This document shows positions 1 to 64,000 of a DNA stretch of 64,000 nucleotides, in pieces. A program made the translations under genes and the position numbers. The notes beneath the pieces are model-generated. The model was not told the origin of the DNA. It searched no databases and saw nothing but the letters and a program-made list of their open reading frames with translations. Source of the stretch: Domibacillus sp. DTU_2020_1001157_1_SI_ALB_TIR_016 (GTDB lineage Bacteria > Bacillota > Bacilli > Bacillales > Domibacillaceae). The stretch is from contig NZ_CP135439.1 of NCBI RefSeq assembly GCF_032341995.1, forward strand, positions 1,364,001 to 1,428,000. The letters are read 5' to 3'. The stretch's first letter is position 1, and every line of letters begins with the position of its first letter.

Positions 1-519
1 GAAGAACTGTTCGAGCGTATTTTCAAAGAAATTATCTCTTACTTACGAACGAATGAACACACTTGGGACGGAAAAGAACTGACGGAAACGGCCGAGCTGC
101 TTAAACGGGCAAAATCGCTTTCCTACAAAGACGTACAAAACCATTTTACCCGTCATAACAGCTTGTTTTATCAGTACTTCACGATGCGTGAAAAGCAGTT
201 TGAAATTATCGAACGGCTTATTTCAGTCGTGATTTCTATTTCTCACCGTCCGGAGCAGGCGGAAATGATCGCTTCTTTTATGGAAGAAGTAAAAGGGAAT
301 ATTCACCCAGGCAATACTGCCAAGCTGCATTTAAGCCATTTAAATGATTTAAAACGGGAATTTGAAGAAATGCCTTTACCGAAAACACGCGAAGAGTTCG
401 AAGCACGTGCTGCTCTTTTGCAGTTTGTAAGGGAAATGGAACGATATCTCCGTATTAAAGCACGGTTCCGGGGCATGAAAAAAAGAGCAGCCCATAGGCG
501 CCGCCCTTCTGTTACATAA
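1..519 (+). CDS. yqjA: YqjA-like aromatic acid exporter family membrane protein, C-terminal part
   Basis: The reading frame is open from base 1, so the gene starts upstream and only the last 172 residues are present. This part looks like the soluble helical C-terminal domain of the DUF939/aromatic acid exporter family, with no membrane segments and a basic end rich in Lys and Arg. The assignment rests on that resemblance and on synteny: in B. subtilis yqjA precedes the epimerase/carboxyltransferase pair found next here. Its stop codon overlaps the end of the convergent miniprotein gene by 8 bases. The transported substrate is unknown. Confidence 0.6.
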   Translation, partial: EELFERIFKEIISYLRTNEHTWDGKELTETAELLKRAKSLSYKDVQNHFTRHNSLFYQYFTMREKQFEIIERLISVVISISHRPEQAEMIASFMEEVKGNIHPGNTAKLHLSHLNDLKREFEEMPLPKTREEFEARAALLQFVREMERYLRIKARFRGMKKRAAHRRRPSVT

Positions 520-607
520 ACATCGTTAAGCCAAACATAAGTGTTGAAATCAACATTGCAAATAACATTAAATACACAATAATCTTTTGAAATGTTTTAT
601 TACGCAT
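512..607 (-). CDS. prli42: Stressosome-associated miniprotein Prli42
   Basis: A 31-codon gene with a good Shine-Dalgarno (AAAGGAG, 6 bases from the ATG). The product starts MRNKTFQKIIVYLML, has one hydrophobic segment from about residue 9 to the C-terminus, and ends LTMFM. This fits the Prli42 family, single-pass membrane miniproteins that tether the stressosome to the membrane in Listeria and are conserved in Firmicutes. It converges on the yqjA end with an 8-base overlap. A strong promoter lies just upstream at 638-666. The family call is from motif recognition; a role in stress sensing is inferred. Confidence 0.75.
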   Translation of the reverse strand: MRNKTFQKIIVYLMLFAMLISTLMFGLTMFM

Positions 608-637
608 GAAACTCTCCTTTAAGGGTTGTTGAGTATT

Positions 638-666
638 ATTGTACCGGCAATGAAGCGGATTTTCAA
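638..666 (-). promoter_or_regulatory. SigA-type promoter for prli42
   Basis: On the minus strand TTGAAA (661-666) and TACAAT (638-643) are separated by 17 bases, about 30 bases upstream of the miniprotein start. This supports prli42 being a separately transcribed gene. Confidence 0.6.
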
Positions 667-730
667 CAGGCTCACTGCAGAAGAAACGCCATTTAACCGC
701 TTATCTATTTTCATCAAAGGGGATGGGAAC

Positions 731-1141
731 ATGAATAAAGTCGATCATATTGGCATAGCCGTTTCATCATTGGAAGCAGCACTTTCACTGTATACCGGGC
801 AGCTTGGCATGACTCATATCAAAACAGAAACAGTCGCGTCACAAAAGGTGCGCGTCGCTTTTATTGATGCCGGTAATGTAAAATTGGAATTATTAGAGCC
901 GGCTGCGCCTGACAGCCCAATCGCCCGGTTTATCCAAAAACGAGGGCCTGGCATCCACCATATCGCGTTTAACGTGAAAGATATCGAGACGAGAATAGCA
1001 GAGATGAAAAGCCGGGGAATTGAGATGATTCAAGAAGAGCCGGCCGCCGGTGCGGGAGGAGCTAAAATTGCTTTTATGCATCCGAAGTCAACAGGCAGCG
1101 TGCTGATGGAACTGTGTGAAAAAGGGGAGGGCAAAGCATGA
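731..1141 (+). CDS. mce: Methylmalonyl-CoA epimerase (VOC/glyoxalase fold)
   Basis: The 136-residue product begins MNKVDHIGIAV and has the two beta-alpha-beta modules of vicinal-oxygen-chelate enzymes, with metal-ligand candidates in DHIGIAV near the start and in GIHHIAFNV. It interconverts (R)- and (S)-methylmalonyl-CoA. I chose the ATG at 731, preceded by AAAGGGGATGG, over a longer frame from 626 because homologues start here. The stop overlaps the next start by 4 bases (ATGA), so it is translationally coupled to the carboxyltransferase. No methylmalonyl-CoA mutase is visible in the window. Confidence 0.9.
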   Translation: MNKVDHIGIAVSSLEAALSLYTGQLGMTHIKTETVASQKVRVAFIDAGNVKLELLEPAAPDSPIARFIQKRGPGIHHIAFNVKDIETRIAEMKSRGIEMIQEEPAAGAGGAKIAFMHPKSTGSVLMELCEKGEGKA

Positions 1142-2688
1142 AGGATATGTTTGATGCTATTCATTATTTGCAGGATAAACGGCGGGAAGTGGAATTGGGC
1201 GGCGGCGACGAGCGAATTGACAAGCAGCATGAAAAAGGAAAACAAACAGCACGTGAGCGGATTGACCTGCTTGTAGATGAAGGTACATTCGTCGAATTAA
1301 ACCCATTTGTCAAACATCGGAGCACAGACTTTGGACTTGACCACATCGAGGGGCCTGGAGACGGAGTTGTCACGGGATACGGGAAAGTAAACGGCCGTCC
1401 GATTTATTTGTTCTCACAGGATTTTACCGTTTTCGGAGGCGCTCTCGGTGAAATGCACGCACAGAAAATTGTTCACGTAATGGATTTAGCGGCTAAAAAT
1501 GGTGCTCCTTTTGTCGGTTTAAACGACTCAGGAGGAGCCCGTATTCAAGAAGGAGTCCTTTCGCTTGATGGATACGGCCAAATTTTTTATCGGAATGCGA
1601 TTTATTCAGGAGTGATTCCGCAAATCTCAGTTATTTTGGGCCCATGTGCAGGCGGCGCGGTGTATTCGCCGGCCATTACTGATTTTGTGTTTATGGTCGA
1701 CCAAACGAGCCAGATGTTTATTACAGGCCCCAAAGTGATTGAAACGGTAACAGGTGAAAAAATTTCGGCCGAAGATTTAGGCGGGGCGAAGGTACATAAC
1801 ACCGTCAGCGGCAATGCCCATTTTCGCGGCCGTACAGAAGAAGAAGTCATAGAAGGCGTGCGCACATTATTAACCTATCTCCCTCAGAACAATCATCAAA
1901 AAACACCTCTTTCTGCAGTAAAAGATGAAAGCGATTACCGAGACGACTTGGCGGATATAGTGCCATTTGACGGGCTTCGTCCATACGATGTGCGCCTCGT
2001 TGTCAGCCAAGTTGTCGATACAGGCTCTTTTATGGAAGTTCAAAAAGAATTCGCCAAAAACATTGTAGTCGGCTTTGCCAGAATAAAAGGAGAAGCGGTC
2101 GGTCTTGTCTGCAATCAGCCAAAATGTATGGCAGGAGGGCTCGATATCGATTCATCTGATAAAGCAGCCCGGTTTATCCGCTTTTGTGATTCGTTTAATA
2201 TTCCCCTTATTACATTTGAAGATGTTTCAGGCTTTTTTCCGGGTGTGAAGCAGGAGCTGGGCGGAATTATCCGCCACGGTGCCAAAATTCTGTACGCTTA
2301 TTCAGAAGCGACCGTGCCGAAAATTACAGTGATTTTAAGAAAAGCGTATGGCGGTGCTTATGTTGCCCTTAATTCAAAGTCCATTGGCGCTGACCTCGTA
2401 TTTGCCTGGCCGAATGCGGAAATTGCCGTTATGGGGCCTGAAGGCGCTGCAAATATTATTTTTGCCCGTGAAATTGCCGAAAGTCCAAATCCAGAAGCGG
2501 CCCGTCAGGCGAAAATAGAAGAGTACCGCAGAAAATTTGCTCACCCTTATGTGGCGGCAGCCCACGGGATCGTGGATGATATCATTGATCCGCGCGAAAC
2601 ACGCATTAAATTAATTCAGGCTCTTGATATGATGCGGACAAAACAAGAGGACCGGCCAAAGAAAAAACATGGAAACATGCCTTTATAA
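1138..2688 (+). CDS. yqjD: Acyl-CoA carboxylase carboxyltransferase (propionyl/methylmalonyl-CoA type)
   Basis: 516 residues, full length for the biotin-dependent carboxyltransferase beta family. Two crotonase-like halves are visible: the N-terminal half contains SGGARIQEG and GPCAGGAVYSPA, and the C-terminal half GYGGAYVALNSKS-like residues (RKAYGGAYVALNS). It transfers carboxyl from biotin to propionyl-CoA or the reverse. The epimerase partner is directly upstream, pointing to propionate/methylmalonyl-CoA metabolism rather than fatty-acid initiation. No biotin carboxylase or biotin carrier gene is adjacent, so these must be elsewhere. Confidence 0.9.
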   Translation: MKDMFDAIHYLQDKRREVELGGGDERIDKQHEKGKQTARERIDLLVDEGTFVELNPFVKHRSTDFGLDHIEGPGDGVVTGYGKVNGRPIYLFSQDFTVFGGALGEMHAQKIVHVMDLAAKNGAPFVGLNDSGGARIQEGVLSLDGYGQIFYRNAIYSGVIPQISVILGPCAGGAVYSPAITDFVFMVDQTSQMFITGPKVIETVTGEKISAEDLGGAKVHNTVSGNAHFRGRTEEEVIEGVRTLLTYLPQNNHQKTPLSAVKDESDYRDDLADIVPFDGLRPYDVRLVVSQVVDTGSFMEVQKEFAKNIVVGFARIKGEAVGLVCNQPKCMAGGLDIDSSDKAARFIRFCDSFNIPLITFEDVSGFFPGVKQELGGIIRHGAKILYAYSEATVPKITVILRKAYGGAYVALNSKSIGADLVFAWPNAEIAVMGPEGAANIIFAREIAESPNPEAARQAKIEEYRRKFAHPYVAAAHGIVDDIIDPRETRIKLIQALDMMRTKQEDRPKKKHGNMPL

Positions 2689-2771
2689 GCGGTGCTGCAG
2701 CGCTTGCTGGCTGATTTTTCCGCTTGAAATGTTTATAATGAAAAAGTGAGAAAATGTGGAGGTGCTGCGCG

Positions 2772-3887
2772 ATGAATGAAGAACGTTTAGTAAATGAATT
2801 TTTAGAACTTGTACAAACAGATTCAGAAACAAAGCATGAACAGGTGATTGCCCAGCTGCTTAAAAAGAAATTTGAAGACCTTGGCTTGGATGTTCATGAA
2901 GACGAGGCAGCGGCAAAAACAGGACATGGAGCCGGCAATTTAATTTGTACCCTGACGGGAAATAAACCGGGCGTTGACCCAATTTATTTTACCTCTCATA
3001 TGGATACAGTGGTTCCGGCCAACGGGGTAAAGCCTGTTGTAGAGAACGGCATCGTCAAAACGGATGGCACAACCATTTTAGGGGCGGATGATAAAGCCGG
3101 GCTTGCGGCCATGTTTGAAATGATCCGCCAGCTCAAAGAGCGTAATATCGAGCACGGAGACATTCAATTTATCATTACAGTCGGGGAAGAGTCCGGGCTT
3201 GTAGGAGCGAAAGTGCTTGACCCATCCCTTATCAAAGCTAAATACGGATTTGCTCTTGATAGTGACGGGGATGTCGGCAACATTATTATAGCCGCACCGA
3301 CGCAGGCCAAAATTACGGCGCATGTATACGGGAAAACAGCGCACGCCGGTGTAGCACCTGAAAAAGGCGTCTCAGCGATCACAATGGCTGCTAAAGCAAT
3401 TGCGCGCATGCCTCTTGGCCGGATTGACGAGGAAACGACTGCGAATATTGGCCGCTTTGAAGGCGGACAGGCAACCAATATCGTTTGTGATTATGTTAAA
3501 ATTTTGGCGGAAGCCCGCTCGCTTGTACCGGATAAAATGGAGGAGCAGGCGGGTAAAATGAAAGCCGCTTTTGAAGAAGTGGCAGCCGTAATGGGCGGAC
3601 GTGCAGAAGTAGAAATTGAAGTCATGTATCCAGGCTTTAAATTTGGTGCTGACGATCATGTTGTACAAGTAGCACAAAAAGCTGCCGCAAAAATCGGCCG
3701 GCCATCCGAGCTTTTAACAAGCGGCGGCGGAAGCGACGCCAATGTCATTGCCGGTTTTGGCATTCCAACTGTCAACCTGGCTGTCGGATACGAAGATATT
3801 CATACAGTGAACGAAAAAATGCCGGTAAAAGAACTAGTCAAGCTTGCCGAAATGGCGGTCGCTATTGTGGAAATTACAGCAGAATAA
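2772..3887 (+). CDS. yqjE: M20 family metallopeptidase, PepT/YqjE-like
   Basis: 371 residues. Zinc-site motifs of the M20 family are in order: TSHMDTVVP, GADDKAGLAAM and GEESGLVGA, then a dimerisation domain containing KTAHAGVAPEKG, and a late HTVNEKM histidine. Such enzymes cleave small peptides such as tripeptides in the cytoplasm. The ATG at 2772 follows GGAGG at 9 bases, so the six-codon upstream extension is rejected. A TATAAT -10 element lies at 2734-2739 with a weak -35, so it probably has its own promoter. A strong terminator follows. Confidence 0.88.
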   Translation: MNEERLVNEFLELVQTDSETKHEQVIAQLLKKKFEDLGLDVHEDEAAAKTGHGAGNLICTLTGNKPGVDPIYFTSHMDTVVPANGVKPVVENGIVKTDGTTILGADDKAGLAAMFEMIRQLKERNIEHGDIQFIITVGEESGLVGAKVLDPSLIKAKYGFALDSDGDVGNIIIAAPTQAKITAHVYGKTAHAGVAPEKGVSAITMAAKAIARMPLGRIDEETTANIGRFEGGQATNIVCDYVKILAEARSLVPDKMEEQAGKMKAAFEEVAAVMGGRAEVEIEVMYPGFKFGADDHVVQVAQKAAAKIGRPSELLTSGGGSDANVIAGFGIPTVNLAVGYEDIHTVNEKMPVKELVKLAEMAVAIVEITAE

Positions 3888-3891
3888 AAAA

Positions 3892-3921
3892 AGCAGCTGC
3901 CCGTTTCGGCAGCTGCTTTTT
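3892..3921 (+). terminator. Rho-independent terminator of yqjE
   Basis: A GCAGCTGCC/GGCAGCTGC stem with a 6-base loop, followed by TTTTTG, begins five bases after the yqjE stop. Confidence 0.85.
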
Positions 3922-4181
3922 GCTTGTATAAGAGCTCTTCAGCCATTTTTTTAAAGGAGTCACGCCGCTATAGACAATACAGCCTTGCCGCGTCTTTATT
4001 TTTTATTCATTGCATACAAATGTCTCTCTTGCAAAAGGGATAAGCACCTTCATAAATGAGCTCATTCGTAAAAAATAAAGAAATATAATAGTTTTACGGT
4101 ACCTTTATAGTATATGATAAGAAAATGAACGCAATGGCGGGCGCTGTTTGACCGTAAAGACCGACATCGATATGGGCACGA
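3922..4181. other. Intergenic gap with no recognisable gene
   Basis: About 260 bases between two converging terminators. It holds a 12-base palindrome AATGAGCTCATT (4055-4066) and a lone TATAAT (4084-4089), but no ORF with a start and Shine-Dalgarno on either strand. A 40-codon open frame on the minus strand runs from about 4004 into the yqjE end but has no credible start. B. subtilis has yqjF-I genes between yqjE and zwf, so this may be a deletion scar. Confidence 0.4.
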
Positions 4182-4209
4182 AAAAAGACGCCTTTTAAAA
4201 GGCGTCTTC
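4182..4209 (-). terminator. Rho-independent terminator of zwf
   Basis: An AAGACGCC/GGCGTCTT stem with an AT-rich 8-base loop, followed on the minus strand by a T-run, lies 11 bases after the zwf stop. Confidence 0.85.
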
Positions 4210-4219
4210 ATAAGAAAGA

Positions 4220-5719
4220 TTAGTTACATACATCTACATCAAGCATGTTCAGCGGCCACCAGAAGAAGCCGTCTTTCTCAAGGAGTGCATCGGCTGCCTG
4301 TGGTCCTTTCGTGTTAGCCGCGTAATTTGGAAACGGAGCTTTTTCCTCACGCCATGCTTTTGAAATGACATCCACAAAGCTCCAGGAAAGAGATACTTCA
4401 TCCCAATGCGTGAAGTTCGTTGAATCACCGCGCATGGCATCATGAATGAGCTTTTCATATGCTTCAGGTGTATTCATAATATCAACGCCGTTGTTTGCGT
4501 AGCTAAGCTTAACTGGTGTTGTTTCCAGCTGATGGCCGGCACGCTTTGCATTCAAGTGAAGCGTAATACCCTCTTCCGGCTGAATATGAATAACGAGCAA
4601 GTTTGGCTCCAATTCCTGATCATCCGGACGATAATACAGGTTCATTGGGATATCTTTGAACTGAACTACAATTTTTGTCGATTTCATCGGCATCCGTTTT
4701 CCTGTGCGGATATAAAATGGCACACCCGCCCAGCGGAAATTATCAAACATGATTTTTCCAGCTACATATGTTTCTGTATTGGACTGGGGATCCACATTGC
4801 TCTCCTGGCGGTAACCAAGAAGAAGTTCACCTTCATTCGGACCGTACTGGCCGCGGACAAAATAATCATTGACCGTTTCAGGCGTTAACGGACGCATAGA
4901 ACGGAAAGCCCGAACTTTTTCCAGCCGGATTTCTTCATCCTGAAGGCTGATTGGCGGTTCCATAGCAAGAAGGGCTACCATTTGCAGCATATGGTTTTGA
5001 ACCATGTCTTTTAATGCGCCGCTTGTTTCATAATAACCGCCGCGCTCTTCCACACCGAGCGTTTCGCTGGATGTAATTTGAATATTTGAAATATATCGGT
5101 TATTCCAAAGCGGTTCAAACAGCGCGTTGGCAAAACGGATTGTTTCGATGTTCTGCACCATTTCCTTGCCAAGATAATGGTCAATTCGGTAAATGTCTTT
5201 TTCATCAAATGATTGACGAATTTGGGCATTCAGCTCTTGAGCAGAAGGAAGATCATGGCCAAATGGCTTTTCAATCACGAGACGCCCAAAGCCTTCTGTA
5301 TCGGTTAAACCGTCTGCTTTTAAATGATCGGCGATTGTTCCAAAAAATTCTGGTGCCATCGCCAGGTAAAAAAGACGATTGCCACCGAGAGTATAAGTTT
5401 GGTCAAGCTCGTCGGCCAGTGTCCGCAATTCAGCATACGACTCGGAATCCGATACATCGTGCGGCAGATAATAAAAATGTGAAATAAATTCATCTATTTG
5501 GTCATGAAGAGAAGTGGATTTCATGACGGATTCTTTTACGTGTTCCCGGAACACTTCATTGTCCCATGGGCGGCGTGCTGTTCCGATTACGGCAAAGCCC
5601 GAAGCTAAATGTCCTTTCCGGTAAAGACGATAAAGGGACGGATATAATTTTCTTTTAGCCAAGTCTCCTGTTGCGCCGAACAGGATTGTCAGCGCTGATG
5701 GCGTTTCGAATTGTTTCAC
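4220..5719 (-). CDS. zwf: Glucose-6-phosphate 1-dehydrogenase
   Basis: 499 residues, full length. It oxidises glucose-6-phosphate to 6-phosphogluconolactone with NADP+, the entry to the oxidative pentose phosphate pathway. Residues 15-24 (GATGDLAKRK) form the nucleotide-binding fingerprint and residues 178-186 (RIDHYLGKE) the substrate/catalytic signature. The start is a GTG at 5719 with GGGG about 9 bases upstream; no in-frame ATG fits. It is divergent from rnz across 125 bases that contain TTTCAC-N6-GTGAAA (5766-5783). The 6-phosphogluconate dehydrogenase that often adjoins zwf in bacilli is not here. Confidence 0.95.
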   Translation of the reverse strand: MKQFETPSALTILFGATGDLAKRKLYPSLYRLYRKGHLASGFAVIGTARRPWDNEVFREHVKESVMKSTSLHDQIDEFISHFYYLPHDVSDSESYAELRTLADELDQTYTLGGNRLFYLAMAPEFFGTIADHLKADGLTDTEGFGRLVIEKPFGHDLPSAQELNAQIRQSFDEKDIYRIDHYLGKEMVQNIETIRFANALFEPLWNNRYISNIQITSSETLGVEERGGYYETSGALKDMVQNHMLQMVALLAMEPPISLQDEEIRLEKVRAFRSMRPLTPETVNDYFVRGQYGPNEGELLLGYRQESNVDPQSNTETYVAGKIMFDNFRWAGVPFYIRTGKRMPMKSTKIVVQFKDIPMNLYYRPDDQELEPNLLVIHIQPEEGITLHLNAKRAGHQLETTPVKLSYANNGVDIMNTPEAYEKLIHDAMRGDSTNFTHWDEVSLSWSFVDVISKAWREEKAPFPNYAANTKGPQAADALLEKDGFFWWPLNMLDVDVCN

Positions 5720-5844
5720 GATAGTAACCCCGCTTTTGAGTTTTCATTTTTATACTATTGCATTTTTTCACAAAACAGTGAAAGTGACAAGTATTTTTGT
5801 TTATGATACATATATGTCAAAAGAAGATAAACAAAGGAGTGTTT

Positions 5845-6765
5845 CTGATCGAACTTTTATTTCTTGGTACCGGGGCTGGCGTTCCTGGAAAACGGCGTAA
5901 TGTTACGTCCATCGCCCTGAAAATGCTGAATGAGCGCGGTGCAGTCTGGCTGATTGACTGCGGTGAAGCCACACAGCATCAAATTTTACATACGAGCTTA
6001 AAGCCGCGCCGCATAGAAAAAATTTTCATTACGCATTTGCACGGCGATCACCTTTTTGGACTGCCTGGATTACTTGGCAGCCGTTCATTTCAAGGCGGGA
6101 CGGAACCGTTAACCGTGTATGGGCCGTCCGGCATAAGAGCTTTTATTGAAACAGCTCTTTTAGTCAGCAATACTCATTTACAGTACCCTCTTTTAATCGA
6201 AGAAATTCAAGAAGGAATGGTGTTTGAAGACAGCCACATGCTTGTAACAGCCGAAAAGCTTGATCACGGAATTGATTCATACGGCTACCGGTTTGCTGAA
6301 AAGGAAAAGCCAGGCGAACTGCTTGTTGAGAAGCTGCGCGAAGATGGGGTTCCGCCGGGCCCCGTTTATAAAAAAATAAAAGAAGGACAGACGGTTACCC
6401 TCCCGGATGGGCGGGTTATTGACCCAGCTCCCTACACAAGCGGCCCGCAGCCGGGAAAAATCATCACTGTCCTGGGTGATACAAGACAGTGTGAAAGTGC
6501 TGTCCGGCTGGCTCTCAACGCAAACGTACTCGTTCATGAAGCGACGTTTGATGCGAAAAGTGAAAAGATGGCCCGTGACTATTTTCATTCAACTACGAAA
6601 CAGGCAGCCGAAACAGCGGAACGAGCTGGAGCTAAAAAACTATGCCTGACCCATATCAGCTCCCGCTATACGAAAGAAGAAGAACATCAGCTTGTAAAGG
6701 AAGCGGCTGAACGGTTCCCATCTGTTGTGATTGCACATGATTTCCTGGAAGTTCCGATTGATTAG
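5845..6765 (+). CDS. rnz: Ribonuclease Z
   Basis: A metallo-beta-lactamase-fold endonuclease that trims the 3' end of tRNA precursors lacking encoded CCA. The zinc motif [14 protein letters not shown], the N-terminal [11 protein letters not shown] and the DCGEATQ segment are all present. The start is uncertain: AAAGGAG at about 5833 points to a CTG at 5845 or ATC at 5848, giving about 306 residues, close to the B. subtilis 307. A longer frame from ATG 5797 has no Shine-Dalgarno and adds 16 unrelated residues. The stop overlaps that of the convergent reductase gene by 4 bases. Confidence 0.88.
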
Positions 6766-7577
6766 CGGATATAAGCATTGCCAAGGCGCTTTGATTGGAC
6801 AGCTGCTTCTTTAACGCCTGCTTCAATCGCCTGTTTTACCCGAAATTCATCGAATGTGCGCACAGCCGCTTCGGTTGTGCCGCCAGGACTTGTGATGGCT
6901 TTTCGGAGGGCAGCGGCCTGGCCGTTATGTTTGGAGAACATGCTGGCAGCGCCGAGCAGTGTCTGCATGAGCAGTTCCTTCGTTGTATCATGGTCCAGGC
7001 CAAGATCTTCGCCAGCCTGCTGGATCGCTTCTGCTACATAATAGAAGTAAGCAGGGCCGCTTCCAGAAACAGCCGTTACAGCATCCATTTTCGATTCATC
7101 GACCGTAATCACGGTGCCGATAGCCGAAAATAAATGAATGGCAGCAGCATGCTGTTCTTCTGTAACAAAGCGGTTCAGGGCAATCGCCGTAGCGGATTTT
7201 CTGACTGCAGCGGACGTATTAGGCATCGAGCGGATAATGGCACACGGCTTGCCGATCGTTTCCTCAATGAAGTCAAGGCTGACACCAGCAAGTAAACTGA
7301 CGATAACCGAATTCTCCTGAATAAAAGGCTGAATGCTTAACAGGCCGGCTTCTGCATCTTTCGGCTTCATAGCCAGCACAACCAGATCAGCATCCCGCAC
7401 AGCGGCGCCGGCTTCATAGCCGGTTTGAACCCCGAATTCATCCGCGAGCTGCCGCAGCCTGGCATCATTGGCTTTATTGGTTACATATGTATGGTCAGCC
7501 TTTAATGCACCGCTCTGCAGAGCTCCAGCGATGAGGGCTTCTGCCATAGAGCCCGCGCCGATAAAAACAGTTTTCAA
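6762..7577 (-). CDS. proI: Pyrroline-5-carboxylate reductase
   Basis: 271 residues from a TTG start. It reduces 1-pyrroline-5-carboxylate to proline with NAD(P)H. The Rossmann fingerprint [15 protein letters not shown] opens the protein, and [12 protein letters not shown] and the SPGGTTEA signature are in the C-terminal dimer domain. I prefer TTG 7577 because GGGAGG is 7 bases upstream; the ATG codons at 7592 and 7583 overlap or abut that Shine-Dalgarno. Position next to rnz and the yqjP-like gene matches B. subtilis proI. Confidence 0.88.
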
Positions 7578-7616
7578 TTTCATTCCTCCCATTGCCTAAA
7601 CATTTTGACTTTTCAA

Positions 7617-7637
7617 GTGATTATGCGGAATAATCAC
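7617..7637. promoter_or_regulatory. 8-bp inverted repeat between divergent genes
   Basis: GTGATTAT and ATAATCAC are separated by 5 bases, midway between proI and the divergent hydrolase gene. The arms are perfect and there is no T-run, so an operator is more likely than a terminator. The binding protein is unknown. Confidence 0.35.
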
Positions 7638-7736
7638 CCATCTGTCAAGAGGAGAGGATAAAGGGAGTGACAATTCCTTTCTGAAACGCTGCATGAAATA
7701 GAACAATGAGTACATAAGCAAGAATGAGGTGAAAAA

Positions 7737-8702
7737 ATGGCGATTGAAATGTATAAGGATATTATAAAAATAACGGTGCCAACCCCTTTTCCAATCGGTG
7801 ACGTCAATACATATATTGTAAAAGGAGACCGGCTGACCCTGATCGATGCGGGTATTCGTACGGAAGAAGCAGACGCCGCCTTAAAAGCAGGATTGAAAAA
7901 CGCTGGCTACGAGGCTTCGGACATTGAACAAGTGGTTTTAACTCACCATCATCCTGACCATATCGGGCTTTTAGATCAATTTAACGTCCATATATATGGT
8001 CATGAGTACGCCAAAAATTGGCTTTCCTATAATGAGCCCTTTATGCAATGGCGCAAAGTGTTTTTCCTCGCTCTTTTTAAAGAGTTTGGTATTCCGGCAG
8101 ACAAGTACAAAATGGCAGCGAATCTAGAAAAAGCACTGTCTTTTGGATCGCAGAGGAGCCGGCTCAGCGGTTTTTTAAAAGAGGGAGATACTGTACCGGG
8201 CCTGCCGGATTTTCGTGTGTTTGAAACGCCGGGCCATGCACAGAGCCATCTTGTTTTTTACCGGGAAAAGGACGGCCTCCTTCTGGCCGGAGACCATATA
8301 CTAAAAACTGTTTCGTCAAATCCTCTGATTGAACCGCCAATGGAGGTGGGAGGGGAACGAAGCAAGTCACTGCTTCAATATCATCATTCACTGAAAAAAA
8401 TAATGGATCTGGATATCAGCCATGTGATGACAGGGCATGGGAATGATCTTTCATCGATCAAGCCGCTGCTTCAGCGCCGCTTTGAACGGCAGCACGAACG
8501 GGCTATGCTTGTTTTATCCATGCTTCAAAGCCGGCCTATGACTATGTTTGAGCTGTGTATCCAGCTGTTTCCGGAAGTATACGAAAAACAAACCGGCTTA
8601 ACGCTGTCTGAAACAGCCGGACAAGTCGATTATTTGCTCCAGCAGGGAAGTATTCGTGCAGACCGGGCAGAGGACGGAGCGATTTATTACTATGGAGCGT
8701 AA
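7737..8702 (+). CDS. yqjP: MBL-fold metallohydrolase, YqjP-like
   Basis: 321 residues. The zinc motif THHHPDHIG, a following GHAQSHLVF and AGDHIL give the metallo-beta-lactamase core; the last ~90 residues look like the winged-helix tail common in LACTB2-type proteins. Substrate is unknown. The ATG follows GAGGTG. The end overlaps the next gene by 11 bases, so the two are co-expressed. Confidence 0.8.
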   Translation: MAIEMYKDIIKITVPTPFPIGDVNTYIVKGDRLTLIDAGIRTEEADAALKAGLKNAGYEASDIEQVVLTHHHPDHIGLLDQFNVHIYGHEYAKNWLSYNEPFMQWRKVFFLALFKEFGIPADKYKMAANLEKALSFGSQRSRLSGFLKEGDTVPGLPDFRVFETPGHAQSHLVFYREKDGLLLAGDHILKTVSSNPLIEPPMEVGGERSKSLLQYHHSLKKIMDLDISHVMTGHGNDLSSIKPLLQRRFERQHERAMLVLSMLQSRPMTMFELCIQLFPEVYEKQTGLTLSETAGQVDYLLQQGSIRADRAEDGAIYYYGA

Positions 8703-9468
8703 TCAAGAAAAAGTTGTGGTGATCACAGGTGCTTCATCCGGACTTGGTACAGAACTTGCGAGGGCTGCCGGAGCAAAAGGATACCGTCTTGTGCTTCTTG
8801 CAAGACGGCTGGACCGGTTAAAGAAGCTGCAGAAGGAGCTGAGCGGACAGGGCGTCTCTGTCCGCGTGTTTGAAGCGGATGTGGCGGACAGGCAGAGAAT
8901 GGAAGAGGTGTTTAAACAAATAGGCACGGTTGATGTACTGATTAACAATGCGGGAGTCGGTTTTTTTACATGGGCACATGAAGCGAAGGCGGAGGAAACC
9001 AAGCAGATGCTTGATGTAAATGTGAGCGGGCTGATTACGTGCTGTGAACTGGTTATTCCGCACATGATGGCGCGCCGGAGCGGTCATATTATCAATATTG
9101 CGTCACAAGCCGGCAAGATGGCTACGCCAAAGTCAGCCGTTTATGCGGCAACAAAACATGCAGTACTCGGTTACACGAATAGCCTGAGAATGGAAATGAG
9201 CCGGGCCGGGGTGCTGGTGACGGCCATTAATCCCGGCCCGATTGCGACCCCGTTTTTTGATCAGGCCGACCCGGAAGGCACGTACGTAAAAAATGCCGGC
9301 CGTTTTATGCTGGACCCAAAAAAAGTAGCCGAAAAAACGATTGCCATCATCGGACGGCCGGTGCGGGAAGTGAATGTTCCGCGCTGGATGGCCGCAGGCA
9401 GCCGCATTCATTCCCTGTTTCCAAACGCAGTTGAAAAGCTGGGGAAAAACGCTTTTTTCAAAAAATAA
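8692..9468 (+). CDS. yqjQ: Short-chain dehydrogenase/reductase, YqjQ-like
   Basis: 258 residues. Classical SDR motifs are present: TGASSGLG for dinucleotide binding, NNAG, the serine in NIASQAG, and YAATKHA with the YxxxK catalytic pair. The start at ATG 8692 lies inside the end of the upstream gene; a longer frame from 8656 is not supported by homologues. The physiological substrate is unknown. A GC hairpin follows the stop, but its T-run is displaced by the repeat element described below. Confidence 0.85.
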   Translation: MERNQEKVVVITGASSGLGTELARAAGAKGYRLVLLARRLDRLKKLQKELSGQGVSVRVFEADVADRQRMEEVFKQIGTVDVLINNAGVGFFTWAHEAKAEETKQMLDVNVSGLITCCELVIPHMMARRSGHIINIASQAGKMATPKSAVYAATKHAVLGYTNSLRMEMSRAGVLVTAINPGPIATPFFDQADPEGTYVKNAGRFMLDPKKVAEKTIAIIGRPVREVNVPRWMAAGSRIHSLFPNAVEKLGKNAFFKK

Positions 9469-9469
9469 A

Positions 9470-9490
9470 AAGGAGCCGATTCGGCTCCTT
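9470..9490 (+). repeat. Left copy of duplicated terminator hairpin, flanking repeat element A
   Basis: A 10-bp stem (AAGGAGCCGA/TCGGCTCCTT) directly after the yqjQ stop, without a T-run. The same 21 bases recur at 9727-9747 with two central mismatches, there followed by T5. It reads as one half of a terminator duplicated when element A inserted. Confidence 0.65.
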
Positions 9491-9492
9491 GC

Positions 9493-9724
9493 AGATTGTA
9501 GACAAATAAAATTAATTGCCAAAGGATTTCTTTCGTTTCTTTTTTATGCAAGTCGCGCAGGCGGCTTCGCTTTCCATGGGGCCCCGTCTATGTCGCCATG
9601 CGGCCCAGCCGGCCGGCTTTCCCTATCGGCTCTTTTTAAGAAGCAATGTTTCTTGGAAAGTCTCCTGCCTATTTTCGGCGGTGAAAACTTTTATAAAAAA
9701 GACTGACGACTTTGTCGACAGTCT
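9493..9724 (-). mobile_element. Non-autonomous repeat element A (short form, about 232 bp)
   Basis: The ends form a 14-base imperfect terminal inverted repeat, AGATTGTAGACAAA (9493-9506) against AGACTGTCGACAAA read inward from 9724, 12 of 14 matching. Both end regions are clearly homologous, in reverse orientation, to the 556-bp element at 53975-54530; the middle is mostly deleted. It has no credible coding capacity. The end near 9724 carries a hairpin followed by a T-run when read on the minus strand (9695-9723). It lies between two near-identical terminator hairpins, so it appears to have inserted in the yqjQ terminator. Family assignment (IS1182-like MITE) is a guess. Confidence 0.65.
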
Positions 9725-9726
9725 CA

Positions 9727-9750
9727 AAGGAGCCGAGCCGGCTCCTTTTT
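9727..9750 (+). terminator. Right copy of yqjQ terminator
   Basis: AAGGAGCCGA/CCGGCTCCTT hairpin followed by T5, partly duplicating 9470-9490. It ends where the convergent hydrolase gene ends. Confidence 0.7.
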
Positions 9751-10711
9751 ATGATGGATATAAATCAAACTCTGCCAGAAAGCGATCAATGGCTTTTTCA
9801 TATTCTTCCGGATTTTCATTATAAGATTGAGCGTGTCCGCCTTTGTCGGCCATAAAGAGCTGTTTCGGCCCCTTTTTTGCTTCAAACAGCGCTTCTGTCA
9901 TATCAGGAAGGATAAAGTCATCTTCTTTGCTGTGAATAAAAAGAACCGGCTTCTCGATGGATTGAATCGCTTCAAGCGGAGACAGCTCTGTCATTTTATA
10001 ACGCCCGCGCAGCCAAACGGCCCATTCAGCAATCGTCATAAAAAAGGGAGGAGAAAAACCGAGCTCCCTTTTCATTTGATGACGCACCTGCTGCCGAAAA
10101 TCTGAAAACGGACAATCGGCTATATAAAAAGATGCTTTGTCTTCCACTGTGCCGGCATAAAGTAAAAGCGTAACGGCACCCATTGATTCTCCATGGATGC
10201 CAAAGCGGACACTCTCACCTTCCCGGCGGATCAATTCATCAATGACGGCTTTTAAATCCTGCTTTTCAAAATGACCATAGCTTGTAAAAGATCCCTCGGA
10301 CTCCCCGTGTCGGCGATGATCAAAAAGAATTGCGTTAAAGCCGCGTTTTAAAAATACATTCATATATTTTACGGAGTTGATTTTATGCTCTGTAACTCCA
10401 TGGCAGAAGATCACATATGGACGGCCGGGATTGGGCGTAATAAAAACACTTTTTAAACGGGTACCGTCTATAGAGCGGACCCACACTTCTTCTTTTGGAA
10501 GCTGCCTGTATAGCTCAAGGTCGAATCGCCCGGCTCTCGTTTCCCGTTCTGCAACCGCTTCTTCCGCTTTTTTGGCGATATACAAAATCCGCTGGGATAG
10601 ATAAAGGCCGGTTCCTGCTATGGCCAGTACCGCGGAAGCGCTGGCGGCCAGGCCCTTTTTTACAGCCGATGCGCGTCGTAGTCGGCTGTTTTTGAGATAT
10701 CTTGTATCCAT
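9749..10711 (-). CDS. yqkD: Alpha/beta hydrolase, YqkD-like, membrane-anchored
   Basis: 320 residues. A basic N-terminus and a hydrophobic segment at about residues 22-42 form a signal anchor. The hydrolase core has the nucleophile elbow GIHGESMGAV, VIFCHGVTEH forming the oxyanion region, FIHSKEDDFI with the likely Asp, and GGHAQSY with the His. The likely activity is an esterase; substrate is unknown. The start has a strong GGAGG 10 bases upstream, which places the gene's first 52 bases inside the end of the upstream aldo/keto reductase gene. Confidence 0.8.
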   Translation of the reverse strand: MDTRYLKNSRLRRASAVKKGLAASASAVLAIAGTGLYLSQRILYIAKKAEEAVAERETRAGRFDLELYRQLPKEEVWVRSIDGTRLKSVFITPNPGRPYVIFCHGVTEHKINSVKYMNVFLKRGFNAILFDHRRHGESEGSFTSYGHFEKQDLKAVIDELIRREGESVRFGIHGESMGAVTLLLYAGTVEDKASFYIADCPFSDFRQQVRHQMKRELGFSPPFFMTIAEWAVWLRGRYKMTELSPLEAIQSIEKPVLFIHSKEDDFILPDMTEALFEAKKGPKQLFMADKGGHAQSYNENPEEYEKAIDRFLAEFDLYPS

Positions 10712-11583
10712 TTGTATTCTTCCTCCGTCAGCGCTGCTTCCCGTACGGCACGGGCATTTTCTTTCAGCTGCTCAACGGAGCTTGCCCCGGCCACAACAGT
10801 AGCAGCAGCTGGATGACCGAGCACATAGCGGAAAGCAAGCCCGTTTAGTGTGCGTCCTTCCGGTACGTTTTTCTCAAGTGTTGACAGCACCGATTCGAGT
10901 TCCGGCTCACTGTACCAGTTAACCCCTTTTTTTGCCGCCTTTGAGAGCTTGTCACGCCAGTGGCTGGTTAAAAGTCCGAAGGCCACCGGACCGCGTGCGG
11001 CGACAGTGACGCCATTCTCTGCTAAAATAGGAAGCGCCTGTACTTCAGGACGGCGGTCCAGTATGCTGTACTGCATCATGACATTTGAAAGATTCGATCT
11101 TTTTACATATTCATTGATCACAGTCGGTCGAATGGAGGAAATACCATAAGCGCGGATAAGCCCTTCTGCTTTTAATTCCTCAAATGCTTCGATTGTCTCA
11201 TCAATGGGATCTTCAAGGGTGCCGCCGTGCAGCTGGTATAAATCAATATAGTCAATACTGAGCCGTTTTAAACTTTGTTTGGCTGCTTCTTTTATGTATG
11301 CCTTTGAGGCATCCCATGTCCAGCTGTTCTTCGACTCGGTCCAGCGGTTGCCTGCTTTTGTCGCGATCACGACCTGGTCACGAACTGCGCGCAATGTTTT
11401 GCCGACCAGCTGTTCATTAACACCAAAGTCGTATAAATCAGCTGTATCAAAATAGGTGATGCCTTCATCTAGGGCTGTTTTTAAAAGCGTTTCTGCCTGC
11501 TTTTCTTCGGTGCCAATGGACATGCATCCAAGACCCAGCTCGCTGGCGTAAATACCAGATTTCCCAATTTCACGTTTATTCAA
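10660..11583 (-). CDS. yqkF: Aldo/keto reductase, YqkF-like
   Basis: 307 residues from a TTG start at 11583 with AGGAAGGTG upstream; the nearby ATG is out of frame and closes at once. AKR motifs include GLGCMSIG, the catalytic Asp and Tyr in DTADLYDFG, and the Lys in ATKAGNRW. It is an NAD(P)H-dependent carbonyl reductase of the YhdN/YqkF type with unknown natural substrate. It is first in a two-gene minus-strand operon with the hydrolase and diverges from nudF. Confidence 0.85.
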   Translation of the reverse strand: MNKREIGKSGIYASELGLGCMSIGTEEKQAETLLKTALDEGITYFDTADLYDFGVNEQLVGKTLRAVRDQVVIATKAGNRWTESKNSWTWDASKAYIKEAAKQSLKRLSIDYIDLYQLHGGTLEDPIDETIEAFEELKAEGLIRAYGISSIRPTVINEYVKRSNLSNVMMQYSILDRRPEVQALPILAENGVTVAARGPVAFGLLTSHWRDKLSKAAKKGVNWYSEPELESVLSTLEKNVPEGRTLNGLAFRYVLGHPAAATVVAGASSVEQLKENARAVREAALTEEEYKWIQDISKTADYDAHRL

Positions 11584-11650
11584 TTTGCATCACCTTCCTT
11601 TTTTGTACAGTGTAACATATGGAAGAAAAAAATAGAAAAGAGGGACCTTT

Positions 11651-12196
11651 ATGCACAAATTTGAAGAGAAAACAATGAAAAGCGAATCGATTTTCAGCGG
11701 AAAAGTGATACAGGTACGAGTGGATGAGGTTGTACTGCCGGATGGAAAGCACTCAAAACGAGAATTAATTAAACATCCGGGGGCGGTTTGTGTGATCGCG
11801 ATTACAGATGAAAAGAAAATCATTTTGGTAGAACAGTACCGGAAAGCACTGGAGCGCCCGCTCGTTGAAGTGCCGGCAGGAAAGCTGGAGCCAGGAGAAG
11901 AGCCGTCTCTTTGTGCCGCGCGGGAGCTGGAAGAAGAAACAGGCTATCGTCCAGGCAGTATCCAGCCTATTCAATCGTTTTACACATCGCCGGGATTTGC
12001 CGATGAACTTGTACATGTTTTTTTAGCGGAGCAGCTTCAAAAGGTTGAGGGCGGACTTGCAGCAGATGAAGATGAGTTTGTAGACCTGCTCGAAGTCACG
12101 CTGGAAGAAGCAGAGGAACTGGCGAAAAAAGAACGTATTTTTGATGCTAAAACACTTTGGGCACTGCAATATATCCGCTTAAACGGCCTGGCATAA
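11651..12196 (+). CDS. nudF: ADP-ribose pyrophosphatase (Nudix)
   Basis: 181 residues. The Nudix box is complete: GKLEPGEEP followed by AARELEEETGYR (Gx5Ex7REUxEExGU). It hydrolyses ADP-ribose to AMP and ribose 5-phosphate. The ATG follows GAGGGACC. The arrangement before spoIIM and fur matches yqkG in B. subtilis. No terminator separates it from spoIIM, so transcription can read through. Confidence 0.9.
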   Translation: MHKFEEKTMKSESIFSGKVIQVRVDEVVLPDGKHSKRELIKHPGAVCVIAITDEKKIILVEQYRKALERPLVEVPAGKLEPGEEPSLCAARELEEETGYRPGSIQPIQSFYTSPGFADELVHVFLAEQLQKVEGGLAADEDEFVDLLEVTLEEAEELAKKERIFDAKTLWALQYIRLNGLA

Positions 12197-12219
12197 TAAG
12201 GGCTCCCCTCTCATATAGT
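12191..12219 (+). promoter_or_regulatory. Sigma-E promoter of spoIIM
   Basis: GCATAAT (12191-12197), 14 bases, then CATATAGT (12212-12219) fits the sigma-E consensus (KMATATT, CATACANT). The predicted transcript starts about 12226, leaving a leader of about 20 bases. spoIIM is sigma-E controlled in B. subtilis, which agrees. Confidence 0.6.
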
Positions 12220-12237
12220 GCGAAAAGAGAGGGGGCC
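12201..12237 (+). promoter_or_regulatory. Inverted repeat covering the spoIIM Shine-Dalgarno
   Basis: GGCTCCCCTCTC (12201-12212) pairs with GAGAGGGGGCC (12227-12237), 9 contiguous pairs plus 2 after a bulge. The right arm is the ribosome-binding region of spoIIM and the sigma-E -10 lies in the loop. There is no T-run, so it is not a terminator. Only read-through RNA from nudF would contain both arms. Confidence 0.55.
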
Positions 12238-12244
12238 TCCATTT

Positions 12245-12874
12245 ATGTGGACTGCCATCATCGAACACATTCAAAAAAGAGCCGCACTATATTTGTTTTC
12301 AGCCGTATTGTTTATGACGGGAACAGCATTCGGAGCCATTACAGTCAATAGCATGGAACCGGTGCAGAAATCGGAGCTGTACACGTATGTAAAAGAGTTT
12401 TTCGGCCAGTCTTCGTCTGGAACTGTTGCCAACCCGACTGATCTTTTTGTGGAGAGCTTAATTCATAACATAAAGTTTACAGGGGCGATGTGGGTCGCCG
12501 GCATTTCGATTATCGGACTGCCGCTTATTTTTATTCTTCTTTTTATTAAAGGAGCTGTAACAGGGTTTTCTGTTGGCTTTCTTATCCAGCAAATGAAATG
12601 GGACGGGCTCTTTCTGTCGCTTCTGGCCATTTTGCCGCAAAATCTGATTCTCATTCCCGTTTTTCTTTTTACCGCTGTGATGTCGGCATCCTGCTCGATC
12701 CGGCTCGTGCAAAAAATTACAACCCGGCAGACAATGCCTCTTCCGGTTACCAAAAGTGTTTTTTCTTATATAGGGTACGCTGCAGCAGGAGCGGCAGCTA
12801 TATTGCTTGCGTCTTTAACAGAGGCGTTTATTTCAAGCCAATTTATGAATATTCTCGTAAATAAATTCTTTTGA
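12245..12874 (+). CDS. spoIIM: Stage II sporulation protein M
   Basis: 209 residues with about five hydrophobic segments. It is the membrane scaffold of the SpoIID-SpoIIM-SpoIIP complex that drives septal peptidoglycan dissolution during engulfment in the mother cell. FGAITVNSM after the first membrane segment is typical of the family. The ATG at 12245 follows GAGAGGGGG; the GTG at 12218 lies upstream of the predicted sigma-E transcript and is rejected. Its 3' end contains the -35 of the fur promoter. Confidence 0.9.
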   Translation: MWTAIIEHIQKRAALYLFSAVLFMTGTAFGAITVNSMEPVQKSELYTYVKEFFGQSSSGTVANPTDLFVESLIHNIKFTGAMWVAGISIIGLPLIFILLFIKGAVTGFSVGFLIQQMKWDGLFLSLLAILPQNLILIPVFLFTAVMSASCSIRLVQKITTRQTMPLPVTKSVFSYIGYAAAGAAAILLASLTEAFISSQFMNILVNKFF

Positions 12875-12898
12875 TTCATTGACGCCTTTTGTTATAAT
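12871..12898 (+). promoter_or_regulatory. SigA promoter of fur
   Basis: TTGATT (12871-12876), 16 bases, TATAAT (12893-12898), 31 bases before the fur ATG. Confidence 0.6.
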
Positions 12899-12929
12899 AG
12901 GGAATACATCGGCGAGGGAGGGAACAAAT

Positions 12930-13415
12930 ATGGAAAGCCGGATTGACCGAATAAAAAAACAGCTGCATGCGGCAAGCTACAAATTAACACCGCAGCGTGA
13001 AGCTACTGTGCGTGTTCTTCTTGAGCATGAAGAGGACCACTTAAGTGCTGAAGACGTGTACCTCCTCGTTAAAGAAAAAGCTCCTGAAATTGGGTTGGCC
13101 ACAGTCTACAGAACGCTTGAATTACTAAATGAACTTAAAGTTGTTGATAAAATAAATTTTGGAGATGGTGTCTCCCGCTATGATCTTCGTCAGGAAGGTG
13201 CTGCGCACTTTCATCATCACCTCGTTTGCATCGAGTGTGGAGCAGTGGATGAAATTCAAGAAGATTTGCTTGATGATGTGGAAGCCATTGTGGAAAGCAG
13301 ATGGAATTTTAAAATTAAAGACCACCGCTTAACTTTCCATGGTATTTGCAGCAGATGCCATTCAAAGCAGCAGGAAGATGAGCAGGAAGATTTAGAAAAG
13401 CAGCATGTAGAATAA
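12930..13415 (+). CDS. fur: Fur family transcriptional regulator
   Basis: 161 residues. The N-terminal winged helix (about 10-90) contains LTPQREATVRVLLEHEEDHLS-type sequence (LTPQREATVRVLLE), followed by a dimer domain with HFHHHLVCIECG and CSRCH, which hold the regulatory and structural metal sites. It represses iron-uptake genes when Fe2+ is bound. Position before xerD matches B. subtilis fur rather than perR or zur. The ATG at 12930 follows GGGAGGG; the upstream 17-codon extension lies over the promoter. Confidence 0.9.
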   Translation: MESRIDRIKKQLHAASYKLTPQREATVRVLLEHEEDHLSAEDVYLLVKEKAPEIGLATVYRTLELLNELKVVDKINFGDGVSRYDLRQEGAAHFHHHLVCIECGAVDEIQEDLLDDVEAIVESRWNFKIKDHRLTFHGICSRCHSKQQEDEQEDLEKQHVE

Positions 13416-13447
13416 AACCTTTCGATCCAAGTCGAAAGGTTTTTTTA
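13415..13447 (+). terminator. Terminator of fur
   Basis: AAACCTTTCGA/TCGAAAGGTTT stem, 6-base loop, T7, abutting the stop. Confidence 0.9.
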
Positions 13448-13466
13448 TCATGAAGGAGGCAGGCGG

Positions 13467-14357
13467 ATGAATGACTATGTAAATGATTTCCTGCATTTTT
13501 CACTTGTAGAAAAAGGACTTTCTGATAATACCATTTCAGCATACCGGCGTGATCTTCGCCATTATACAGAATACATAGAAAAAGTAGAGCAAGTGAAAAT
13601 ACCGGATATCACCAGGCTGCATATTTTGCATTTTTTAGAACAGCTGCGGGATCAGGGAAAGTCATCGAAGACAATTGCACGCCATATTTCCACGATCCGC
13701 TCTTTTCATCACTTTTTAATTCAAGACCGGATTAGTACGCATGATCCGACACATCATATTGAAACACCAAAGTCGGGCCGTACGCTTCCGAAAGTGTTAA
13801 ATATGGATGAAACGGAAGCACTGCTGGCAGCACCGGATGCCACGACGCCTCTAGGCATGCGGGATAAAGCAATGATTGAACTAATGTATGCATCGGGGCT
13901 GCGGGTCAGTGAATTAACGGCTTTAAACAAAGAAGACGTTCACTTAACAATGGGATTTGTGCGCTGCACAGGAAAAGGCGGCAAGGAAAGAATTATCCCG
14001 GCCGGCAGTCATGCACTAGGCGCCATTGAACGATACTTGCAGGAGGGCCGCCCCAAGCTTGTATCACCGAAGCGGCGCGATGAAGCCTTGTTTTTGAACC
14101 ATTATGGACAGCGGCTGACGCGGCAGGGATTTTGGAAGGTGATTAAAGCGCTGGCGAAAAAAGCCACCATTGAAAAAGAGCTTACGCCTCATACGATTCG
14201 TCACTCGTTTGCGACCCACCTGCTTGAAAACGGAGCGGATCTGCGGGCTGTCCAGGAAATGCTCGGCCATGCTGATATCTCGACCACGCAGATCTACACA
14301 CATGTAACGAAAACACGACTAAAAGATGTGTACAGCCAGTTTCATCCCCGCGCCTGA
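13467..14357 (+). CDS. xerD: Site-specific tyrosine recombinase XerD
   Basis: 296 residues, full length. SAM-like N-terminal domain to about 100, catalytic domain after. Catalytic residues are visible: R146, K170, H242, R245, H268 and Y277 ([10 protein letters not shown] and [13 protein letters not shown]). With XerC it resolves chromosome dimers at dif. Start at ATG 13467 with GGAGG upstream. Synteny between fur and deoB matches ripX of B. subtilis. Confidence 0.95.
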
Positions 14358-14377
14358 AGAAGGTCAGGCGCTTTTTG
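14350..14377 (+). terminator. Terminator of xerD
   Basis: GCGCCTGA/TCAGGCGC stem with a 6-base loop and T5; it includes the xerD stop codon. Confidence 0.85.
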
Positions 14378-14403
14378 TTTTTTATAACGAAATGGATTAT
14401 ACT
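14375..14403 (+). promoter_or_regulatory. Promoter of the deoB-punA-pdp operon
   Basis: TTGTTT (14375-14380), 17 bases, TATACT (14398-14403). The -35 overlaps the T-run of the xerD terminator. Confidence 0.55.
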
Positions 14404-14410
14404 AGAAACG

Positions 14411-14425
14411 AGAAGTCAGACTTCT
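14411..14425 (+). promoter_or_regulatory. Palindrome at the deoB transcription start, possible operator
   Basis: AGAAGT-CAG-ACTTCT is a perfect 6-bp inverted repeat at about +1 to +15 of the predicted transcript. Its position suits a repressor operator for nucleoside catabolism; the regulator is unknown. Confidence 0.4.
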
Positions 14426-14508
14426 GACAATTACCAGGCAAAGCATGATTTATCCGATAGTCTGGGTAAAAATAAAGAAGAATGTGATTAGAAGGGAGAA
14501 GCGGCCAG

Positions 14509-15690
14509 ATGAATCATTCATTTAAACGGATTCACTTAATCGTTCTCGACTCAGTAGGTATTGGAGAAGCACCGGATGCTTCTGCTTTTGGAGACGAGGG
14601 CGCTGATACGCTTGGGCATATTGCCGAAAAAATGAACGGGCTCAATATGCCGAAAATGGCAGCACTGGGCTTGTCGAATATTAAAGAAATTCAAGGTATC
14701 CCGAAAGCGGACCATCCGGCGGCTTTTTGGACGAAAATGCAGGAAGCATCAAACGGAAAAGACACCATGACAGGACACTGGGAAATTATGGGACTGCGTA
14801 TCGATACGCCTTTCCAGGTGTTTCCGGATGGGTTTCCTGCTTCACTGATTGAAGAATTGGAAGAAAAATCAGGGCGCAAAATTATCGGAAACAAGCCGGC
14901 CAGCGGTACCGAAATTTTAGATGAGCTTGGAGAAGAGCATGTGAAAACCGGGGCCCTGATCGTGTATACATCAGCAGATTCCGTTTTGCAAATTGCTGCT
15001 CACGAGGACATCGTGCCGCTTGATGAACTGTATCGTATCTGTGAAATGGCGCGTGAAATGACCAAAACAGGTGATTATATGGTCGGCCGCGTGATTGCCC
15101 GCCCGTTTGTCGGCGAACCAGGGCAGTTTAAACGAACTGCTAATCGGCATGACTATGCACTGAAGCCATTTGGCCGCACGGTCATGAATGAATTGAAGGA
15201 TGCCGGATTAGATGTGATTGCGGTAGGGAAAATTTCTGATATTTATGATGGGGAAGGCGTTACCGAAGCCATTCGAACTGTATCAAACATGGATGGAATG
15301 GATAAGTTTATTCAAACGGCGGAAAAAGATTTTACTGGCTTGTCTTTTTTAAACCTGGTTGACTTTGACGCTCTTTTTGGACACCGCCGGGACCCAGAGG
15401 GCTACGGCAAGGCGCTCGAGGAATTTGATGCGCGGCTGCCGGAGCTTTTAGAAAAGCTGACTGAACAGGATCTGCTTATTTTAACGGCGGACCATGGCAA
15501 TGACCCTGTTCATCATGGAACCGATCATACACGTGAATTTGTACCGCTGCTCGTTTATTCAAAAGCGTTTGCCGAAGGCCGCGAGCTGCCTCTTCGCCAA
15601 ACGTTTGCGGATGTTGGCGCATCGGTTGCGGACAACTTTAACGTCAAAATGCCAGAGCATGGAAATAGTTTTATGGGGGAATTAACATGA
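14509..15690 (+). CDS. deoB: Phosphopentomutase
   Basis: 393 residues. It interconverts (deoxy)ribose 1- and 5-phosphates. Alkaline-phosphatase-superfamily metal motifs are [15 protein letters not shown] at the N-terminus and [16 protein letters not shown] near the C-terminus; KDTMTGHWE holds the phosphorylated Thr region. First gene of an operon with two nucleoside phosphorylases whose products feed it. It ends in a 4-base ATGA overlap with punA. Confidence 0.95.
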
Positions 15691-16502
15691 ACATTCAACA
15701 TATTGAAGAAGCTGCGGGATTTTTAAAAGAAAAACTAAATGTCACACCAGAAATCGGATTGATTTTAGGGTCTGGTCTCGGCGTATTGGCGGACGAAGTG
15801 GAAAACGCTGTTTCGATTCCGTATGAAACCATTCCACACTTTCCGGTTTCAACAGTAGAAGGCCACGCAGGAGAACTCGTAATTGGAACTTTATCAGGAA
15901 AAACTGTTGCAGCGATGAAAGGCCGCTTCCATTATTACGAAGGTTATTCGTTCCAGGAAGTGACATTTCCGGTGCGCGTGATGAAAGCACTGGGCATCGA
16001 AACGATTATTGTGACGAATGCAGCGGGCGGCGTAAATGAATCGTTTGAGCCGGGCGACTTAATGCTCATTTCAGATCATTTAAATTTAATGGGCGGAAAC
16101 CCGCTGATCGGCAAAAATGATTCACGCCTTGGCGTTCGTTTTCCGGATATGTCTGTTGCTTACAGCCGGGAACTAAGAGAACTGGCAAGAAAAGCAGCGG
16201 AGCGGGTTGGCTTGAACGTTCGAGAGGGCGTTTATGCAGGCAATACGGGCCCAGTTTATGAAACACCGGCGGAAGTGCGTATGGCACGTGTTCTCGGCGC
16301 AGACGCGGTCGGTATGTCTACAGTGCCGGAAGTGATTGCAGCCCGCCACAGCGGCATGAATGTACTCGGTATTTCCTGCATTTCCAACATGGCAGCTGGT
16401 ATTTTAGACCAGCCTCTGGCACATGACGAAGTAATTGAAACAACAGAAAAAGTACGCGCGGAATTTCTTGCTTACGTGAAGGAGATTGTTCAATCTTTGT
16501 AA
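15687..16502 (+). CDS. punA: Purine-nucleoside phosphorylase
   Basis: 271 residues, PNP family with [13 protein letters not shown] at the phosphate site, [12 protein letters not shown] and [19 protein letters not shown]. It releases purine bases and (deoxy)ribose 1-phosphate. Coupled to deoB by a 4-base overlap; corresponds to B. subtilis pupG. Confidence 0.93.
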
Positions 16503-16517
16503 AGGTGTGATGGATGA

Positions 16518-17822
16518 ATGAGAATGGTGGACGTAATTCATAAAAAGCGTAACGGACAGGCACTGACAGACGAGGAAATTCAATTTTTTGTTCAAGGTTA
16601 TACAAAAGGCGAAATTCCAGATTATCAGGCATCCGCTTTTATGATGGCGATTTATTTTCAAGGAATGACCCCGCAGGAAACGGCTGTTTTAACAAAAGCG
16701 ATGGTTGATTCAGGTGAAACGATTGATTTGTCTGGCATTAAAGGCCATAAAGTGGATAAGCACTCAACAGGCGGAGTTGGAGATAAAGTCACATTTATTG
16801 TCGGACCGCTTGTTGCTTCGGCAGGTGTGCCGGTAGCAAAAATGTCCGGCCGCGGCCTTGGCCATACCGGAGGCACGCTTGATAAGCTCGAAGCGATAGC
16901 GGGCCTTCAAATTGAAATGTCCAAAGAGCAGTTTATTGATAATGTGAATAAATATAAGCTTGCTGTTGCCGGCCAGACCGGAAATCTCGCTCCAGCCGAC
17001 AAAAAGCTGTACGCTCTGCGTGATGTAACAGCAACAGTCGAAGCCATTCCGCTGATTGCCGGCTCCATTATGAGTAAAAAGCTTGCGTCTGGTGCAGACA
17101 GTATTGTATTAGATGTAAAAACAGGGTCGGGTGCGTTTATGAAAACGCTGGAGGACTCCGAGGCTTTAGCAAAAGAAATGGTCGCCATCGGCAATAATCT
17201 TGGCCGCAAAACGGTTGCCATTATTAGTGATATGAATCAGCCGCTCGGATTTGAAGTCGGCAATGCCAATGAAATCAAGGAAGCGGCGGCCATTTTGCAA
17301 GGGGAGAACGTAGAAGACCTCCGGACCCTTTCGCTTGAAATTGCTTCTCATATGACGGTTTTGGCCGGTGCGTTCAGCGATTACAAAGAAGCACGTGATA
17401 CACTTGAGGCGAATCTGGAAAATGGCAAAGCATACGAAGTATTCCGCCAGTTTGTGATCGCTCAAGGCGGTGATGTGAGCATGATTGATGATCCTGCCAA
17501 GCTTCCGCAGGCCTCTTTTCACATTGATGTTGAATCAGAGCAAGAAGGCTTCGTAGCCGAAATTGACGCAGAATCCATTGGGATAGCCGCTATGTATTTA
17601 GGGGCGGGACGCGCAACAAAAGACGATCAAATCAATCATGCTGTCGGTATTACATTAAAGAAAAAAATTGGTGACTTCGTTCAAAAAGGAGAGGTGCTCG
17701 TTACGCTCCATGCTGATAACGCCACACCAAAAGACTCCATTGAAAAAGTAAAGCAGGCATATCGTTTTTCGAATGAAAAAGTGGAACGGCCGACGCTTAT
17801 TCATAAAGTGATCAGAGACTGA
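16518..17822 (+). CDS. pdp: Pyrimidine-nucleoside phosphorylase
   Basis: 434 residues, full length. The signature SGRGLGHTGGTLDKLEAI and KHSTGGVGDKVT phosphate-binding loop are present; the C-terminal domain is the usual lipoyl-like module. It phosphorolyses uridine, deoxyuridine and thymidine. It completes the nucleoside catabolic operon. In B. subtilis dacF, not pdp, follows pupG, so the locus is rearranged. The stop lies inside the terminator stem. Confidence 0.95.
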   Translation: MRMVDVIHKKRNGQALTDEEIQFFVQGYTKGEIPDYQASAFMMAIYFQGMTPQETAVLTKAMVDSGETIDLSGIKGHKVDKHSTGGVGDKVTFIVGPLVASAGVPVAKMSGRGLGHTGGTLDKLEAIAGLQIEMSKEQFIDNVNKYKLAVAGQTGNLAPADKKLYALRDVTATVEAIPLIAGSIMSKKLASGADSIVLDVKTGSGAFMKTLEDSEALAKEMVAIGNNLGRKTVAIISDMNQPLGFEVGNANEIKEAAAILQGENVEDLRTLSLEIASHMTVLAGAFSDYKEARDTLEANLENGKAYEVFRQFVIAQGGDVSMIDDPAKLPQASFHIDVESEQEGFVAEIDAESIGIAAMYLGAGRATKDDQINHAVGITLKKKIGDFVQKGEVLVTLHADNATPKDSIEKVKQAYRFSNEKVERPTLIHKVIRD

Positions 17823-17844
17823 CAAATGTCAGTCTCTTTTTTTG
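17814..17844 (+). terminator. Terminator of deoB-punA-pdp
   Basis: AGAGACTGAC/GTCAGTCTCT stem with a 4-base loop and T7, overlapping the pdp stop codon. Confidence 0.9.
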
Positions 17845-17881
17845 TCGAAAATTAAGAGCTTTTTTCTAGTTTTGGTAAGGG

Positions 17882-17910
17882 GGAGGAAAATGACTCCTCG
17901 AAAAAGAATT
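17882..17910 (+). promoter_or_regulatory. Sigma-H promoter of the spoIIA operon
   Basis: GGAGGAAAA (17882-17890), 12 bases, then AAAGAATT (17903-17910) matches the sigma-H consensus RNAGGAWWW / RNNGAAT. spoIIA is transcribed by sigma-H in B. subtilis. Confidence 0.75.
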
Positions 17911-17941
17911 GAACATATCAGCATGTAAAGGAGGAATGACG

Positions 17942-18304
17942 ATGGTAACCATGAAAGCAGAAGCGAAAGGAAAAGTTCTCATTATTCGATTAACGGGAGA
18001 GCTCGACCACTACTATTCCGAGCAGGTTAAAGAATTTACAGAGCAGCAAATTGACAGCCATCAAACGCAGCATTTGATTTGGAACTTGTCGGGTCTGCCT
18101 TTCATGGACAGCTCAGGTCTCGGGGTGATTTTAGGGCGCTACCGCCAGGTAAATGAAATGGGCGGCAGCGTGACCGTTTGTGGATTGAATACACAAGTGA
18201 AACGCCTGTTTCAGCTTTCAGGGCTGTTTAAGATTATGTATGTGGATCAAACAGAACAAGAAGCGCTGGAGAGATTGGAGGAATCTTCATGCAAAACACA
18301 ATGA
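17942..18304 (+). CDS. spoIIAA: Anti-sigma F factor antagonist SpoIIAA
   Basis: 120 residues, STAS domain. The phosphorylated serine is in PFMDSSGLG at about residue 57-58. When unphosphorylated it displaces sigma-F from SpoIIAB and so starts the forespore programme. ATG 17942 is 7 bases after AAAGGAGG; the nearer ATG at 17936 is too close. The 3' end overlaps spoIIAB by 16 bases. Confidence 0.95.
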   Translation: MVTMKAEAKGKVLIIRLTGELDHYYSEQVKEFTEQQIDSHQTQHLIWNLSGLPFMDSSGLGVILGRYRQVNEMGGSVTVCGLNTQVKRLFQLSGLFKIMYVDQTEQEALERLEESSCKTQ

Positions 18305-18729
18305 CGATCTCATTTAACGCACTGGGAGAAAACGAAGCGTTTTCTCGGGTAGCCGTGGCTTCTTTTGCAGCAAAGCTGAATCCGACTGTAGACGATTTAG
18401 CCGAATTGAAAACAGCTGTTTCAGAAGCAGTTACAAACGCTATTATTCATGGATATGACAGTAATCCGGCAGGAATTGTTTATATAAGCGCCACCATTGA
18501 GGACGGAGAAATCGATGTGATTATCCGCGATGAAGGACGCGGAATCGGAAATATTGAAGAAGCGAAGGAACCTCTTTTTACAACAAAGCCTGAAATGGAA
18601 AGAGCCGGTATGGGCTTTACGATTATGGAGCATTTTACCGACCTCCTGGAAGTGGAATCGAGCACATCTTCGGGTACAGTCGTTCGCTTTAGAAAGCGGC
18701 TGGCGGGAAAGCGTGTTAACTGTGTTTAA
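18289..18729 (+). CDS. spoIIAB: Anti-sigma F factor SpoIIAB
   Basis: 146 residues, GHKL serine kinase. The N box (VSEAVTNAIIHGY) and G1/G2 motifs (RDEGRGIG, ERAGMGFTIME) bind ATP. It sequesters sigma-F and phosphorylates SpoIIAA. The Shine-Dalgarno TTGGAGG lies within spoIIAA. Confidence 0.95.
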   Translation: MQNTMTISFNALGENEAFSRVAVASFAAKLNPTVDDLAELKTAVSEAVTNAIIHGYDSNPAGIVYISATIEDGEIDVIIRDEGRGIGNIEEAKEPLFTTKPEMERAGMGFTIMEHFTDLLEVESSTSSGTVVRFRKRLAGKRVNCV

Positions 18730-18747
18730 GGAAAGAGCGGATTTCTT

Positions 18748-19485
18748 ATGAAGCAGGCTGTACAGTTAACCGATGGTGAAGTCAAGGAGCTGATTCGGCA
18801 AAGCCAGGAGGGCAACGTGGAAGCGCGCAATAAGCTGGTTGAGTGGAATACACGGCTCGTCTGGTCGGTGGTGCATCGATTTTTAAATCGTGGTCACGAG
18901 TCAGAAGATTTATTTCAAATCGGCTGTATTGGTTTAATTAAATGTATTGATAAGTTTGATCTTTCCTATAACGTTAAGTTTTCAACATACGCGGTTCCGA
19001 TGATTATCGGTGAGATTCAGCGGTTTTTGCGTGATGACGGGGAAGTAAAGGTGAGCAGGCGCTTAAAGGAAACAGCCGGGAAAATGAGGCGTGAACGTGA
19101 AGTGTTTATCGCAGAAAGCGGACGCCCTCCGACTGTACAGGAACTGGCCGGAAAGCTTGGTATATCAATGGAGGAAGCGATGATGGCCCAAGAATCCTCC
19201 CGGCGTCCGGCGTCTATTCATGAAACCGTTTATGAAAATGAAGGAGAACCTATTACGCTGCTTGACCAGCTTGCAGCACCAGAAGCCAAGTGGTTTGATT
19301 CATTGGTTGTAAAAGAAGCCATAGAAAAGCTGCCTGAGCGGGAACAGCTTATCGTATTTCTTCGTTTTTTCAAAGACTGCACGCAGTCGGAAACTGCAAA
19401 CAGACTCGGGATTTCCCAAGTTCAAGTATCAAGACTCGAAAAACAGATTATTAAAAGCCTGCGGTCAGATATGAATAAAACCTAG
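18748..19485 (+). CDS. sigF: RNA polymerase sporulation sigma factor F
   Basis: 245 residues. Region 2 contains DLFQIGCIGLIKCIDKFDLSYNVKFSTYAVPMI-type core sequence (DLFQIGCIGLIKCIDKFD), and region 4.2 the helix-turn-helix QSETANRLGISQVQVSRLEK. First forespore sigma factor, third gene of the sigma-H-driven operon. The Shine-Dalgarno is weak (GAGCGGA). Confidence 0.96.
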   Translation: MKQAVQLTDGEVKELIRQSQEGNVEARNKLVEWNTRLVWSVVHRFLNRGHESEDLFQIGCIGLIKCIDKFDLSYNVKFSTYAVPMIIGEIQRFLRDDGEVKVSRRLKETAGKMRREREVFIAESGRPPTVQELAGKLGISMEEAMMAQESSRRPASIHETVYENEGEPITLLDQLAAPEAKWFDSLVVKEAIEKLPEREQLIVFLRFFKDCTQSETANRLGISQVQVSRLEKQIIKSLRSDMNKT

Positions 19486-19525
19486 TCGGCACGGGGAAAC
19501 TTCGTAAAAAGCGGAGGTGCTTGCT

Positions 19526-20122
19526 ATGGGTCAAATCGTGTACATCACCTTAAAGCGCCATGTTCGCCTCGACGAACGGCGCATTTCTTTTTTTGATGTG
19601 GCTGAAGCCGAAGTCGACCAGGAAGCAAAGCCCATTTTAGAAAAACTGATTGTGAAAACGGCAAAGCCATCATCAGGCAATGTAGTCATTGTAACGATTT
19701 TAGATGTTGTGAAAGCATTAAAAACGGTTTTTCCTGATGCCCAAACGGTTATCACAGGTGATACAGAAACGATTGTCAGCCTGCAGCCTGTACGTGCACG
19801 AGCCCCGCTTTGGAAAATAGCATTTGTCTGGCTTGTGCTGTTTACAGGTGCTGCACTGACCATTATGAATTTTCATGAGGACGTATCCATGCAGAAAGTG
19901 CATGCGATTTTATATGAAAAAATAACAGGCATTAAAAATGAAAACCCGCTTATGCTGCAAATTCCTTATTCTATAGGGCTGGGGCTCGGGATGATTTTAT
20001 TTTTTAATCGGCTGTGGCAAAAAAGACTCAATGAAGAGCCGGGCCCGCTTGATTTAGAAATGTTTAAGTATGAGGAAGACATCAATGCGTATCTCGCAGC
20101 CAACGAAAAGGAAAAGCCGTAG
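19526..20122 (+). CDS. spoVAA: Stage V sporulation protein AA
   Basis: 198 residues. A soluble N-terminal half and two C-terminal hydrophobic segments (about 95-112 and 142-160) match SpoVAA, a component of the spore dipicolinate channel region. ATG 19526 is 8 bases after GGAGG; the GTG at 19517 overlaps the Shine-Dalgarno. The 40-base gap to sigF shows no clear sigma-G promoter. Confidence 0.85.
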   Translation: MGQIVYITLKRHVRLDERRISFFDVAEAEVDQEAKPILEKLIVKTAKPSSGNVVIVTILDVVKALKTVFPDAQTVITGDTETIVSLQPVRARAPLWKIAFVWLVLFTGAALTIMNFHEDVSMQKVHAILYEKITGIKNENPLMLQIPYSIGLGLGMILFFNRLWQKRLNEEPGPLDLEMFKYEEDINAYLAANEKEKP

Positions 20123-20123
20123 C

Positions 20124-20540
20124 ATGGCGACGCTTTTTGTTTTGTTTTTAGGTCTAGCAGGCGGGTTGGCTACAGGTGCCGGGTATGTGGCGTTTATTTC
20201 AGTCCTTGGTGTGATCCCGAGGCTGATGTCAGCTACGAAAACACAGCCGTATATTCACTTGTACGAGCTTTCACTGGTGCTTGGTGTACTCACAGGAACA
20301 TTTCTGCATATTTTTAATACGCATTTTCACTGGCCATCTGTTACAACTGCCTTTATCGGTTTATTCAGCGGCTTGTTTATCGGCATGGGTGCGGCTGCCC
20401 TGACTGAAGTACTGAATGTGTTTCCTATACTAGCCAGGAGAGTAGGGGTTTTTGCCGAGGTGAACATGCTGATGATGGCTGTGGCGCTTGGCAAGATAAC
20501 AGGCTCGCTTATTCAATGGATTTTACTTTCACCGATGTAA
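20124..20540 (+). CDS. spoVAB: Stage V sporulation protein AB
   Basis: 138 residues with four to five hydrophobic helices, matching the size and pattern of SpoVAB. ATG 20124 is one base after the spoVAA stop; the 18-codon upstream extension is inside spoVAA. In B. subtilis spoVAC follows; here spoVAF follows directly. Confidence 0.85.
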   Translation: MATLFVLFLGLAGGLATGAGYVAFISVLGVIPRLMSATKTQPYIHLYELSLVLGVLTGTFLHIFNTHFHWPSVTTAFIGLFSGLFIGMGAAALTEVLNVFPILARRVGVFAEVNMLMMAVALGKITGSLIQWILLSPM

Positions 20541-20554
20541 AAGGAGGCAGCACG

Positions 20555-21970
20555 ATGATTTCGCCAGAAGAAATGGATGTTTACTTAGAAAAAGAAGCAG
20601 GGCTTGGTAAAAGTTTTGATACCGGCATAAGAAGGCTGACAGTAGCAGGGGAGCCGCTCCATATTTATTTCATTAACGGGCTTTGTGAAACACGGTTTAT
20701 TATCGAAATTATGGAATCATTGATTGCGCTTGAAAAAAAGGAGGGGAAAACGACTGCTGCCCTCGTTAAAGAGCATCTTGTCCATCAGGCAGTCGAAGAA
20801 GTCAAGGATCCATCAAAGCTGCCGGCTGCGATCATGTCGGGACTGATTGGTATTTCAGTACCGGGAACGGCGTTTATCATTGATGTAAGAAGTTATCCAG
20901 GACGGCAGCCGGCAGAGCCTGATACAGAAAAAGTCGTGCGCGGCTCCCGTGACGGTTTTGTGGAAAATATCATCGTGAACACCGCTCTTACGCGAAGAAG
21001 AATTCGTGATGGCCGTCTTCGGTTTGAAATTATGAGAGCGGGAAGTGTTTCGCAAATGGATATTGCTGTCGGTTACATGGAAGGTGTAGCTTCCGATGAA
21101 TTGGTTGAGCGAGTTAAGAAAGAAGTCACTTCTATTAAAACAGCCGGTCTCCCTATGGCAGACAAAACAGTAGAAGAATTTTTAATTAAACAACACTATA
21201 ACCCCTACCCTCTTGTTCGTTATACTGAACGAGCGGATATTGCCGCCGCCCATTTAATTGAAGGGCACGTTCTCCTTTATACCGATACGTCACCAGCGGT
21301 TATGATCATGCCGGCTACTTTTCTGCAGCATATGCAGCATGCCGAAGAATACAGGCAGCTTCCGGCAGCAGGCACATTTATCCGTCTGCTTCGTTTTGTC
21401 GGTTTATGGATGTCTTTATTTCTGCTGCCGCTCTGGTACCTATTCGCTGCTTATCCCGCCATGCTTCCTGAAGCGCTTTGGTTTATCGGTCCACGTGAAA
21501 CAACAGAAATTCCCCTTGTTTTACAAATCTTTATTGCCGATCTTGGCATAGAGTGGCTGCGAGTTGCTGCCATTCATACGCCGCAGCCGCTTTCAACTGC
21601 TATGGGCCTTGTTGCTGCCGTGTTAATTGGACAAATGGCCATTGATACGGGGCTTTTTGTCCCTGAGGTAATATTGTATACAGCCCTTGCAGCCATTGGC
21701 ACGTTCTCGACGCCCAGCTATGAGCTGGGGCTGGCAAATAAATTGACACGCCTTTTTATTCTGGCTGGAACGGCCCTGTTTGGTCCAATTGGATTTGTTG
21801 TGTCGGTTATGCTTGTGTTTGTATATCTCGTTCGTTTAAAACCGTTCGGAGCTCCTTATCTATGGCCGCTGATTCCCTTTGACGCTTCATCGCTTTGGAC
21901 GATCCTCATTAGACGGCAGGCACCAGAGCAAACCGGAATTCCAGAAATCAACCGAACAGATTTGCGGTAA
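20555..21970 (+). CDS. spoVAF: Stage V sporulation protein AF (GerA-like)
   Basis: 471 residues. The large N-terminal hydrophilic domain (to about 270) contains GRQPAEPDTEKVVRGSRDGF and NTALTRRRIRD, diagnostic of the GerA/SpoVAF family; about four membrane helices follow. It associates with germinant receptors in spores. ATG 20555 follows AAAAGGAGG. It is only 14 bases after spoVAB, with no trace of spoVAC, AD or AE between them. Confidence 0.92.
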   Translation: MISPEEMDVYLEKEAGLGKSFDTGIRRLTVAGEPLHIYFINGLCETRFIIEIMESLIALEKKEGKTTAALVKEHLVHQAVEEVKDPSKLPAAIMSGLIGISVPGTAFIIDVRSYPGRQPAEPDTEKVVRGSRDGFVENIIVNTALTRRRIRDGRLRFEIMRAGSVSQMDIAVGYMEGVASDELVERVKKEVTSIKTAGLPMADKTVEEFLIKQHYNPYPLVRYTERADIAAAHLIEGHVLLYTDTSPAVMIMPATFLQHMQHAEEYRQLPAAGTFIRLLRFVGLWMSLFLLPLWYLFAAYPAMLPEALWFIGPRETTEIPLVLQIFIADLGIEWLRVAAIHTPQPLSTAMGLVAAVLIGQMAIDTGLFVPEVILYTALAAIGTFSTPSYELGLANKLTRLFILAGTALFGPIGFVVSVMLVFVYLVRLKPFGAPYLWPLIPFDASSLWTILIRRQAPEQTGIPEINRTDLR

Positions 21971-21988
21971 ACAGGAATATTTCGTGTA

Positions 21989-22017
21989 TTGAGCGAGGGG
22001 GGAATGTATGATATAGT
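21989..22017 (+). promoter_or_regulatory. SigA promoter of lysA
   Basis: TTGAGC (21989-21994), 17 bases, TATAGT (22012-22017), 53 bases before the lysA ATG. Confidence 0.65.
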
Positions 22018-22070
22018 ACTTTTATTCTCATGCCGGGTAAAAGGCATAAAGACAATAGAACGGGGCGATT

Positions 22071-23396
22071 ATGCATATGCACACATATGGGACAGCAGCT
22101 GTGAATGACCGCGGACATTTAGAAATTGGCGGTGTTGACGTAGTAGAAGCGGCAGCTCAATTCGGCACACCGCTTTATTTATATGACGTAGCGCTTATTC
22201 GTGAGCGTGCAAGAGGATTTAAAGAAACATTTGATAAATTGGGAGTCAAAGCGCAGGTGGCGTATGCGAGCAAGGCATTTGCTTCGGTAGCCATGATGCA
22301 GCTGGCAGAACAGGAAGGACTGTCGCTTGATGTTGTATCGGGCGGGGAATTATATACAGCACAAAGAGCCGGGTTTCCGGTAGAGCGAATTCATTTTCAT
22401 GGAAACAACAAAAGCCGTGAAGAAATCGAAATGGCTTTTGAAGCAGGGATTGGCTGTATGGTAGTCGATAACTTCCATGAATTAGAGCTTATTGGTGAAA
22501 TCAGTGAAGCCCGCAGTCAAGTGATGGATATTCTGCTTCGCATTACGCCGGGTATTGAAGCTCATACGCATGATTACATTTTAACGGGTCAGGAAGATTC
22601 AAAGTTTGGCTTTGATTTAAATAATGGACAAGCGGAAGAAGCATTGAAACTGGCACTTGAAAAGCCGTTTATCCACGTATTAGGCCTTCACTGCCATATC
22701 GGATCGCAAATTTTCGAAACAACAGGCTTTATTTTAGCGGCCGAGAAAATTATCGGAAAATTGGCTGATTGGCAGCATCGTCTCGATTTTGAATCGAAAG
22801 TATTAAACCTTGGCGGCGGTTTCGGTATCCGTTATACCGCTGAGGATGATCCGCTTAAACCGGCAGCTTATGTTGAAGAGATTATCAGCAAAGTGCAAAG
22901 TGAAACAAAAAAATATGGAATGAGTATGCCTGAAATTTGGATTGAACCGGGCCGTTCCCTTGTGGGTGACGCAGGTGTGACAATTTATGAAACAGGTTCA
23001 GTGAAAGATGTGCCGAATGTGCGCAAATATTTAGCTGTGGATGGCGGCATGAGTGATAATATCCGTCCTGCTTTATATGAAGCGAAATACGAAGCGGTAC
23101 TCGCAAACCGTGTAAACGACCCGGTTGAAGAAACGGTATCGATTGCCGGAAAATGCTGTGAATCCGGTGACATGCTCATTTGGGATCTGCCGCTTCCGAA
23201 AGCAGAAGCCGGGGATTTGCTCGCGATGTTCTGTACGGGCGCTTACGGCTATTCCATGGCGAACAACTACAACCGTATTCCGCGTCCACCAGTTGTATTT
23301 GCCGAAAATGGCGAGGCGAGACTGGTCATTCGCCGTGAGACATTTGATGATTTAGTGAAATTAGACTTGCCGCTCGGGCTGCCGCAGACAAACTAA
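22071..23396 (+). CDS. lysA: Diaminopimelate decarboxylase
   Basis: 441 residues. It makes L-lysine from meso-diaminopimelate with PLP. The PLP lysine is in AYASKAF (about K68); HGNNKS, HCHIGSQI, GGGFGI and CCESGD complete the fold III active site. Start is ATG 22071; a second in-frame ATG at 22077 is possible. I see no lysine riboswitch in the leader. Confidence 0.95.
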   Translation: MHMHTYGTAAVNDRGHLEIGGVDVVEAAAQFGTPLYLYDVALIRERARGFKETFDKLGVKAQVAYASKAFASVAMMQLAEQEGLSLDVVSGGELYTAQRAGFPVERIHFHGNNKSREEIEMAFEAGIGCMVVDNFHELELIGEISEARSQVMDILLRITPGIEAHTHDYILTGQEDSKFGFDLNNGQAEEALKLALEKPFIHVLGLHCHIGSQIFETTGFILAAEKIIGKLADWQHRLDFESKVLNLGGGFGIRYTAEDDPLKPAAYVEEIISKVQSETKKYGMSMPEIWIEPGRSLVGDAGVTIYETGSVKDVPNVRKYLAVDGGMSDNIRPALYEAKYEAVLANRVNDPVEETVSIAGKCCESGDMLIWDLPLPKAEAGDLLAMFCTGAYGYSMANNYNRIPRPPVVFAENGEARLVIRRETFDDLVKLDLPLGLPQTN

Positions 23397-23410
23397 TTGG
23401 AGCAGGCAGC

Positions 23411-23497
23411 ATGAAAAACAATGTTGTTTTGCTCCTTTTATTCACTGTGCTGGCACTGGGATGGGGACTGTATTACTGGTTTTTTATTGCGGGTTAA
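23411..23497 (+). CDS. Possible 28-residue membrane peptide
   Basis: The frame starts ATG AAA AAC AAT after TTGGAGC (spacing about 9) and encodes a Lys/Asn start followed by a continuous hydrophobic segment ending WFFIAG. The same sequence also forms a GGAGC...GCTCC hairpin with an inner AAAACAA/TTGTTTT stem and T4, which could be the lysA terminator. I cannot decide between peptide and terminator; no family is recognised. Confidence 0.35.
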   Translation: MKNNVVLLLLFTVLALGWGLYYWFFIAG

Positions 23498-23590
23498 CAT
23501 CGCCTCTTGCGGTCGGGCTTTAGATTTAGTAAGATAAAGTACGTGGCGATATCAAGCAGGTAAATCCTGCTAATTGAAGAGGGATTTTAA

Positions 23591-23951
<361 letters not shown>

Positions 23952-23978
<27 letters not shown>

Positions 23979-24467
23979 CAATGCGATTGCGGCTGTGCGG
24001 GCGTCCAATACGTCCGTACGGTCACGCAGTTTGTGTTTGTTGAGTAGAAATTGTTCATCGGATTCCGGCTCAAAAGCAGCAGTAAACTGCTTCAATTCAT
24101 TTTGAAGCCGTGGATCCGCAATTGGAATCTCAATTGGCTCAAAAGGAACATCGGCTTTTACATCGTCTGCCGCCTGCTCAATCAGGAGAAGAAAGTGCTC
24201 TGGATCAACACCGAGCTCCCTCAGAGCTTCCTGGTGGCGAATCAAGCAGGAAATTGATTTTTGAGCCATGCGGAGTGCGCCGGCTTTGTTTCCGCGCCGG
24301 TAATGATAAAGGAAAACAGCACACTGGATAAAGCCAACCCAGACGGAATCACGCGTGCCATCTATTTTTTTCCAATATTCTTCTAGCAGCTCGTGGCATT
24401 CAAAATAATCACGGTCAATATGAAAATGTGCCAAAAAAGCCAGGTAAGGCACTGGATATGAATACAT
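23952..24467 (-). CDS. ypuF: DUF309 domain protein, YpuF-like
   Basis: 171 residues. The DUF309 signature is visible: RDYFECHELLEEYWKK, then GFIQCAVFLYHYRRGN. It is a small helical protein of unknown function. Here it lies opposite to its neighbours ribT and scpA. GGGGGAAA precedes the ATG. Confidence 0.75.
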
Positions 24468-24503
24468 TCGGTTTCCCCCAGTTCAAGTGGTTGGATCGAA
24501 GTA

Positions 24504-24532
24504 AGCGTATCATGATTTAATTCTTTTCTCAA
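24504..24532 (-). promoter_or_regulatory. Possible promoter of ypuF
   Basis: On the minus strand TTGAGA (24527-24532), 17 bases, TACGCT (24504-24509). Confidence 0.35.
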
Positions 24533-24611
24533 TAGCAGCCGTCTGAATGCGCTGATGGCCAGCAGAAGGGAATAGAATGTAAAAAATGCAAGAAGTACAG
24601 GGGAGCAACCA

Positions 24612-25340
24612 ATGGAATATAAAGTGAAAATTGATTCTTTTGAAGGGCCGCTTGATTTGCTGCTTCACTTGATCCAGCAGCTTGAAATAGACATATACGA
24701 CATTCCTGTATCGGAAATTACGAATCAATACTTATTATATGTAAATACAATGCAGCAGCTTGAACTTGATGTAGCCAGTGAATATTTAGTGATGGCCGCT
24801 ACATTAATTGCCATGAAAAGCCGTTCACTGCTGCCAGATCATTCGGCGGAAGAAGAAGATTTTATAGAAGAAGAAGATCCGAGAGAAGAGCTGGCCCGCC
24901 GGTTAATCGAGTATAAAAAGTATAAAGAGGCAGCCGGCCGTCTTCATGAGCTTGAGGAAGAGCGGACAAAGCTTTTTTCAAGACCGCCCGCAGACCAGCT
25001 TTTTTCATCTAATGAAGAAGGGCCGCTCAATGTGTCCCTTTTTGATATGCTCGGCGCTTTTCAGAAAATGGCCCGCCGTAAAAAGCTGGCTGTGCCGCCA
25101 CGAGCGACGGTCCGCCGGGAAGAGCTCTCAGTAGAAAAAAGAATGGAGCTGCTCAAAGAAAAGCTGAGGCTGTCAAAAGAGCCTATTCTTTTTGATGACT
25201 TGTTTGACTCTCATGAACGGAACGAGCTTGTGGTTAGTTTTTTAGCCATTTTAGAGCTGATGAAGCAAAATGAAATTGTTGTTTCACAAGAAGGAAATTT
25301 TGCCGACTTATATGTAACGGCTGGAGGAAATAAAGGATGA
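24612..25340 (+). CDS. scpA: Segregation and condensation protein A
   Basis: 242 residues, kleisin subunit of the SMC-ScpAB condensin. The N-terminal FEGPLDLLLHLIQQLEIDIYDI-type start (FEGPLDLLLHLIQ) and YLVMAATLIAMKSR are hallmarks. The acidic stretch at about 77-92 is the variable linker. It ends in a 4-base overlap with scpB. Confidence 0.95.
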   Translation: MEYKVKIDSFEGPLDLLLHLIQQLEIDIYDIPVSEITNQYLLYVNTMQQLELDVASEYLVMAATLIAMKSRSLLPDHSAEEEDFIEEEDPREELARRLIEYKKYKEAAGRLHELEEERTKLFSRPPADQLFSSNEEGPLNVSLFDMLGAFQKMARRKKLAVPPRATVRREELSVEKRMELLKEKLRLSKEPILFDDLFDSHERNELVVSFLAILELMKQNEIVVSQEGNFADLYVTAGGNKG

Positions 25341-25909
25341 AACATAAAAGCATTATAGAGAGCCTGCTGTTTGCAGCAGGAGACGAAGGGCTGACAGCGG
25401 AGCAAATCGCCGAGGTCATCGACTTGCCGGTACAGGAGGTCAAAGACATTCTTCAATCGATGGAGGAAGCTTTGAAACAAGATGAAGCGAGAGGAACAGT
25501 GATTACCTCCTTTGGCAATGAATACCGGATGATGACGAAAAAAGAAAATGCGGCTTTTATTCAAAAGCTCGCTGAAAAGCCGTCACCGAAAACACTGTCC
25601 CAGGCAGCGTTGGAAACGCTCGCCATTATTGCTTATAATCAGCCGGTTACACGCATCGAAGTGGAAGAAATCCGGGGAGTGAAAACAGAGCGTCCCATTG
25701 CCACCTTGTGCGCACGGGGGCTCATTGAAGAAGCTGGCCGTGCAGATGCCCCGGGCCGGCCTATTTTGTATGCGACTACAGCTGAATTTTTAGACGCTTT
25801 TCAGCTTAAAAGCATCAAAGATCTGCCACCGCTCGAAGAAAGCAATGGATCTATGCAGCAGGAAGCCGACTTGTTTTTCGGCCGATTCGAAGAAGCCCTT
25901 GAGGATTAG
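25337..25909 (+). CDS. scpB: Segregation and condensation protein B
   Basis: 190 residues, two winged-helix domains. SLLFAAGDEGLT near the start and LETLAIIAYNQPVTRIEVEEIRG-type core (ETLAIIAYNQPVTR) define the family. Binds ScpA and helps chromosome segregation. No terminator is visible before dacB, only an inverted repeat without T-run. Confidence 0.95.
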   Translation: MKHKSIIESLLFAAGDEGLTAEQIAEVIDLPVQEVKDILQSMEEALKQDEARGTVITSFGNEYRMMTKKENAAFIQKLAEKPSPKTLSQAALETLAIIAYNQPVTRIEVEEIRGVKTERPIATLCARGLIEEAGRADAPGRPILYATTAEFLDAFQLKSIKDLPPLEESNGSMQQEADLFFGRFEEALED

Positions 25910-25938
25910 TCATGCTCGTCTTTCTTTTTTCATATAGT
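25910..25938 (+). promoter_or_regulatory. Sigma-E promoter of dacB
   Basis: TCATGCT (25910-25916), 14 bases, CATATAGT (25931-25938). The same -10 octamer is used at spoIIM. Predicted start about 25945, leader about 20 bases. dacB is sigma-E dependent in B. subtilis. Confidence 0.6.
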
Positions 25939-25953
25939 AGTGAAAAAAGAAAG
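25920..25953 (+). promoter_or_regulatory. Inverted repeat reaching the dacB Shine-Dalgarno
   Basis: CTTTCTTTTTTCA (25920-25932) is a perfect complement of TGAAAAAAGAAAG (25941-25953), 13 bp with an 8-base loop. The right arm runs into AAAGGAG, the ribosome-binding site. The -10 element occupies the left arm end and loop. There is no T-run after the right arm. Confidence 0.55.
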
Positions 25954-25963
25954 GAGCGGACTG

Positions 25964-27019
25964 ATGAAAAAAAAGAGGCTGTTCGCTTTCATCCTGCTCC
26001 TGGCACTTTCTGTTATGCCGACAGCTGCAAGAGCAGAACCATCTCTTTCTGCTCAAAGTGCCGTGCTGATGGACATGGAAAGCGGGCGGGTTTTAGCCCA
26101 AAAAGATGCACATGTGCGCCGGCCGATTGCGAGCATTACCAAAATTATGACCGCGCTGCTTGCAGTAGAATCCGGACGGCTGAATGAAAAAGTGGCCATC
26201 AGCGATCGCGCCCGCCAAGTAGAAGGGTCTAGTCTTTACTTAGAAAAAGGGGACAAGTTGACACTGGAGGAACTCGTATACGGATTAATGCTTCGTTCTG
26301 GAAATGATGCTGCCATTGCAATCAGTGAATACGTTGGGGGCACACCAGAAAAATTTGCTGCTTTAATGAACAAAAGGGCGAAAGAAATCGGAATGAAGAA
26401 CACTTCTTTTATGAACCCGCATGGACTGCACGATCCGGCCCACTATTCATCCGCTTATGATATGGCGCTGCTAACATCAGAAGCGATGAAAAACAGCTCG
26501 TACCGGAAAATTGTTTCAACTGATTTGTACAGAACAAAAAGCAAGCCGATTCGTGTTTGGGAAAACAAACACCGGCTTGTCCGGAGCGGAGGCATCATTA
26601 CGGGAGGCAAAACAGGCTTTACGAAAAAGGCAGGCCGTACACTGGTCACAACAGCCAAAAAGGATGGCATGTCTTTAGCGGTCGTGACACTGAATGCACC
26701 GGGTGACTGGCTTGACCATACGTCTCTTTTTGATTATGGCTTCGATTCGTACAGCCAAACCATGATTGTCGGCAAAACGCCTTTTACTGTTCCAGGAGAA
26801 AAACAGTTGTATTATGCCAAAAAACAGGTCCGCTATCCCATGACACCTGACGAAAAAAAGTCTGCTTATATTCGGCTGGTCGTAGGGTCTGGCCAAACTG
26901 GAAAAGCAGAGTTATGGATTGGGAACGAAAAACAAACATCGATCACGGTTTATAAAACAAAAGAACGGGCGGCCACATCTCTATGGGCAAAGCTGAAAAA
27001 GGAGCTGATGGCATGGTAA
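25964..27019 (+). CDS. dacB: D-alanyl-D-alanine carboxypeptidase DacB (sporulation)
   Basis: 351 residues. A signal peptide (about 1-24, ending TAARA) precedes a serine DD-peptidase with SITK at 57-60, SGND at 112-115 and KTG at 216-218. In spores this PBP5*-type enzyme trims cortex peptides and limits cross-linking, working with SpmA and SpmB next door. ATG 25964 is 7 bases after AAAGGAG; the GTG at 25940 lies upstream of the predicted transcript. Confidence 0.9.
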   Translation: MKKKRLFAFILLLALSVMPTAARAEPSLSAQSAVLMDMESGRVLAQKDAHVRRPIASITKIMTALLAVESGRLNEKVAISDRARQVEGSSLYLEKGDKLTLEELVYGLMLRSGNDAAIAISEYVGGTPEKFAALMNKRAKEIGMKNTSFMNPHGLHDPAHYSSAYDMALLTSEAMKNSSYRKIVSTDLYRTKSKPIRVWENKHRLVRSGGIITGGKTGFTKKAGRTLVTTAKKDGMSLAVVTLNAPGDWLDHTSLFDYGFDSYSQTMIVGKTPFTVPGEKQLYYAKKQVRYPMTPDEKKSAYIRLVVGSGQTGKAELWIGNEKQTSITVYKTKERAATSLWAKLKKELMAW

Positions 27020-27594
27020 GCGTCGCTTTTGCTTTTTTAATCCTGGCCGGGTTTCTTTTTGCAGCCATTAACGGAACGATGGCCGAGGTGAATGAGGCCT
27101 TGTTCGCGTCCATGGGGCAATCCATTGAATTGGCGATTTCACTCGCCGGAATTCTTTTGTTTTGGACGGGCGTGATGAAAACAGCCGAAGCCGCTGGTAT
27201 GGTAAAAGGACTGGCGGATGCAGTCCAGCCGCTTTTAGCCCGGCTTTTCCCGGAAATACCGGCTGGACATGTTGTATTTGGCTATATTGCCTCGAATATG
27301 GCCGCCAATTTTTTTGGGCTCGGTAATGCAGCCACACCGATCGGTCTTAAAGCGATGCGGGAGCTGAAAAAGCTGAGTGGGGACGAGGACAAAGCAAGCC
27401 GCTCGATGATTACCTTTTTAGCGCTTAATACAGCGGCGATTACACTTATCCCTACCACTGTGATCGCTATTGGAATGAAAAATGGAGCATCAGATCCAAC
27501 GGATATTATTATACCGGCCCTGGCTGCGACTATTTTGTCTTTTTTCTTTGCCATTGTGCTTGACCGTTACTACGCTTTCAGAAGGAGACGATAA
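27013..27594 (+). CDS. spmA: Spore maturation protein A
   Basis: 193 residues, hydrophobic, nucleoside-recognition (Gate) domain protein with NMAANFFGLGNAATPIG. Needed for spore core dehydration in B. subtilis. ATG 27013 overlaps the dacB end by 7 bases and follows AAAAGGAG. Confidence 0.92.
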   Translation: MVSVAFAFLILAGFLFAAINGTMAEVNEALFASMGQSIELAISLAGILLFWTGVMKTAEAAGMVKGLADAVQPLLARLFPEIPAGHVVFGYIASNMAANFFGLGNAATPIGLKAMRELKKLSGDEDKASRSMITFLALNTAAITLIPTTVIAIGMKNGASDPTDIIIPALAATILSFFFAIVLDRYYAFRRRR

Positions 27595-28103
27595 TGGCTG
27601 TTTGGCTTGTGCCGGCTATTGTAGCAGTGGTAATTGGCGTAGGGATCTTTAAAAAAGTAAATATTTATGAAACACTGACAGACGGAGCAAAAGAAGGCAT
27701 GCAGACATGGGTGTCCATCGTTCCGCATCTTGTCATTATGATGGCGGCTGTGACGATATTCCGCGCTTCCGGTGCTGCCGGTGAGCTGGCCTCATGGCTT
27801 GCGCCGCTGCTTTCGCTGGTCGGTATTCCAGCTGATGTGGTACCCCTGGCCCTTATGCGTCCGATTTCCGGCACGGCGACACTAGCCATGCTGGATCAGA
27901 TTATGCAGGAGCATGGAGCAGATTCGTACATTGCAAAGCTGGCAGCGATTATGCAGGGCAGCACAGACACCACTCTTTATGTGCTGGCTGTCTACTTTGG
28001 GGCTGTCGGAATCAAGAAAACCGGTGATGCGTTGAAAATTGGCCTGCTTGCGGATGCGGCTGCGTTTTTCTTTTCCGTTCTTGCAGCAACCTGGCTTCTG
28101 TAG
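27594..28103 (+). CDS. spmB: Spore maturation protein B
   Basis: 169 residues with several membrane segments; GMQTWVSIVPHLVIM and the RPISGTATLAM motif match SpmB. Start overlaps the spmA stop (TAATG). The stop lies inside the terminator. Confidence 0.92.
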   Translation: MAVWLVPAIVAVVIGVGIFKKVNIYETLTDGAKEGMQTWVSIVPHLVIMMAAVTIFRASGAAGELASWLAPLLSLVGIPADVVPLALMRPISGTATLAMLDQIMQEHGADSYIAKLAAIMQGSTDTTLYVLAVYFGAVGIKKTGDALKIGLLADAAAFFFSVLAATWLL

Positions 28104-28116
28104 CCAGGTTTTTTTG
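28088..28116 (+). terminator. Terminator of dacB-spmA-spmB
   Basis: AACCTGGCT/AGCCAGGTT with a 5-base loop and T7, containing the spmB stop codon. Confidence 0.9.
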
Positions 28117-28171
28117 CATTTTACATACAGAACACATGTCGCTTTTGCATAAAAGCTTTCGGAGTGTGGCA

Positions 28172-28249
28172 GTGTTAAAGCAAGGCAGGCAGTTTGTTAT
28201 TCAAGATTGGCTGGAGTTGAAAGAATTTTATTGTGACCGGATGGTATAA
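28172..28249 (+). CDS. Possible 25-residue peptide before rluB
   Basis: A GTG start 7 bases after CGGAG opens a frame ending at TAA 28247-28249, with product start MLKQGRQFVIQDW and end FYCDRMV. It has balanced, amphipathic composition and lies in a 238-base gap otherwise without genes. I do not recognise it, and chance remains likely. Confidence 0.25.
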   Translation: MLKQGRQFVIQDWLELKEFYCDRMV

Positions 28250-28354
28250 CTTGCTTAAAGGCGTTTTTGCTGCGTTTTTTTGTTTTCTTTTCCTTTTTGA
28301 ATATTTGTGCCATAATGCTTAATGGACGAAAAGACAATTATAGAGGTGAAATAG

Positions 28355-29086
28355 ATGGAACGATTGCAAAAAGTAATTGCGCAGGCGGGAATCGCATCGC
28401 GCAGAAAAGCGGAACAGCTTATTCTGGAAGGGAAAGTAACGGTTAACGGAAAGAAAGTAACCGAGCTCGGCACAAAAGTAGGATTAAACGATGATGTGCG
28501 GGTAGAAGGCGTGCCGCTTGAGCGGGAAAGAAAAGTGTATTACTTGTTTTATAAGCCGCGCGGTGTTATTTCAGCCGTAACAGATGATAAAGGAAGAAAA
28601 ACGGTTGTGGACTTTTTCCCTGGAGTAGAGGAACGCATTTTTCCGGTGGGGCGCCTTGACTACGATACATCGGGGCTTTTGCTGCTCACAAATGATGGTG
28701 AATTTGCCAACTTAATGACGCACCCGCGCTATGAAATGGATAAAACCTATATTGCCAAAACAGAAGGCATCGTGCAGCGCCACCTGTTAAAACGGCTTAT
28801 GAGCGGTATCAAGTTAGAGGACGGAATGACGGCGCCGGCAAAAATAAAAGAGCTGTCAATTGACCGGAAGAAAAACCGTTCCCTGCTCGAAATTACCATT
28901 CACGAAGGACGCAACCGGCAGGTACGCCGCATGTTTGAAGCGATCGGGCATCCGGTGCAAAAGCTTCGCCGGGATCGTTTTGCTCATCTGACGCTGCATG
29001 GCTTAAATGCGGGCGAATATCGCGAGCTGACGGCCCATGAGGTGAAACAGCTGCGTACGCTGGCTGAAACAGGTTCTCTCCGCTAA
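28355..29086 (+). CDS. rluB: 23S rRNA pseudouridine synthase RluB
   Basis: 243 residues. N-terminal S4 domain (LQKVIAQAGIASRRKAEQLI), then the synthase domain with catalytic Asp in GRLDYDTSGLLLLT (about D102) and GRNRQVRRM. Isomerises uridine in 23S rRNA. Position between spmB and resA matches ypuL/rluB. ATG follows GAGGTG. Confidence 0.9.
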   Translation: MERLQKVIAQAGIASRRKAEQLILEGKVTVNGKKVTELGTKVGLNDDVRVEGVPLERERKVYYLFYKPRGVISAVTDDKGRKTVVDFFPGVEERIFPVGRLDYDTSGLLLLTNDGEFANLMTHPRYEMDKTYIAKTEGIVQRHLLKRLMSGIKLEDGMTAPAKIKELSIDRKKNRSLLEITIHEGRNRQVRRMFEAIGHPVQKLRRDRFAHLTLHGLNAGEYRELTAHEVKQLRTLAETGSLR

Positions 29087-29205
29087 GTCATAAAAATGTC
29101 ACATTTAAAGATTGAAGCCGTTTTCTTTTACAGCAAAAAATAATGATATAATAAGTGTAGTGTTTATTCCTGCCCGTGTAGTAGAACGGGCCTGGAGGCT
29201 GTCAA

Positions 29206-29742
29206 ATGGAGAAAAAGAAAAAACGACTCGTTATACGAACCGCTATTTTAGCGGTTTTGGCTGGACTGGTTATGTATACGCTTTATACGAACTTAACGAA
29301 AGAATCCCGCGGCAGTCTGGAAGAAGGGGATGAAGCTCCGGATTTTGTACTGAGGGATGTAAGCGGTCAAACGCATCAGCTTTCCGACTACGAAGGAAAA
29401 GGCGTGTTTTTGAACTTCTGGGGTACTTGGTGTGAACCGTGCAAAAAAGAAATGCCGTACATGGAAAAACTGGCAAAAGAGTATAAGGGCCAGGTAGAGG
29501 TTTTAGCGGTAAATGTAGGCGAATCGGATTTTCAAGTTGAGAACTTCGCCAAGCAGTACGGTTTAACATTCCCAATCGCGATTGATGAGGGAAAAGAAGT
29601 GATGGATACGTACGGGGTTGACCCGCTTCCGACAACATTTATGATTAAGCCGGATGGCACAATTGATCAAATTGTCATCGGCGGCCTTGTTCAGGAAGAT
29701 CAGCTGCGTGCACTGTTTGAACGGGTAAAACCATCATCGTAA
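29206..29742 (+). CDS. resA: Thiol-disulfide oxidoreductase ResA
   Basis: 178 residues. N-terminal membrane anchor at about 9-29 and an extracytoplasmic thioredoxin fold with active site WCEPC (C76, C79), and a cis-Pro in DPLPTTF. It reduces apocytochrome c haem-binding cysteines. First gene of resABC; ATG follows GGAGG. A TATAAT lies at 29147-29152 with no good -35, as expected for a ResD-activated promoter. Confidence 0.95.
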   Translation: MEKKKKRLVIRTAILAVLAGLVMYTLYTNLTKESRGSLEEGDEAPDFVLRDVSGQTHQLSDYEGKGVFLNFWGTWCEPCKKEMPYMEKLAKEYKGQVEVLAVNVGESDFQVENFAKQYGLTFPIAIDEGKEVMDTYGVDPLPTTFMIKPDGTIDQIVIGGLVQEDQLRALFERVKPSS

Positions 29743-29755
29743 AGGGAGTTTTTGT

Positions 29756-31372
29756 ATGGGGAAAGTGAAGTGTGAATGCGGCCGTCTAAACCCGGCCGGT
29801 ACGATTTTGTGTGAATCGTGCGGGCGTGCACTGACGGAAAAAGCAAAGCAGGACAAGCTTGTGGACATGCGCTATGAGGGAAGCGCACGCCGTTCACAAA
29901 CCTATAACAAAACACTGATTGATAAAGTCTGGAATTTCTTTTCCTCCGTAAAAGTAGGCATCTGGATTATTGTACTGCTGCTCGTAGCGGCTTCATTCGG
30001 CACGATCTTGCCGCAGGAGTTTTACATTCCATCCAACGTTTCTGCTGAGACCTATTATGAGGATGTATACGGCACATTCGGCAAGCTCTATTACGAGATC
30101 GGTTTTCATGATTTATATAATTCCGTCTGGTTTAGCGCGCTTGTTGCCGCGCTCGGCGTGTCGCTTGTGATTGCCAGCCTCGACCGCGTGGTTCCCTTGT
30201 ATCGTGCACTGAAAAACCAGCGCGTCGACCGACATGAAACGTTTATGAAAAAGCAGCGCCTTTTTGCCCAGTGGGAGGGTAAGCTTGAGCCTGCAGAGTG
30301 GGAAAAGATAAAAGAAGCCCTGATAAAAAAGAGGTATAACGTCCGCACAGAAAACGGGGCTCTTTTAGCGGAGAAAAATCGCTTTACAAGATGGGGGCCT
30401 TATGTGAATCACGTTGGGCTCATCATTTTTCTGCTTGGTGCGCTTCTTCGTTCGGTACCCGGAATGTACGTAGATGAGCTGCTTTGGATTCGAGAAGGAG
30501 AAACCCTTCAAGTTCCCGGCACAAACGGAGAATATTATGTGAAAAATAACGGGTTTACTCTCCAAAATTACAAAGCAGGTGAAGACCCGGAAGTATTTGA
30601 TGAAGCGATTAACCGTGTTGGAACCGTTGCAAAAAATTATCAGACGGATGCCGTATTGTACCGAAATAAAAACAATGAGCTTCCCGGGGCGGGGCCCGAG
30701 CTGACAAAGGTGCAGGAGGACTCAATCCAGGTCAATCAGCCAATGAAGTTCGGCCAGTTTGCCGTTTATCAAACGAGCTTCCGTCAGGATGAGATGAAGG
30801 CCATGCACTTTGCCCTTACAAACAAAGAAACGGGAGAAGAGTTCGGGGAAGTGGTCATTGATTTGTTTGACCAGCAGGCCGCGTATGACCTTGGCAGCGG
30901 ATATAAAGTGGAACTGCTTGGCTATTATCCGGATTTTGACGGATTTACAAAAGAAGGGGAACCGACCTCAAAATCACCGCTGCCGAACAATCCGGCGTTT
31001 TTATTTAATATGATTACACCAGAGACGCCAGATGGTGAGGTGAGCTTTGCCCAAATCCGTAATACAATGGAGCCGCTCGGTGAAACAACGTTTAAAATGG
31101 CGTTTAAGAGCCTGGACACCCGGGATGTTTCAGCCCTGACCATTCGCAAAGACCTAACGCTTCCTATTCTGGCAGCGGGCGGCATTATTTTCATGATCGG
31201 TGTGATTCAAGGCTCGTATTGGAATCATCGCCGTCTATGGATTCGGGAAAAGAACGGCCGGGTATATGCAGCTGGCCATACGAATAAAAACTGGCATGGC
31301 CTGAAACGGGAAATTCATTCGGTTTTGGAAGGGACAAGCGTTCCGGAGCTGGAAGACAGACAAAAGGAGTAA
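29756..31372 (+). CDS. resB: Cytochrome c biogenesis protein ResB
   Basis: 538 residues. The N-terminus has a small zinc-ribbon-like CxCx(10)CxxC pattern, followed by about four membrane helices and a large external loop typical of ResB/CcsB. With ResC it exports haem and ligates it to apocytochrome c. ATG follows AGGGAG, 13 bases after resA. Confidence 0.93.
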   Translation: MGKVKCECGRLNPAGTILCESCGRALTEKAKQDKLVDMRYEGSARRSQTYNKTLIDKVWNFFSSVKVGIWIIVLLLVAASFGTILPQEFYIPSNVSAETYYEDVYGTFGKLYYEIGFHDLYNSVWFSALVAALGVSLVIASLDRVVPLYRALKNQRVDRHETFMKKQRLFAQWEGKLEPAEWEKIKEALIKKRYNVRTENGALLAEKNRFTRWGPYVNHVGLIIFLLGALLRSVPGMYVDELLWIREGETLQVPGTNGEYYVKNNGFTLQNYKAGEDPEVFDEAINRVGTVAKNYQTDAVLYRNKNNELPGAGPELTKVQEDSIQVNQPMKFGQFAVYQTSFRQDEMKAMHFALTNKETGEEFGEVVIDLFDQQAAYDLGSGYKVELLGYYPDFDGFTKEGEPTSKSPLPNNPAFLFNMITPETPDGEVSFAQIRNTMEPLGETTFKMAFKSLDTRDVSALTIRKDLTLPILAAGGIIFMIGVIQGSYWNHRRLWIREKNGRVYAAGHTNKNWHGLKREIHSVLEGTSVPELEDRQKE

Positions 31373-31387
31373 GGGGGCACACGTTGT

Positions 31388-32575
31388 ATGGTCCATTTAG
31401 CGGATGCGAGCAGCACGCTGCTTGAAGCGGCTTTTTTCTTTTATTTAGCTGCAACCTTTCTTTTTGGCGGGGCAATCCGTCAAAAAGGTCTTCGTGAAGG
31501 GGAAGCGCTGAATCGGTGGGGCAGGCTTGGCATTATCGTAACCATCATTGGGTTCGCGGCACAGCTAGGATACTTTTTTACAAGATGGGCGGCGGCAGGC
31601 CATGCACCGGTCAGCAATTTATTTGAATTCACCACTTTCTTCGGGATGATGATTGTGGGCGCCTTTATTCTGCTTTTTTTTATTTACAAAACAACGGTGC
31701 TTGGTTTGTTTGCACTGCCGGTGGCGATTATTATTATTGCCTATGCAAGCATGTTTCCAAGGGAAATTAATCCTCTTATTCCAGCACTGCAAAGTCATTG
31801 GCTGGCGATTCACGTAACAACGGCGGCAGCGGGGCAGGGGATCCTTGCCATCAGCTTTATTGCAGGGATAATCTTTCTCGTGAAAAATATTGATCAGACA
31901 ACAAGCACGAAAAAAACAAAGTGGCTGGAAGCTGTCATGTTTTTTATCGTTTCAGTGATTGCGTTTATTTTGCTTACCACCGGTTTTGCCATGGCGGATT
32001 ACAAAGCAGAATTTGAGTATGTAAATAAGGAAGAGCAGGCAGCCAGGCAGGAATTTACCCTGCCGGCGCTTGTAGGGCCGAATGAAAGTACTCTTCTCAC
32101 GAAAGAAAAAATGGAGCCAATCGCCCATGTGCCGGCGTTTATTAATGCGAAAAAGCTGAATACCGTAATTTGGTCGCTTGCCGGCGGTATTGTCTTATAT
32201 GTGCTGATTCGCTTGATCACCCGAAAACGGGTGGCTGCTTCTTTACAGCCGCTTGTTCGACAGGTAAGCTCGGATTTACTGGATGAAATCAGTTACCGGT
32301 CTGTTTTAATTGGTTTTCCGGTGTTTGCACTCGGTGCACTTATTTTCGCCATGATCTGGGCACAGATTGCCTGGACGCGCTTTTGGGGCTGGGACCCAAA
32401 AGAAGTATGGGCGCTTATTACCTTCCTGTTCTATGCCGCTTTTTTGCATTTACGTTTGTCCAAAGGCTGGCATGGAGAGAAATCAGCCTGGCTTGCTGTT
32501 GTAGGCTTTGGCATTATTATGTTTAATCTTGTAGCGGTGAACCTTGTGATTGCAGGGCTTCACTCTTACGCATAA
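31388..32575 (+). CDS. resC: Cytochrome c biogenesis protein ResC (CcsA type)
   Basis: 395 residues, about eight membrane helices. The haem-handling WWD-type motif is in [17 protein letters not shown]; conserved His residues include HWLAIHV and [10 protein letters not shown]. Partner of ResB in system II cytochrome c maturation. Starts 15 bases after resB. Confidence 0.93.
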
Positions 32576-32582
32576 GAAATTT

Positions 32583-32612
32583 AGCCCTTGCCTTTGGCGG
32601 GGCTCTTTTTTT
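32583..32612 (+). terminator. Terminator of resABC
   Basis: AGCCC...GGGCT hairpin with an imperfect upper stem and T7; it overlaps the resD promoter. Confidence 0.6.
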
Positions 32613-32622
32613 GTATTATAAT
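32594..32622 (+). promoter_or_regulatory. SigA promoter of resDE
   Basis: TTGGCG (32594-32599), 17 bases, TATAAT (32617-32622). The -35 is inside the resC terminator stem. Confidence 0.6.
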
Positions 32623-32655
32623 AGTAGATAATGTGCGTATGGGAGGGAATGTTTT

Positions 32656-33372
32656 TTGGAAAAAGAAATGAGCATTTTAGTCGTAGATGATGAAGAGCGT
32701 ATTCGCAGACTGCTGCGGATGTATCTTGAACGAGAAAACTATGCCATCGATGAAGCGGAAAATGGAGAAGAAGCGCTTGAAAAAGCACTTCAAAACGACT
32801 ATGACTGCATTTTGCTTGATCTGATGATGCCGGGTAAAGACGGCATTGAGGTATGCCGCGAGCTGCGTGTGGCAAAAGCCACTCCGGTGATTATGCTGAC
32901 GGCAAAAGGAGAAGAAGCAAACCGTGTTCAAGGCTTTGAGGTTGGTACAGATGATTATATTGTGAAGCCGTTTAGTCCCCGTGAAGTTGTGCTGCGGGTG
33001 AAAGCGCTCCTGCGCCGGTCCTCTCCAACCACTTATTTACATACGGACACAAAGTCAAAAGACTTGATTGTTTACAACCATTTAACGATCGATAACGATG
33101 CGCACCGGGTAACAGCCGATCATGCAGAAGTGAGTTTAACGCCTAAAGAATATGAACTTCTTTATTTTCTGGCAAAAGCCCCGGATAAAGTATTCGACCG
33201 TGAGCATTTATTAAAGGAAGTATGGCATTATGAGTTTTTTGGCGATTTAAGAACAGTCGACACCCACGTAAAGCGTCTGCGTGAAAAACTGAGTAAAGTC
33301 TCGGAAGAAGCAGCTAAAATGATTGTGACGGTTTGGGGCGTCGGATATAAATTCGAGGTTGGAAATGAATGA
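32656..33372 (+). CDS. resD: Response regulator ResD
   Basis: 238 residues. Receiver domain with the DDE acidic pocket, phospho-Asp in DCILLDLMMPGKDG and Lys in VKPFSP; OmpR-type winged helix at the C-terminus. Controls aerobic/anaerobic respiration genes including resABC. TTG start at 32656, about 8 bases after GGGAGGG; the ATG four codons later is too far from it. Confidence 0.93.
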   Translation: MEKEMSILVVDDEERIRRLLRMYLERENYAIDEAENGEEALEKALQNDYDCILLDLMMPGKDGIEVCRELRVAKATPVIMLTAKGEEANRVQGFEVGTDDYIVKPFSPREVVLRVKALLRRSSPTTYLHTDTKSKDLIVYNHLTIDNDAHRVTADHAEVSLTPKEYELLYFLAKAPDKVFDREHLLKEVWHYEFFGDLRTVDTHVKRLREKLSKVSEEAAKMIVTVWGVGYKFEVGNE

Positions 33373-35147
33373 AGATATGGAGAAGCGTTGTCGGGAAGCT
33401 ATGGATCACCATCCTGCTTCTCGTTTCCTTTGTACTGGCTTTTTTAACGATTTTACTGCTGGAGTTCTTCGAGACGTACAATATTGCTCAAGTAGAACAG
33501 CAGCTTGAAAATACGGCCGAAAAAATTGCCACGGTTATTCAAAATTACGGTGATGAAGAAACGAGGCTGGAAGTGGCCTGGGAGCTTGTAGATGAACCGG
33601 CCCATATTGTCATTGCCCAAAATGAACAAACCTTTCATTTCTCCCCGCTTGAAGAGGAAGAGTCCAGAATCAGCCAGAGCATCATTACGGACAACCCTAA
33701 TCTGGCAGCTGTTTTCGACGGTGAGGAAAAAGTAAAAGCTGAAATTAATACAGCTGCGGGAGCGGACGGGGACCGCCGCTTTGAAAATTCCTTTATTGTC
33801 GGAGTGCCTTTTAAGCTTACAAATGGTGAGACAGGCGCGGTATTTATTTATCAGTCTCTTGAAGTGATGAAAGAAACGACGGAACAGACAACGAAGCTCA
33901 TTCTGATTGCGGCTGGGATCGCCATTATTTTAACAACCGTGTTTGCGTTTTTTCTTTCCAGCCGTGTTACCGCACCGCTTCGTTCTATGCGTACAGCCGC
34001 TACTGAGCTGTCCCAGGGGCATTTTGATACGCAGGTTCCGATTTTAACAAATGATGAAATTGGAGCACTTGCGACTGCTTTTAACCGAATGGCTTATCAG
34101 CTGAAGGGAAACATTCATGCACTCAATCAAGAAAAAGAACAGCTGTCGAGCATTTTAAGCTCCATGGCAGATGGTGTGATTACGCTTGATCAGGATGGAG
34201 CGGTGTTAATTAAGAACCCGCCGGCCCGGCAGTTTTTGCATGACTGGAATTTTGAAAAAAAAGCACTTGGAATCGAAGCAGAAACGCCGACACTGCTGCA
34301 AAATTTATTTCAAGAAGCGGTCAAAACGGAAACAGAGCAGGAAGGCGAATTAACGATGCAGGGCCGTTCCTATGTTATGATAGTCAGCCCGCTTTATAAT
34401 GATGATTCGGTGCGCGGAGCGGTCACGGTTGTGCGGGATATGACAGAAGAACGCCGCCTGGATAAACTGCGTGAGGACTTTATTGCCAACGTATCTCATG
34501 AGCTTCGAACCCCTATTTCGATGATGCAGGGCTACAGCGAGGCCATTGTTGATGATATTGCCGCAACCGAAGAGGAAAAGCGGGAAATTGCCCAAATTAT
34601 TCATGAAGAATCGCTTCGAATGGGCCGTCTCGTCAATGAACTGCTTGATCTTGCCCGCATGCAGGCAGGGCATATTACGCTTCATAAAACGGATACAGTG
34701 CTCGAACCATTTTTACAGCGTGTCACCAACAAGTTCCAGGGACTTGCGAAAGAAAAAAATATCGTCCTTTCTGCACAAACGAATAAAGCAGAAACAAACG
34801 TATCCATTGACGAAGACCGGATTGAGCAGGTGCTGACCAACTTGATTGACAACGCTCTTCGCCACACACCGGAGGGCGGACGGGTAACGGTTATGCATGA
34901 AATAAAGGAAAAGGTTCATCTTATTCAAGTTCAAGATTCCGGAGCAGGTATACCGGAGGAAGATCTGCCTTTTGTATTCGAGCGGTTTTACAAAGCCGAT
35001 AAAGCCAGAACGCGCGGAAGAAGCGGGACGGGGCTTGGGCTGTCGATTGCTAAAAACATTGTTCAGGCCCACGGCGGGACAATTAAAGTGCAAAGCCGGC
35101 TTGGACATGGCACTGTTTTCTTTTTTACCCTTCCAAGGCAGTCTTGA
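33369..35147 (+). CDS. resE: Sensor histidine kinase ResE
   Basis: 592 residues. Membrane helix near the N-terminus, extracytoplasmic sensor to about 175, second helix, HAMP, PAS-like domain, HisKA with FIANVSHELRTP (phospho-His) and HATPase with LIDNALRHTPEGG, DSGAGIPEED, GRSGTGLGLSI. Partner of ResD with a 4-base ATGA overlap. Its stop codon lies within the -35 of the ribU promoter. Confidence 0.94.
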   Translation: MKIWRSVVGKLWITILLLVSFVLAFLTILLLEFFETYNIAQVEQQLENTAEKIATVIQNYGDEETRLEVAWELVDEPAHIVIAQNEQTFHFSPLEEEESRISQSIITDNPNLAAVFDGEEKVKAEINTAAGADGDRRFENSFIVGVPFKLTNGETGAVFIYQSLEVMKETTEQTTKLILIAAGIAIILTTVFAFFLSSRVTAPLRSMRTAATELSQGHFDTQVPILTNDEIGALATAFNRMAYQLKGNIHALNQEKEQLSSILSSMADGVITLDQDGAVLIKNPPARQFLHDWNFEKKALGIEAETPTLLQNLFQEAVKTETEQEGELTMQGRSYVMIVSPLYNDDSVRGAVTVVRDMTEERRLDKLREDFIANVSHELRTPISMMQGYSEAIVDDIAATEEEKREIAQIIHEESLRMGRLVNELLDLARMQAGHITLHKTDTVLEPFLQRVTNKFQGLAKEKNIVLSAQTNKAETNVSIDEDRIEQVLTNLIDNALRHTPEGGRVTVMHEIKEKVHLIQVQDSGAGIPEEDLPFVFERFYKADKARTRGRSGTGLGLSIAKNIVQAHGGTIKVQSRLGHGTVFFFTLPRQS

Positions 35148-35172
35148 CAGAATGATAGGCAATAGAGATAAT
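35144..35172 (+). promoter_or_regulatory. SigA promoter of the ribU leader
   Basis: A consensus TTGACA (35144-35149), 17 bases, GATAAT (35167-35172). It overlaps the resE stop codon. Confidence 0.75.
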
Positions 35173-35193
35173 GAAAGGCAAATAAAATTATTT

Positions 35194-35320
35194 CATCTTC
35201 GGGGCGTGGTGAAATTCCCGACCGGCGGTAAAGTGGACACTGTCCCAAAGCCCGCGAGCCGATAAGGCAGGATCCGGTGTGATTCCGGAGCCGACAGTAT
35301 AGTCTGGATGGGAGAAGATG
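35194..35320 (+). ncRNA. FMN riboswitch (RFN element)
   Basis: The conserved segments are in order: CATCTTCGGGGC, GGTGAAATTCCCGACCGGCGG, AGCCCGCGAGC, GATCCGGTGTGATTCCGG, GCCGACAGTATAGTCTGGATG and closing GAAGATG. P1 pairs 35194-35200 with 35314-35320. It should bind FMN and shut down the riboflavin transporter gene downstream. Confidence 0.97.
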
Positions 35321-35379
35321 AAAGTGTACCGGCGTTCAAAAAGCATTGTACAGAACGTTTATTTGTGTACGACTTTTCT

Positions 35380-35408
35380 CCCCTTAGGCTGCCGCTTGAG
35401 GGGTTTTT
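35380..35408 (+). terminator. Riboswitch-controlled terminator before ribU
   Basis: CCCCTT/TTGAGGGG hairpin followed by T5, 60 bases after the FMN aptamer and 66 before ribU. This is the expected expression platform. Confidence 0.75.
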
Positions 35409-35473
35409 GCATTTGGGACGCCGGCTGCTTTCCTTCTTAAGAAAGATGGATAAAAAAGAAGGAGAATGAGAAA

Positions 35474-36046
35474 ATGAAAGAAAACAATGTACGGTTATTC
35501 ACGGCGGTTGGTTTATTATCTGCACTTGCTTACCTGCTGATGCTGCTTAATTTCCCGATCCCGCCATTTCCAGGTTTTTTAATGATTGATTTTAGTGATA
35601 TACCTGCTTTGATTGCTGCTATTGTTTTTGGGCCGATTGCCGGTATTACAGTAGAGCTTCTAAAAAATGTGATTAATTTTATTATGACCGGCAGTCCAAC
35701 TGGTGTACCTGTTGGTCATGTGGCCAATTTTGCTGCAGGCATATCATTTATTTTACCAATCGCTTTTATTTATCAGCGTTTTCAAACAAAAAAAGCGATG
35801 CCGGCTGCTATTTTAACAGGTGTTGTCTCTATGGCAGTCATCATGAGTATCCTCAACTACTTTGTTATTCTGCCTGCTTATACACTGTTTCTTGGTTCTC
35901 CGGCCATGAGCGGTCCAGAGATGCGCCAAATGATTACAACGGGCATTCTGCCATTTAACTTCGTAAAAGGACTCGTTGTCGGTACTGCGTTTTACGCGAT
36001 CTTTTTCCGGCTGCAGAGCTGGACGAAAAAAACGATGGCTGCATAA
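35474..36046 (+). CDS. ribU: Riboflavin ECF transporter S component RibU
   Basis: 190 residues, about six membrane helices, with LNFPIPPFPGFLMIDFSDIP and VELLKNVINF typical of RibU/FmnP. It binds riboflavin and works with a shared ECF energising module encoded elsewhere. Regulation by the FMN riboswitch directly upstream confirms the substrate. ATG after AGGAG. Confidence 0.95.
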   Translation: MKENNVRLFTAVGLLSALAYLLMLLNFPIPPFPGFLMIDFSDIPALIAAIVFGPIAGITVELLKNVINFIMTGSPTGVPVGHVANFAAGISFILPIAFIYQRFQTKKAMPAAILTGVVSMAVIMSILNYFVILPAYTLFLGSPAMSGPEMRQMITTGILPFNFVKGLVVGTAFYAIFFRLQSWTKKTMAA

Positions 36047-36048
36047 AA

Positions 36049-36082
36049 AAATCCGGTTTCCATTTTGGAAACCGGATTTTTA
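36049..36082 (+). terminator. Bidirectional terminator between ribU and fer
   Basis: AATCCGGTTTCC/GGAAACCGGATT with a 5-base loop and T-rich tails on both strands. Confidence 0.85.
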
Positions 36083-36084
36083 TT

Positions 36085-36357
<273 letters not shown>

Positions 36358-36538
36358 TCAGTAAGCGTATGTGAAAACACTTCTATTGTTCATTTTAAGT
36401 CTGATTAATTTACTTTTCAATAAAAAACTTCCCATATCCTGCATGAAAGGGATTTCATAAAGAAGGGGAGCGAAAAGAAAAGACAGGAACGCATGTTTTG
36501 TGATACACTATCGCTGTATAGAAAGGTGGGGGGACAAA

Positions 36539-37588
36539 TTGGAATGTCTTGAAGCGGTGATGCTTTGTATGCTGAAAGAAGTAGAGGGGGAGCGAACAGC
36601 TTCGTCTGTTTTTCATTTGTTAAAAGGAAAAAAGTCGGCCCAGACTATTCAGGATGCCCATTTGTTTAAACTGGACAAATGGTTTCAAACCACACCGTTT
36701 CTTACCATGGAGCTGTTTGACCGGATGGTAGAAGGGCTCCAGGCATCCGGCAGTCTCCAGGGTGAGCGGCAGCGCCTGTTTGTCACAGCGGAAGGAACGA
36801 ATAAAATGAGAGCCGCTTTTGAAAAGACGGGTGAATTTCCTCAGCTGTCAGGCTGGAAGCTGGCAGGCACTGCTCCTGTGTTTTTCAGCCGCCTCCAGCT
36901 GGCAGTTCAAGTTGTCTCACACCTTGCTTATAAAGATCGGACATATTATCCCATTACGCGCGACGAAGGCGTACAGCAATGGGTCAAACAATTTGTAAAA
37001 GAAAGCGGCTTTGAAAAAGGACGGCTTGCCGCCGAGCTTCACCGGGAAATCCGTTTTGTGCTGGAAGAACAGCCGGAACACCCGGACTGTCTGCTGCTGC
37101 GGTTTTCCGGATATACGCAAACAGGCAAAACGGTGCAGCAGACAGCGGACATCCTCGAAATGGAACCGACAGAATACTGGTTTCGCTTTTTACACAGCCT
37201 GCACGCTGTTGTACAGACTGTCATGGAAAAAGGCAGCCAGCTTCCTCTTTTAAAGCATCTTTTAAGCGATATCACGGTATCCATCCCTTTAACTGAATCT
37301 GCACGGAAAACAGCCGCTTATTTACATAAAGGAAAGACCATTGAAGAAGTGGCGGCTGCAAGAAGATTGAAAAAAGCGACCATCGAAGACCATGTAGTAG
37401 AACTGGCTTTAAACGATCCTCACTTTTCCATTCGTCCATTTATTGATGAGCAAAAAGAAGCGGAAGTATTAAAAGCAGGCGGGTCAAGCGGCGTGCGCCA
37501 GCTCAAGCCGCTTAAAGATCAATTGCCAAATCATTCGTATTTTGAAATCAGGCTTGTTTTAGCGAAGGAAAGCGGGGGAACAATATGA
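36539..37588 (+). CDS. ypbB: YpbB family helix-turn-helix protein
   Basis: 349 residues from a TTG 5 bases after GGTGGGGGG. GERTASSVFHLLKGKKSAQTIQDAHLF is the family's characteristic start (here given in part: KSAQTIQDAHLF), and the C-terminal helicase-associated HTH is in KGKTIEEVAAARRLKKATIEDH. It is coupled to recQ by a 4-base overlap, so it probably assists the helicase; function is not established. Confidence 0.8.
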   Translation: MECLEAVMLCMLKEVEGERTASSVFHLLKGKKSAQTIQDAHLFKLDKWFQTTPFLTMELFDRMVEGLQASGSLQGERQRLFVTAEGTNKMRAAFEKTGEFPQLSGWKLAGTAPVFFSRLQLAVQVVSHLAYKDRTYYPITRDEGVQQWVKQFVKESGFEKGRLAAELHREIRFVLEEQPEHPDCLLLRFSGYTQTGKTVQQTADILEMEPTEYWFRFLHSLHAVVQTVMEKGSQLPLLKHLLSDITVSIPLTESARKTAAYLHKGKTIEEVAAARRLKKATIEDHVVELALNDPHFSIRPFIDEQKEAEVLKAGGSSGVRQLKPLKDQLPNHSYFEIRLVLAKESGGTI

Positions 37589-39027
37589 CCATTGATGAAC
37601 ATCTGCGCCAGACATTTGGTTTTTCTTCCTTCCGTCCCGGGCAGCGGGAAACAATTGAATCGCTGTTGAGCGGGCGTCACACCCTGAGCATGCTGCCTAC
37701 CGGAACAGGCAAGTCGCTTTGTTATCAGCTTCCCGGGTATATGTTAAATGGTTCAGTTGTGATTGTTTCACCGCTTCTTTCCCTTATGCAGGATCAAGTG
37801 GAGCAATTAAAAGTAAGAGGAGAAAAGCGGGTGATTGCGCTGAATTCGTTTCTTCAGTATAAAGAAAAAAATGCGGCGCTCCTGCGGCTTGACCGTTACA
37901 AGTTTATTTTTTTATCACCGGAAATGCTGCAAATGCCGAATGTGATGCAGGCACTGCGTGCTCTTTCGATCGCTTTGTTTGTGATTGATGAAGCGCATTG
38001 TATTTCACAATGGGGATACGATTTTCGCCCGGATTATAGTTTGCTCGGCAAGGCCCGCGCAGCGCTTGGCAGCCCGCTTACTCTTGCACTGACAGCAACG
38101 GCTGACGAACGAGTCCGGGCGGATATTTGTGAAAAGCTTTGGCTCGATGAGGTGGCAGAATGGGTATTTTCTGTGAACCGGCCGAATATCGCACTTGAAA
38201 TTGAAACGCTGGGAGAGCCGCTGCAAAAAAGAACCCGGCTGTTAGAATGGCTGCATTTTTTGAAAACACCAGGCATCATTTATTTCTCGGGAAGAAGAGC
38301 TGCAGAAGAAGCGGCTTCCTACTTGAAACAGCATGGTATAAAACGGTCCGCTTTTTACCACGGCGGAATGGATGCAGGCGACCGCTTATTGATTCAGCAT
38401 CAATTTTTAAACGGCGATGTAGATGTGGTATGTGCAACAAGCGCATTTGGAATGGGAATCAATAAAGATAATGTCCGTTTTGTTATTCACTATCACATGC
38501 CGTCACAAATAGAAGCTTATTTACAGGAGATTGGCCGGGCAGGACGGGACGGGGCTCCGGCGATTGCGGTTCTTTTGTATGTGCCCGGAGATGAGAAGCT
38601 GCACGAATTTATCGCAGAATCTGAATTCCCTGATGAAGGGCAGATCCGCCAGGTAACAGAATACGGCTTTCATCCGCGAGATGTACAGCCGCCGCTTTCG
38701 GAAACGCAGGAACGCTTTTTGATCCACTATGCAAAAGCTGCCGATGAACGCGGCGCACCAAGAGGAGCATGGATCAGTAGAGCACGAATGACACTTCTTG
38801 ACAAAAAAGCGGCTAAGCGGAATGAGATCAAGCAGTGGATTGAGTCAACAGAGTGCCGCCGTGCCTCTTACATGCGTATGTTTGATGAACAACCGATTGA
38901 GCAGCCGCAGTGCTGTGACCGCTGCGGGCTTGATCATACGCCGTACAAAACGAGCGGCGGGAGCGAAGCATCCGAGGAGCAGCTGGACTGGCGGGAACGG
39001 CTAAATAGTTTGTTGCCAGGATTTTAA
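37585..39027 (+). CDS. recQ: ATP-dependent DNA helicase RecQ
   Basis: 480 residues. Helicase motifs: I MLPTGTGKSLCYQLP, II DEAHCISQWG, III TATADERVR, V GINKDNVRFVIH and VI QEIGRAGRDG. The zinc site is in ECRRASYMRMF...CCDRCG. No HRDC domain follows. Unwinds DNA in recombination and repair. Confidence 0.95.
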   Translation: MTIDEHLRQTFGFSSFRPGQRETIESLLSGRHTLSMLPTGTGKSLCYQLPGYMLNGSVVIVSPLLSLMQDQVEQLKVRGEKRVIALNSFLQYKEKNAALLRLDRYKFIFLSPEMLQMPNVMQALRALSIALFVIDEAHCISQWGYDFRPDYSLLGKARAALGSPLTLALTATADERVRADICEKLWLDEVAEWVFSVNRPNIALEIETLGEPLQKRTRLLEWLHFLKTPGIIYFSGRRAAEEAASYLKQHGIKRSAFYHGGMDAGDRLLIQHQFLNGDVDVVCATSAFGMGINKDNVRFVIHYHMPSQIEAYLQEIGRAGRDGAPAIAVLLYVPGDEKLHEFIAESEFPDEGQIRQVTEYGFHPRDVQPPLSETQERFLIHYAKAADERGAPRGAWISRARMTLLDKKAAKRNEIKQWIESTECRRASYMRMFDEQPIEQPQCCDRCGLDHTPYKTSGGSEASEEQLDWRERLNSLLPGF

Positions 39028-39104
39028 CCTATTACGTTATTGGAGCTGGTCGGGTATAATAGAAATAATTTCTTTTACGATGACCAATGGGAGGAACGAT
39101 AATC

Positions 39105-39383
39105 ATGAAGGACCCTTATCGTGAAATAGCAGAGCAGCATAAGCAGCCGCTTGAAAAAGTAAAAGAGCCTGTGTTGGCAGAAGGTGAAACACTGCAGCGC
39201 CCTGTAAAAGAAAAAGCTGAAAAAAGAAACCATTTTCCACTCATTACAGCGCTGCTCGTATTTTTTATTGCATCTCCTTTTTTAGCGGTGTATGCTTTCA
39301 AAGAAGAAAAGCCGGCAGTGAACCAAATCGTACACGAACAGCCGGAGGATGCGCATCAGGAAACGGCTCAAAACGAGCAGTAA
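39105..39383 (+). CDS. Small single-pass membrane protein, YpbE-like position
   Basis: 92 residues from ATG 39105 after GGGAGGAACG. A charged N-terminal half, one membrane helix at about 45-66 and an acidic Gln/Glu-rich tail. In B. subtilis LysM protein YpbE lies in this place with a similar charged region and helix, but no LysM domain is present here. TATAAT at 39055-39060 suggests its own promoter. Function unknown. Confidence 0.6.
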   Translation: MKDPYREIAEQHKQPLEKVKEPVLAEGETLQRPVKEKAEKRNHFPLITALLVFFIASPFLAVYAFKEEKPAVNQIVHEQPEDAHQETAQNEQ

Positions 39384-39409
39384 CCAACAGAAGAGGACTG
39401 AAAAATGTT

Positions 39410-40177
39410 ATGTGGAAACAATTAATGACAGGTGCCGTACTTCCAATAGCGGCAGCTGGTTTATATATGTGGAAGGAAGCATTCCGAAACGAGGTAAAAG
39501 AAACGGTTGTAACTGATGATCGATTTCCGGAAAAAGCGCCGCTCGCGCTTTTTTTTATTTCCGATATTCACCGCCGCCTCGTTCATCCTTCTATTATCTC
39601 AGCCGTTAAAGGCCGCGCGGATGCTGTCATTATTGGCGGCGATTTATGCGAAGGCGGTGTAAAAAGAGAGCGTATCCGTGAGAATATCAAGCGCCTGTCT
39701 TCCATTGCACCGGTTTATTTTGTGCCGGGCAATAATGATTACGAAGCAGGTATAGAGCAATTAACGGCTATGCTTGCCCGGTGGCAGGTAACAGTATTAA
39801 AAAACAGCTGGGCGGTACTGGCGGATGATGTATACCTGCTTGGAACGGACGATTTAAGCGAAGGAAAAAGTGACAAAGCGGCTCTTTTTCACAATGTTCC
39901 AGTCAGCGCATTTAAAATTATTGCGAGCCATAATCCCGCTTTTGTCCGAATCATTGAGCCAGAGGACCAGGTAGCAGTTTTGCTTAGTGGCCACACCCAT
40001 GGCGGCCAGATTCGTTTAGGCCCGTGGGGGATGTATGAGAAAGGCCGCTGGAAAAACGCGGGTGGTATTCATATGCTTGTATCAAACGGATATGGAACAA
40101 CCGGACTTCCGCTTCGGCTGGGCGCCAGGGCAGAAACACACCTTATTACGATTTGCCGGCCAGGGCAGACGACTTAA
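39410..40177 (+). CDS. ypbG: Metallophosphoesterase, YpbG-like
   Basis: 255 residues. N-terminal hydrophobic anchor, then calcineurin-like motifs: ISDIHRR (in place of the usual DxH), GGDLCEGG, GNNDYE, and SGHTHGGQI. A membrane-bound phosphoesterase with unknown substrate. The start at ATG 39410 has a distant GAGG; the ATG five bases earlier is out of frame and closes. Confidence 0.82.
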   Translation: MWKQLMTGAVLPIAAAGLYMWKEAFRNEVKETVVTDDRFPEKAPLALFFISDIHRRLVHPSIISAVKGRADAVIIGGDLCEGGVKRERIRENIKRLSSIAPVYFVPGNNDYEAGIEQLTAMLARWQVTVLKNSWAVLADDVYLLGTDDLSEGKSDKAALFHNVPVSAFKIIASHNPAFVRIIEPEDQVAVLLSGHTHGGQIRLGPWGMYEKGRWKNAGGIHMLVSNGYGTTGLPLRLGARAETHLITICRPGQTT

Positions 40178-40179
40178 AT

Positions 40180-40208
40180 TTTACGGGTCCCAGGCCGACT
40201 CGTATAAT
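40180..40208 (+). promoter_or_regulatory. Promoter of the CarH-like regulator
   Basis: TTTACG (40180-40185), 17 bases, TATAAT (40203-40208). A TGTACA palindrome (40212-40217) lies at the predicted start and could be an autoregulatory half-site. Confidence 0.5.
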
Positions 40209-40243
40209 AAATGTACAACCTATCCGTGAAAGGGAAGAGCTTT

Positions 40244-41128
40244 ATGACTGAAGGGAAATACAATATAAAAGCGGTATCGACGTTAACCGGGATTCAGCCT
40301 GGTACTCTCCGCGCATGGGAACGGCGTTATGCCATTTTGGAACCAGTCCGAAATGAAGCAGGTCACCGGCTTTATACGGAAGAACATATTCGAAAGCTGA
40401 AGTGGCTTTCGGAAAAAGTACAGCAGGGCTTTACAATCAGCCAGGCCGCCGCTCTTCTCGATCAGCATGAAGATACTCATACGAGTCTTCAGCATGTTGA
40501 AGCAAGCCAGCATGAAGCGCTGTCTGAAGAGCTGCTTCAAGCGCTGCTTCGGTTCGATGAAGTTAAAGCACAGGAGCTAATCAACAAGGCTTTTGCACTT
40601 TATACAATAGATAACGTAACCATTAATATTTTAGCTCCATTGCTCGTCCGAATTGGAACGCTTTGGGAGGAAGGCAAGATTACGACTGCTCATGAACACT
40701 TTGCCACCTCTATTTTGCGTGCGCGTATCGGAATGGTCATGCATTCGTTTCCTCACAACGGAGTTCTGCCGAAAGTAGTGGCGGTCTGCGGGCCGGATGA
40801 GTGGCATGAGGTCGGCCTGCTCATTTTCACCCTGTTTGTCAGACGTCTTGGCTACGAAGTGGTTTATCTGGGGGCAAGCCTGAAAGAAGGCGATATCTTT
40901 ACAGTGCTCCAAACAGTAAAGCCAAGATTCGTTTTTCTTTCTTGTACACTCCGCCAGAATTTGGAGCCGACTTTGCAGCTTGCAGAGGATATCAAAGAAA
41001 CGTACCCTGATATGCATATTGGTGTTGGGGGTACAGCGACGGCAGGTCCTATTCCCGAGCATGCCGGCCAGTATATCGTCGGCACCACTCAAAGCGAATG
41101 GAGCGAGTGGATGAACAGCCGTCTATAA
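40244..41128 (+). CDS. MerR-type regulator with B12-binding domain, CarH-like
   Basis: 294 residues from ATG 40244. Residues 6-72 are a MerR helix-turn-helix (TLRAWERRY, HRLYTEEHIRKL). Residues 90-170 are a four-helix B12 'cap' with W141, E151 and H152 in LWEEGKITTAHEH, and 175-290 a cobalamin-binding Rossmann domain with PDEWHEVG (lower ligand H188). This matches light-sensing CarH, where the Trp, Glu and His contact adenosylcobalamin. The residue after the Trp, a His in Thermus CarH that ligates cobalt in the light state, is Glu142 here. Targets unknown; the gene has its own promoter and terminator. Confidence 0.85.
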   Translation: MTEGKYNIKAVSTLTGIQPGTLRAWERRYAILEPVRNEAGHRLYTEEHIRKLKWLSEKVQQGFTISQAAALLDQHEDTHTSLQHVEASQHEALSEELLQALLRFDEVKAQELINKAFALYTIDNVTINILAPLLVRIGTLWEEGKITTAHEHFATSILRARIGMVMHSFPHNGVLPKVVAVCGPDEWHEVGLLIFTLFVRRLGYEVVYLGASLKEGDIFTVLQTVKPRFVFLSCTLRQNLEPTLQLAEDIKETYPDMHIGVGGTATAGPIPEHAGQYIVGTTQSEWSEWMNSRL

Positions 41129-41160
41129 GCGGCTTAATTGAAATAAGCTGGCTTTTTTTC
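41126..41160 (+). terminator. Terminator after the CarH-like gene
   Basis: AAGC-G-GCTTA pairs with TAAGC-T-GGCTT around a 7-base loop, followed by T7. Confidence 0.65.
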
Positions 41161-41166
41161 TACAAT
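41138..41166 (+). promoter_or_regulatory. SigA promoter of ypdA
   Basis: TTGAAA (41138-41143), 17 bases, TACAAT (41161-41166), lying within the preceding terminator. Confidence 0.6.
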
Positions 41167-41200
41167 AGGATAGCAGAGAAAAAGAACGGGAGCGGATGAA

Positions 41201-42178
41201 ATGAAAACCGAAGAATGCATTATTGTGGGCGGCGGGCCATGCGGGCTTGCAGCTGCGATAGCACTAAAGGAAACAGGCAAAAATCCGCTTGTAATTGAAA
41301 AAGGAAATGTTGTGAATGCTATTTATGGCTATCCAACCCATCAGACGTTTTTCAGTTCAAGTGAGAAGCTTGCGATTGGTGATGTGCCTTTTATTATTGA
41401 AGAGCGGAAGCCTCATCGAAACCAGGCGCTTGTTTATTACCGGGAAGTTGTGAAACGGAAAGAGCTGCGGATCAACCGGTTCGAACAGGTTGAGCGTGTG
41501 GACAAACAAGAAAGCGGGCTTTTCCATGTATATACGTCTAAAGGATCATATGAAACACCTTATGTGGTGATTGCAACAGGATATTACGATCATCCTAATT
41601 ATATGAATATCCCCGGAGAAGAAATGGACCACGTTTTTCATTACTTTAAAGAAGCCCACCCTTTCTTCGATACAGATACAGTCGTTATCGGCGGAAAAAA
41701 TTCATCGGTAGACGCAGCACTTGAACTTCATAAAGCGGGAGCCAGAGTAACGGTTCTTTACCGGGGAAGCACGTATTCTCCAAGCATAAAGCCTTGGATT
41801 TTACCGGAATTTGAAGCACTCGTTCGAAATGGTGAGATTGGGATGGTTTTTGACGCGAACGTGAAAAAAATTGACCGGGAAACGCTAACGTATGAAGTGC
41901 GTGGTGACGAGCATACCATTAAAAGTGATTTTGTGTTTGCCATGACTGGCTATCATCCAGACCATGCTTTTTTAAAAAAAATGGGCGTTGAAATTGATGA
42001 CATTACAGGCCGGCCTATTTATAATGAGGCAACCAAAGAAACAAATGTTGAAAATATCTTTATTGCGGGTGTGATTGCTGCCGGCAATAATGCGAATGAA
42101 ATTTTTATTGAAAACGGCCGTTTTCACGGTGGTGAAATCGCGGCTGCCATTCGGAAAAAAGAAGAAGACGGGGCGTAA
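41201..42178 (+). CDS. ypdA: Bacillithiol disulfide reductase YpdA
   Basis: 325 residues, FAD/NAD(P)H two-dinucleotide-fold reductase. FAD site CIIVGGGPCGLAAAIAL, NADPH site VVIGGKNSSVDAALEL. It lacks the CxxC pair of thioredoxin reductase; GGGPCG carries the Cys used by YpdA/Bdr to reduce oxidised bacillithiol. ATG after GGGAGCGG. Confidence 0.9.
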   Translation: MKTEECIIVGGGPCGLAAAIALKETGKNPLVIEKGNVVNAIYGYPTHQTFFSSSEKLAIGDVPFIIEERKPHRNQALVYYREVVKRKELRINRFEQVERVDKQESGLFHVYTSKGSYETPYVVIATGYYDHPNYMNIPGEEMDHVFHYFKEAHPFFDTDTVVIGGKNSSVDAALELHKAGARVTVLYRGSTYSPSIKPWILPEFEALVRNGEIGMVFDANVKKIDRETLTYEVRGDEHTIKSDFVFAMTGYHPDHAFLKKMGVEIDDITGRPIYNEATKETNVENIFIAGVIAAGNNANEIFIENGRFHGGEIAAAIRKKEEDGA

Positions 42179-42194
42179 CGCTCCGTCTTTTTTA
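42166..42194 (+). terminator. Terminator between ypdA and ansA
   Basis: AAGACGGGGCG/CGCTCCGTCTT with a 3-base loop and T6; it covers the ypdA stop and reaches the ansA end. Confidence 0.8.
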
Positions 42195-43145
42195 CAGAAA
42201 TACGTGCTGCAGCTGCTCGCTATATCCTGCTGATAGAGCGGCAATCAGCTTTAATCGGGCTTTAGGGCCATTTAAGCCGCCGGCAAAAAAAGCACCCGCT
42301 TCTTTGAGGGCAGCTCCTCCGCCTTCATAGGAATAAACAGGCTGGACCATTCCACTTTCACATCTTGAAGTAATGACGACTGGAAACCCAGATCGAATCA
42401 GTGGAAGAAGTGCTTTAGCAGCTTCAGGCGGCACATTCCCCTGTCCCATCGCTTCGATGACGACTCCATCACAACGGGCAGCCAGCTGCTCAATCAAAAA
42501 AGCATCCATTCCAGCATATGCTTTTAAAATGGGTACGCGGTAATGCAGCTCTTTTACCGCGTATGTTTTTCTTTTGAGCGGTGCAAAGAAAAAGTAGGGT
42601 CCGCTTTTTAAAACCGTACCAATGGGCCCGCTGCTAGGGCTTTGAAAGGAATCAAGGCTGCCTGAATTGGTTTTTGTCACAAATTCAGCACTGTGAATAC
42701 TGTCATTCATCACGACCAGCACTCCTTTATCGCGCGCATCGCAGCTGGCCGCTGTTTTAACAGCAGCTATTAAATTGGGGATGCCGTCTGCACCTGCCTC
42801 ATTGCTTGAGCGCATCGCACCTGTCAGCACAACAGGAATAACCGTATTCAGCGTTAAGTGGAGAAAAAACGCGGTTTCTTCCATCGTGTCAGTGCCATGT
42901 GTGATCACGACGCCATCTGCATCGGATGCCTCGATTTCCTGTTTCAGCACGAGCATCTTCTCTACATTCATGTGGGGAGAAGGGAGCTGGAATGGCTCTT
43001 TTACCGTATAACGTGCTTCAACCCCGGGGATATGGACCACTTCGGCAATAGGGTTGGCACCATCTGGAGCTACGCTTCCGGCTGCATTTTCTTTCATGGA
43101 AATCGTTCCGCCGGTATGTAGCAGTAAAATGTGTTTTTTCGACAT
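42192..43145 (-). CDS. ansA: L-asparaginase
   Basis: 317 residues. Active-site signatures LLLHTGGTISM (first Thr) and VITHGTDTMEETAFFL (second Thr and Asp). Hydrolyses asparagine to aspartate and ammonia. No signal peptide, so cytoplasmic. GGAG precedes the ATG by 8 bases. It diverges from prsW. Confidence 0.9.
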   Translation of the reverse strand: MSKKHILLLHTGGTISMKENAAGSVAPDGANPIAEVVHIPGVEARYTVKEPFQLPSPHMNVEKMLVLKQEIEASDADGVVITHGTDTMEETAFFLHLTLNTVIPVVLTGAMRSSNEAGADGIPNLIAAVKTAASCDARDKGVLVVMNDSIHSAEFVTKTNSGSLDSFQSPSSGPIGTVLKSGPYFFFAPLKRKTYAVKELHYRVPILKAYAGMDAFLIEQLAARCDGVVIEAMGQGNVPPEAAKALLPLIRSGFPVVITSRCESGMVQPVYSYEGGGAALKEAGAFFAGGLNGPKARLKLIAALSAGYSEQLQHVFL

Positions 43146-43220
43146 GTTTTATGCTCCTTGTTTTCAATCTTTATGTCTCATGATACGATGGAAAAAACAG
43201 AAAGAAAAGAGGGAACATGG

Positions 43221-43889
43221 ATGATCCCGATTCTTTCAGCAGGGATTGCACCTGGTCTTGCACTTTTAGTCTTTTTTTATTTGCGTGATCGCTATGAAAC
43301 AGAACCGATCTCAACGGTTGCCAAAGCGTTTTTATACGGTATTGTGGTAACATTTCCGGTTATGTTTTTTCAATATGTGCTGATGGAGGAAAAAGTCGTC
43401 GATGAAGGCTTTATTCAGGCGTTCTGCGCGATTGCTATCCCGGAAGAGTTTATGAAATGGTTTATTTTGTATTTTCTTATTTATTCGCATACACATTTTG
43501 ATGAGCCTTATGATGGAATTGTGTATGCAACGAGTGTTTCGCTTGGATTTGCTACGGCAGAAAATGTCCTGTATTTAATCGCGCATGGAGTAGAATATGC
43601 TTTTGTAAGAGCGCTCCTGCCTGTGTCAAGCCATGCGCTGTTTGGCGCGATTATGGGGTATTATATCAGCCGTGCCAAATTCGGAGACCGGCGTTTAGAA
43701 AAGAAAATGCTGGCTCTGGCTTTTTTTGTGCCGTTTCTGCTTCACGGGTTATTTGACTACATTCTGGTTATCGAAAGCACTTGGATTTATTATATGATTC
43801 CGTTTATGCTGTTTTTGTGGTGGTTTGCCATGCAAAAAGTAAAAAAAGCACACATTCTGACAGATGCATACCATAAGCTGAAATTGTAA
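43221..43889 (+). CDS. prsW: Membrane protease PrsW
   Basis: 222 residues, about eight hydrophobic segments. The catalytic glutamates are in IPEEFMKWFILY, with HTHFDEPYDGIVYA, SLGFATAENVLYL and HALFGAIMGYY completing the glutamic-type site. In B. subtilis it performs site-1 cleavage of anti-sigma RsiW. ATG 43221 after GAGGGA; the 30-codon upstream extension is rejected because homologues start MxxILSAGIAPG. Confidence 0.92.
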   Translation: MIPILSAGIAPGLALLVFFYLRDRYETEPISTVAKAFLYGIVVTFPVMFFQYVLMEEKVVDEGFIQAFCAIAIPEEFMKWFILYFLIYSHTHFDEPYDGIVYATSVSLGFATAENVLYLIAHGVEYAFVRALLPVSSHALFGAIMGYYISRAKFGDRRLEKKMLALAFFVPFLLHGLFDYILVIESTWIYYMIPFMLFLWWFAMQKVKKAHILTDAYHKLKL

Positions 43890-43890
43890 A

Positions 43891-43920
43891 AGAGGCTGCT
43901 CAACCGAGCGCCTCTTTTTT
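43891..43920 (+). terminator. Terminator of prsW
   Basis: AGAGGC-T-GCTC/GAGC-GCCTCT with a 4-base loop and T6. Confidence 0.85.
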
Positions 43921-43921
43921 C

Positions 43922-43951
43922 GTATAAAAAAAGGAGGAGGATGACAAACTA
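43922..43951 (+). promoter_or_regulatory. Possible sigma-G promoter of sleB-ypeB
   Basis: GTATA (43922-43926), 18 bases, CAAACTA (43945-43951) resembles the sigma-G pattern. sleB is sigma-G dependent in B. subtilis. Confidence 0.4.
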
Positions 43952-43982
43952 CTTGTATATTTCGATAGGATGGTGAACGAAA

Positions 43983-44732
43983 TTGACAAAGTGGAAAAAG
44001 CAGATTGCAGTTTTTCTAACGCTTGTACTGCTGCTTGCATCTGGGCAAGCGGGGGCGTTTTCAGGACAGGTGATTCAGCGCGGAGCTGAAGGGGACGATG
44101 TCATCGAATTGCAATCAAGGCTTCAATATACCGGTTATTACCGTGATCAAATTGACGGGGTATTTGGCTGGTCAACGTACTGGGCATTAAGAAACTTTCA
44201 GGAATCATTTGGCCTCCCGGTAGACGGGCTGGCAGGCACAGCTACAAAACGAAAACTTGAACAGGTGTCTAAATACGATGAACAGCATGTAAAAAGCCAA
44301 ATGCGTAAAGGAAAAGCATTTACGTATTACGGTGGAGCCGAAACGTCGGCCCAATCAGTGAATACACCGACTGGATTTTCACAAAATGATATTCAGCTGA
44401 TGGCGAATGCCGTTTACGGCGAAGCACGGGGAGAGCCTTATGAGGGCCAGGTAGCCGTTGCAGCGGTTATATTGAACCGGATTGGCAGTGAATCATTTCC
44501 GAATACCGCTTCTGGTGTTATTTTCGAGCCGGGTGCTTTTACGGCTGTAGCAGACGGGCAAATTTGGCTGACACCAAACCCGAGAGCGAAGGAAGCCGTA
44601 TTGGACGCTATTAACGGATGGGATCCGACGGGCGAAGCACTTTATTATTTTAATCCAGACACCGCTACAAGTGACTGGATTTGGTCACGGCCGCAAATTA
44701 AGAAAATCGGGCAGCACATTTTTTGCGAATAG
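43983..44732 (+). CDS. sleB: Spore cortex-lytic enzyme SleB
   Basis: 249 residues. Signal peptide (about 1-27, ending GQAGA), peptidoglycan-binding domain (about 33-90, GDDVIELQSRLQYTGYY), a short linker and the Hydrolase_2 lytic transglycosylase domain with NAVYGEARGEPYEGQVAVAAV-type sequence (AVYGEARGEPYEGQ). It degrades cortex at germination. TTG start after GGATGGTG. It is shorter than B. subtilis SleB (305), mainly in the linker. Confidence 0.92.
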   Translation: MTKWKKQIAVFLTLVLLLASGQAGAFSGQVIQRGAEGDDVIELQSRLQYTGYYRDQIDGVFGWSTYWALRNFQESFGLPVDGLAGTATKRKLEQVSKYDEQHVKSQMRKGKAFTYYGGAETSAQSVNTPTGFSQNDIQLMANAVYGEARGEPYEGQVAVAAVILNRIGSESFPNTASGVIFEPGAFTAVADGQIWLTPNPRAKEAVLDAINGWDPTGEALYYFNPDTATSDWIWSRPQIKKIGQHIFCE

Positions 44733-44744
44733 GAGGCGATCAAC

Positions 44745-46082
44745 ATGCGGACATTTATCACAGTCGCACTCGCTGTGCTCTTAGCTGTAACGGCAGTTTG
44801 GGGATACAGGCAGCACCAGGAAAAAGAAAGATTGGCGATCGAAGCGGAGAATGGATACCAGCAGGCATTTCACGAACTTGTGTACCAGGTAGATGTGATT
44901 CACGATCGAACCGGAGAAGCGCTCGCGATGAATTCAAAAGACAATTTAACACCCGCATTGACAGATGTATGGCGCCTTACCTCTGAAGCGCACAATGCCA
45001 TCAGCCGCCTTCCACTCGGCTTTATGCCGTTTTCAAAAACCGAAGAATTTTTAGGGAAAAGCGGTGATTTCACCTATAACACAGCGGTGCGGGACTTGGA
45101 TACCCAGCCGTTAACGGATAAAGAATATGAGCAGCTTGAGTCGCTTTATAAGCAGTCTGCTGATATTCAAAATGATCTTCGGGCCGTACAAATGAATGTG
45201 TTAGATAAAAATTTGCGCTGGACAGATGTAGCCCATGCAGCGGCTGACGGAGATGAACCAAGAGACAATACGGTTATCGATGGGTTTAATACAATTGAGA
45301 AAAAAGCATCCGAATTTTCCGAATCAGACACTTTCCGGGCGACTCAAGTTGAAAAATCCGTTTCGGACGATGCGCTCAAAAAGCTGGAAGGGCCTATGAT
45401 CACCAAAAAAGAAGCGGCTCAAAAAGCAAAGGACTATTTTCAGTTTGATGCGGAGGTTACGTCTGTAGACAGCAGTTTAAAAGGAGCTTCGGTTCCGTTT
45501 TATCACGTATCTGTTACAGGACAAGACGGTGAAGAAGCCAGCATGGATATCACCAAAAAAGGCGGTTATCCTTTAACATTTACCGTAAATAGAACCCCGG
45601 GCAAAAGCCGGATAAGTTTATATGATGCTTCTCAGAAAGCGGAAGATTTTTTAGAAAAGCACGGATTTGAAGGGATGGTTATGACGAACAGTGCGCAGTA
45701 TGACCATACTGGCGTTTTTACCTACACTAAAAAAGTGAAAGACACGCTCGTTTATCCAGAATCTGTGACGATCAAAGTGGCGCTTGATACAGGTGCAGTT
45801 ACAGGGCTTGAAGCACAAAACTACTGGAAAAATAAAAAAGAACGGAACATTAAGGATCCTGCTTTAAGCGAAGAGGAAGCGAAAAAAGAGCTGCATCCGA
45901 AATTAACGGTAATGGAAACGAAAAAAGCGATTGTAACGAATGAAGAAATGAAGGATAAGATGTGTTATGAATTTTTAGCCGAGAATGGAACAGCTTCTTA
46001 CCGGATCTTTATTAATGCAGACAACGGGAAAGAAGAGCGAATCGAAAAATTATCAGAAGCGGAAGCTGCCTATAGGCAATAA
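44745..46082 (+). CDS. ypeB: Germination protein YpeB
   Basis: 445 residues. N-terminal membrane anchor (about 3-20), then two to three PepSY-like repeats in the C-terminal half (ITKKEAAQKAKDYF, LYDASQKAEDFL, LSEEEAKKELHP). YpeB and SleB stabilise each other in the spore. Starts 12 bases after sleB with AGGAGG. Confidence 0.93.
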   Translation: MRTFITVALAVLLAVTAVWGYRQHQEKERLAIEAENGYQQAFHELVYQVDVIHDRTGEALAMNSKDNLTPALTDVWRLTSEAHNAISRLPLGFMPFSKTEEFLGKSGDFTYNTAVRDLDTQPLTDKEYEQLESLYKQSADIQNDLRAVQMNVLDKNLRWTDVAHAAADGDEPRDNTVIDGFNTIEKKASEFSESDTFRATQVEKSVSDDALKKLEGPMITKKEAAQKAKDYFQFDAEVTSVDSSLKGASVPFYHVSVTGQDGEEASMDITKKGGYPLTFTVNRTPGKSRISLYDASQKAEDFLEKHGFEGMVMTNSAQYDHTGVFTYTKKVKDTLVYPESVTIKVALDTGAVTGLEAQNYWKNKKERNIKDPALSEEEAKKELHPKLTVMETKKAIVTNEEMKDKMCYEFLAENGTASYRIFINADNGKEERIEKLSEAEAAYRQ

Positions 46083-46089
46083 GATCATA

Positions 46090-46118
46090 TTGCATTTAGG
46101 TCTTAAATCCTTTATAAT
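46090..46118 (+). promoter_or_regulatory. SigA promoter of motI
   Basis: TTGCAT (46090-46095), 17 bases, TATAAT (46113-46118). A GCGTTTT/AAAACGC hairpin (46131-46151) lies in the leader. Confidence 0.65.
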
Positions 46119-46177
46119 TTTTTCCAATAAGCGTTTTGGCCTACAAAACGCAGTAAGGAAAAAAGAGAGTGATATGA

Positions 46178-46840
46178 ATGCTTCAGCCTGGTATCGTACT
46201 GACACTGGAACCATTTGAAGAAATAGATAAAAAAGAAGAGTATCGATGCAAAGTAGTCGATATAGAAGACGGAAAGCTGTTTATTGACTACCCGGTTAGT
46301 ATTCAAACAAACCGGGCGGTTTTTTTGATGGAAGGAATGCAGCTTGCTGTCAGTTTCCTTGATCCGGCTGCTTCATCCGCTGTTTTTTTATTCCGTACTG
46401 AAGTGATCGCCCGGGTCAAAAAGAAAATTCCTATGCTTGTATTGCAGGACCCGGGTTTGAATCAATATGTACGCATACAGCGCCGAAAGTTCGTACGGGT
46501 CCAAAAAGCGATTGATACAGCGGTCCACTTTGACGGAATGCCGCCTTTTTCTTCGCTGACGGAAGATATTAGTGCAGGCGGCGCAGCGATTGTACTGCCG
46601 AATTCTGTTCAGGCAGAGCCTGGGACAGAAGCCATCGTATACGGGGTGATCCCCTCTCAGCAGGCTGAACCCTTCTATTTTGAAGCGAAAGCAGAGCTGG
46701 TGCGTACCCATCAGGATGAAAAAAGCGGACGCTGCATTGGTTCCTTCGAATTTAAAGACCTCCCTTATACGGAGCAGCAAATATTAATGCGTTTCTGCTT
46801 TGAACAGCAGCTGCGGCTGCGCAGGAAAGGATTGGAATGA
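46178..46840 (+). CDS. motI: PilZ c-di-GMP-binding flagellar brake protein, YpfA/MotI/DgrA-like
   Basis: 220 residues. N-terminal YcgR-like beta domain and a C-terminal PilZ domain with the c-di-GMP motifs RRKFVR (RxxxR) at about 107-112 and DISAGGA (D/NxSxxG). In B. subtilis it disengages the flagellar stator at high c-di-GMP. Followed by its own terminator. Confidence 0.88.
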   Translation: MLQPGIVLTLEPFEEIDKKEEYRCKVVDIEDGKLFIDYPVSIQTNRAVFLMEGMQLAVSFLDPAASSAVFLFRTEVIARVKKKIPMLVLQDPGLNQYVRIQRRKFVRVQKAIDTAVHFDGMPPFSSLTEDISAGGAAIVLPNSVQAEPGTEAIVYGVIPSQQAEPFYFEAKAELVRTHQDEKSGRCIGSFEFKDLPYTEQQILMRFCFEQQLRLRRKGLE

Positions 46841-46842
46841 TA

Positions 46843-46869
46843 AAGGACCCATCGTTTGGGTTCTTTTTT
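46843..46869 (+). terminator. Terminator of motI
   Basis: AAGGACCC/GGGTTCTT stem with a 7-base loop and T6. Confidence 0.8.
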
Positions 46870-46924
46870 GTGTCTAAACCAATCTGTGATAAAATGAATA
46901 AGAATTTTTGGATGAGGTGACGAC

Positions 46925-47596
46925 ATGGAAAAACAACTGCAAATTGCTATTGATGGCCCTGCTGCTGCAGGAAAAAGCACAGCTGCAAAAATCGTGGCAG
47001 AACGGCTTTCTTATATTTATATTGATACAGGCGCTATGTACAGAGCGATTACGCATAAAGCGCTTAAACATAACATAGATGTAGAAGACGGGGAAGCTCT
47101 CGGAAAGCTTCTTGCCGAGACAACCATTTCACTTAAACAGGGAGAAAACGGCCAAATTGTTCTGGTGGATGGAGAAGACGTAACCGAAGTGATTCGGACA
47201 GACGAAGTAACAAACAATGTTTCGGCAGTGGCCCGTCACAGTGAAGTTCGGCGTGATATGACACGCCGCCAGCAGCAATTAGCGGCCAGAGGCGGCGTTG
47301 TGATGGATGGGCGTGATATTGGTACAAGTGTGCTTCCGGAGGCGGATGTTAAGATTTTTCTGCTGGCTGGTGTGGATGAGCGCGCAAAGCGCCGCCATAC
47401 TGAAAATTTGAAAAAAGGATTTTCATCTGATTTGGAGAATTTAAAAAGAGAGATTGCCGCACGCGACAAAATGGATACAGAGAGGGAAGAGTCACCGCTT
47501 AAAAAAGCGGAAGGTGCGATTGAAATTGACACGACACATATGTCGATTGAAGAGGTAGCTGAGGCGATTATGGCTGCAGCAGGAGCGGGGGAGTAA
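46925..47596 (+). CDS. cmk: Cytidylate kinase
   Basis: 223 residues. P-loop [13 protein letters not shown], then [10 protein letters not shown] and [11 protein letters not shown]. Phosphorylates CMP and dCMP. ATG after GAGGTGACG. First gene of a cmk-plsC-rpsA cluster common in bacilli. Confidence 0.95.
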
Positions 47597-47597
47597 A

Positions 47598-48185
47598 ATG
47601 GTCACTTTTTATACATTCGCTAAAACAGTCGTAAAATCTATTTTAACCCCCGCCTACCGAATTCATATTAAAGGTCATGAACATTTTCCGAAAGAAGGCG
47701 GGGTGCTTCTTTGTGCAAACCACATTGATAATCTCGATCCGCCGATTGTAGGCATTACTTCTAAACGTCCCGTTCGCTTTATGGGGAAAGAAGAATTGTT
47801 TAAAAAGAAGTGGATGGGGAAATTAATGAAAGAACTGAATGTTTTTCCGGTAAAGCGCGGCATGAGTGACCGGGAAGCCATTCGAACTGGTTTGAAAATT
47901 TTAAAAGAAGGACAAGTTCTGGGACTTTTTCCGGAAGGCACGCGTTCGAAAAACGGCGAGTTAGGGAAAGGACTTGCCGGTGCGGGATTTTTCGCTCTTC
48001 GGACGGATGCAGCAGTTGTACCCTGTGCAATTATTGGCCCTTATAAACTAGGGAAGCCGCTGCAAGTTGTGTATGGACCGCCTATTGATATGGCTTCTCT
48101 TCGTGAGCGAAAAGCCTCAGCTGAAGAAGCAACGGAAGCTATAATGGAAGCCATCGCAAAATTAATAAAAGAGCATAAGGGCTGA
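47598..48185 (+). CDS. plsC: 1-acyl-sn-glycerol-3-phosphate acyltransferase
   Basis: 195 residues. Acyltransferase motifs NHIDNLDPP (HxxxxD) and LFPEGTRSKNG, plus FPVKRG. Makes phosphatidic acid at the membrane. Starts one base after the cmk stop. Confidence 0.9.
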   Translation: MVTFYTFAKTVVKSILTPAYRIHIKGHEHFPKEGGVLLCANHIDNLDPPIVGITSKRPVRFMGKEELFKKKWMGKLMKELNVFPVKRGMSDREAIRTGLKILKEGQVLGLFPEGTRSKNGELGKGLAGAGFFALRTDAAVVPCAIIGPYKLGKPLQVVYGPPIDMASLRERKASAEEATEAIMEAIAKLIKEHKG

Positions 48186-48274
48186 GCTTCCGGCTTGACA
48201 AATTGGGCGGTTTGTAAGAAGTTAGAAGTAAGAATTTTTAAAATTGACGCAGTTTGTATTGAGGAGGATTACAT

Positions 48275-49414
48275 ATGACAGAGGATATGAACCAGGCAGA
48301 AGTGAATAACTACTCCGTTGGCGACAAAGTACGCGCTACGGTTGTGAAAGTCGAAGAAAAGCAGGTCCAGGTGGAAATTCCGGACAGCAAGAAAGACGGT
48401 ATTATTCCCATCAGTGAACTGTCAAGCCTTCACGTAGAAAAAGCATCAGATGTCGTCAAAGAAGGCGACGAGCTTGAACTGCTTGTCACAAAAGAAGAAG
48501 ATGATCTATATGTGTTGTCAAAACGCAAAGCCGATGCGGAAACTGCGTGGGACGACATGCAAAAACGATTTGAAGAAGGCGCTATTTTTGAAGCGGAGAT
48601 TAAAGAAGTCGTTAAAGGCGGTCTCGTTGTAGATCTTGGCATCCGTGGATTTATTCCGGCTTCACTCGTAGAGGATCACTTCGTTGAAGATTTCGAAGAT
48701 TACAAAGGCCGCGTAATGAAACTTAAAATCGTCGAGCTTGAACAAGATAAAAACCGGTTAATTCTTTCACACCGGGCTGTATTGGATATTGAAAAAGCAG
48801 AAAATAAACAAAAAGTGCTTGAAAACATTCAAGCAGGTAATGTGATTGATGGAAAAGTGCAGCGCTTAACTGATTTCGGCGCTTTTGTTGATATCGGCGG
48901 TGTCGATGGGCTTGTGCACATTTCCCAGCTTTCACATGAGCATGTAGAAAAACCATCCGATGTACTTACGGAAGGTCAAGAAGTAAAAGTAAAAGTGCTG
49001 TCTATTGACCGCGACAGCGAGCGAATTTCTCTATCTATTAAAGAAACACTGCCTGGACCATGGGAAAACATCGCAGATCGTGCACCAATTGGATCAGAAC
49101 ATGAAGGTACAGTGAAACGCCTTGTTTCATATGGTGCGTTTGTAGAAGTGTTCCCAGGCGTAGAAGGTCTCGTTCATATTTCTCAAATCTCTAACCGCCA
49201 CATTGGCACTCCTCATGAAGTATTGGAAGAAGGACAGACTGTTAGAGTAAAAGTGCTGGATGCCAATGAGCAGGAGCATCGTTTATCGCTCAGCATGAAA
49301 TCATTTGAAGAAGCGGAGCCGGAAGAAACGGTTGATTCCTATGAATTACCGGAAGAAAGCTCAGGCTTCCAAATCGGTGATATTTTAGGCGACCAGCTAA
49401 AAGATTTAAAATAA
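48275..49414 (+). CDS. rpsA: S1-domain ribosomal protein S1 homologue (YpfD)
   Basis: 379 residues with four S1 RNA-binding repeats starting near 13, 98, 185 and 272; the last two carry [21 protein letters not shown] and [25 protein letters not shown] sequence. Shorter than E. coli S1 (six repeats), as usual in Firmicutes. ATG after GAGGAGG. A TTGACA at 48193 has no good -10. Confidence 0.93.
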
Positions 49415-49433
49415 ACAAGACGGTGATGACAAC

Positions 49434-50504
49434 TTGAGCAGAGCGGAACGTAAGATTGACCATATTCATTATGCATTGTCAACGGGACAAAGCCGGCGGA
49501 CAGGATTGGATCATATTCAATTTGTTCACCAGAGCCTCCCGGGTTCCTCTGTCAAAGATATATCGCTATCAACGGAAATCGGCGGACTTCAGTGGAGTTC
49601 GCCGATTTTTGTGAATGCGATGACAGGCGGAGGCGGAGAAGTGACAGCGCGCATTAATACGCAGTTAGCAGAAGCAGCCGCAGCATGCGGCATCCCAATG
49701 GCTGTCGGTTCTCAAATGTCAGCGCTTCGCCATCCGGAAGAAAGAGCCACGTTTGAAGCCGCCCGGAAAGCTAATCCAAAGGGCATCATGATGGCGAATA
49801 TCGGAGCGGAGGCATCAGTGGAAGAAGCTCGTGCCGTGTGTGAGATGATTGAAGCAGACATTCTGCAAATCCATTTAAATGTCGTTCAGGAACTTGCGAT
49901 GCCTGAAGGGGATCGGGATTTTCGTGGAGCTGTTGACCGGATTGCTTCTATTTGCGAAACGGTAAAGGTACCGGTGATTGTAAAAGAAACCGGTTTCGGG
50001 ATAAGCGCTGAAACGGCCCGGCTATTAAATGATCTTCCGTTGGCAGCAATTGATACAGCGGGGTTTGGCGGAACAAACTTTGCTGCTGTTGAAAATGAGC
50101 GGGCCGCACGCCCTCTTGCTTTTTTCAACAGCTGGGGCATTCCGACTGCTGTATCTATTGTTGAAGCCCTTTCGGGGGCTCCAGGTCGTCCTGTTATCGC
50201 TTCAGGCGGTCTGCAATATGCTGATGATGTGGTGAAATCATTGGCACTGGGCGCTTCAGCAGCCGGGTTGTCCGGCTTTCTGCTAAACGTATTGATGACA
50301 AACGGACAGGAAGCCCTGGTAGAGCATATCGAACAAATGAAAGCAGATATAAAAATGATGATGTGCGCGCTCGGTGCCCGGTCCATTTCCCATCTTCACA
50401 GCGTTCCGCTTATCATCTCAGGAGAAACGTGCCAATGGCTGCAGGCCCGTGGGTTAAAGCCAGAGCGATTTGCTCTCCGCGTGCCGGTGCCATTTGATTC
50501 ATAA
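49434..50504 (+). CDS. fni: Type 2 isopentenyl-diphosphate delta-isomerase
   Basis: 356 residues, FMN-dependent TIM barrel. NAMTGGGGEVTARIN, QIHLNVVQELAMPEGDRDF-type sequence (HLNVVQELAMPEGDRDF) and DTAGFGGTNFA mark the flavin and substrate sites. Interconverts IPP and DMAPP, supplying the prenyl synthases hepS/hepT downstream. TTG start after GGTGATG. Confidence 0.93.
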   Translation: MSRAERKIDHIHYALSTGQSRRTGLDHIQFVHQSLPGSSVKDISLSTEIGGLQWSSPIFVNAMTGGGGEVTARINTQLAEAAAACGIPMAVGSQMSALRHPEERATFEAARKANPKGIMMANIGAEASVEEARAVCEMIEADILQIHLNVVQELAMPEGDRDFRGAVDRIASICETVKVPVIVKETGFGISAETARLLNDLPLAAIDTAGFGGTNFAAVENERAARPLAFFNSWGIPTAVSIVEALSGAPGRPVIASGGLQYADDVVKSLALGASAAGLSGFLLNVLMTNGQEALVEHIEQMKADIKMMMCALGARSISHLHSVPLIISGETCQWLQARGLKPERFALRVPVPFDS

Positions 50505-50534
50505 CCAAAATATGATAAAATAAATTGTTGATTG

Positions 50535-50568
50535 AACCCCTTCTCATAGTAGAAGGGTTTTCTTTTGA
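50535..50568 (+). terminator. Terminator of fni
   Basis: AACCC(C)TTCT/AGAAGGGTT stem with a 6-base loop and T-rich tail. Confidence 0.75.
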
Positions 50569-50624
50569 ACAAAATAAAGAAGTACTGAGAATAAATTGGG
50601 TGAACCATTGAAGGGAAAGATGTA

Positions 50625-51935
50625 ATGATGAAACGGACTGTTGCGATCGTTGGAAGGCCAAACGTAGGTAAATCAACGATTTTTAACCGGATTGCCGGTG
50701 AGCGTATTTCGATTGTCGAAGATGTGCCGGGTGTAACCCGCGACCGTATCTACAGTTCAGGCGAGTGGCTGACGCATGAATTTAACTTGATTGATACAGG
50801 CGGTATTGACTTGGGTGATGAGCCTTTTCTAGACCAAATTCGCCAGCAGGCTGAAATTGCCATTGATGAAGCGGATGTGATTATTTTTATTGTAAATGGC
50901 CGTGAAGGGGTCACATCGGCAGACGAAGAAGTAGCCAAAATTTTATACCGGTCTAAAAAGCCAATTGTACTTGGTGTAAATAAAATTGATAACCCGGATA
51001 TGCGGACGGATATTTATGATTTTTATTCACTTGGTTTCGGTGAGATTTTTCCGATTTCCGGTTCGCACGGTATTGGCCTTGGAGATTTGCTTGACGAAGT
51101 TGTCTCGCATTTTCCGACTGGAGAAGACAAACCGTACGAAGATGATGTCATTAAATTTTCATTAATTGGCCGTCCGAATGTAGGAAAGTCGTCTCTTACA
51201 AATGCGCTGCTCGGAGAAGACCGTGTTATTGTCAGTGATATTGCAGGCACAACACGCGATGCGGTTGACTCTCCTTACACGTACAATGGCCAAAAGTATG
51301 TAATCATTGACACAGCCGGGATGAGAAAACGCGGTAAAGTGTATGAGACAACTGAAAAATACAGCGTACTGCGTGCGATGAGAGCGATCGAACGCTCTGA
51401 CGTTGTGCTGGTCGTGTTAAATGCTGAGGAAGGCATTCGTGAACAGGATAAGCACATTGCCGGCTACGCGCATGAAGCAGGACGGGCTGTTGTGATTGTT
51501 GTAAACAAATGGGATGCTGTTGAAAAAGATGAAAAAACAATGGGTGAATTTGAAGAAAACATCCGCAGTCATTTTCAATTTTTAGACTATGCACCTATCG
51601 TGTTTTTGTCTGCCAAGACGAAAAAACGAATTCATACACTGATGCCATATATTGACCGGGCAAGCGAAAGCCACTCAATGCGAGTTCAATCAAGTGTGTT
51701 GAATGATGTCATTACCGATGCTGTGGCGATGAATCCAGCACCGGCAGACAAAGGAAAACGGCTGCGTGTTTATTATGCAACACAGGTTTCGGTCAAGCCG
51801 CCAACGTTTGTTGTATTTGTGAACGAGCCGGAACTCATGCATTTCTCTTATCTCCGCTTTCTTGAAAACCGCATTCGTGATGCGTTCTCATTTGAAGGAA
51901 CGCCGATTCACATTATTGCGCGCGCAAGAAAATAA
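50625..51935 (+). CDS. der: Ribosome biogenesis GTPase Der
   Basis: 436 residues, two tandem G domains: [11 protein letters not shown] with DTGGID, and [11 protein letters not shown] with DTAGMRK, each followed by NKxD (NKID, NKWD), and a KH-like C-terminus. Needed for 50S assembly. ATG at 50625 or 50628. Confidence 0.96.
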
Positions 51936-51956
51936 GAAGGAAAGGCTGTGTTTCAT

Positions 51957-52997
51957 ATGACAGAAAAAGTTGCAGTGCTGGGGGCAGGGAGCTGGGGAAC
52001 AGCTCTTGCCCTTGTGCTTGCCGACAATGGCCTCCATGTGACCATGTGGGCGAAAAATGAAGAGCGGATAGCCGAATTAAATACACATCATACAAACAGC
52101 CGGTATTTGCCGGATATTTCACTGCCTGCCTCTATTCGCGGCACAACATCACTTTCTGAGGTACTTGAAGGATGCAGTACGGTTGTGCTTGCTGTGCCAA
52201 CAAAAGCGATCCGGGAAGTGGCACGGCAAATCGTTCAGACGGCTTCATCACCGGTTACCGTTGTACATGTGTCTAAAGGAATTGAACCCGATTCACTGCT
52301 TCGCATTTCTGAGATGATTGAGCAGGAAATGCCTGAAAGTGTACTGAAAGACGTAGTGGTACTGTCAGGACCTTCCCATGCAGAAGAAGTAAGCCTTCGC
52401 CACCCAACAACCGTGGCGGTGTCTTCCCGCTCGCTAGAAGCGGCTCAACGCATTCAGGACTTATTTATGAACCAGAACTTCCGGGTTTACACAAATCCAG
52501 ACATGATTGGTGTAGAAATCGGCGGCGCGCTCAAAAATATTATCGCACTTGCCGCTGGAATTTCGGACGGGCTCGGCTATGGTGACAATGCAAAAGCAGC
52601 GCTTATTACCCGCGGATTGGCGGAAATTGCCCGGCTTGGCACAAAGATGGGAGCGAATCCGCTTACCTTCTCGGGTCTTGCCGGTATTGGCGATTTAATC
52701 GTCACGTGCACAAGTGTTCATTCAAGAAACTGGCGGGCTGGAAATATGCTCGGCCAGGGCAAAAAGCTGGATGAAGTGCTCGAAAGTATGGGGATGGTTG
52801 TGGAAGGAGTCCGCACGACAAAAGCTGGTTATCAGCTTTCTCAAAAATATGATGTGCAAATGCCAATTACACAAGCACTCTATCATATTTTATTTAAAGA
52901 GCAGGATCCTAAAAAAGCCGTAGATGATTTAATGGCACGTGTAAAAAAACATGAGCTGGAAGACTTAATCGATATTTTAGATACAAAGCGGGATTAG
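51957..52997 (+). CDS. gpsA: Glycerol-3-phosphate dehydrogenase [NAD(P)+]
   Basis: 346 residues. [12 protein letters not shown] binds NAD(P)[22 protein letters not shown] and [23 protein letters not shown] sequence ([13 protein letters not shown]) form the active site. Makes glycerol 3-phosphate for phospholipids. A GTG at 51948 has better Shine-Dalgarno spacing and remains an alternative start. Confidence 0.95.
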
Positions 52998-53015
52998 TGG
53001 AAAGGACGAACGCCC

Positions 53016-53216
53016 ATGTCACCATCCATGCTGAAAATGTGGATTTCATTTGCCGGAATGGGGCTGATGATTGTCTCTATTTTTTCAATCTACATGAGCC
53101 GTTACAAGTTTCGTAACCGCTTTTTAAAAGGAATAACCGCACTTTTCGCTTATATATGCATGATTGTCGGCGGGCTTATTGTTGTTTATGTGGTTTTGAG
53201 CGGCCCGACCCGTTAA
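53016..53216 (+). CDS. yphE: DUF2768 small membrane protein YphE
   Basis: 66 residues, two membrane helices (about 6-27 and 40-62), beginning MSPSMLKMWISF. It closely resembles B. subtilis YphE and occupies the same place after gpsA. Function unknown. Confidence 0.85.
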   Translation: MSPSMLKMWISFAGMGLMIVSIFSIYMSRYKFRNRFLKGITALFAYICMIVGGLIVVYVVLSGPTR

Positions 53217-53237
53217 TGAAGGGGTGAACCAGTAACC

Positions 53238-53963
53238 ATGATAAGGAGAAACAGCCTGCTTCTTTTTTGGACGGCAGCGCTCTCTTTCATATTAAGCGGC
53301 TGCTTATATCCTGAGGAGAAGTTAAGGCAAAATGAACAGCCGTATGAAGACCAGTTACGAGCCGTTCAAACGGCGGTTGATCAATTCCAAAGGGAAGAGG
53401 ATGGCATTTTGCCGATTAAAACAAAGGAAAATAATCCCGATCTTTATGAAAAGTATCCGGTTGATTTTGGAAAAATCTCACCTCGTTTTATGGCGGAGCC
53501 GCCAGGGAATGCGTTTGAAAGTGGCGGCATTTACCAGTACGTACTTGTAGATGTCGAAAAAAATCCAACCGTCAAACTGATTGATTTGCGCATAGCTGAA
53601 CAAATTCGAAGCGTGAATATTCGCCTTCTTGCCCACAATTATCCTCCTTTTAAAGAGACACTGGCCGATAATGTATATTCACTCGATTTTAAGGAACTTG
53701 GATTTGCAGAAGAGCCTTATGTAACAAGTCCTTATTCCGGACGGCAGCTTCCACTGGTCATAAGTGGTGACGGAACGCTTTATGTAGATTATGCGGCTGA
53801 TTTGTATACAGCCCTTCAAAAATTGGACAAGCTTCCTGCGCCTGGCCAAGATATTCGCAGCCTGCTTATCGAGTCTTCTCCGATTGTACCGGCATTTTCA
53901 CTGCCTTATACGGTCGATGAACAAGGAGAGCCTGTTTTTATGAATAAAAAGAAGCCTGCTTAA
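53238..53963 (+). CDS. yphF: YphF-like lipoprotein
   Basis: 241 residues. Lipoprotein signal peptide with lipobox LSGC (Cys at about 22). The mature part has no motif I recognise. In B. subtilis yphF also lies between yphE and spoIVA. Its terminator is split by the insertion of repeat element B. Confidence 0.8.
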   Translation: MIRRNSLLLFWTAALSFILSGCLYPEEKLRQNEQPYEDQLRAVQTAVDQFQREEDGILPIKTKENNPDLYEKYPVDFGKISPRFMAEPPGNAFESGGIYQYVLVDVEKNPTVKLIDLRIAEQIRSVNIRLLAHNYPPFKETLADNVYSLDFKELGFAEEPYVTSPYSGRQLPLVISGDGTLYVDYAADLYTALQKLDKLPAPGQDIRSLLIESSPIVPAFSLPYTVDEQGEPVFMNKKKPA

Positions 53964-53974
53964 CATGCAGGCTT
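53951..53974 (+). repeat. Left copy of 24-bp direct repeat (yphF terminator hairpin)
   Basis: AAGCCTGC/GCAGGCTT hairpin containing the yphF stop codon. The same 24 bases recur exactly at 54531-54554. It is read as target-site duplication by element B; here the hairpin lacks its T-run. Confidence 0.8.
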
Positions 53975-54530
53975 GAGACTGACGGCAAAGTCGTCAGTCT
54001 TTTTTTATGAAAGTTTTCACCGCCGAAAACGAGCAGGAGACTTTTTGAGAAACCTCACTTTTTAAAAAGAGCCGATAGGGGAAGCCGGCCGTACTTCGCG
54101 CATCCTAGGGCAGTGCGGGAGCTTCCTCGGCGCATGCGCCTGCGGGGTCTCCCGACTCACTGTGCATCCCGCAGGAGTCTTCGTCCGGCCGGCTTCCCCA
54201 TTTGTTCTGAAAAAGCAGCAAGAAGTGCATCTCCACCTGCCTTTTATCGCTTTGGTGATAGGGCAGGGATGTGTATCTATTAAGCTGTGCAGTCTTATTT
54301 AACCGCACAGGCGGCGGGGGGAGGGTGTGGCGAAGACTCCTATGGGACTAGCGGGCCAGCTGAGACCGGCTGGGCAGCACGGCTGGAAAGACGGGCTCAG
54401 CGCCTGCCCCATGGAAAGCGAAGCCGCGCATCCGCCGCCTTGTCGGCTCTCATCCCAACCGCCTGCACACCTTGCATAAAAAAGACATGAAAGAAATCCT
54501 TTCCCAATAGATTTTATTTGTCTACAATCT
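53975..54530 (+). mobile_element. Non-autonomous repeat element B (long form, 556 bp)
   Basis: Flanked by an exact 24-bp duplication of a terminator hairpin. Ends: AGACTGACGGCAAA (53976-53989) and, inward from 54530, AGATTGTAGACAAA, 10 of 14 matching. Its first ~115 and last ~120 bases match element A at 9493-9724 in reverse orientation. The core contains a perfect 14-bp inverted repeat (54078-54091 with 54186-54199) around a GGCGCATGCGCC palindrome. It starts with its own hairpin plus T7 (53978-54007). No transposase-like protein is encoded; the overlapping open frames are GC-rich noise. Probably a MITE mobilised in trans. Confidence 0.75.
53977..54007 (+). terminator. Terminator carried at the end of element B
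   Basis: GACTGACGGC/GTCGTCAGTC stem with AAA loop followed by T7, just inside the left terminal repeat. It could replace the yphF terminator disrupted by insertion. Confidence 0.7.
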
Positions 54531-54561
54531 GAAGCCTGCTTAACATGCAGGCTTCTTTTTT
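54531..54561 (+). terminator. Right copy of yphF terminator, with T-run
   Basis: Exact repeat of 53951-53974 followed by CT7. It is the complete terminator half and insulates spoIVA from upstream transcription. Confidence 0.85.
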
Positions 54562-54562
54562 T

Positions 54563-54591
54563 GCATACATTTAAAAAAACGCTCATACACT
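54563..54591 (+). promoter_or_regulatory. Sigma-E promoter of spoIVA
   Basis: GCATACA (54563-54569), 14 bases, CATACACT (54584-54591), a full match to the sigma-E -10 consensus. spoIVA is sigma-E controlled in B. subtilis. Confidence 0.65.
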
Positions 54592-54638
54592 GTATGGCAG
54601 GCGGCGGACGAGCCGTTCGAAACGGGAGGGGGCTGCTG

Positions 54639-56114
54639 ATGGAAAATACAGAAGTCATTAAGGATATTGCCGAGCGGACCGAAGGCGATATTTATTTAGG
54701 CGTTGTCGGTGCTGTCAGGACGGGGAAATCAACATTTATAAAGAAGTTTATGGAGCTTTTGGTGCTGCCGAACATGGATAGTGAATCGGAACGGCGCCGT
54801 GCACAGGATGAACTGCCGCAAAGCGCATCCGGCAAAACCATTATGACGACAGAACCAAAATTTGTTCCGAGTCGTGCGGCGGCTGTGCAGGCGGGCGGTG
54901 TGCTCGTTAATATTCGGCTGGTAGACTGTGTAGGCTATGTTGTGCCAGAAGCGAAAGGATATGAAGATGAACACGGTCCACGGATGATTCAGACACCATG
55001 GCATGATGAACCGATTCCGTTCGATGAAGCAGCGGATATTGGAACGAGAAAGGTGATTGAAGAGCATTCGACGATTGGGGTAGTGGTCACAACAGACGGG
55101 TCATTCGGTGAACTGCGCCGCCACACTTATATTGAGGCGGAGGAACGGGCCGTTGCAGGATTAAAAGAAGTAGGCAAGCCTTTTATCTTGATTATAAACT
55201 CGGCCCGGCCTGAAAATTTGGAAACTTTAGAGCTGCAGCAGGAGCTGGCCGAAAAATATGATATTCCGGTTCTCGCCATGTCGGTTGAATCGATGACAGA
55301 ATCGAACGTGCTGCATGTTTTGCAGGAAGCTTTATTTGAATTCCCGGTTCATGAAGTGAACGTTCATCTTCCTTCCTGGATTATGGCGTTAGATGAATCA
55401 CATTGGCTTCGGGATAAATACAACGAAATGGTAAAAGAAACGGTCAAGGATATTAAAAGGCTCCGTGATGTGAACCGTGTTGTCGACCAGTTTGGCGGCG
55501 GTGAGTATATTGAGTCCGCTGTCTTAACAGGAATGGATATGGGGCAGGGAATTGCAGAAATCAACGTGAATGCGCCAAATGGCTTGTATGAAAAGATCGT
55601 CAACGAAATTATTGGGGAACCATTACGCGGCAAAGAGCATTTGCTAGAAATTATCCAAGATTATGCTCATATTAAGGAAGAATATGGGCAGGTAGAAGAA
55701 GCGCTGAGAATGGTCAAGCAGACCGGTTACGGTGTAGCGGTTCCGTCCATCAACGAAATGCGCTTGGAAGAACCAAAAATTATTCGCCACGGCTCGCGTT
55801 ATGGCGTACGGATGAAAGCAGTGGCGCCATCTATTCACATGATTCAAGTAGATGTTGAATCGGAATTTTCACCGATCATCGGCTCAGAAAAACAAAGTGA
55901 AGAGCTCGTTCATCACGTGATGAAAGACTTCGAAGATGATCCGCTGTCCGTTTGGAACAGTGACATTTTCGGGCGTAATTTAAGCTCTATCGTCCGGGAC
56001 GGTATTCAGTCGAAAGTATCCTTGATGCCTGATCATGCCCGAAGCAAGTTAAAAGATACGCTTGAAAAAATCATCAATGAAGGCTCAGGCGGAATGATTG
56101 CGATACTGCTTTAA
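54639..56114 (+). CDS. spoIVA: Stage IV sporulation protein A
   Basis: 491 residues, one fewer than in B. subtilis. Walker A GAVRTGKST near residues 24-32, and NIRLVDCVGY as the switch region. It is the ATPase that polymerises on the forespore as the coat basement layer. ATG 54639 follows GGGAGGGGG; the 26-codon extension upstream includes promoter sequence and is rejected. Confidence 0.96.
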   Translation: MENTEVIKDIAERTEGDIYLGVVGAVRTGKSTFIKKFMELLVLPNMDSESERRRAQDELPQSASGKTIMTTEPKFVPSRAAAVQAGGVLVNIRLVDCVGYVVPEAKGYEDEHGPRMIQTPWHDEPIPFDEAADIGTRKVIEEHSTIGVVVTTDGSFGELRRHTYIEAEERAVAGLKEVGKPFILIINSARPENLETLELQQELAEKYDIPVLAMSVESMTESNVLHVLQEALFEFPVHEVNVHLPSWIMALDESHWLRDKYNEMVKETVKDIKRLRDVNRVVDQFGGGEYIESAVLTGMDMGQGIAEINVNAPNGLYEKIVNEIIGEPLRGKEHLLEIIQDYAHIKEEYGQVEEALRMVKQTGYGVAVPSINEMRLEEPKIIRHGSRYGVRMKAVAPSIHMIQVDVESEFSPIIGSEKQSEELVHHVMKDFEDDPLSVWNSDIFGRNLSSIVRDGIQSKVSLMPDHARSKLKDTLEKIINEGSGGMIAILL

Positions 56115-56122
56115 AACGGGCT

Positions 56123-56149
56123 AGACTCTCAAAATGGGAGTCTTTTTTT
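56123..56149 (+). terminator. Terminator of spoIVA
   Basis: AGACTCTC/GGGAGTCT stem with a 5-base loop and T7. Confidence 0.85.
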
Positions 56150-56189
56150 AATGAAACCGGGGAAAATACCCGTTTAAGGTGGATTCTGC

Positions 56190-56216
56190 TTGATATGCCC
56201 GAACACATGTGATAAT
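56190..56216 (+). promoter_or_regulatory. Possible promoter of hbs
   Basis: TTGATA (56190-56195), 15 bases, GATAAT (56211-56216); the spacing is short. An AACATTG/CAATGTT inverted repeat (56238-56257) lies in the leader. Confidence 0.4.
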
Positions 56217-56289
56217 CTTTTAACAGAATTACGGTAAAACATTGATATAACAATGTTTATCGGGTCTCATGCGGGAGGAGGTGAATGGC

Positions 56290-56562
56290 ATGAACAAAAC
56301 TGACTTGATCAATGAAGTTGCAGAAACAGCAGAACTTTCTAAGAAAGACGCGACAAAAGCGGTTGATGCTCTTTTCGATGCCATCCAAGAAACATTGGCA
56401 AAAGGCGACAAAGTACAATTGATTGGTTTCGGTAACTTTGAGGTGCGTGAGCGTTCAGCACGTAAAGGACGTAACCCACAAACAGGTGAAGAAATCGAAA
56501 TCGCTGCGAGCAAAGTACCGGCATTTAAACCGGGTAAAGCGCTTAAAGACGCGGTTAAATAA
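56290..56562 (+). CDS. hbs: DNA-binding protein HU
   Basis: 90 residues. The HU signature [27 protein letters not shown] arm ([19 protein letters not shown]) and C-terminal [14 protein letters not shown] are typical. Abundant nucleoid protein. ATG 56290 after GGAGGAGGTG, one of the strongest ribosome-binding sites in the window. Confidence 0.97.
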
Positions 56563-56589
56563 GTACATAGCCTACTCTGGCTAAAGCGG

Positions 56590-56619
56590 GACTGCCCCCA
56601 TTGGGCAGTCTCTTTTTTT
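56590..56619 (+). terminator. Terminator of hbs
   Basis: GACTGCCC/GGGCAGTC stem with a 5-base loop and T7. Confidence 0.9.
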
Positions 56620-56718
56620 GAACACTTCACTTTGCCCGGAGTTGACCCGATATGCTAAGATGAAGTGCAGTACAAATAATATTACACATGCAATACATGT
56701 ATACAGGAGTGGATAAAA

Positions 56719-57288
56719 ATGGCTGAAGTAGATCACGCCAAAATTCAGCAGGCCGTACGCCTGATTTTAGAAGCGGTTGGTGAAAACCCGGACCGGGAAG
56801 GTCTTCAAGATACACCGAAACGGGTAGCGAAAATGTATGAAGAAGCATTTTCAGGTCTTCACGTGGATCCAAGATTTTATTTCGAAACTGTATTTGAAGA
56901 GCAATATGAAGAGCTTGTTCTTGTAAAGGACATTCCTTTTTACTCGATGTGTGAGCATCACCTTGTGCCGTTTTTCGGCCATGCTCACGTAGCGTATATG
57001 CCAAAAGGCGGGAAAGTAACCGGCTTAAGCAAGCTGGCACGGGCTGTTGAATCGGTTGCCCGCCGTCCGCAGCTGCAGGAACGGATTACAAATGAAGTAG
57101 CAGACGCCATTATGGACATGCTTCAGCCGCAAGGGGTAATGGTGATTGTGCAAGCGGAGCATATGTGCATGGCTATGCGCGGGGTGAAAAAGCCAGGCGC
57201 TAAAACGGTCACCACAGCCGCACGTGGTTTGTACGAAAATGACGCCCAGCTTCGGACCGAGCTGCTCTCGCTCATTCGTTCGTCATGA
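56719..57288 (+). CDS. folE: GTP cyclohydrolase I
   Basis: 189 residues. Zinc and catalytic motifs [11 protein letters not shown] and [11 protein letters not shown]. First step of tetrahydrofolate synthesis. In B. subtilis it is mtrA and is followed by mtrB (TRAP); here the 83-base gap to hepS cannot hold mtrB. Confidence 0.96.
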
Positions 57289-57308
57289 GAACACGAGTGT
57301 GATATACT
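57280..57308 (+). promoter_or_regulatory. Possible extended -10 promoter of hepS
   Basis: TATACT (57303-57308) preceded by TG one base upstream; weak -35 TCGTCA at 57280. It lies at the folE end. Confidence 0.45.
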
Positions 57309-57371
57309 AAGTTTGCGTAATGAAAAGGAACGAAACGATTTGAAATGATTTGCGAGTGAGGGGTTTTCACA

Positions 57372-58130
57372 ATGAAGGAGTGGCAGGAGCAACAGAGTAC
57401 ACTACTTGAAGAAATCAATCGGGCATGCCGGCAGCCTTTTTTAGATAAAGTGATCGGCAGGCCGGTTATAAACCCGCTTCGGGCATCTGCTTTAATGCTG
57501 GCATTTACAGACGAGGAAAGAAAAAGTGAACAGGTGCAAAAGCTGATGCAGGCAGCTGTTCTCATTGGGCTGGCAATGGATGTACATGATGCCATTCCGT
57601 CTGTGACCAAAGAAATCACACAAAAAAACCAGCTGATCGTATTAGCGGGTGATTATTTCAGCGGGATGTATTACCGGACCCTTGCAGAAGCGGGCTGTGT
57701 CCACTGGGTAGGCGTTCTTGCAGGAGCGGTAAAAAGGGTGAATGAAGCGAAAACATCGCTTCATCGGTATCAGCTTGAAACAAAAGACGCCATATTGAAC
57801 GCTGTTGCAGTGATTGAAGGCGATATTATTGGCGCCGTGCACATCGAAAAGGGTACAGATGAAATAATGGCTCGTGCCCTGCGGCAGCTTTTGACGGCAG
57901 ACCGGCTTCTTCGTGAGAAAAATGAGCCCTTTATTCTTTTTGAAGCATTAAAACAACAATACGAGACAGACCAGCAGGTCATCGAGGTTATCGAGCAGCG
58001 GCTTAAAGAGATCCATGCGGATGTAACAAAGTGTATAGAAAGCATAGATTCCTATAAAGCGGCTGTCATTGAAGCGGAGCGTGACCGCCTTTTTGGCAGC
58101 AGGCCGCTTCGGCTCGTGGAAGAAGGGTGA
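57372..58130 (+). CDS. hepS: Heptaprenyl diphosphate synthase component I
   Basis: 252 residues. Small non-catalytic subunit: AMDVHDAIP stands in place of an Asp-rich motif, and LAGDYFSGMYYRTLA is a family signature. It sets chain length with HepT for the menaquinone-7 side chain. ATG after GAGGGG. Confidence 0.9.
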   Translation: MKEWQEQQSTLLEEINRACRQPFLDKVIGRPVINPLRASALMLAFTDEERKSEQVQKLMQAAVLIGLAMDVHDAIPSVTKEITQKNQLIVLAGDYFSGMYYRTLAEAGCVHWVGVLAGAVKRVNEAKTSLHRYQLETKDAILNAVAVIEGDIIGAVHIEKGTDEIMARALRQLLTADRLLREKNEPFILFEALKQQYETDQQVIEVIEQRLKEIHADVTKCIESIDSYKAAVIEAERDRLFGSRPLRLVEEG

Positions 58131-58133
58131 CAA

Positions 58134-58835
58134 ATGCAGCAATCTAAAGAAGAAAAAGTGCACAGTGTATTTCAAAAAATATACGGTAACTACGATAAAA
58201 TGAATTCTATTATCAGCTTTCAGCAGCACAAGCGCTGGCGAAATGAAACAATGAAAATCATGAATGTGCCTAAAGGTGCAAAAGCGCTTGATGTATGCTG
58301 CGGAACAGGCGATTGGACAATAGCGCTGGCGGAAGCCGTGGGGCCGCATGGAGTGGTCAAGGGGCTTGATTTCAGTGAAAATATGCTCGTTGTTGGCAGG
58401 CAGAAAATAGAGGCCGCCGGTTTGGAACAGGTAGAACTGATTCACGGCAACGCAATGGAGCTTCCGTTCGAAGACGATACGTTTGATTTTGTGACGATTG
58501 GTTTTGGTCTTCGAAATGTACCGGATTATATGCAGGTGCTTTCAGAGATGCGCCGTGTGTTAAAACCAGGTGGAACGGTCGTATGCCTCGAAACAAGCCA
58601 GCCGCAAATGCCTGTTTTTAAGGAAGGATACGAGCTGTATTTCCGCTTCATCATGCCGGCGGTTGGCCGTCTTTTCGCAAAAAGCTATGAAGAATATTCA
58701 TGGCTGCAGGAATCAGCGCGCCATTTTCCAGACATGAAAGAGCTTGCCCGTATGTTTCAGCAGGCCGGCTTTCAAAATGTGCGTTTTAAAGCTCACACAG
58801 GCGGTGTAGCTGCCACACATTACGGAAACAAATAA
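58134..58835 (+). CDS. menG: Demethylmenaquinone methyltransferase
   Basis: 233 residues. SAM-binding [14 protein letters not shown], and the UbiE/MenG signatures FGLRNVPDY and [13 protein letters not shown]. Last step of menaquinone synthesis, placed between the two subunits that make its side chain. Confidence 0.95.
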
Positions 58836-58863
58836 TACTAGACCAAGAGCCGGGTGAAAAGAA

Positions 58864-59826
58864 ATGAACATAAAACTAATTTATACGCGGTTAAAAGCGG
58901 ATATCGATTTGATTGAGCAGGAGCTGGAACACGCCGTTCGTTCGTCATCGTCCATTCTGGAGGAGGCGTCTGTACATCTTCTTCAAGCAGGCGGAAAACG
59001 CATTCGCCCGGTAATGCTTCTGCTTGGCGCGAAGTTTGGTGATTACGATATTCATCGTGTGAAATATGCAGCTGCTTCTCTTGAATTGATTCACATGGCT
59101 TCACTTGTTCACGACGACGTTATTGATGATGCCGTTATCCGCCGGGGAGAGCACACGGTTAAAGCGGAGTGGGATAACCGGATCGCCATGTATGCCGGCA
59201 ATTACATTTTTGCCGCTGCGCTTGACTCTATGACAAAAATTGAAGAAGTAGAGGCTCATCAGATTCTATCCCATACGATGACAGAGCTGTGTATCGGAGA
59301 AATCATTCAAATTCAGGATAAGTACCGGTATGATCAGCATCTGCGCGATTACCTTCGCCGCATCAAGAGAAAAACGGCTATTTTGATCGCAGCCAGCTGC
59401 CAGCTTGGGGCTATTGCAGCGGGCGCTCCGGCTTCGATCCACCGGAAGCTGTACGATTTCGGCTACAATGTAGGGATGTCTTTTCAAATTACCGATGATA
59501 TTCTCGACTTTACAGCAAGTGAAAAAGAACTGGGCAAACCAGCCGGCGGTGACCTCCTTCAAGGAAACATTACGCTTCCTGTTTTGTATGCGATGCAGGA
59601 TAGTGACATGCGTGCGCGCATTACTTCTATTCACGCTCATTCAAGCCGTGAAGAAATAGATGATATTATTGTCCGCTTAAAGCGCAGCGATGCGATTGAA
59701 CAGTCTCATGCGTTAAGCAGAAGATATCTCGATCGGGCACTGGCTATTTTAACAGAATTACCGCCGGGCCGGCACCGGAATTCATTACGTGATATTGCCC
59801 ATTTTATTGGCAAAAGAAAATATTAA
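58864..59826 (+). CDS. hepT: Heptaprenyl diphosphate synthase component II
   Basis: 320 residues. Both Asp-rich motifs are present: HDDVIDDA (D84-D89) and ITDDILDF. GGKRIRP binds IPP. Catalytic subunit working with HepS. Confidence 0.95.
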   Translation: MNIKLIYTRLKADIDLIEQELEHAVRSSSSILEEASVHLLQAGGKRIRPVMLLLGAKFGDYDIHRVKYAAASLELIHMASLVHDDVIDDAVIRRGEHTVKAEWDNRIAMYAGNYIFAAALDSMTKIEEVEAHQILSHTMTELCIGEIIQIQDKYRYDQHLRDYLRRIKRKTAILIAASCQLGAIAAGAPASIHRKLYDFGYNVGMSFQITDDILDFTASEKELGKPAGGDLLQGNITLPVLYAMQDSDMRARITSIHAHSSREEIDDIIVRLKRSDAIEQSHALSRRYLDRALAILTELPPGRHRNSLRDIAHFIGKRKY

Positions 59827-59843
59827 TTTTTTCCATGAAAGCG

Positions 59844-59872
59844 TTGTAAATTTACAAAAGAAGTGTTACGAT
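59844..59872 (+). promoter_or_regulatory. Promoter of ndk with palindrome over the -35
   Basis: TTGTAA (59844-59849), 17 bases, TACGAT (59867-59872). The -35 is the left half of a perfect 14-base palindrome TTGTAAATTTACAA (59844-59857), which may be an operator. Confidence 0.5.
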
Positions 59873-59921
59873 TCATCTTGTCCGCATGTAAGCGGTATAC
59901 ATAACACAGGAGTGGTGAAAG

Positions 59922-60368
59922 ATGGAGCAAACATACTTAATGGTAAAACCTGATGGAGTACAGCGTGGTTTGATTGGGGAAATTGTGTCGCGTTTTGAGA
60001 AAAAAGGCTTCCGCCTTGTGGCTGCAAAGCTGATGCATATAACACCTGAAACAGCTCAACAGCACTACGGGGAACATAAAGAACGCCCATTTTTCGGTGA
60101 ATTAGTAGATTTTATTACTTCTGGACCTGTTTTCGCCATGGTGTGGGAAGGTGAAAATGTCATTGCGACTGCTCGTCAAATGATGGGGGCTACAAATCCA
60201 AAAGATGCAGCACCAGCAACGATTCGCGGTGATTTTGGCGTTATTGTAGGGAAAAATGTCATTCATGGTTCCGATTCTCCTGAAAGCGCCAAGCGTGAAA
60301 TCAGCCTTTTCTTCCAAGAAAATGAGCTGACAGCGTACGAAAAATCAGGATCTGAATGGGTCTACTAA
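59922..60368 (+). CDS. ndk: Nucleoside diphosphate kinase
   Basis: 148 residues. Active-site His115 in [16 protein letters not shown]. Equilibrates nucleoside di- and triphosphates. Own promoter and terminator, so a single-gene unit. ATG after AGGAGTGG. Confidence 0.96.
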
Positions 60369-61264
<896 letters not shown>

Positions 61265-61265
<1 letters not shown>

Positions 61266-61286
61266 AGCCGGCATGCCGGCTTTTTT
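61265..61286 (+). terminator. Terminator of cheR
   Basis: AAGCCGGCATGCCGGCTT palindrome followed by T4-6, touching the cheR stop. Confidence 0.85.
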
Positions 61287-61348
61287 AAATTTGTCTCCAT
61301 GCAGCGCAGAAATTGTGATAAAATTCTCAAAAACAGTCGTTTCGGCTG

Positions 61349-61376
61349 TTCCAATGAATTTTAAATATGATATAGT
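61349..61376 (+). promoter_or_regulatory. Extended -10 promoter of the aro operon
   Basis: TATAGT (61371-61376) with TG one base upstream; weak -35 TTCCAA (61349-61354) at 16 bases. No T-box or other leader element is visible before aroC. Confidence 0.5.
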
Positions 61377-61415
61377 AGTACATAACCGCTTTAACGTATT
61401 GAAGGGAGCAGGAGA

Positions 61416-62591
61416 ATGAGATATTTAACAGCTGGAGAATCACATGGACCACAATTAACAACGATTATCGAGGGGCTTCCGGCCGGCATGGAGCTTCTTG
61501 CAGAAGACATCAACCATGATTTGCTTCGCCGCCAGAAAGGGCATGGGCGCGGCCGCCGCATGCAGATAGAAAAAGATTTAGTAGCGGTCAAATCAGGCGT
61601 CCGCCACGGATATACACTTGGCTCGCCTGTCACGCTGGTTGTGGAAAATGATGATTGGAAGCACTGGACGAAAATCATGGGAATTGAACCACTTGAAAAC
61701 GAGGAAGCAGCGGAGGAGATCAAGCGGAAAATTACACGCCCTCGTCCTGGACATGCAGATTTAAATGGCGGTATCAAATACGGTCATCGGGATATGCGGA
61801 ATGTATTGGAACGCTCATCTGCCCGTGAAACAACTGTACGTGTAGCCGCAGGGGCAGCAGCGAAAAAGCTGTTAAAACTACTCGGTGTAGAAATTGCCTC
61901 ACACGTTGTGGAAATTGGTGGTATTCGTGCTGAAAATGTACAATTTGAAACGATTGCTGAACTGCAGGAGCGCAGTGAAGCATCATCTGTCCGCTGCCTG
62001 GATGAAGAAGCAGCAGCAAAAATGATTGAAGCGATTGATAACGCGAAGAAAAACGGTGACTCAATCGGCGGTGTTGTGGAAGTGATTGCAGAAGGAATGC
62101 CGATCGGAGTTGGGAGCTATGTTCACTATGACCGCAAGCTTGATGCGAAGGTCGCAGCCGCGATTGTCAGCATTAACGCATTCAAAGGGGTAGAAATTGG
62201 CATTGGCTTTGAAGCAGCACGCAAATTCGGCAGCGAAGTGCATGACGAGATTGCCTGGAGTGAGCAGCAGGGATTTTACCGGAAAACAAACCGTCTGGGC
62301 GGCTTTGAAGGCGGTATGACAAACGGGATGCCGGTCGTTGTCCGCGGGGTTATGAAGCCAATTCCAACCCTGTACAAGCCGCTTGAAAGTGTTGATATCG
62401 ATACAAAAGAGCCATTTACAGCAAGCATTGAGCGTTCAGATGCCTGCGCTGTTCCTGCAGCGGCGGTTGTGGCAGAAGCAGCGGTTGCCTGGGAGCTGGC
62501 TAACGCTATTTTAGAACAGTTTAACAGTGATCGGATGGATCATTTAATCCGCCAGGTAAAGGAACATGAAGCGTACACAAGGGAGTTTTAA
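61416..62591 (+). CDS. aroC: Chorismate synthase
   Basis: 391 residues. GESHGPQLT at the start, [22 protein letters not shown] and [19 protein letters not shown] signature ([12 protein letters not shown]) are complete. Makes chorismate from EPSP with reduced FMN. Named aroF in B. subtilis. The stop overlaps aroB. Confidence 0.96.
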
Positions 62592-63688
62592 TGATGAACC
62601 GTGTACTTGTTGAAACGACTCATAAAACCTACCCAGTCATCATTGGGGAAGGAGCGGTACAGGAAATCAGCCGCGTTATTCTTGATATGCCCAAAGCACC
62701 AACCCGCTTGTTTGTCATTGCCGATGAAGCCGTTTATGCGCTTCACGGCGAGGCACTGCGGGACGCACTGCCGTCTTCGATTGCAACAGACTGGCATTTC
62801 GTTCCGGCAGGCGAATCAGCCAAGTCCTTTTCTGTTTTCGAACAATGCTTAACCGCTATGCTTGAAGCAGCGCTTGACCGCCGCTCGCTTGTGATCGCAT
62901 TTGGCGGAGGCGCCTGCGGCGACCTGGCAGGTTTTTGCGCGGCGAGTTATATGCGCGGTATTCCATTTATTCAAGTTCCGACAACGATATTGGCGCATGA
63001 CAGTGCTGTCGGAGGCAAAACGGCCATCAATCATCCACTCGGCAAAAATATGATTGGCGCGTTTCATCAGCCGGAGGCGGTGGTGTATGACACAGCTTTC
63101 TTAAAGTCGCTTTCTGAGAAGGAAACGAGAAGCGGTTTTGCGGAAGTGATCAAGCATGCCCTTATTGCGGACCCATCACTGCTTGAAAACATTCAGCAGT
63201 CGGTGAAAAGCGCGGAAGATATAAAAGGCTCTTTTTTAGAGCATTGTCTGCAAAGAGGAATCGAAATTAAAAGTGCAATCGTAAAAGAAGATGAAAAAGA
63301 AACGGGCGTCCGGGCTTTTTTAAACTTTGGCCATACATACGGACATGCGGTAGAGGCGCTGTCCGGCTACGGAAAAACAGCGCACGGCGAGGCGGTTGCC
63401 TGCGGCATGATTTTTGCCCTTTATGCTTCACAGTTTAAAAATGACCTTTCCTTCGATACCAGTTCGTTTGCGGCATGGCTGAAGCGAGCGGGATATCCGG
63501 TAAAAGCCGGTACAGTTTTTTCGTTTGAAGACATTTACGCTGTGATGGCCCGCGACAAAAAAGCATACGGCGGCACGGTCCGATTTGTTTTGCTGAATGA
63601 AGTAGGCAAGCCGTACGTAACAGAAATGACAAAAGAAGAGCTTCAGCATATTGACGAGCACTTTCGAAAGGAGTCCGACACATGGTAA
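62591..63688 (+). CDS. aroB: 3-dehydroquinate synthase
   Basis: 365 residues. NAD+ site AFGGGACGDLAGFCA, VPTTILAHDSAVGGKTAIN, and metal ligands in FAEVIKHALI, LNFGHTYGHAVE and AHGEAVACGM. Second step of the shikimate pathway. ATG 62591 overlaps the aroC stop; ATG 62594 is also possible. Confidence 0.96.
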   Translation: MMNRVLVETTHKTYPVIIGEGAVQEISRVILDMPKAPTRLFVIADEAVYALHGEALRDALPSSIATDWHFVPAGESAKSFSVFEQCLTAMLEAALDRRSLVIAFGGGACGDLAGFCAASYMRGIPFIQVPTTILAHDSAVGGKTAINHPLGKNMIGAFHQPEAVVYDTAFLKSLSEKETRSGFAEVIKHALIADPSLLENIQQSVKSAEDIKGSFLEHCLQRGIEIKSAIVKEDEKETGVRAFLNFGHTYGHAVEALSGYGKTAHGEAVACGMIFALYASQFKNDLSFDTSSFAAWLKRAGYPVKAGTVFSFEDIYAVMARDKKAYGGTVRFVLLNEVGKPYVTEMTKEELQHIDEHFRKESDTW

Positions 63689-64000
63689 GAGGAATCCGTG
63701 GAGCCATTACGGTGTCAGCAAATGATAGCCGTTTAATGGAAGAAGCGACGAAATGTCTCATGGAAGAGATGATTGCACAAAATAACATTGATCCGGAAAC
63801 CGTCTGCTCGGCGTTTTTATCTGCTACCAATGATTTAGATGCCATGTTTCCAGCCAAGGTACTGCGCGAGCAGAACGGGTGGGAATACGTTCCGGTTATG
63901 TGCATGCAGGAGCTGGCGATCAAAGGCGGTTTAGAACGCTGCATTCGAATTATGATGCACGTGAACACAGATGTGGCGCAAAAAGATATTCAGCACGTTT
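63682..64000 (+). CDS. aroH: Chorismate mutase AroH, 3' end beyond window
   Basis: The first 106 codons of an AroH-type mutase (about 127 expected). MVRGIRGAITV carries the active-site Arg near position 7, and ERCIRIMMHVN the later Arg. Converts chorismate to prephenate. Starts inside the aroB end after AAAGGAG. Cut by the window edge. Confidence 0.94.
   Translation, partial: MVRGIRGAITVSANDSRLMEEATKCLMEEMIAQNNIDPETVCSAFLSATNDLDAMFPAKVLREQNGWEYVPVMCMQELAIKGGLERCIRIMMHVNTDVAQKDIQHV

What the first reader, a model, noticed from the sequence alone, without database searches (positions are those of the whole stretch)
53951..54554. Repeat element inserted in a terminator, with an exact 24-bp duplication of the hairpin
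Seen: the 24 bases at 53951-53974 (yphF stop and terminator stem-loop) recur exactly at 54531-54554, where they are followed by the T-run. Between them is a 556-bp sequence with imperfect 14-base terminal inverted repeats. This is the signature of insertion with a long target duplication whose target is a palindrome. From memory, IS1182-type elements can duplicate palindromic targets of variable length; that link is inference. The element encodes no transposase and would be a MITE.
Basis: partly seen in the sequence, partly recalled or inferred. Interest (0 to 1): 0.72.

Follow-up and report, generated by a model that had tools for sequence, protein, structure and literature searches.

The report
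Mini-transposon that duplicates terminator hairpins
A small transposase-less jumping element sits inside the stop signal of a bacterial gene and has copied the whole hairpin of that signal on both sides, as full-length elements with the same ends do in related bacteria.

Summary
Element 53975-54531 (557 bp) lies in the yphF terminator between two exact copies of a 23-nt hairpin (53952-53974 / 54532-54554). A same-species genome has one hairpin there and no element. The window's genome has 52 convergent pairs of the same terminal repeat; in 46 of 52 the two flanks match each other better than 99% of 2,652 swapped-flank controls. Of 37 of the 52 sites read in the same-species genome, 20 are empty with one hairpin, 16 occupied, 1 unclear. 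IS1182-family elements in related genomes have the same ends (CAGACTGTAGACAAA) and the same kind of duplication: 63 of 74 loci. In 62 of 62 distinct perfect duplications (19-42 nt) the palindrome's axis is exactly the centre, so the target palindrome sets the duplication length. The window's genome keeps only a fossil IS end. The published relative IS1272 deletes its target hairpin; whole-hairpin duplication was drawn there only as a hypothetical pathway. Movement in trans by the IS1182 transposase, and cruciform recognition, are inferred.

The parts
   Evidence: ORF list; orthologs in 11 of 11 same-genus genomes searched
53952..53974 (+). left copy of the target hairpin (23-nt target duplication)
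   Evidence: single hairpin at the empty site in G012 and G016
53975..54531 (.). non-autonomous IS1182-type element (MITE), 557 bp
   Evidence: bounded by TIRs and TSD; absent from the orthologous site in the same-species genome
53975..53989 (+). left terminal inverted repeat GAGACTGACGGCAAA
53975..54006 (+). element-borne terminator-like hairpin plus T-run at the left end
   Evidence: fold -17.4 kcal/mol, z -6.4; scored
54115..54181 (.). GC-rich core segment 1, also found upstream of the transposase gene in some full-length IS1182-family elements
   Evidence: 6 of 16 IS sequences compared, 75-84% identity (L244, L292, L126, L108, L241, L281; L281 weak, E 0.006; L126 and L108 are copies from one genome)
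54330..54424 (.). core segment 2, matches the same IS segment on the opposite strand (72% over 98 columns in L126 and L108)
54517..54531 (+). right terminal inverted repeat TTTGTCTACAATCTG
54532..54554 (+). right copy of the target hairpin
54556..54562 (+). T-run of the original terminator, kept by the right copy only
   Evidence: same T-run next to the single hairpin in G012
9492..9725 (-). second copy of the family in the window (234 bp)
9469..9490 (.). left hairpin copy of the second element (20 of 22 identical to the right copy)
9726..9747 (.). right hairpin copy of the second element

Best explanation
It is a MITE: a transposase-less derivative of an IS1182-family insertion sequence, moved in trans by that family's DDE transposase. 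The transposase chooses palindromes, here the hairpins of intrinsic terminators. It joins the two element ends to the two target strands at positions exactly symmetric about the palindrome's dyad axis, usually at an A|A step (T|T on the other side), about 10 to 21 nt from the axis. Gap filling then duplicates the hairpin, so the duplication length (19-42 nt) is set by the target and not by a fixed stagger. Shown: the element, its ends, the duplication, the empty sites, the shared ends with IS1182 elements, the dyad-centred cut positions. Inferred: that the IS1182 transposase moves it in trans; the strand-joining and gap-filling chemistry (known for DDE transposases); that the target is read as an extruded cruciform rather than as a duplex palindrome.
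For: Repeated ends: 128 sites of TTTGTCTACANTCTGA at up to 2 mismatches against 12 for the reversed pattern. Of 52 non-overlapping convergent pairs, 43 (ungapped) and 46 (gapped) have flank similarity above 99% of 2,652 swapped-flank controls, 35 above every control; 47 of 52 have a T-run after the right copy or an A-run before the left. Same-species genome G012: 37 of 52 loci bridged, 20 empty with flank overlap equal to the TSD length, 16 occupied, 1 unclear. This locus: one hairpin in 10 of 11 same-genus genomes, the eleventh has another insertion. IS1182 elements: 63 of 74 two-ended loci with hairpin TSD; dyad axis = TSD centre in 62 of 62 distinct perfect TSDs and in 35 of 42 own copies, the other 7 off by one. 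Transposases match PF13751, PF05598, PF01609 and NF033551, three tested. Same-species IS: the same hairpin AAACGGCTTCCTTGTACGGAAGCCGTTT beside both ends, on two contigs. Internal core shared with 6 of 16 IS sequences compared. Fossil IS end in the own genome.
Against: No intact transposase in the window's genome, so mobilisation there is past or depends on another strain. 5 of 52 pairs show no flank match above the 99% control level in either scoring (L103, L044, L091, L046, L065). 9 of 74 IS loci gave no TSD: in 7 the script found no convincing ends, but L306 and L309 have good ends (13 and 14 of 14) and no hairpin duplication. Another IS1182 member, ISCaa15 of Amoebophilus, is listed with 4-bp direct repeats in two copies (PMC3196728 table), so the rule does not hold for the whole family. 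In 48 of 62 IS targets the stem runs on beyond the TSD, so the cut is not at the foot of the whole palindrome. No transposition was observed.
Confidence: 0.93

Rival explanations
1. Two tandem terminators existed first and a repeat grew or recombined between them; no target duplication took place.
For: Tandem terminators occur in bacteria (recalled).
Against: The 20 empty sites in the same-species genome carry one hairpin, and the flank overlap there equals the TSD length within one base (L104 read by eye); same at this locus.
Confidence: 0.01
2. The hairpins belong to the element ends and are carried along with it.
For: The left end of this element itself also folds.
Against: The flanking hairpin differs from copy to copy and is already present at empty sites.
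Confidence: 0.01
3. IS1272-like hairpin replacement (no TSD), with hairpins regenerated later.
For: IS1272 is of the same family and targets stem-loops (PMC5678879, PMC4923244).
Against: Both hairpin copies have the sequence of the empty site, not of the element; IS1182 elements outside the MITE have perfect 19-42 nt duplications.
Confidence: 0.02
4. Same element and duplication, but the transposase reads the palindrome as duplex DNA through a two-fold symmetric dimer, without cruciform or single-stranded hairpin.
For: A preferred A|A / T|T step at the cut (TSD starts with A in 54 of 62, ends with T in 53 of 62) hints at local sequence preference; exact symmetry fits a dimer as well as a cruciform.
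Against: TSD length varies from 19 to 42 nt and I saw no sequence shared between targets beyond the cut step and the A/T-rich surround (no motif search was run).
Confidence: 0.35
5. The MITE is moved by another transposase that happens to share ends with IS1182 elements.
For: No intact IS1182 gene is left in the host.
Against: Ends, target choice and TSD type agree with IS1182 elements in the same species and genus, and an internal segment with IS1182 elements of related genomes.
Confidence: 0.03

Closest known systems
Full-length IS1182-family elements of Bacillales and Enterococcus found here (e.g. Domibacillus aminovorans L238, Neobacillus drentensis L272-L279, Enterococcus mundtii L314)
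   Same: same terminal repeats, hairpin targets, hairpin duplication; shared internal core in 6 of 16 compared
   Different: they carry a transposase gene of about 436 codons and are about 1.5-1.85 kb; this element has none and is 557 bp
IS1272 / TnSha1 (IS1182 family, staphylococci; PMC5678879: abstract, sections 22, 24, 29 part 1 and passages seen; PMC4923244: passages seen)
   Same: target is a stem-loop, often a terminator, without sequence consensus
   Different: IS1272 deletes or replaces the stem-loop and makes no target duplication; here the stem-loop is duplicated. PMC5678879 draws whole-stem-loop duplication only as hypothetical pathway b
ISCaa15 (IS1182 family, Amoebophilus asiaticus; PMC3196728, passages and a table row seen)
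   Same: family assignment by its authors; 18-bp inverted repeats
   Different: 4-bp direct repeats in two copies, not a hairpin duplication
MITEs in general, and palindrome- or REP-targeting IS such as IS30 and IS1397 (recalled)
   Same: MITEs: short, no gene, inverted repeats, many copies; the IS: palindromic targets
   Different: their target duplications are short (recalled), not the whole palindrome

Membership tests
MITE | terminal inverted repeats, no transposase gene, short | tested here: met
   TIR 10 of 15, 557 bp, ORFs of 67, 67 and 119 aa only; those ORFs were not scanned against family libraries
MITE | multiple dispersed copies with target-site duplications | tested here: met
   52 pairs, 46 above the 99% control level; 20 single-hairpin empty sites
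IS1182-derived element | ends shared with a full-length IS1182-family element | tested here: met
   CAGACTGTAGACAAA or close variants at the ends of L107-L109, L111, L125, L126 and of the loci listed
IS1182-derived element | partner transposase is IS1182 by curated model | tested here: met
   NF033551 at 471, 475 and 463 bits, cut-off 270, for L112, L111, L313
IS1182-derived element | intact autonomous partner in the same genome (usual but not required for a MITE) | tested here: not met
   0 matches to NF033551; one fossil of 34 aa plus an IS end. Partner present in the same-species genome G012
IS1182-derived element | movement by that transposase | not testable with these tools
   needs an experiment
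IS1272-type hairpin replacement | target hairpin lost, no TSD | tested here: not met
   hairpin duplicated

The most novel reading that the evidence does not exclude
A structure-addressed DDE transposon whose target duplication is dictated by target geometry: the transposase recognises an extruded terminator hairpin and cuts symmetrically about its axis. In line with this, of 16 sites occupied in both strains, 3 carry the element inverted and 2 a different element class; recombination could give the same picture.
Probability: 0.4. Interest if true: 0.75.

Novelty: new variant of a known kind. Interest (0 to 1): 0.58.

Why it matters
DDE transposons usually have a target duplication of fixed length (recalled). 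Here the length follows the target palindrome, and the cuts are centred on its axis in 62 of 62 cases, which makes structure-guided target choice directly testable. It also sets two opposite outcomes, hairpin duplication here and hairpin deletion in IS1272, inside one transposase family, so the step that decides between them can be looked for by comparing the enzymes. For genome readers it explains dozens of repeats at gene ends in one Domibacillus genome and gives a simple signature (CAGACTGTAGACAAA ends between twin hairpins) for annotating such elements in Bacillales.

Tried and rejected
Rfam search of 53800-54700: five hits up to E 1, all below their gathering scores, taken as chance. IS1182 transposase in the own genome: none by profile; a protein search found one 34-aa fossil beside an IS end. 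That end had been counted among the 52 pairs as L065 and is kept in the count as a miss.

Idea that every element carries terminators at its ends to repair the cut terminator: only 9 of 102 ends of 51 own elements (L065 left out) reach the score used, 7 of 51 elements at one end or both (3 of 510 shuffled, 1 of 102 reversed ends), so it is not general. Idea that both hairpin copies are under selection: of 446 stem pairs in 44 TSD pairs, 366 are unchanged, 7 differ on both sides with pairing kept, 35 on one side with pairing kept, 38 are broken in one copy; a random-change model gives means of 2.1, 14.5 and 69.8 for the last three. This points to kept pairing, but a stem pair enters only if at least one copy pairs and the model is crude, so I only mention it.

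Idea that elements at shared sites are simple orthologs: the same-site G012 element was the best-scoring match in 6 of 15 testable cases of 16 (one of the other 9, L082, a near tie). Only 24 G012 elements were in hand, and the ranking uses alignment score, which disfavours shorter elements: in L026 and L023 the same-site element has as high an identity as the best one. Independent insertion, exchange, deletion and inversion by recombination could not be told apart. Identities include gaps; those do not.

Rejected: tandem terminators, hairpins as part of the element, IS1272-like replacement (see rivals). ISfinder and TnPedia could not be consulted, and the reviews of Siguier 2014 and 2015 were not read: PMC7190074 (2014) is not held; the 2015 statement that some IS1182 members target palindromes is taken from PMC5678879 and PMC4923244.

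Full report
What is there. The 24-base identity reported is exact. With element ends set as in the full-length relatives (CAG...CTG; GAG at the left here), the duplicated target is the 23-nt perfect hairpin 53952-53974 / 54532-54554 and the element is 53975-54531. The hairpin holds the yphF stop codon in its loop. Only the right copy keeps the T-run; the left copy is followed by the element's own hairpin plus T-run.

Organism. The window is G000:C2:1364001-1428000 of a 5.1 Mb, two-contig genome. The same-genus genome G007 has its best IS1182 match at contig 38, 27700-29007, the same place as the match in Domibacillus aminovorans DSM 1314, NZ_LQWY01000038.1.

Copies in the genome. The end pattern TTTGTCTACANTCTGA has 68+60 sites at up to two mismatches, 6+6 for the reversed control (100 of 128 places were listed). 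From the 106 own loci fetched by then I took the non-overlapping convergent pairs about 100-640 bases long with at most 5 mismatches in the two ends together: 52. They span 103 to 583 bp; 13 are of 149-151 bp. Flank comparison with a swapped-flank control: 43 of 52 ungapped and 46 of 52 gapped exceed the 99% level of 2,652 controls, 35 exceed the maximum. Five fail both: L103 and L046 (hairpins on both sides by eye, diverged), L044 (nested), L091 (degraded), L065 (fossil IS end). 47 of 52 have a T-run or A-run at the expected side.

Empty sites. At yphF-spoIVA, 10 of 11 same-genus genomes, among them the same-species G012, have one hairpin or its diverged ortholog and no element; G015 has a different-looking insertion. 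For G012, flanks of 33 of the 52 elements were searched with one typed query (30 places found, 40 of 62 candidates scored). Of these 33, 19 are empty, 8 occupied, 1 unclear (L044) and 5 were not read. The loci add this site (empty) and 8 occupied ones, which were found because they hold an end, so the ratio of empty to occupied is biased towards occupied. In all 37 of 52 are bridged: 20 empty, 16 occupied, 1 unclear; of the 15 not bridged 10 were not queried. At the empty sites the left and right flanks overlap in G012 by 20-30 bases, equal to the TSD length within one base (L104 was read by eye because its left flank aligned only in part).

Parent. No match to the IS1182 transposase model NF033551 in the own genome, but matches, many of them fragments, in 18 of 24 genomes of the family, G012 included. 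IS1182 elements L107, L108, L109, L111, L125 and L126 have ends CAGACTGTAGACAAA...TTTGTCTACAGTCTG or close variants, between exact duplicated hairpins of 22-28 nt. Three transposases tested hit DDE_Tnp_1_6, DUF772 and DDE_Tnp_1 and NF033551 at 463-475 bits. In G012 the IS is broken by contig ends, but the same hairpin AAACGGCTTCCTTGTACGGAAGCCGTTT lies beside one end on contig C100 and the other on C95. The own genome keeps a fossil: the last 34 residues at 82% identity and the adjoining IS end. A GC-rich segment of the MITE (54115-54181, and 54330-54424 inverted) also lies upstream of the transposase gene in 6 of 16 IS sequences compared.

Rule of the target. 6 cut by contig ends were dropped. 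Of 74, 63 have a TSD of 14 or more with a stem of 6 or more; two more (L289, L316) have a hairpin TSD that missed the stem threshold; 9 gave no TSD, 7 of them without convincing ends and 2 (L306, L309) with good ends. Among 62 distinct perfect TSDs (19-42 nt) the palindrome's axis is the exact centre of the TSD in 62 of 62. Paired fraction: mean 0.80, lowest 0.56; shuffled letters mean 0.41, highest 0.72. The stem extends outside the TSD in 48 of 62, and TSDs start with A in 54 and end with T in 53. Own MITE copies with an ungapped flush TSD: 35 of 42 centred, 7 off by one, some of these with decayed copies.

Mechanism. A DDE transposase that joins both element ends at two positions symmetric about the dyad gives, after gap filling, a duplication of everything between them, which is the hairpin. 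Symmetry is shown; cruciform reading is inferred. PMC5678879 (section 29) drew this route as pathway b, hypothetical, while its own element IS1272 lost the hairpin. PMC4923244 (passages) reports hairpin targeting and partial deletion by TnSha1 and several insertions into the same hairpins, in one case in both orientations. In Domibacillus, of 16 sites occupied in both strains, 3 are inverted (L019, L015, L010) and 2 of another class (L024, L100). An IS1182 member of Amoebophilus has 4-bp direct repeats, so the family is not uniform.

Print. Searches of the paper library: with IS1182 plus terminator, palindrome, stem-loop, hairpin, duplication or MITE (all 6 hits listed, the top 15-25 of 25-225 in the others), two wider ones that returned none, and (2 papers). 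I saw no listed title or abstract start that describes hairpin-long TSDs or terminator MITEs of this family. Opened in part: PMC5678879, PMC4923244, PMC7911792, PMC3196728, PMC9484755; the rest were seen as listings only. ISfinder could not be checked, and specialists may know palindromic repeats in IS1182 records.

Verdict. It is a new variant of a known kind: hairpin-targeting IS1182 elements, here with duplication instead of loss, and with abundant MITEs.

Noticed in passing
9469-9747: Second copy of the family in the window, 234 bp, between twin hairpins and between ORFs 8656-9468 (+) and 9749-10711 (-).
   Followed up: yes
G000:C1:423225-423434 (L318): Fossil IS1182 end: last 34 residues of the transposase and one terminal repeat; such an IS was once in this genome.
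   Followed up: yes
54115-54181; L144, L145, L148, L151, L154: Part of the GC-rich core also matches places in many other Bacillales genomes (up to 193 first-look candidates in one genome, 10 scored); no convergent ends or twin hairpins were found around these five loci. What it is there is open.
   Followed up: partly
L169 (G015), yphF-spoIVA junction: A different-looking insertion sits at the same terminator in another Domibacillus genome.
   Followed up: no
L115 (G002), about 1359 and 2934: Another IS1182-type element with different ends (CACTGAAAAAGTCC) has a hairpin-like repeated target, so the habit may be wider in the family.
   Followed up: no
L010 (own) / L178, L203 (G012): In G012 an element of one class is followed directly by the end of another class at the same terminator, a sign of repeated hits on one hairpin.
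   Followed up: partly
43752-43767: A lone terminal-repeat-like site (2 mismatches) without partner.
   Followed up: no
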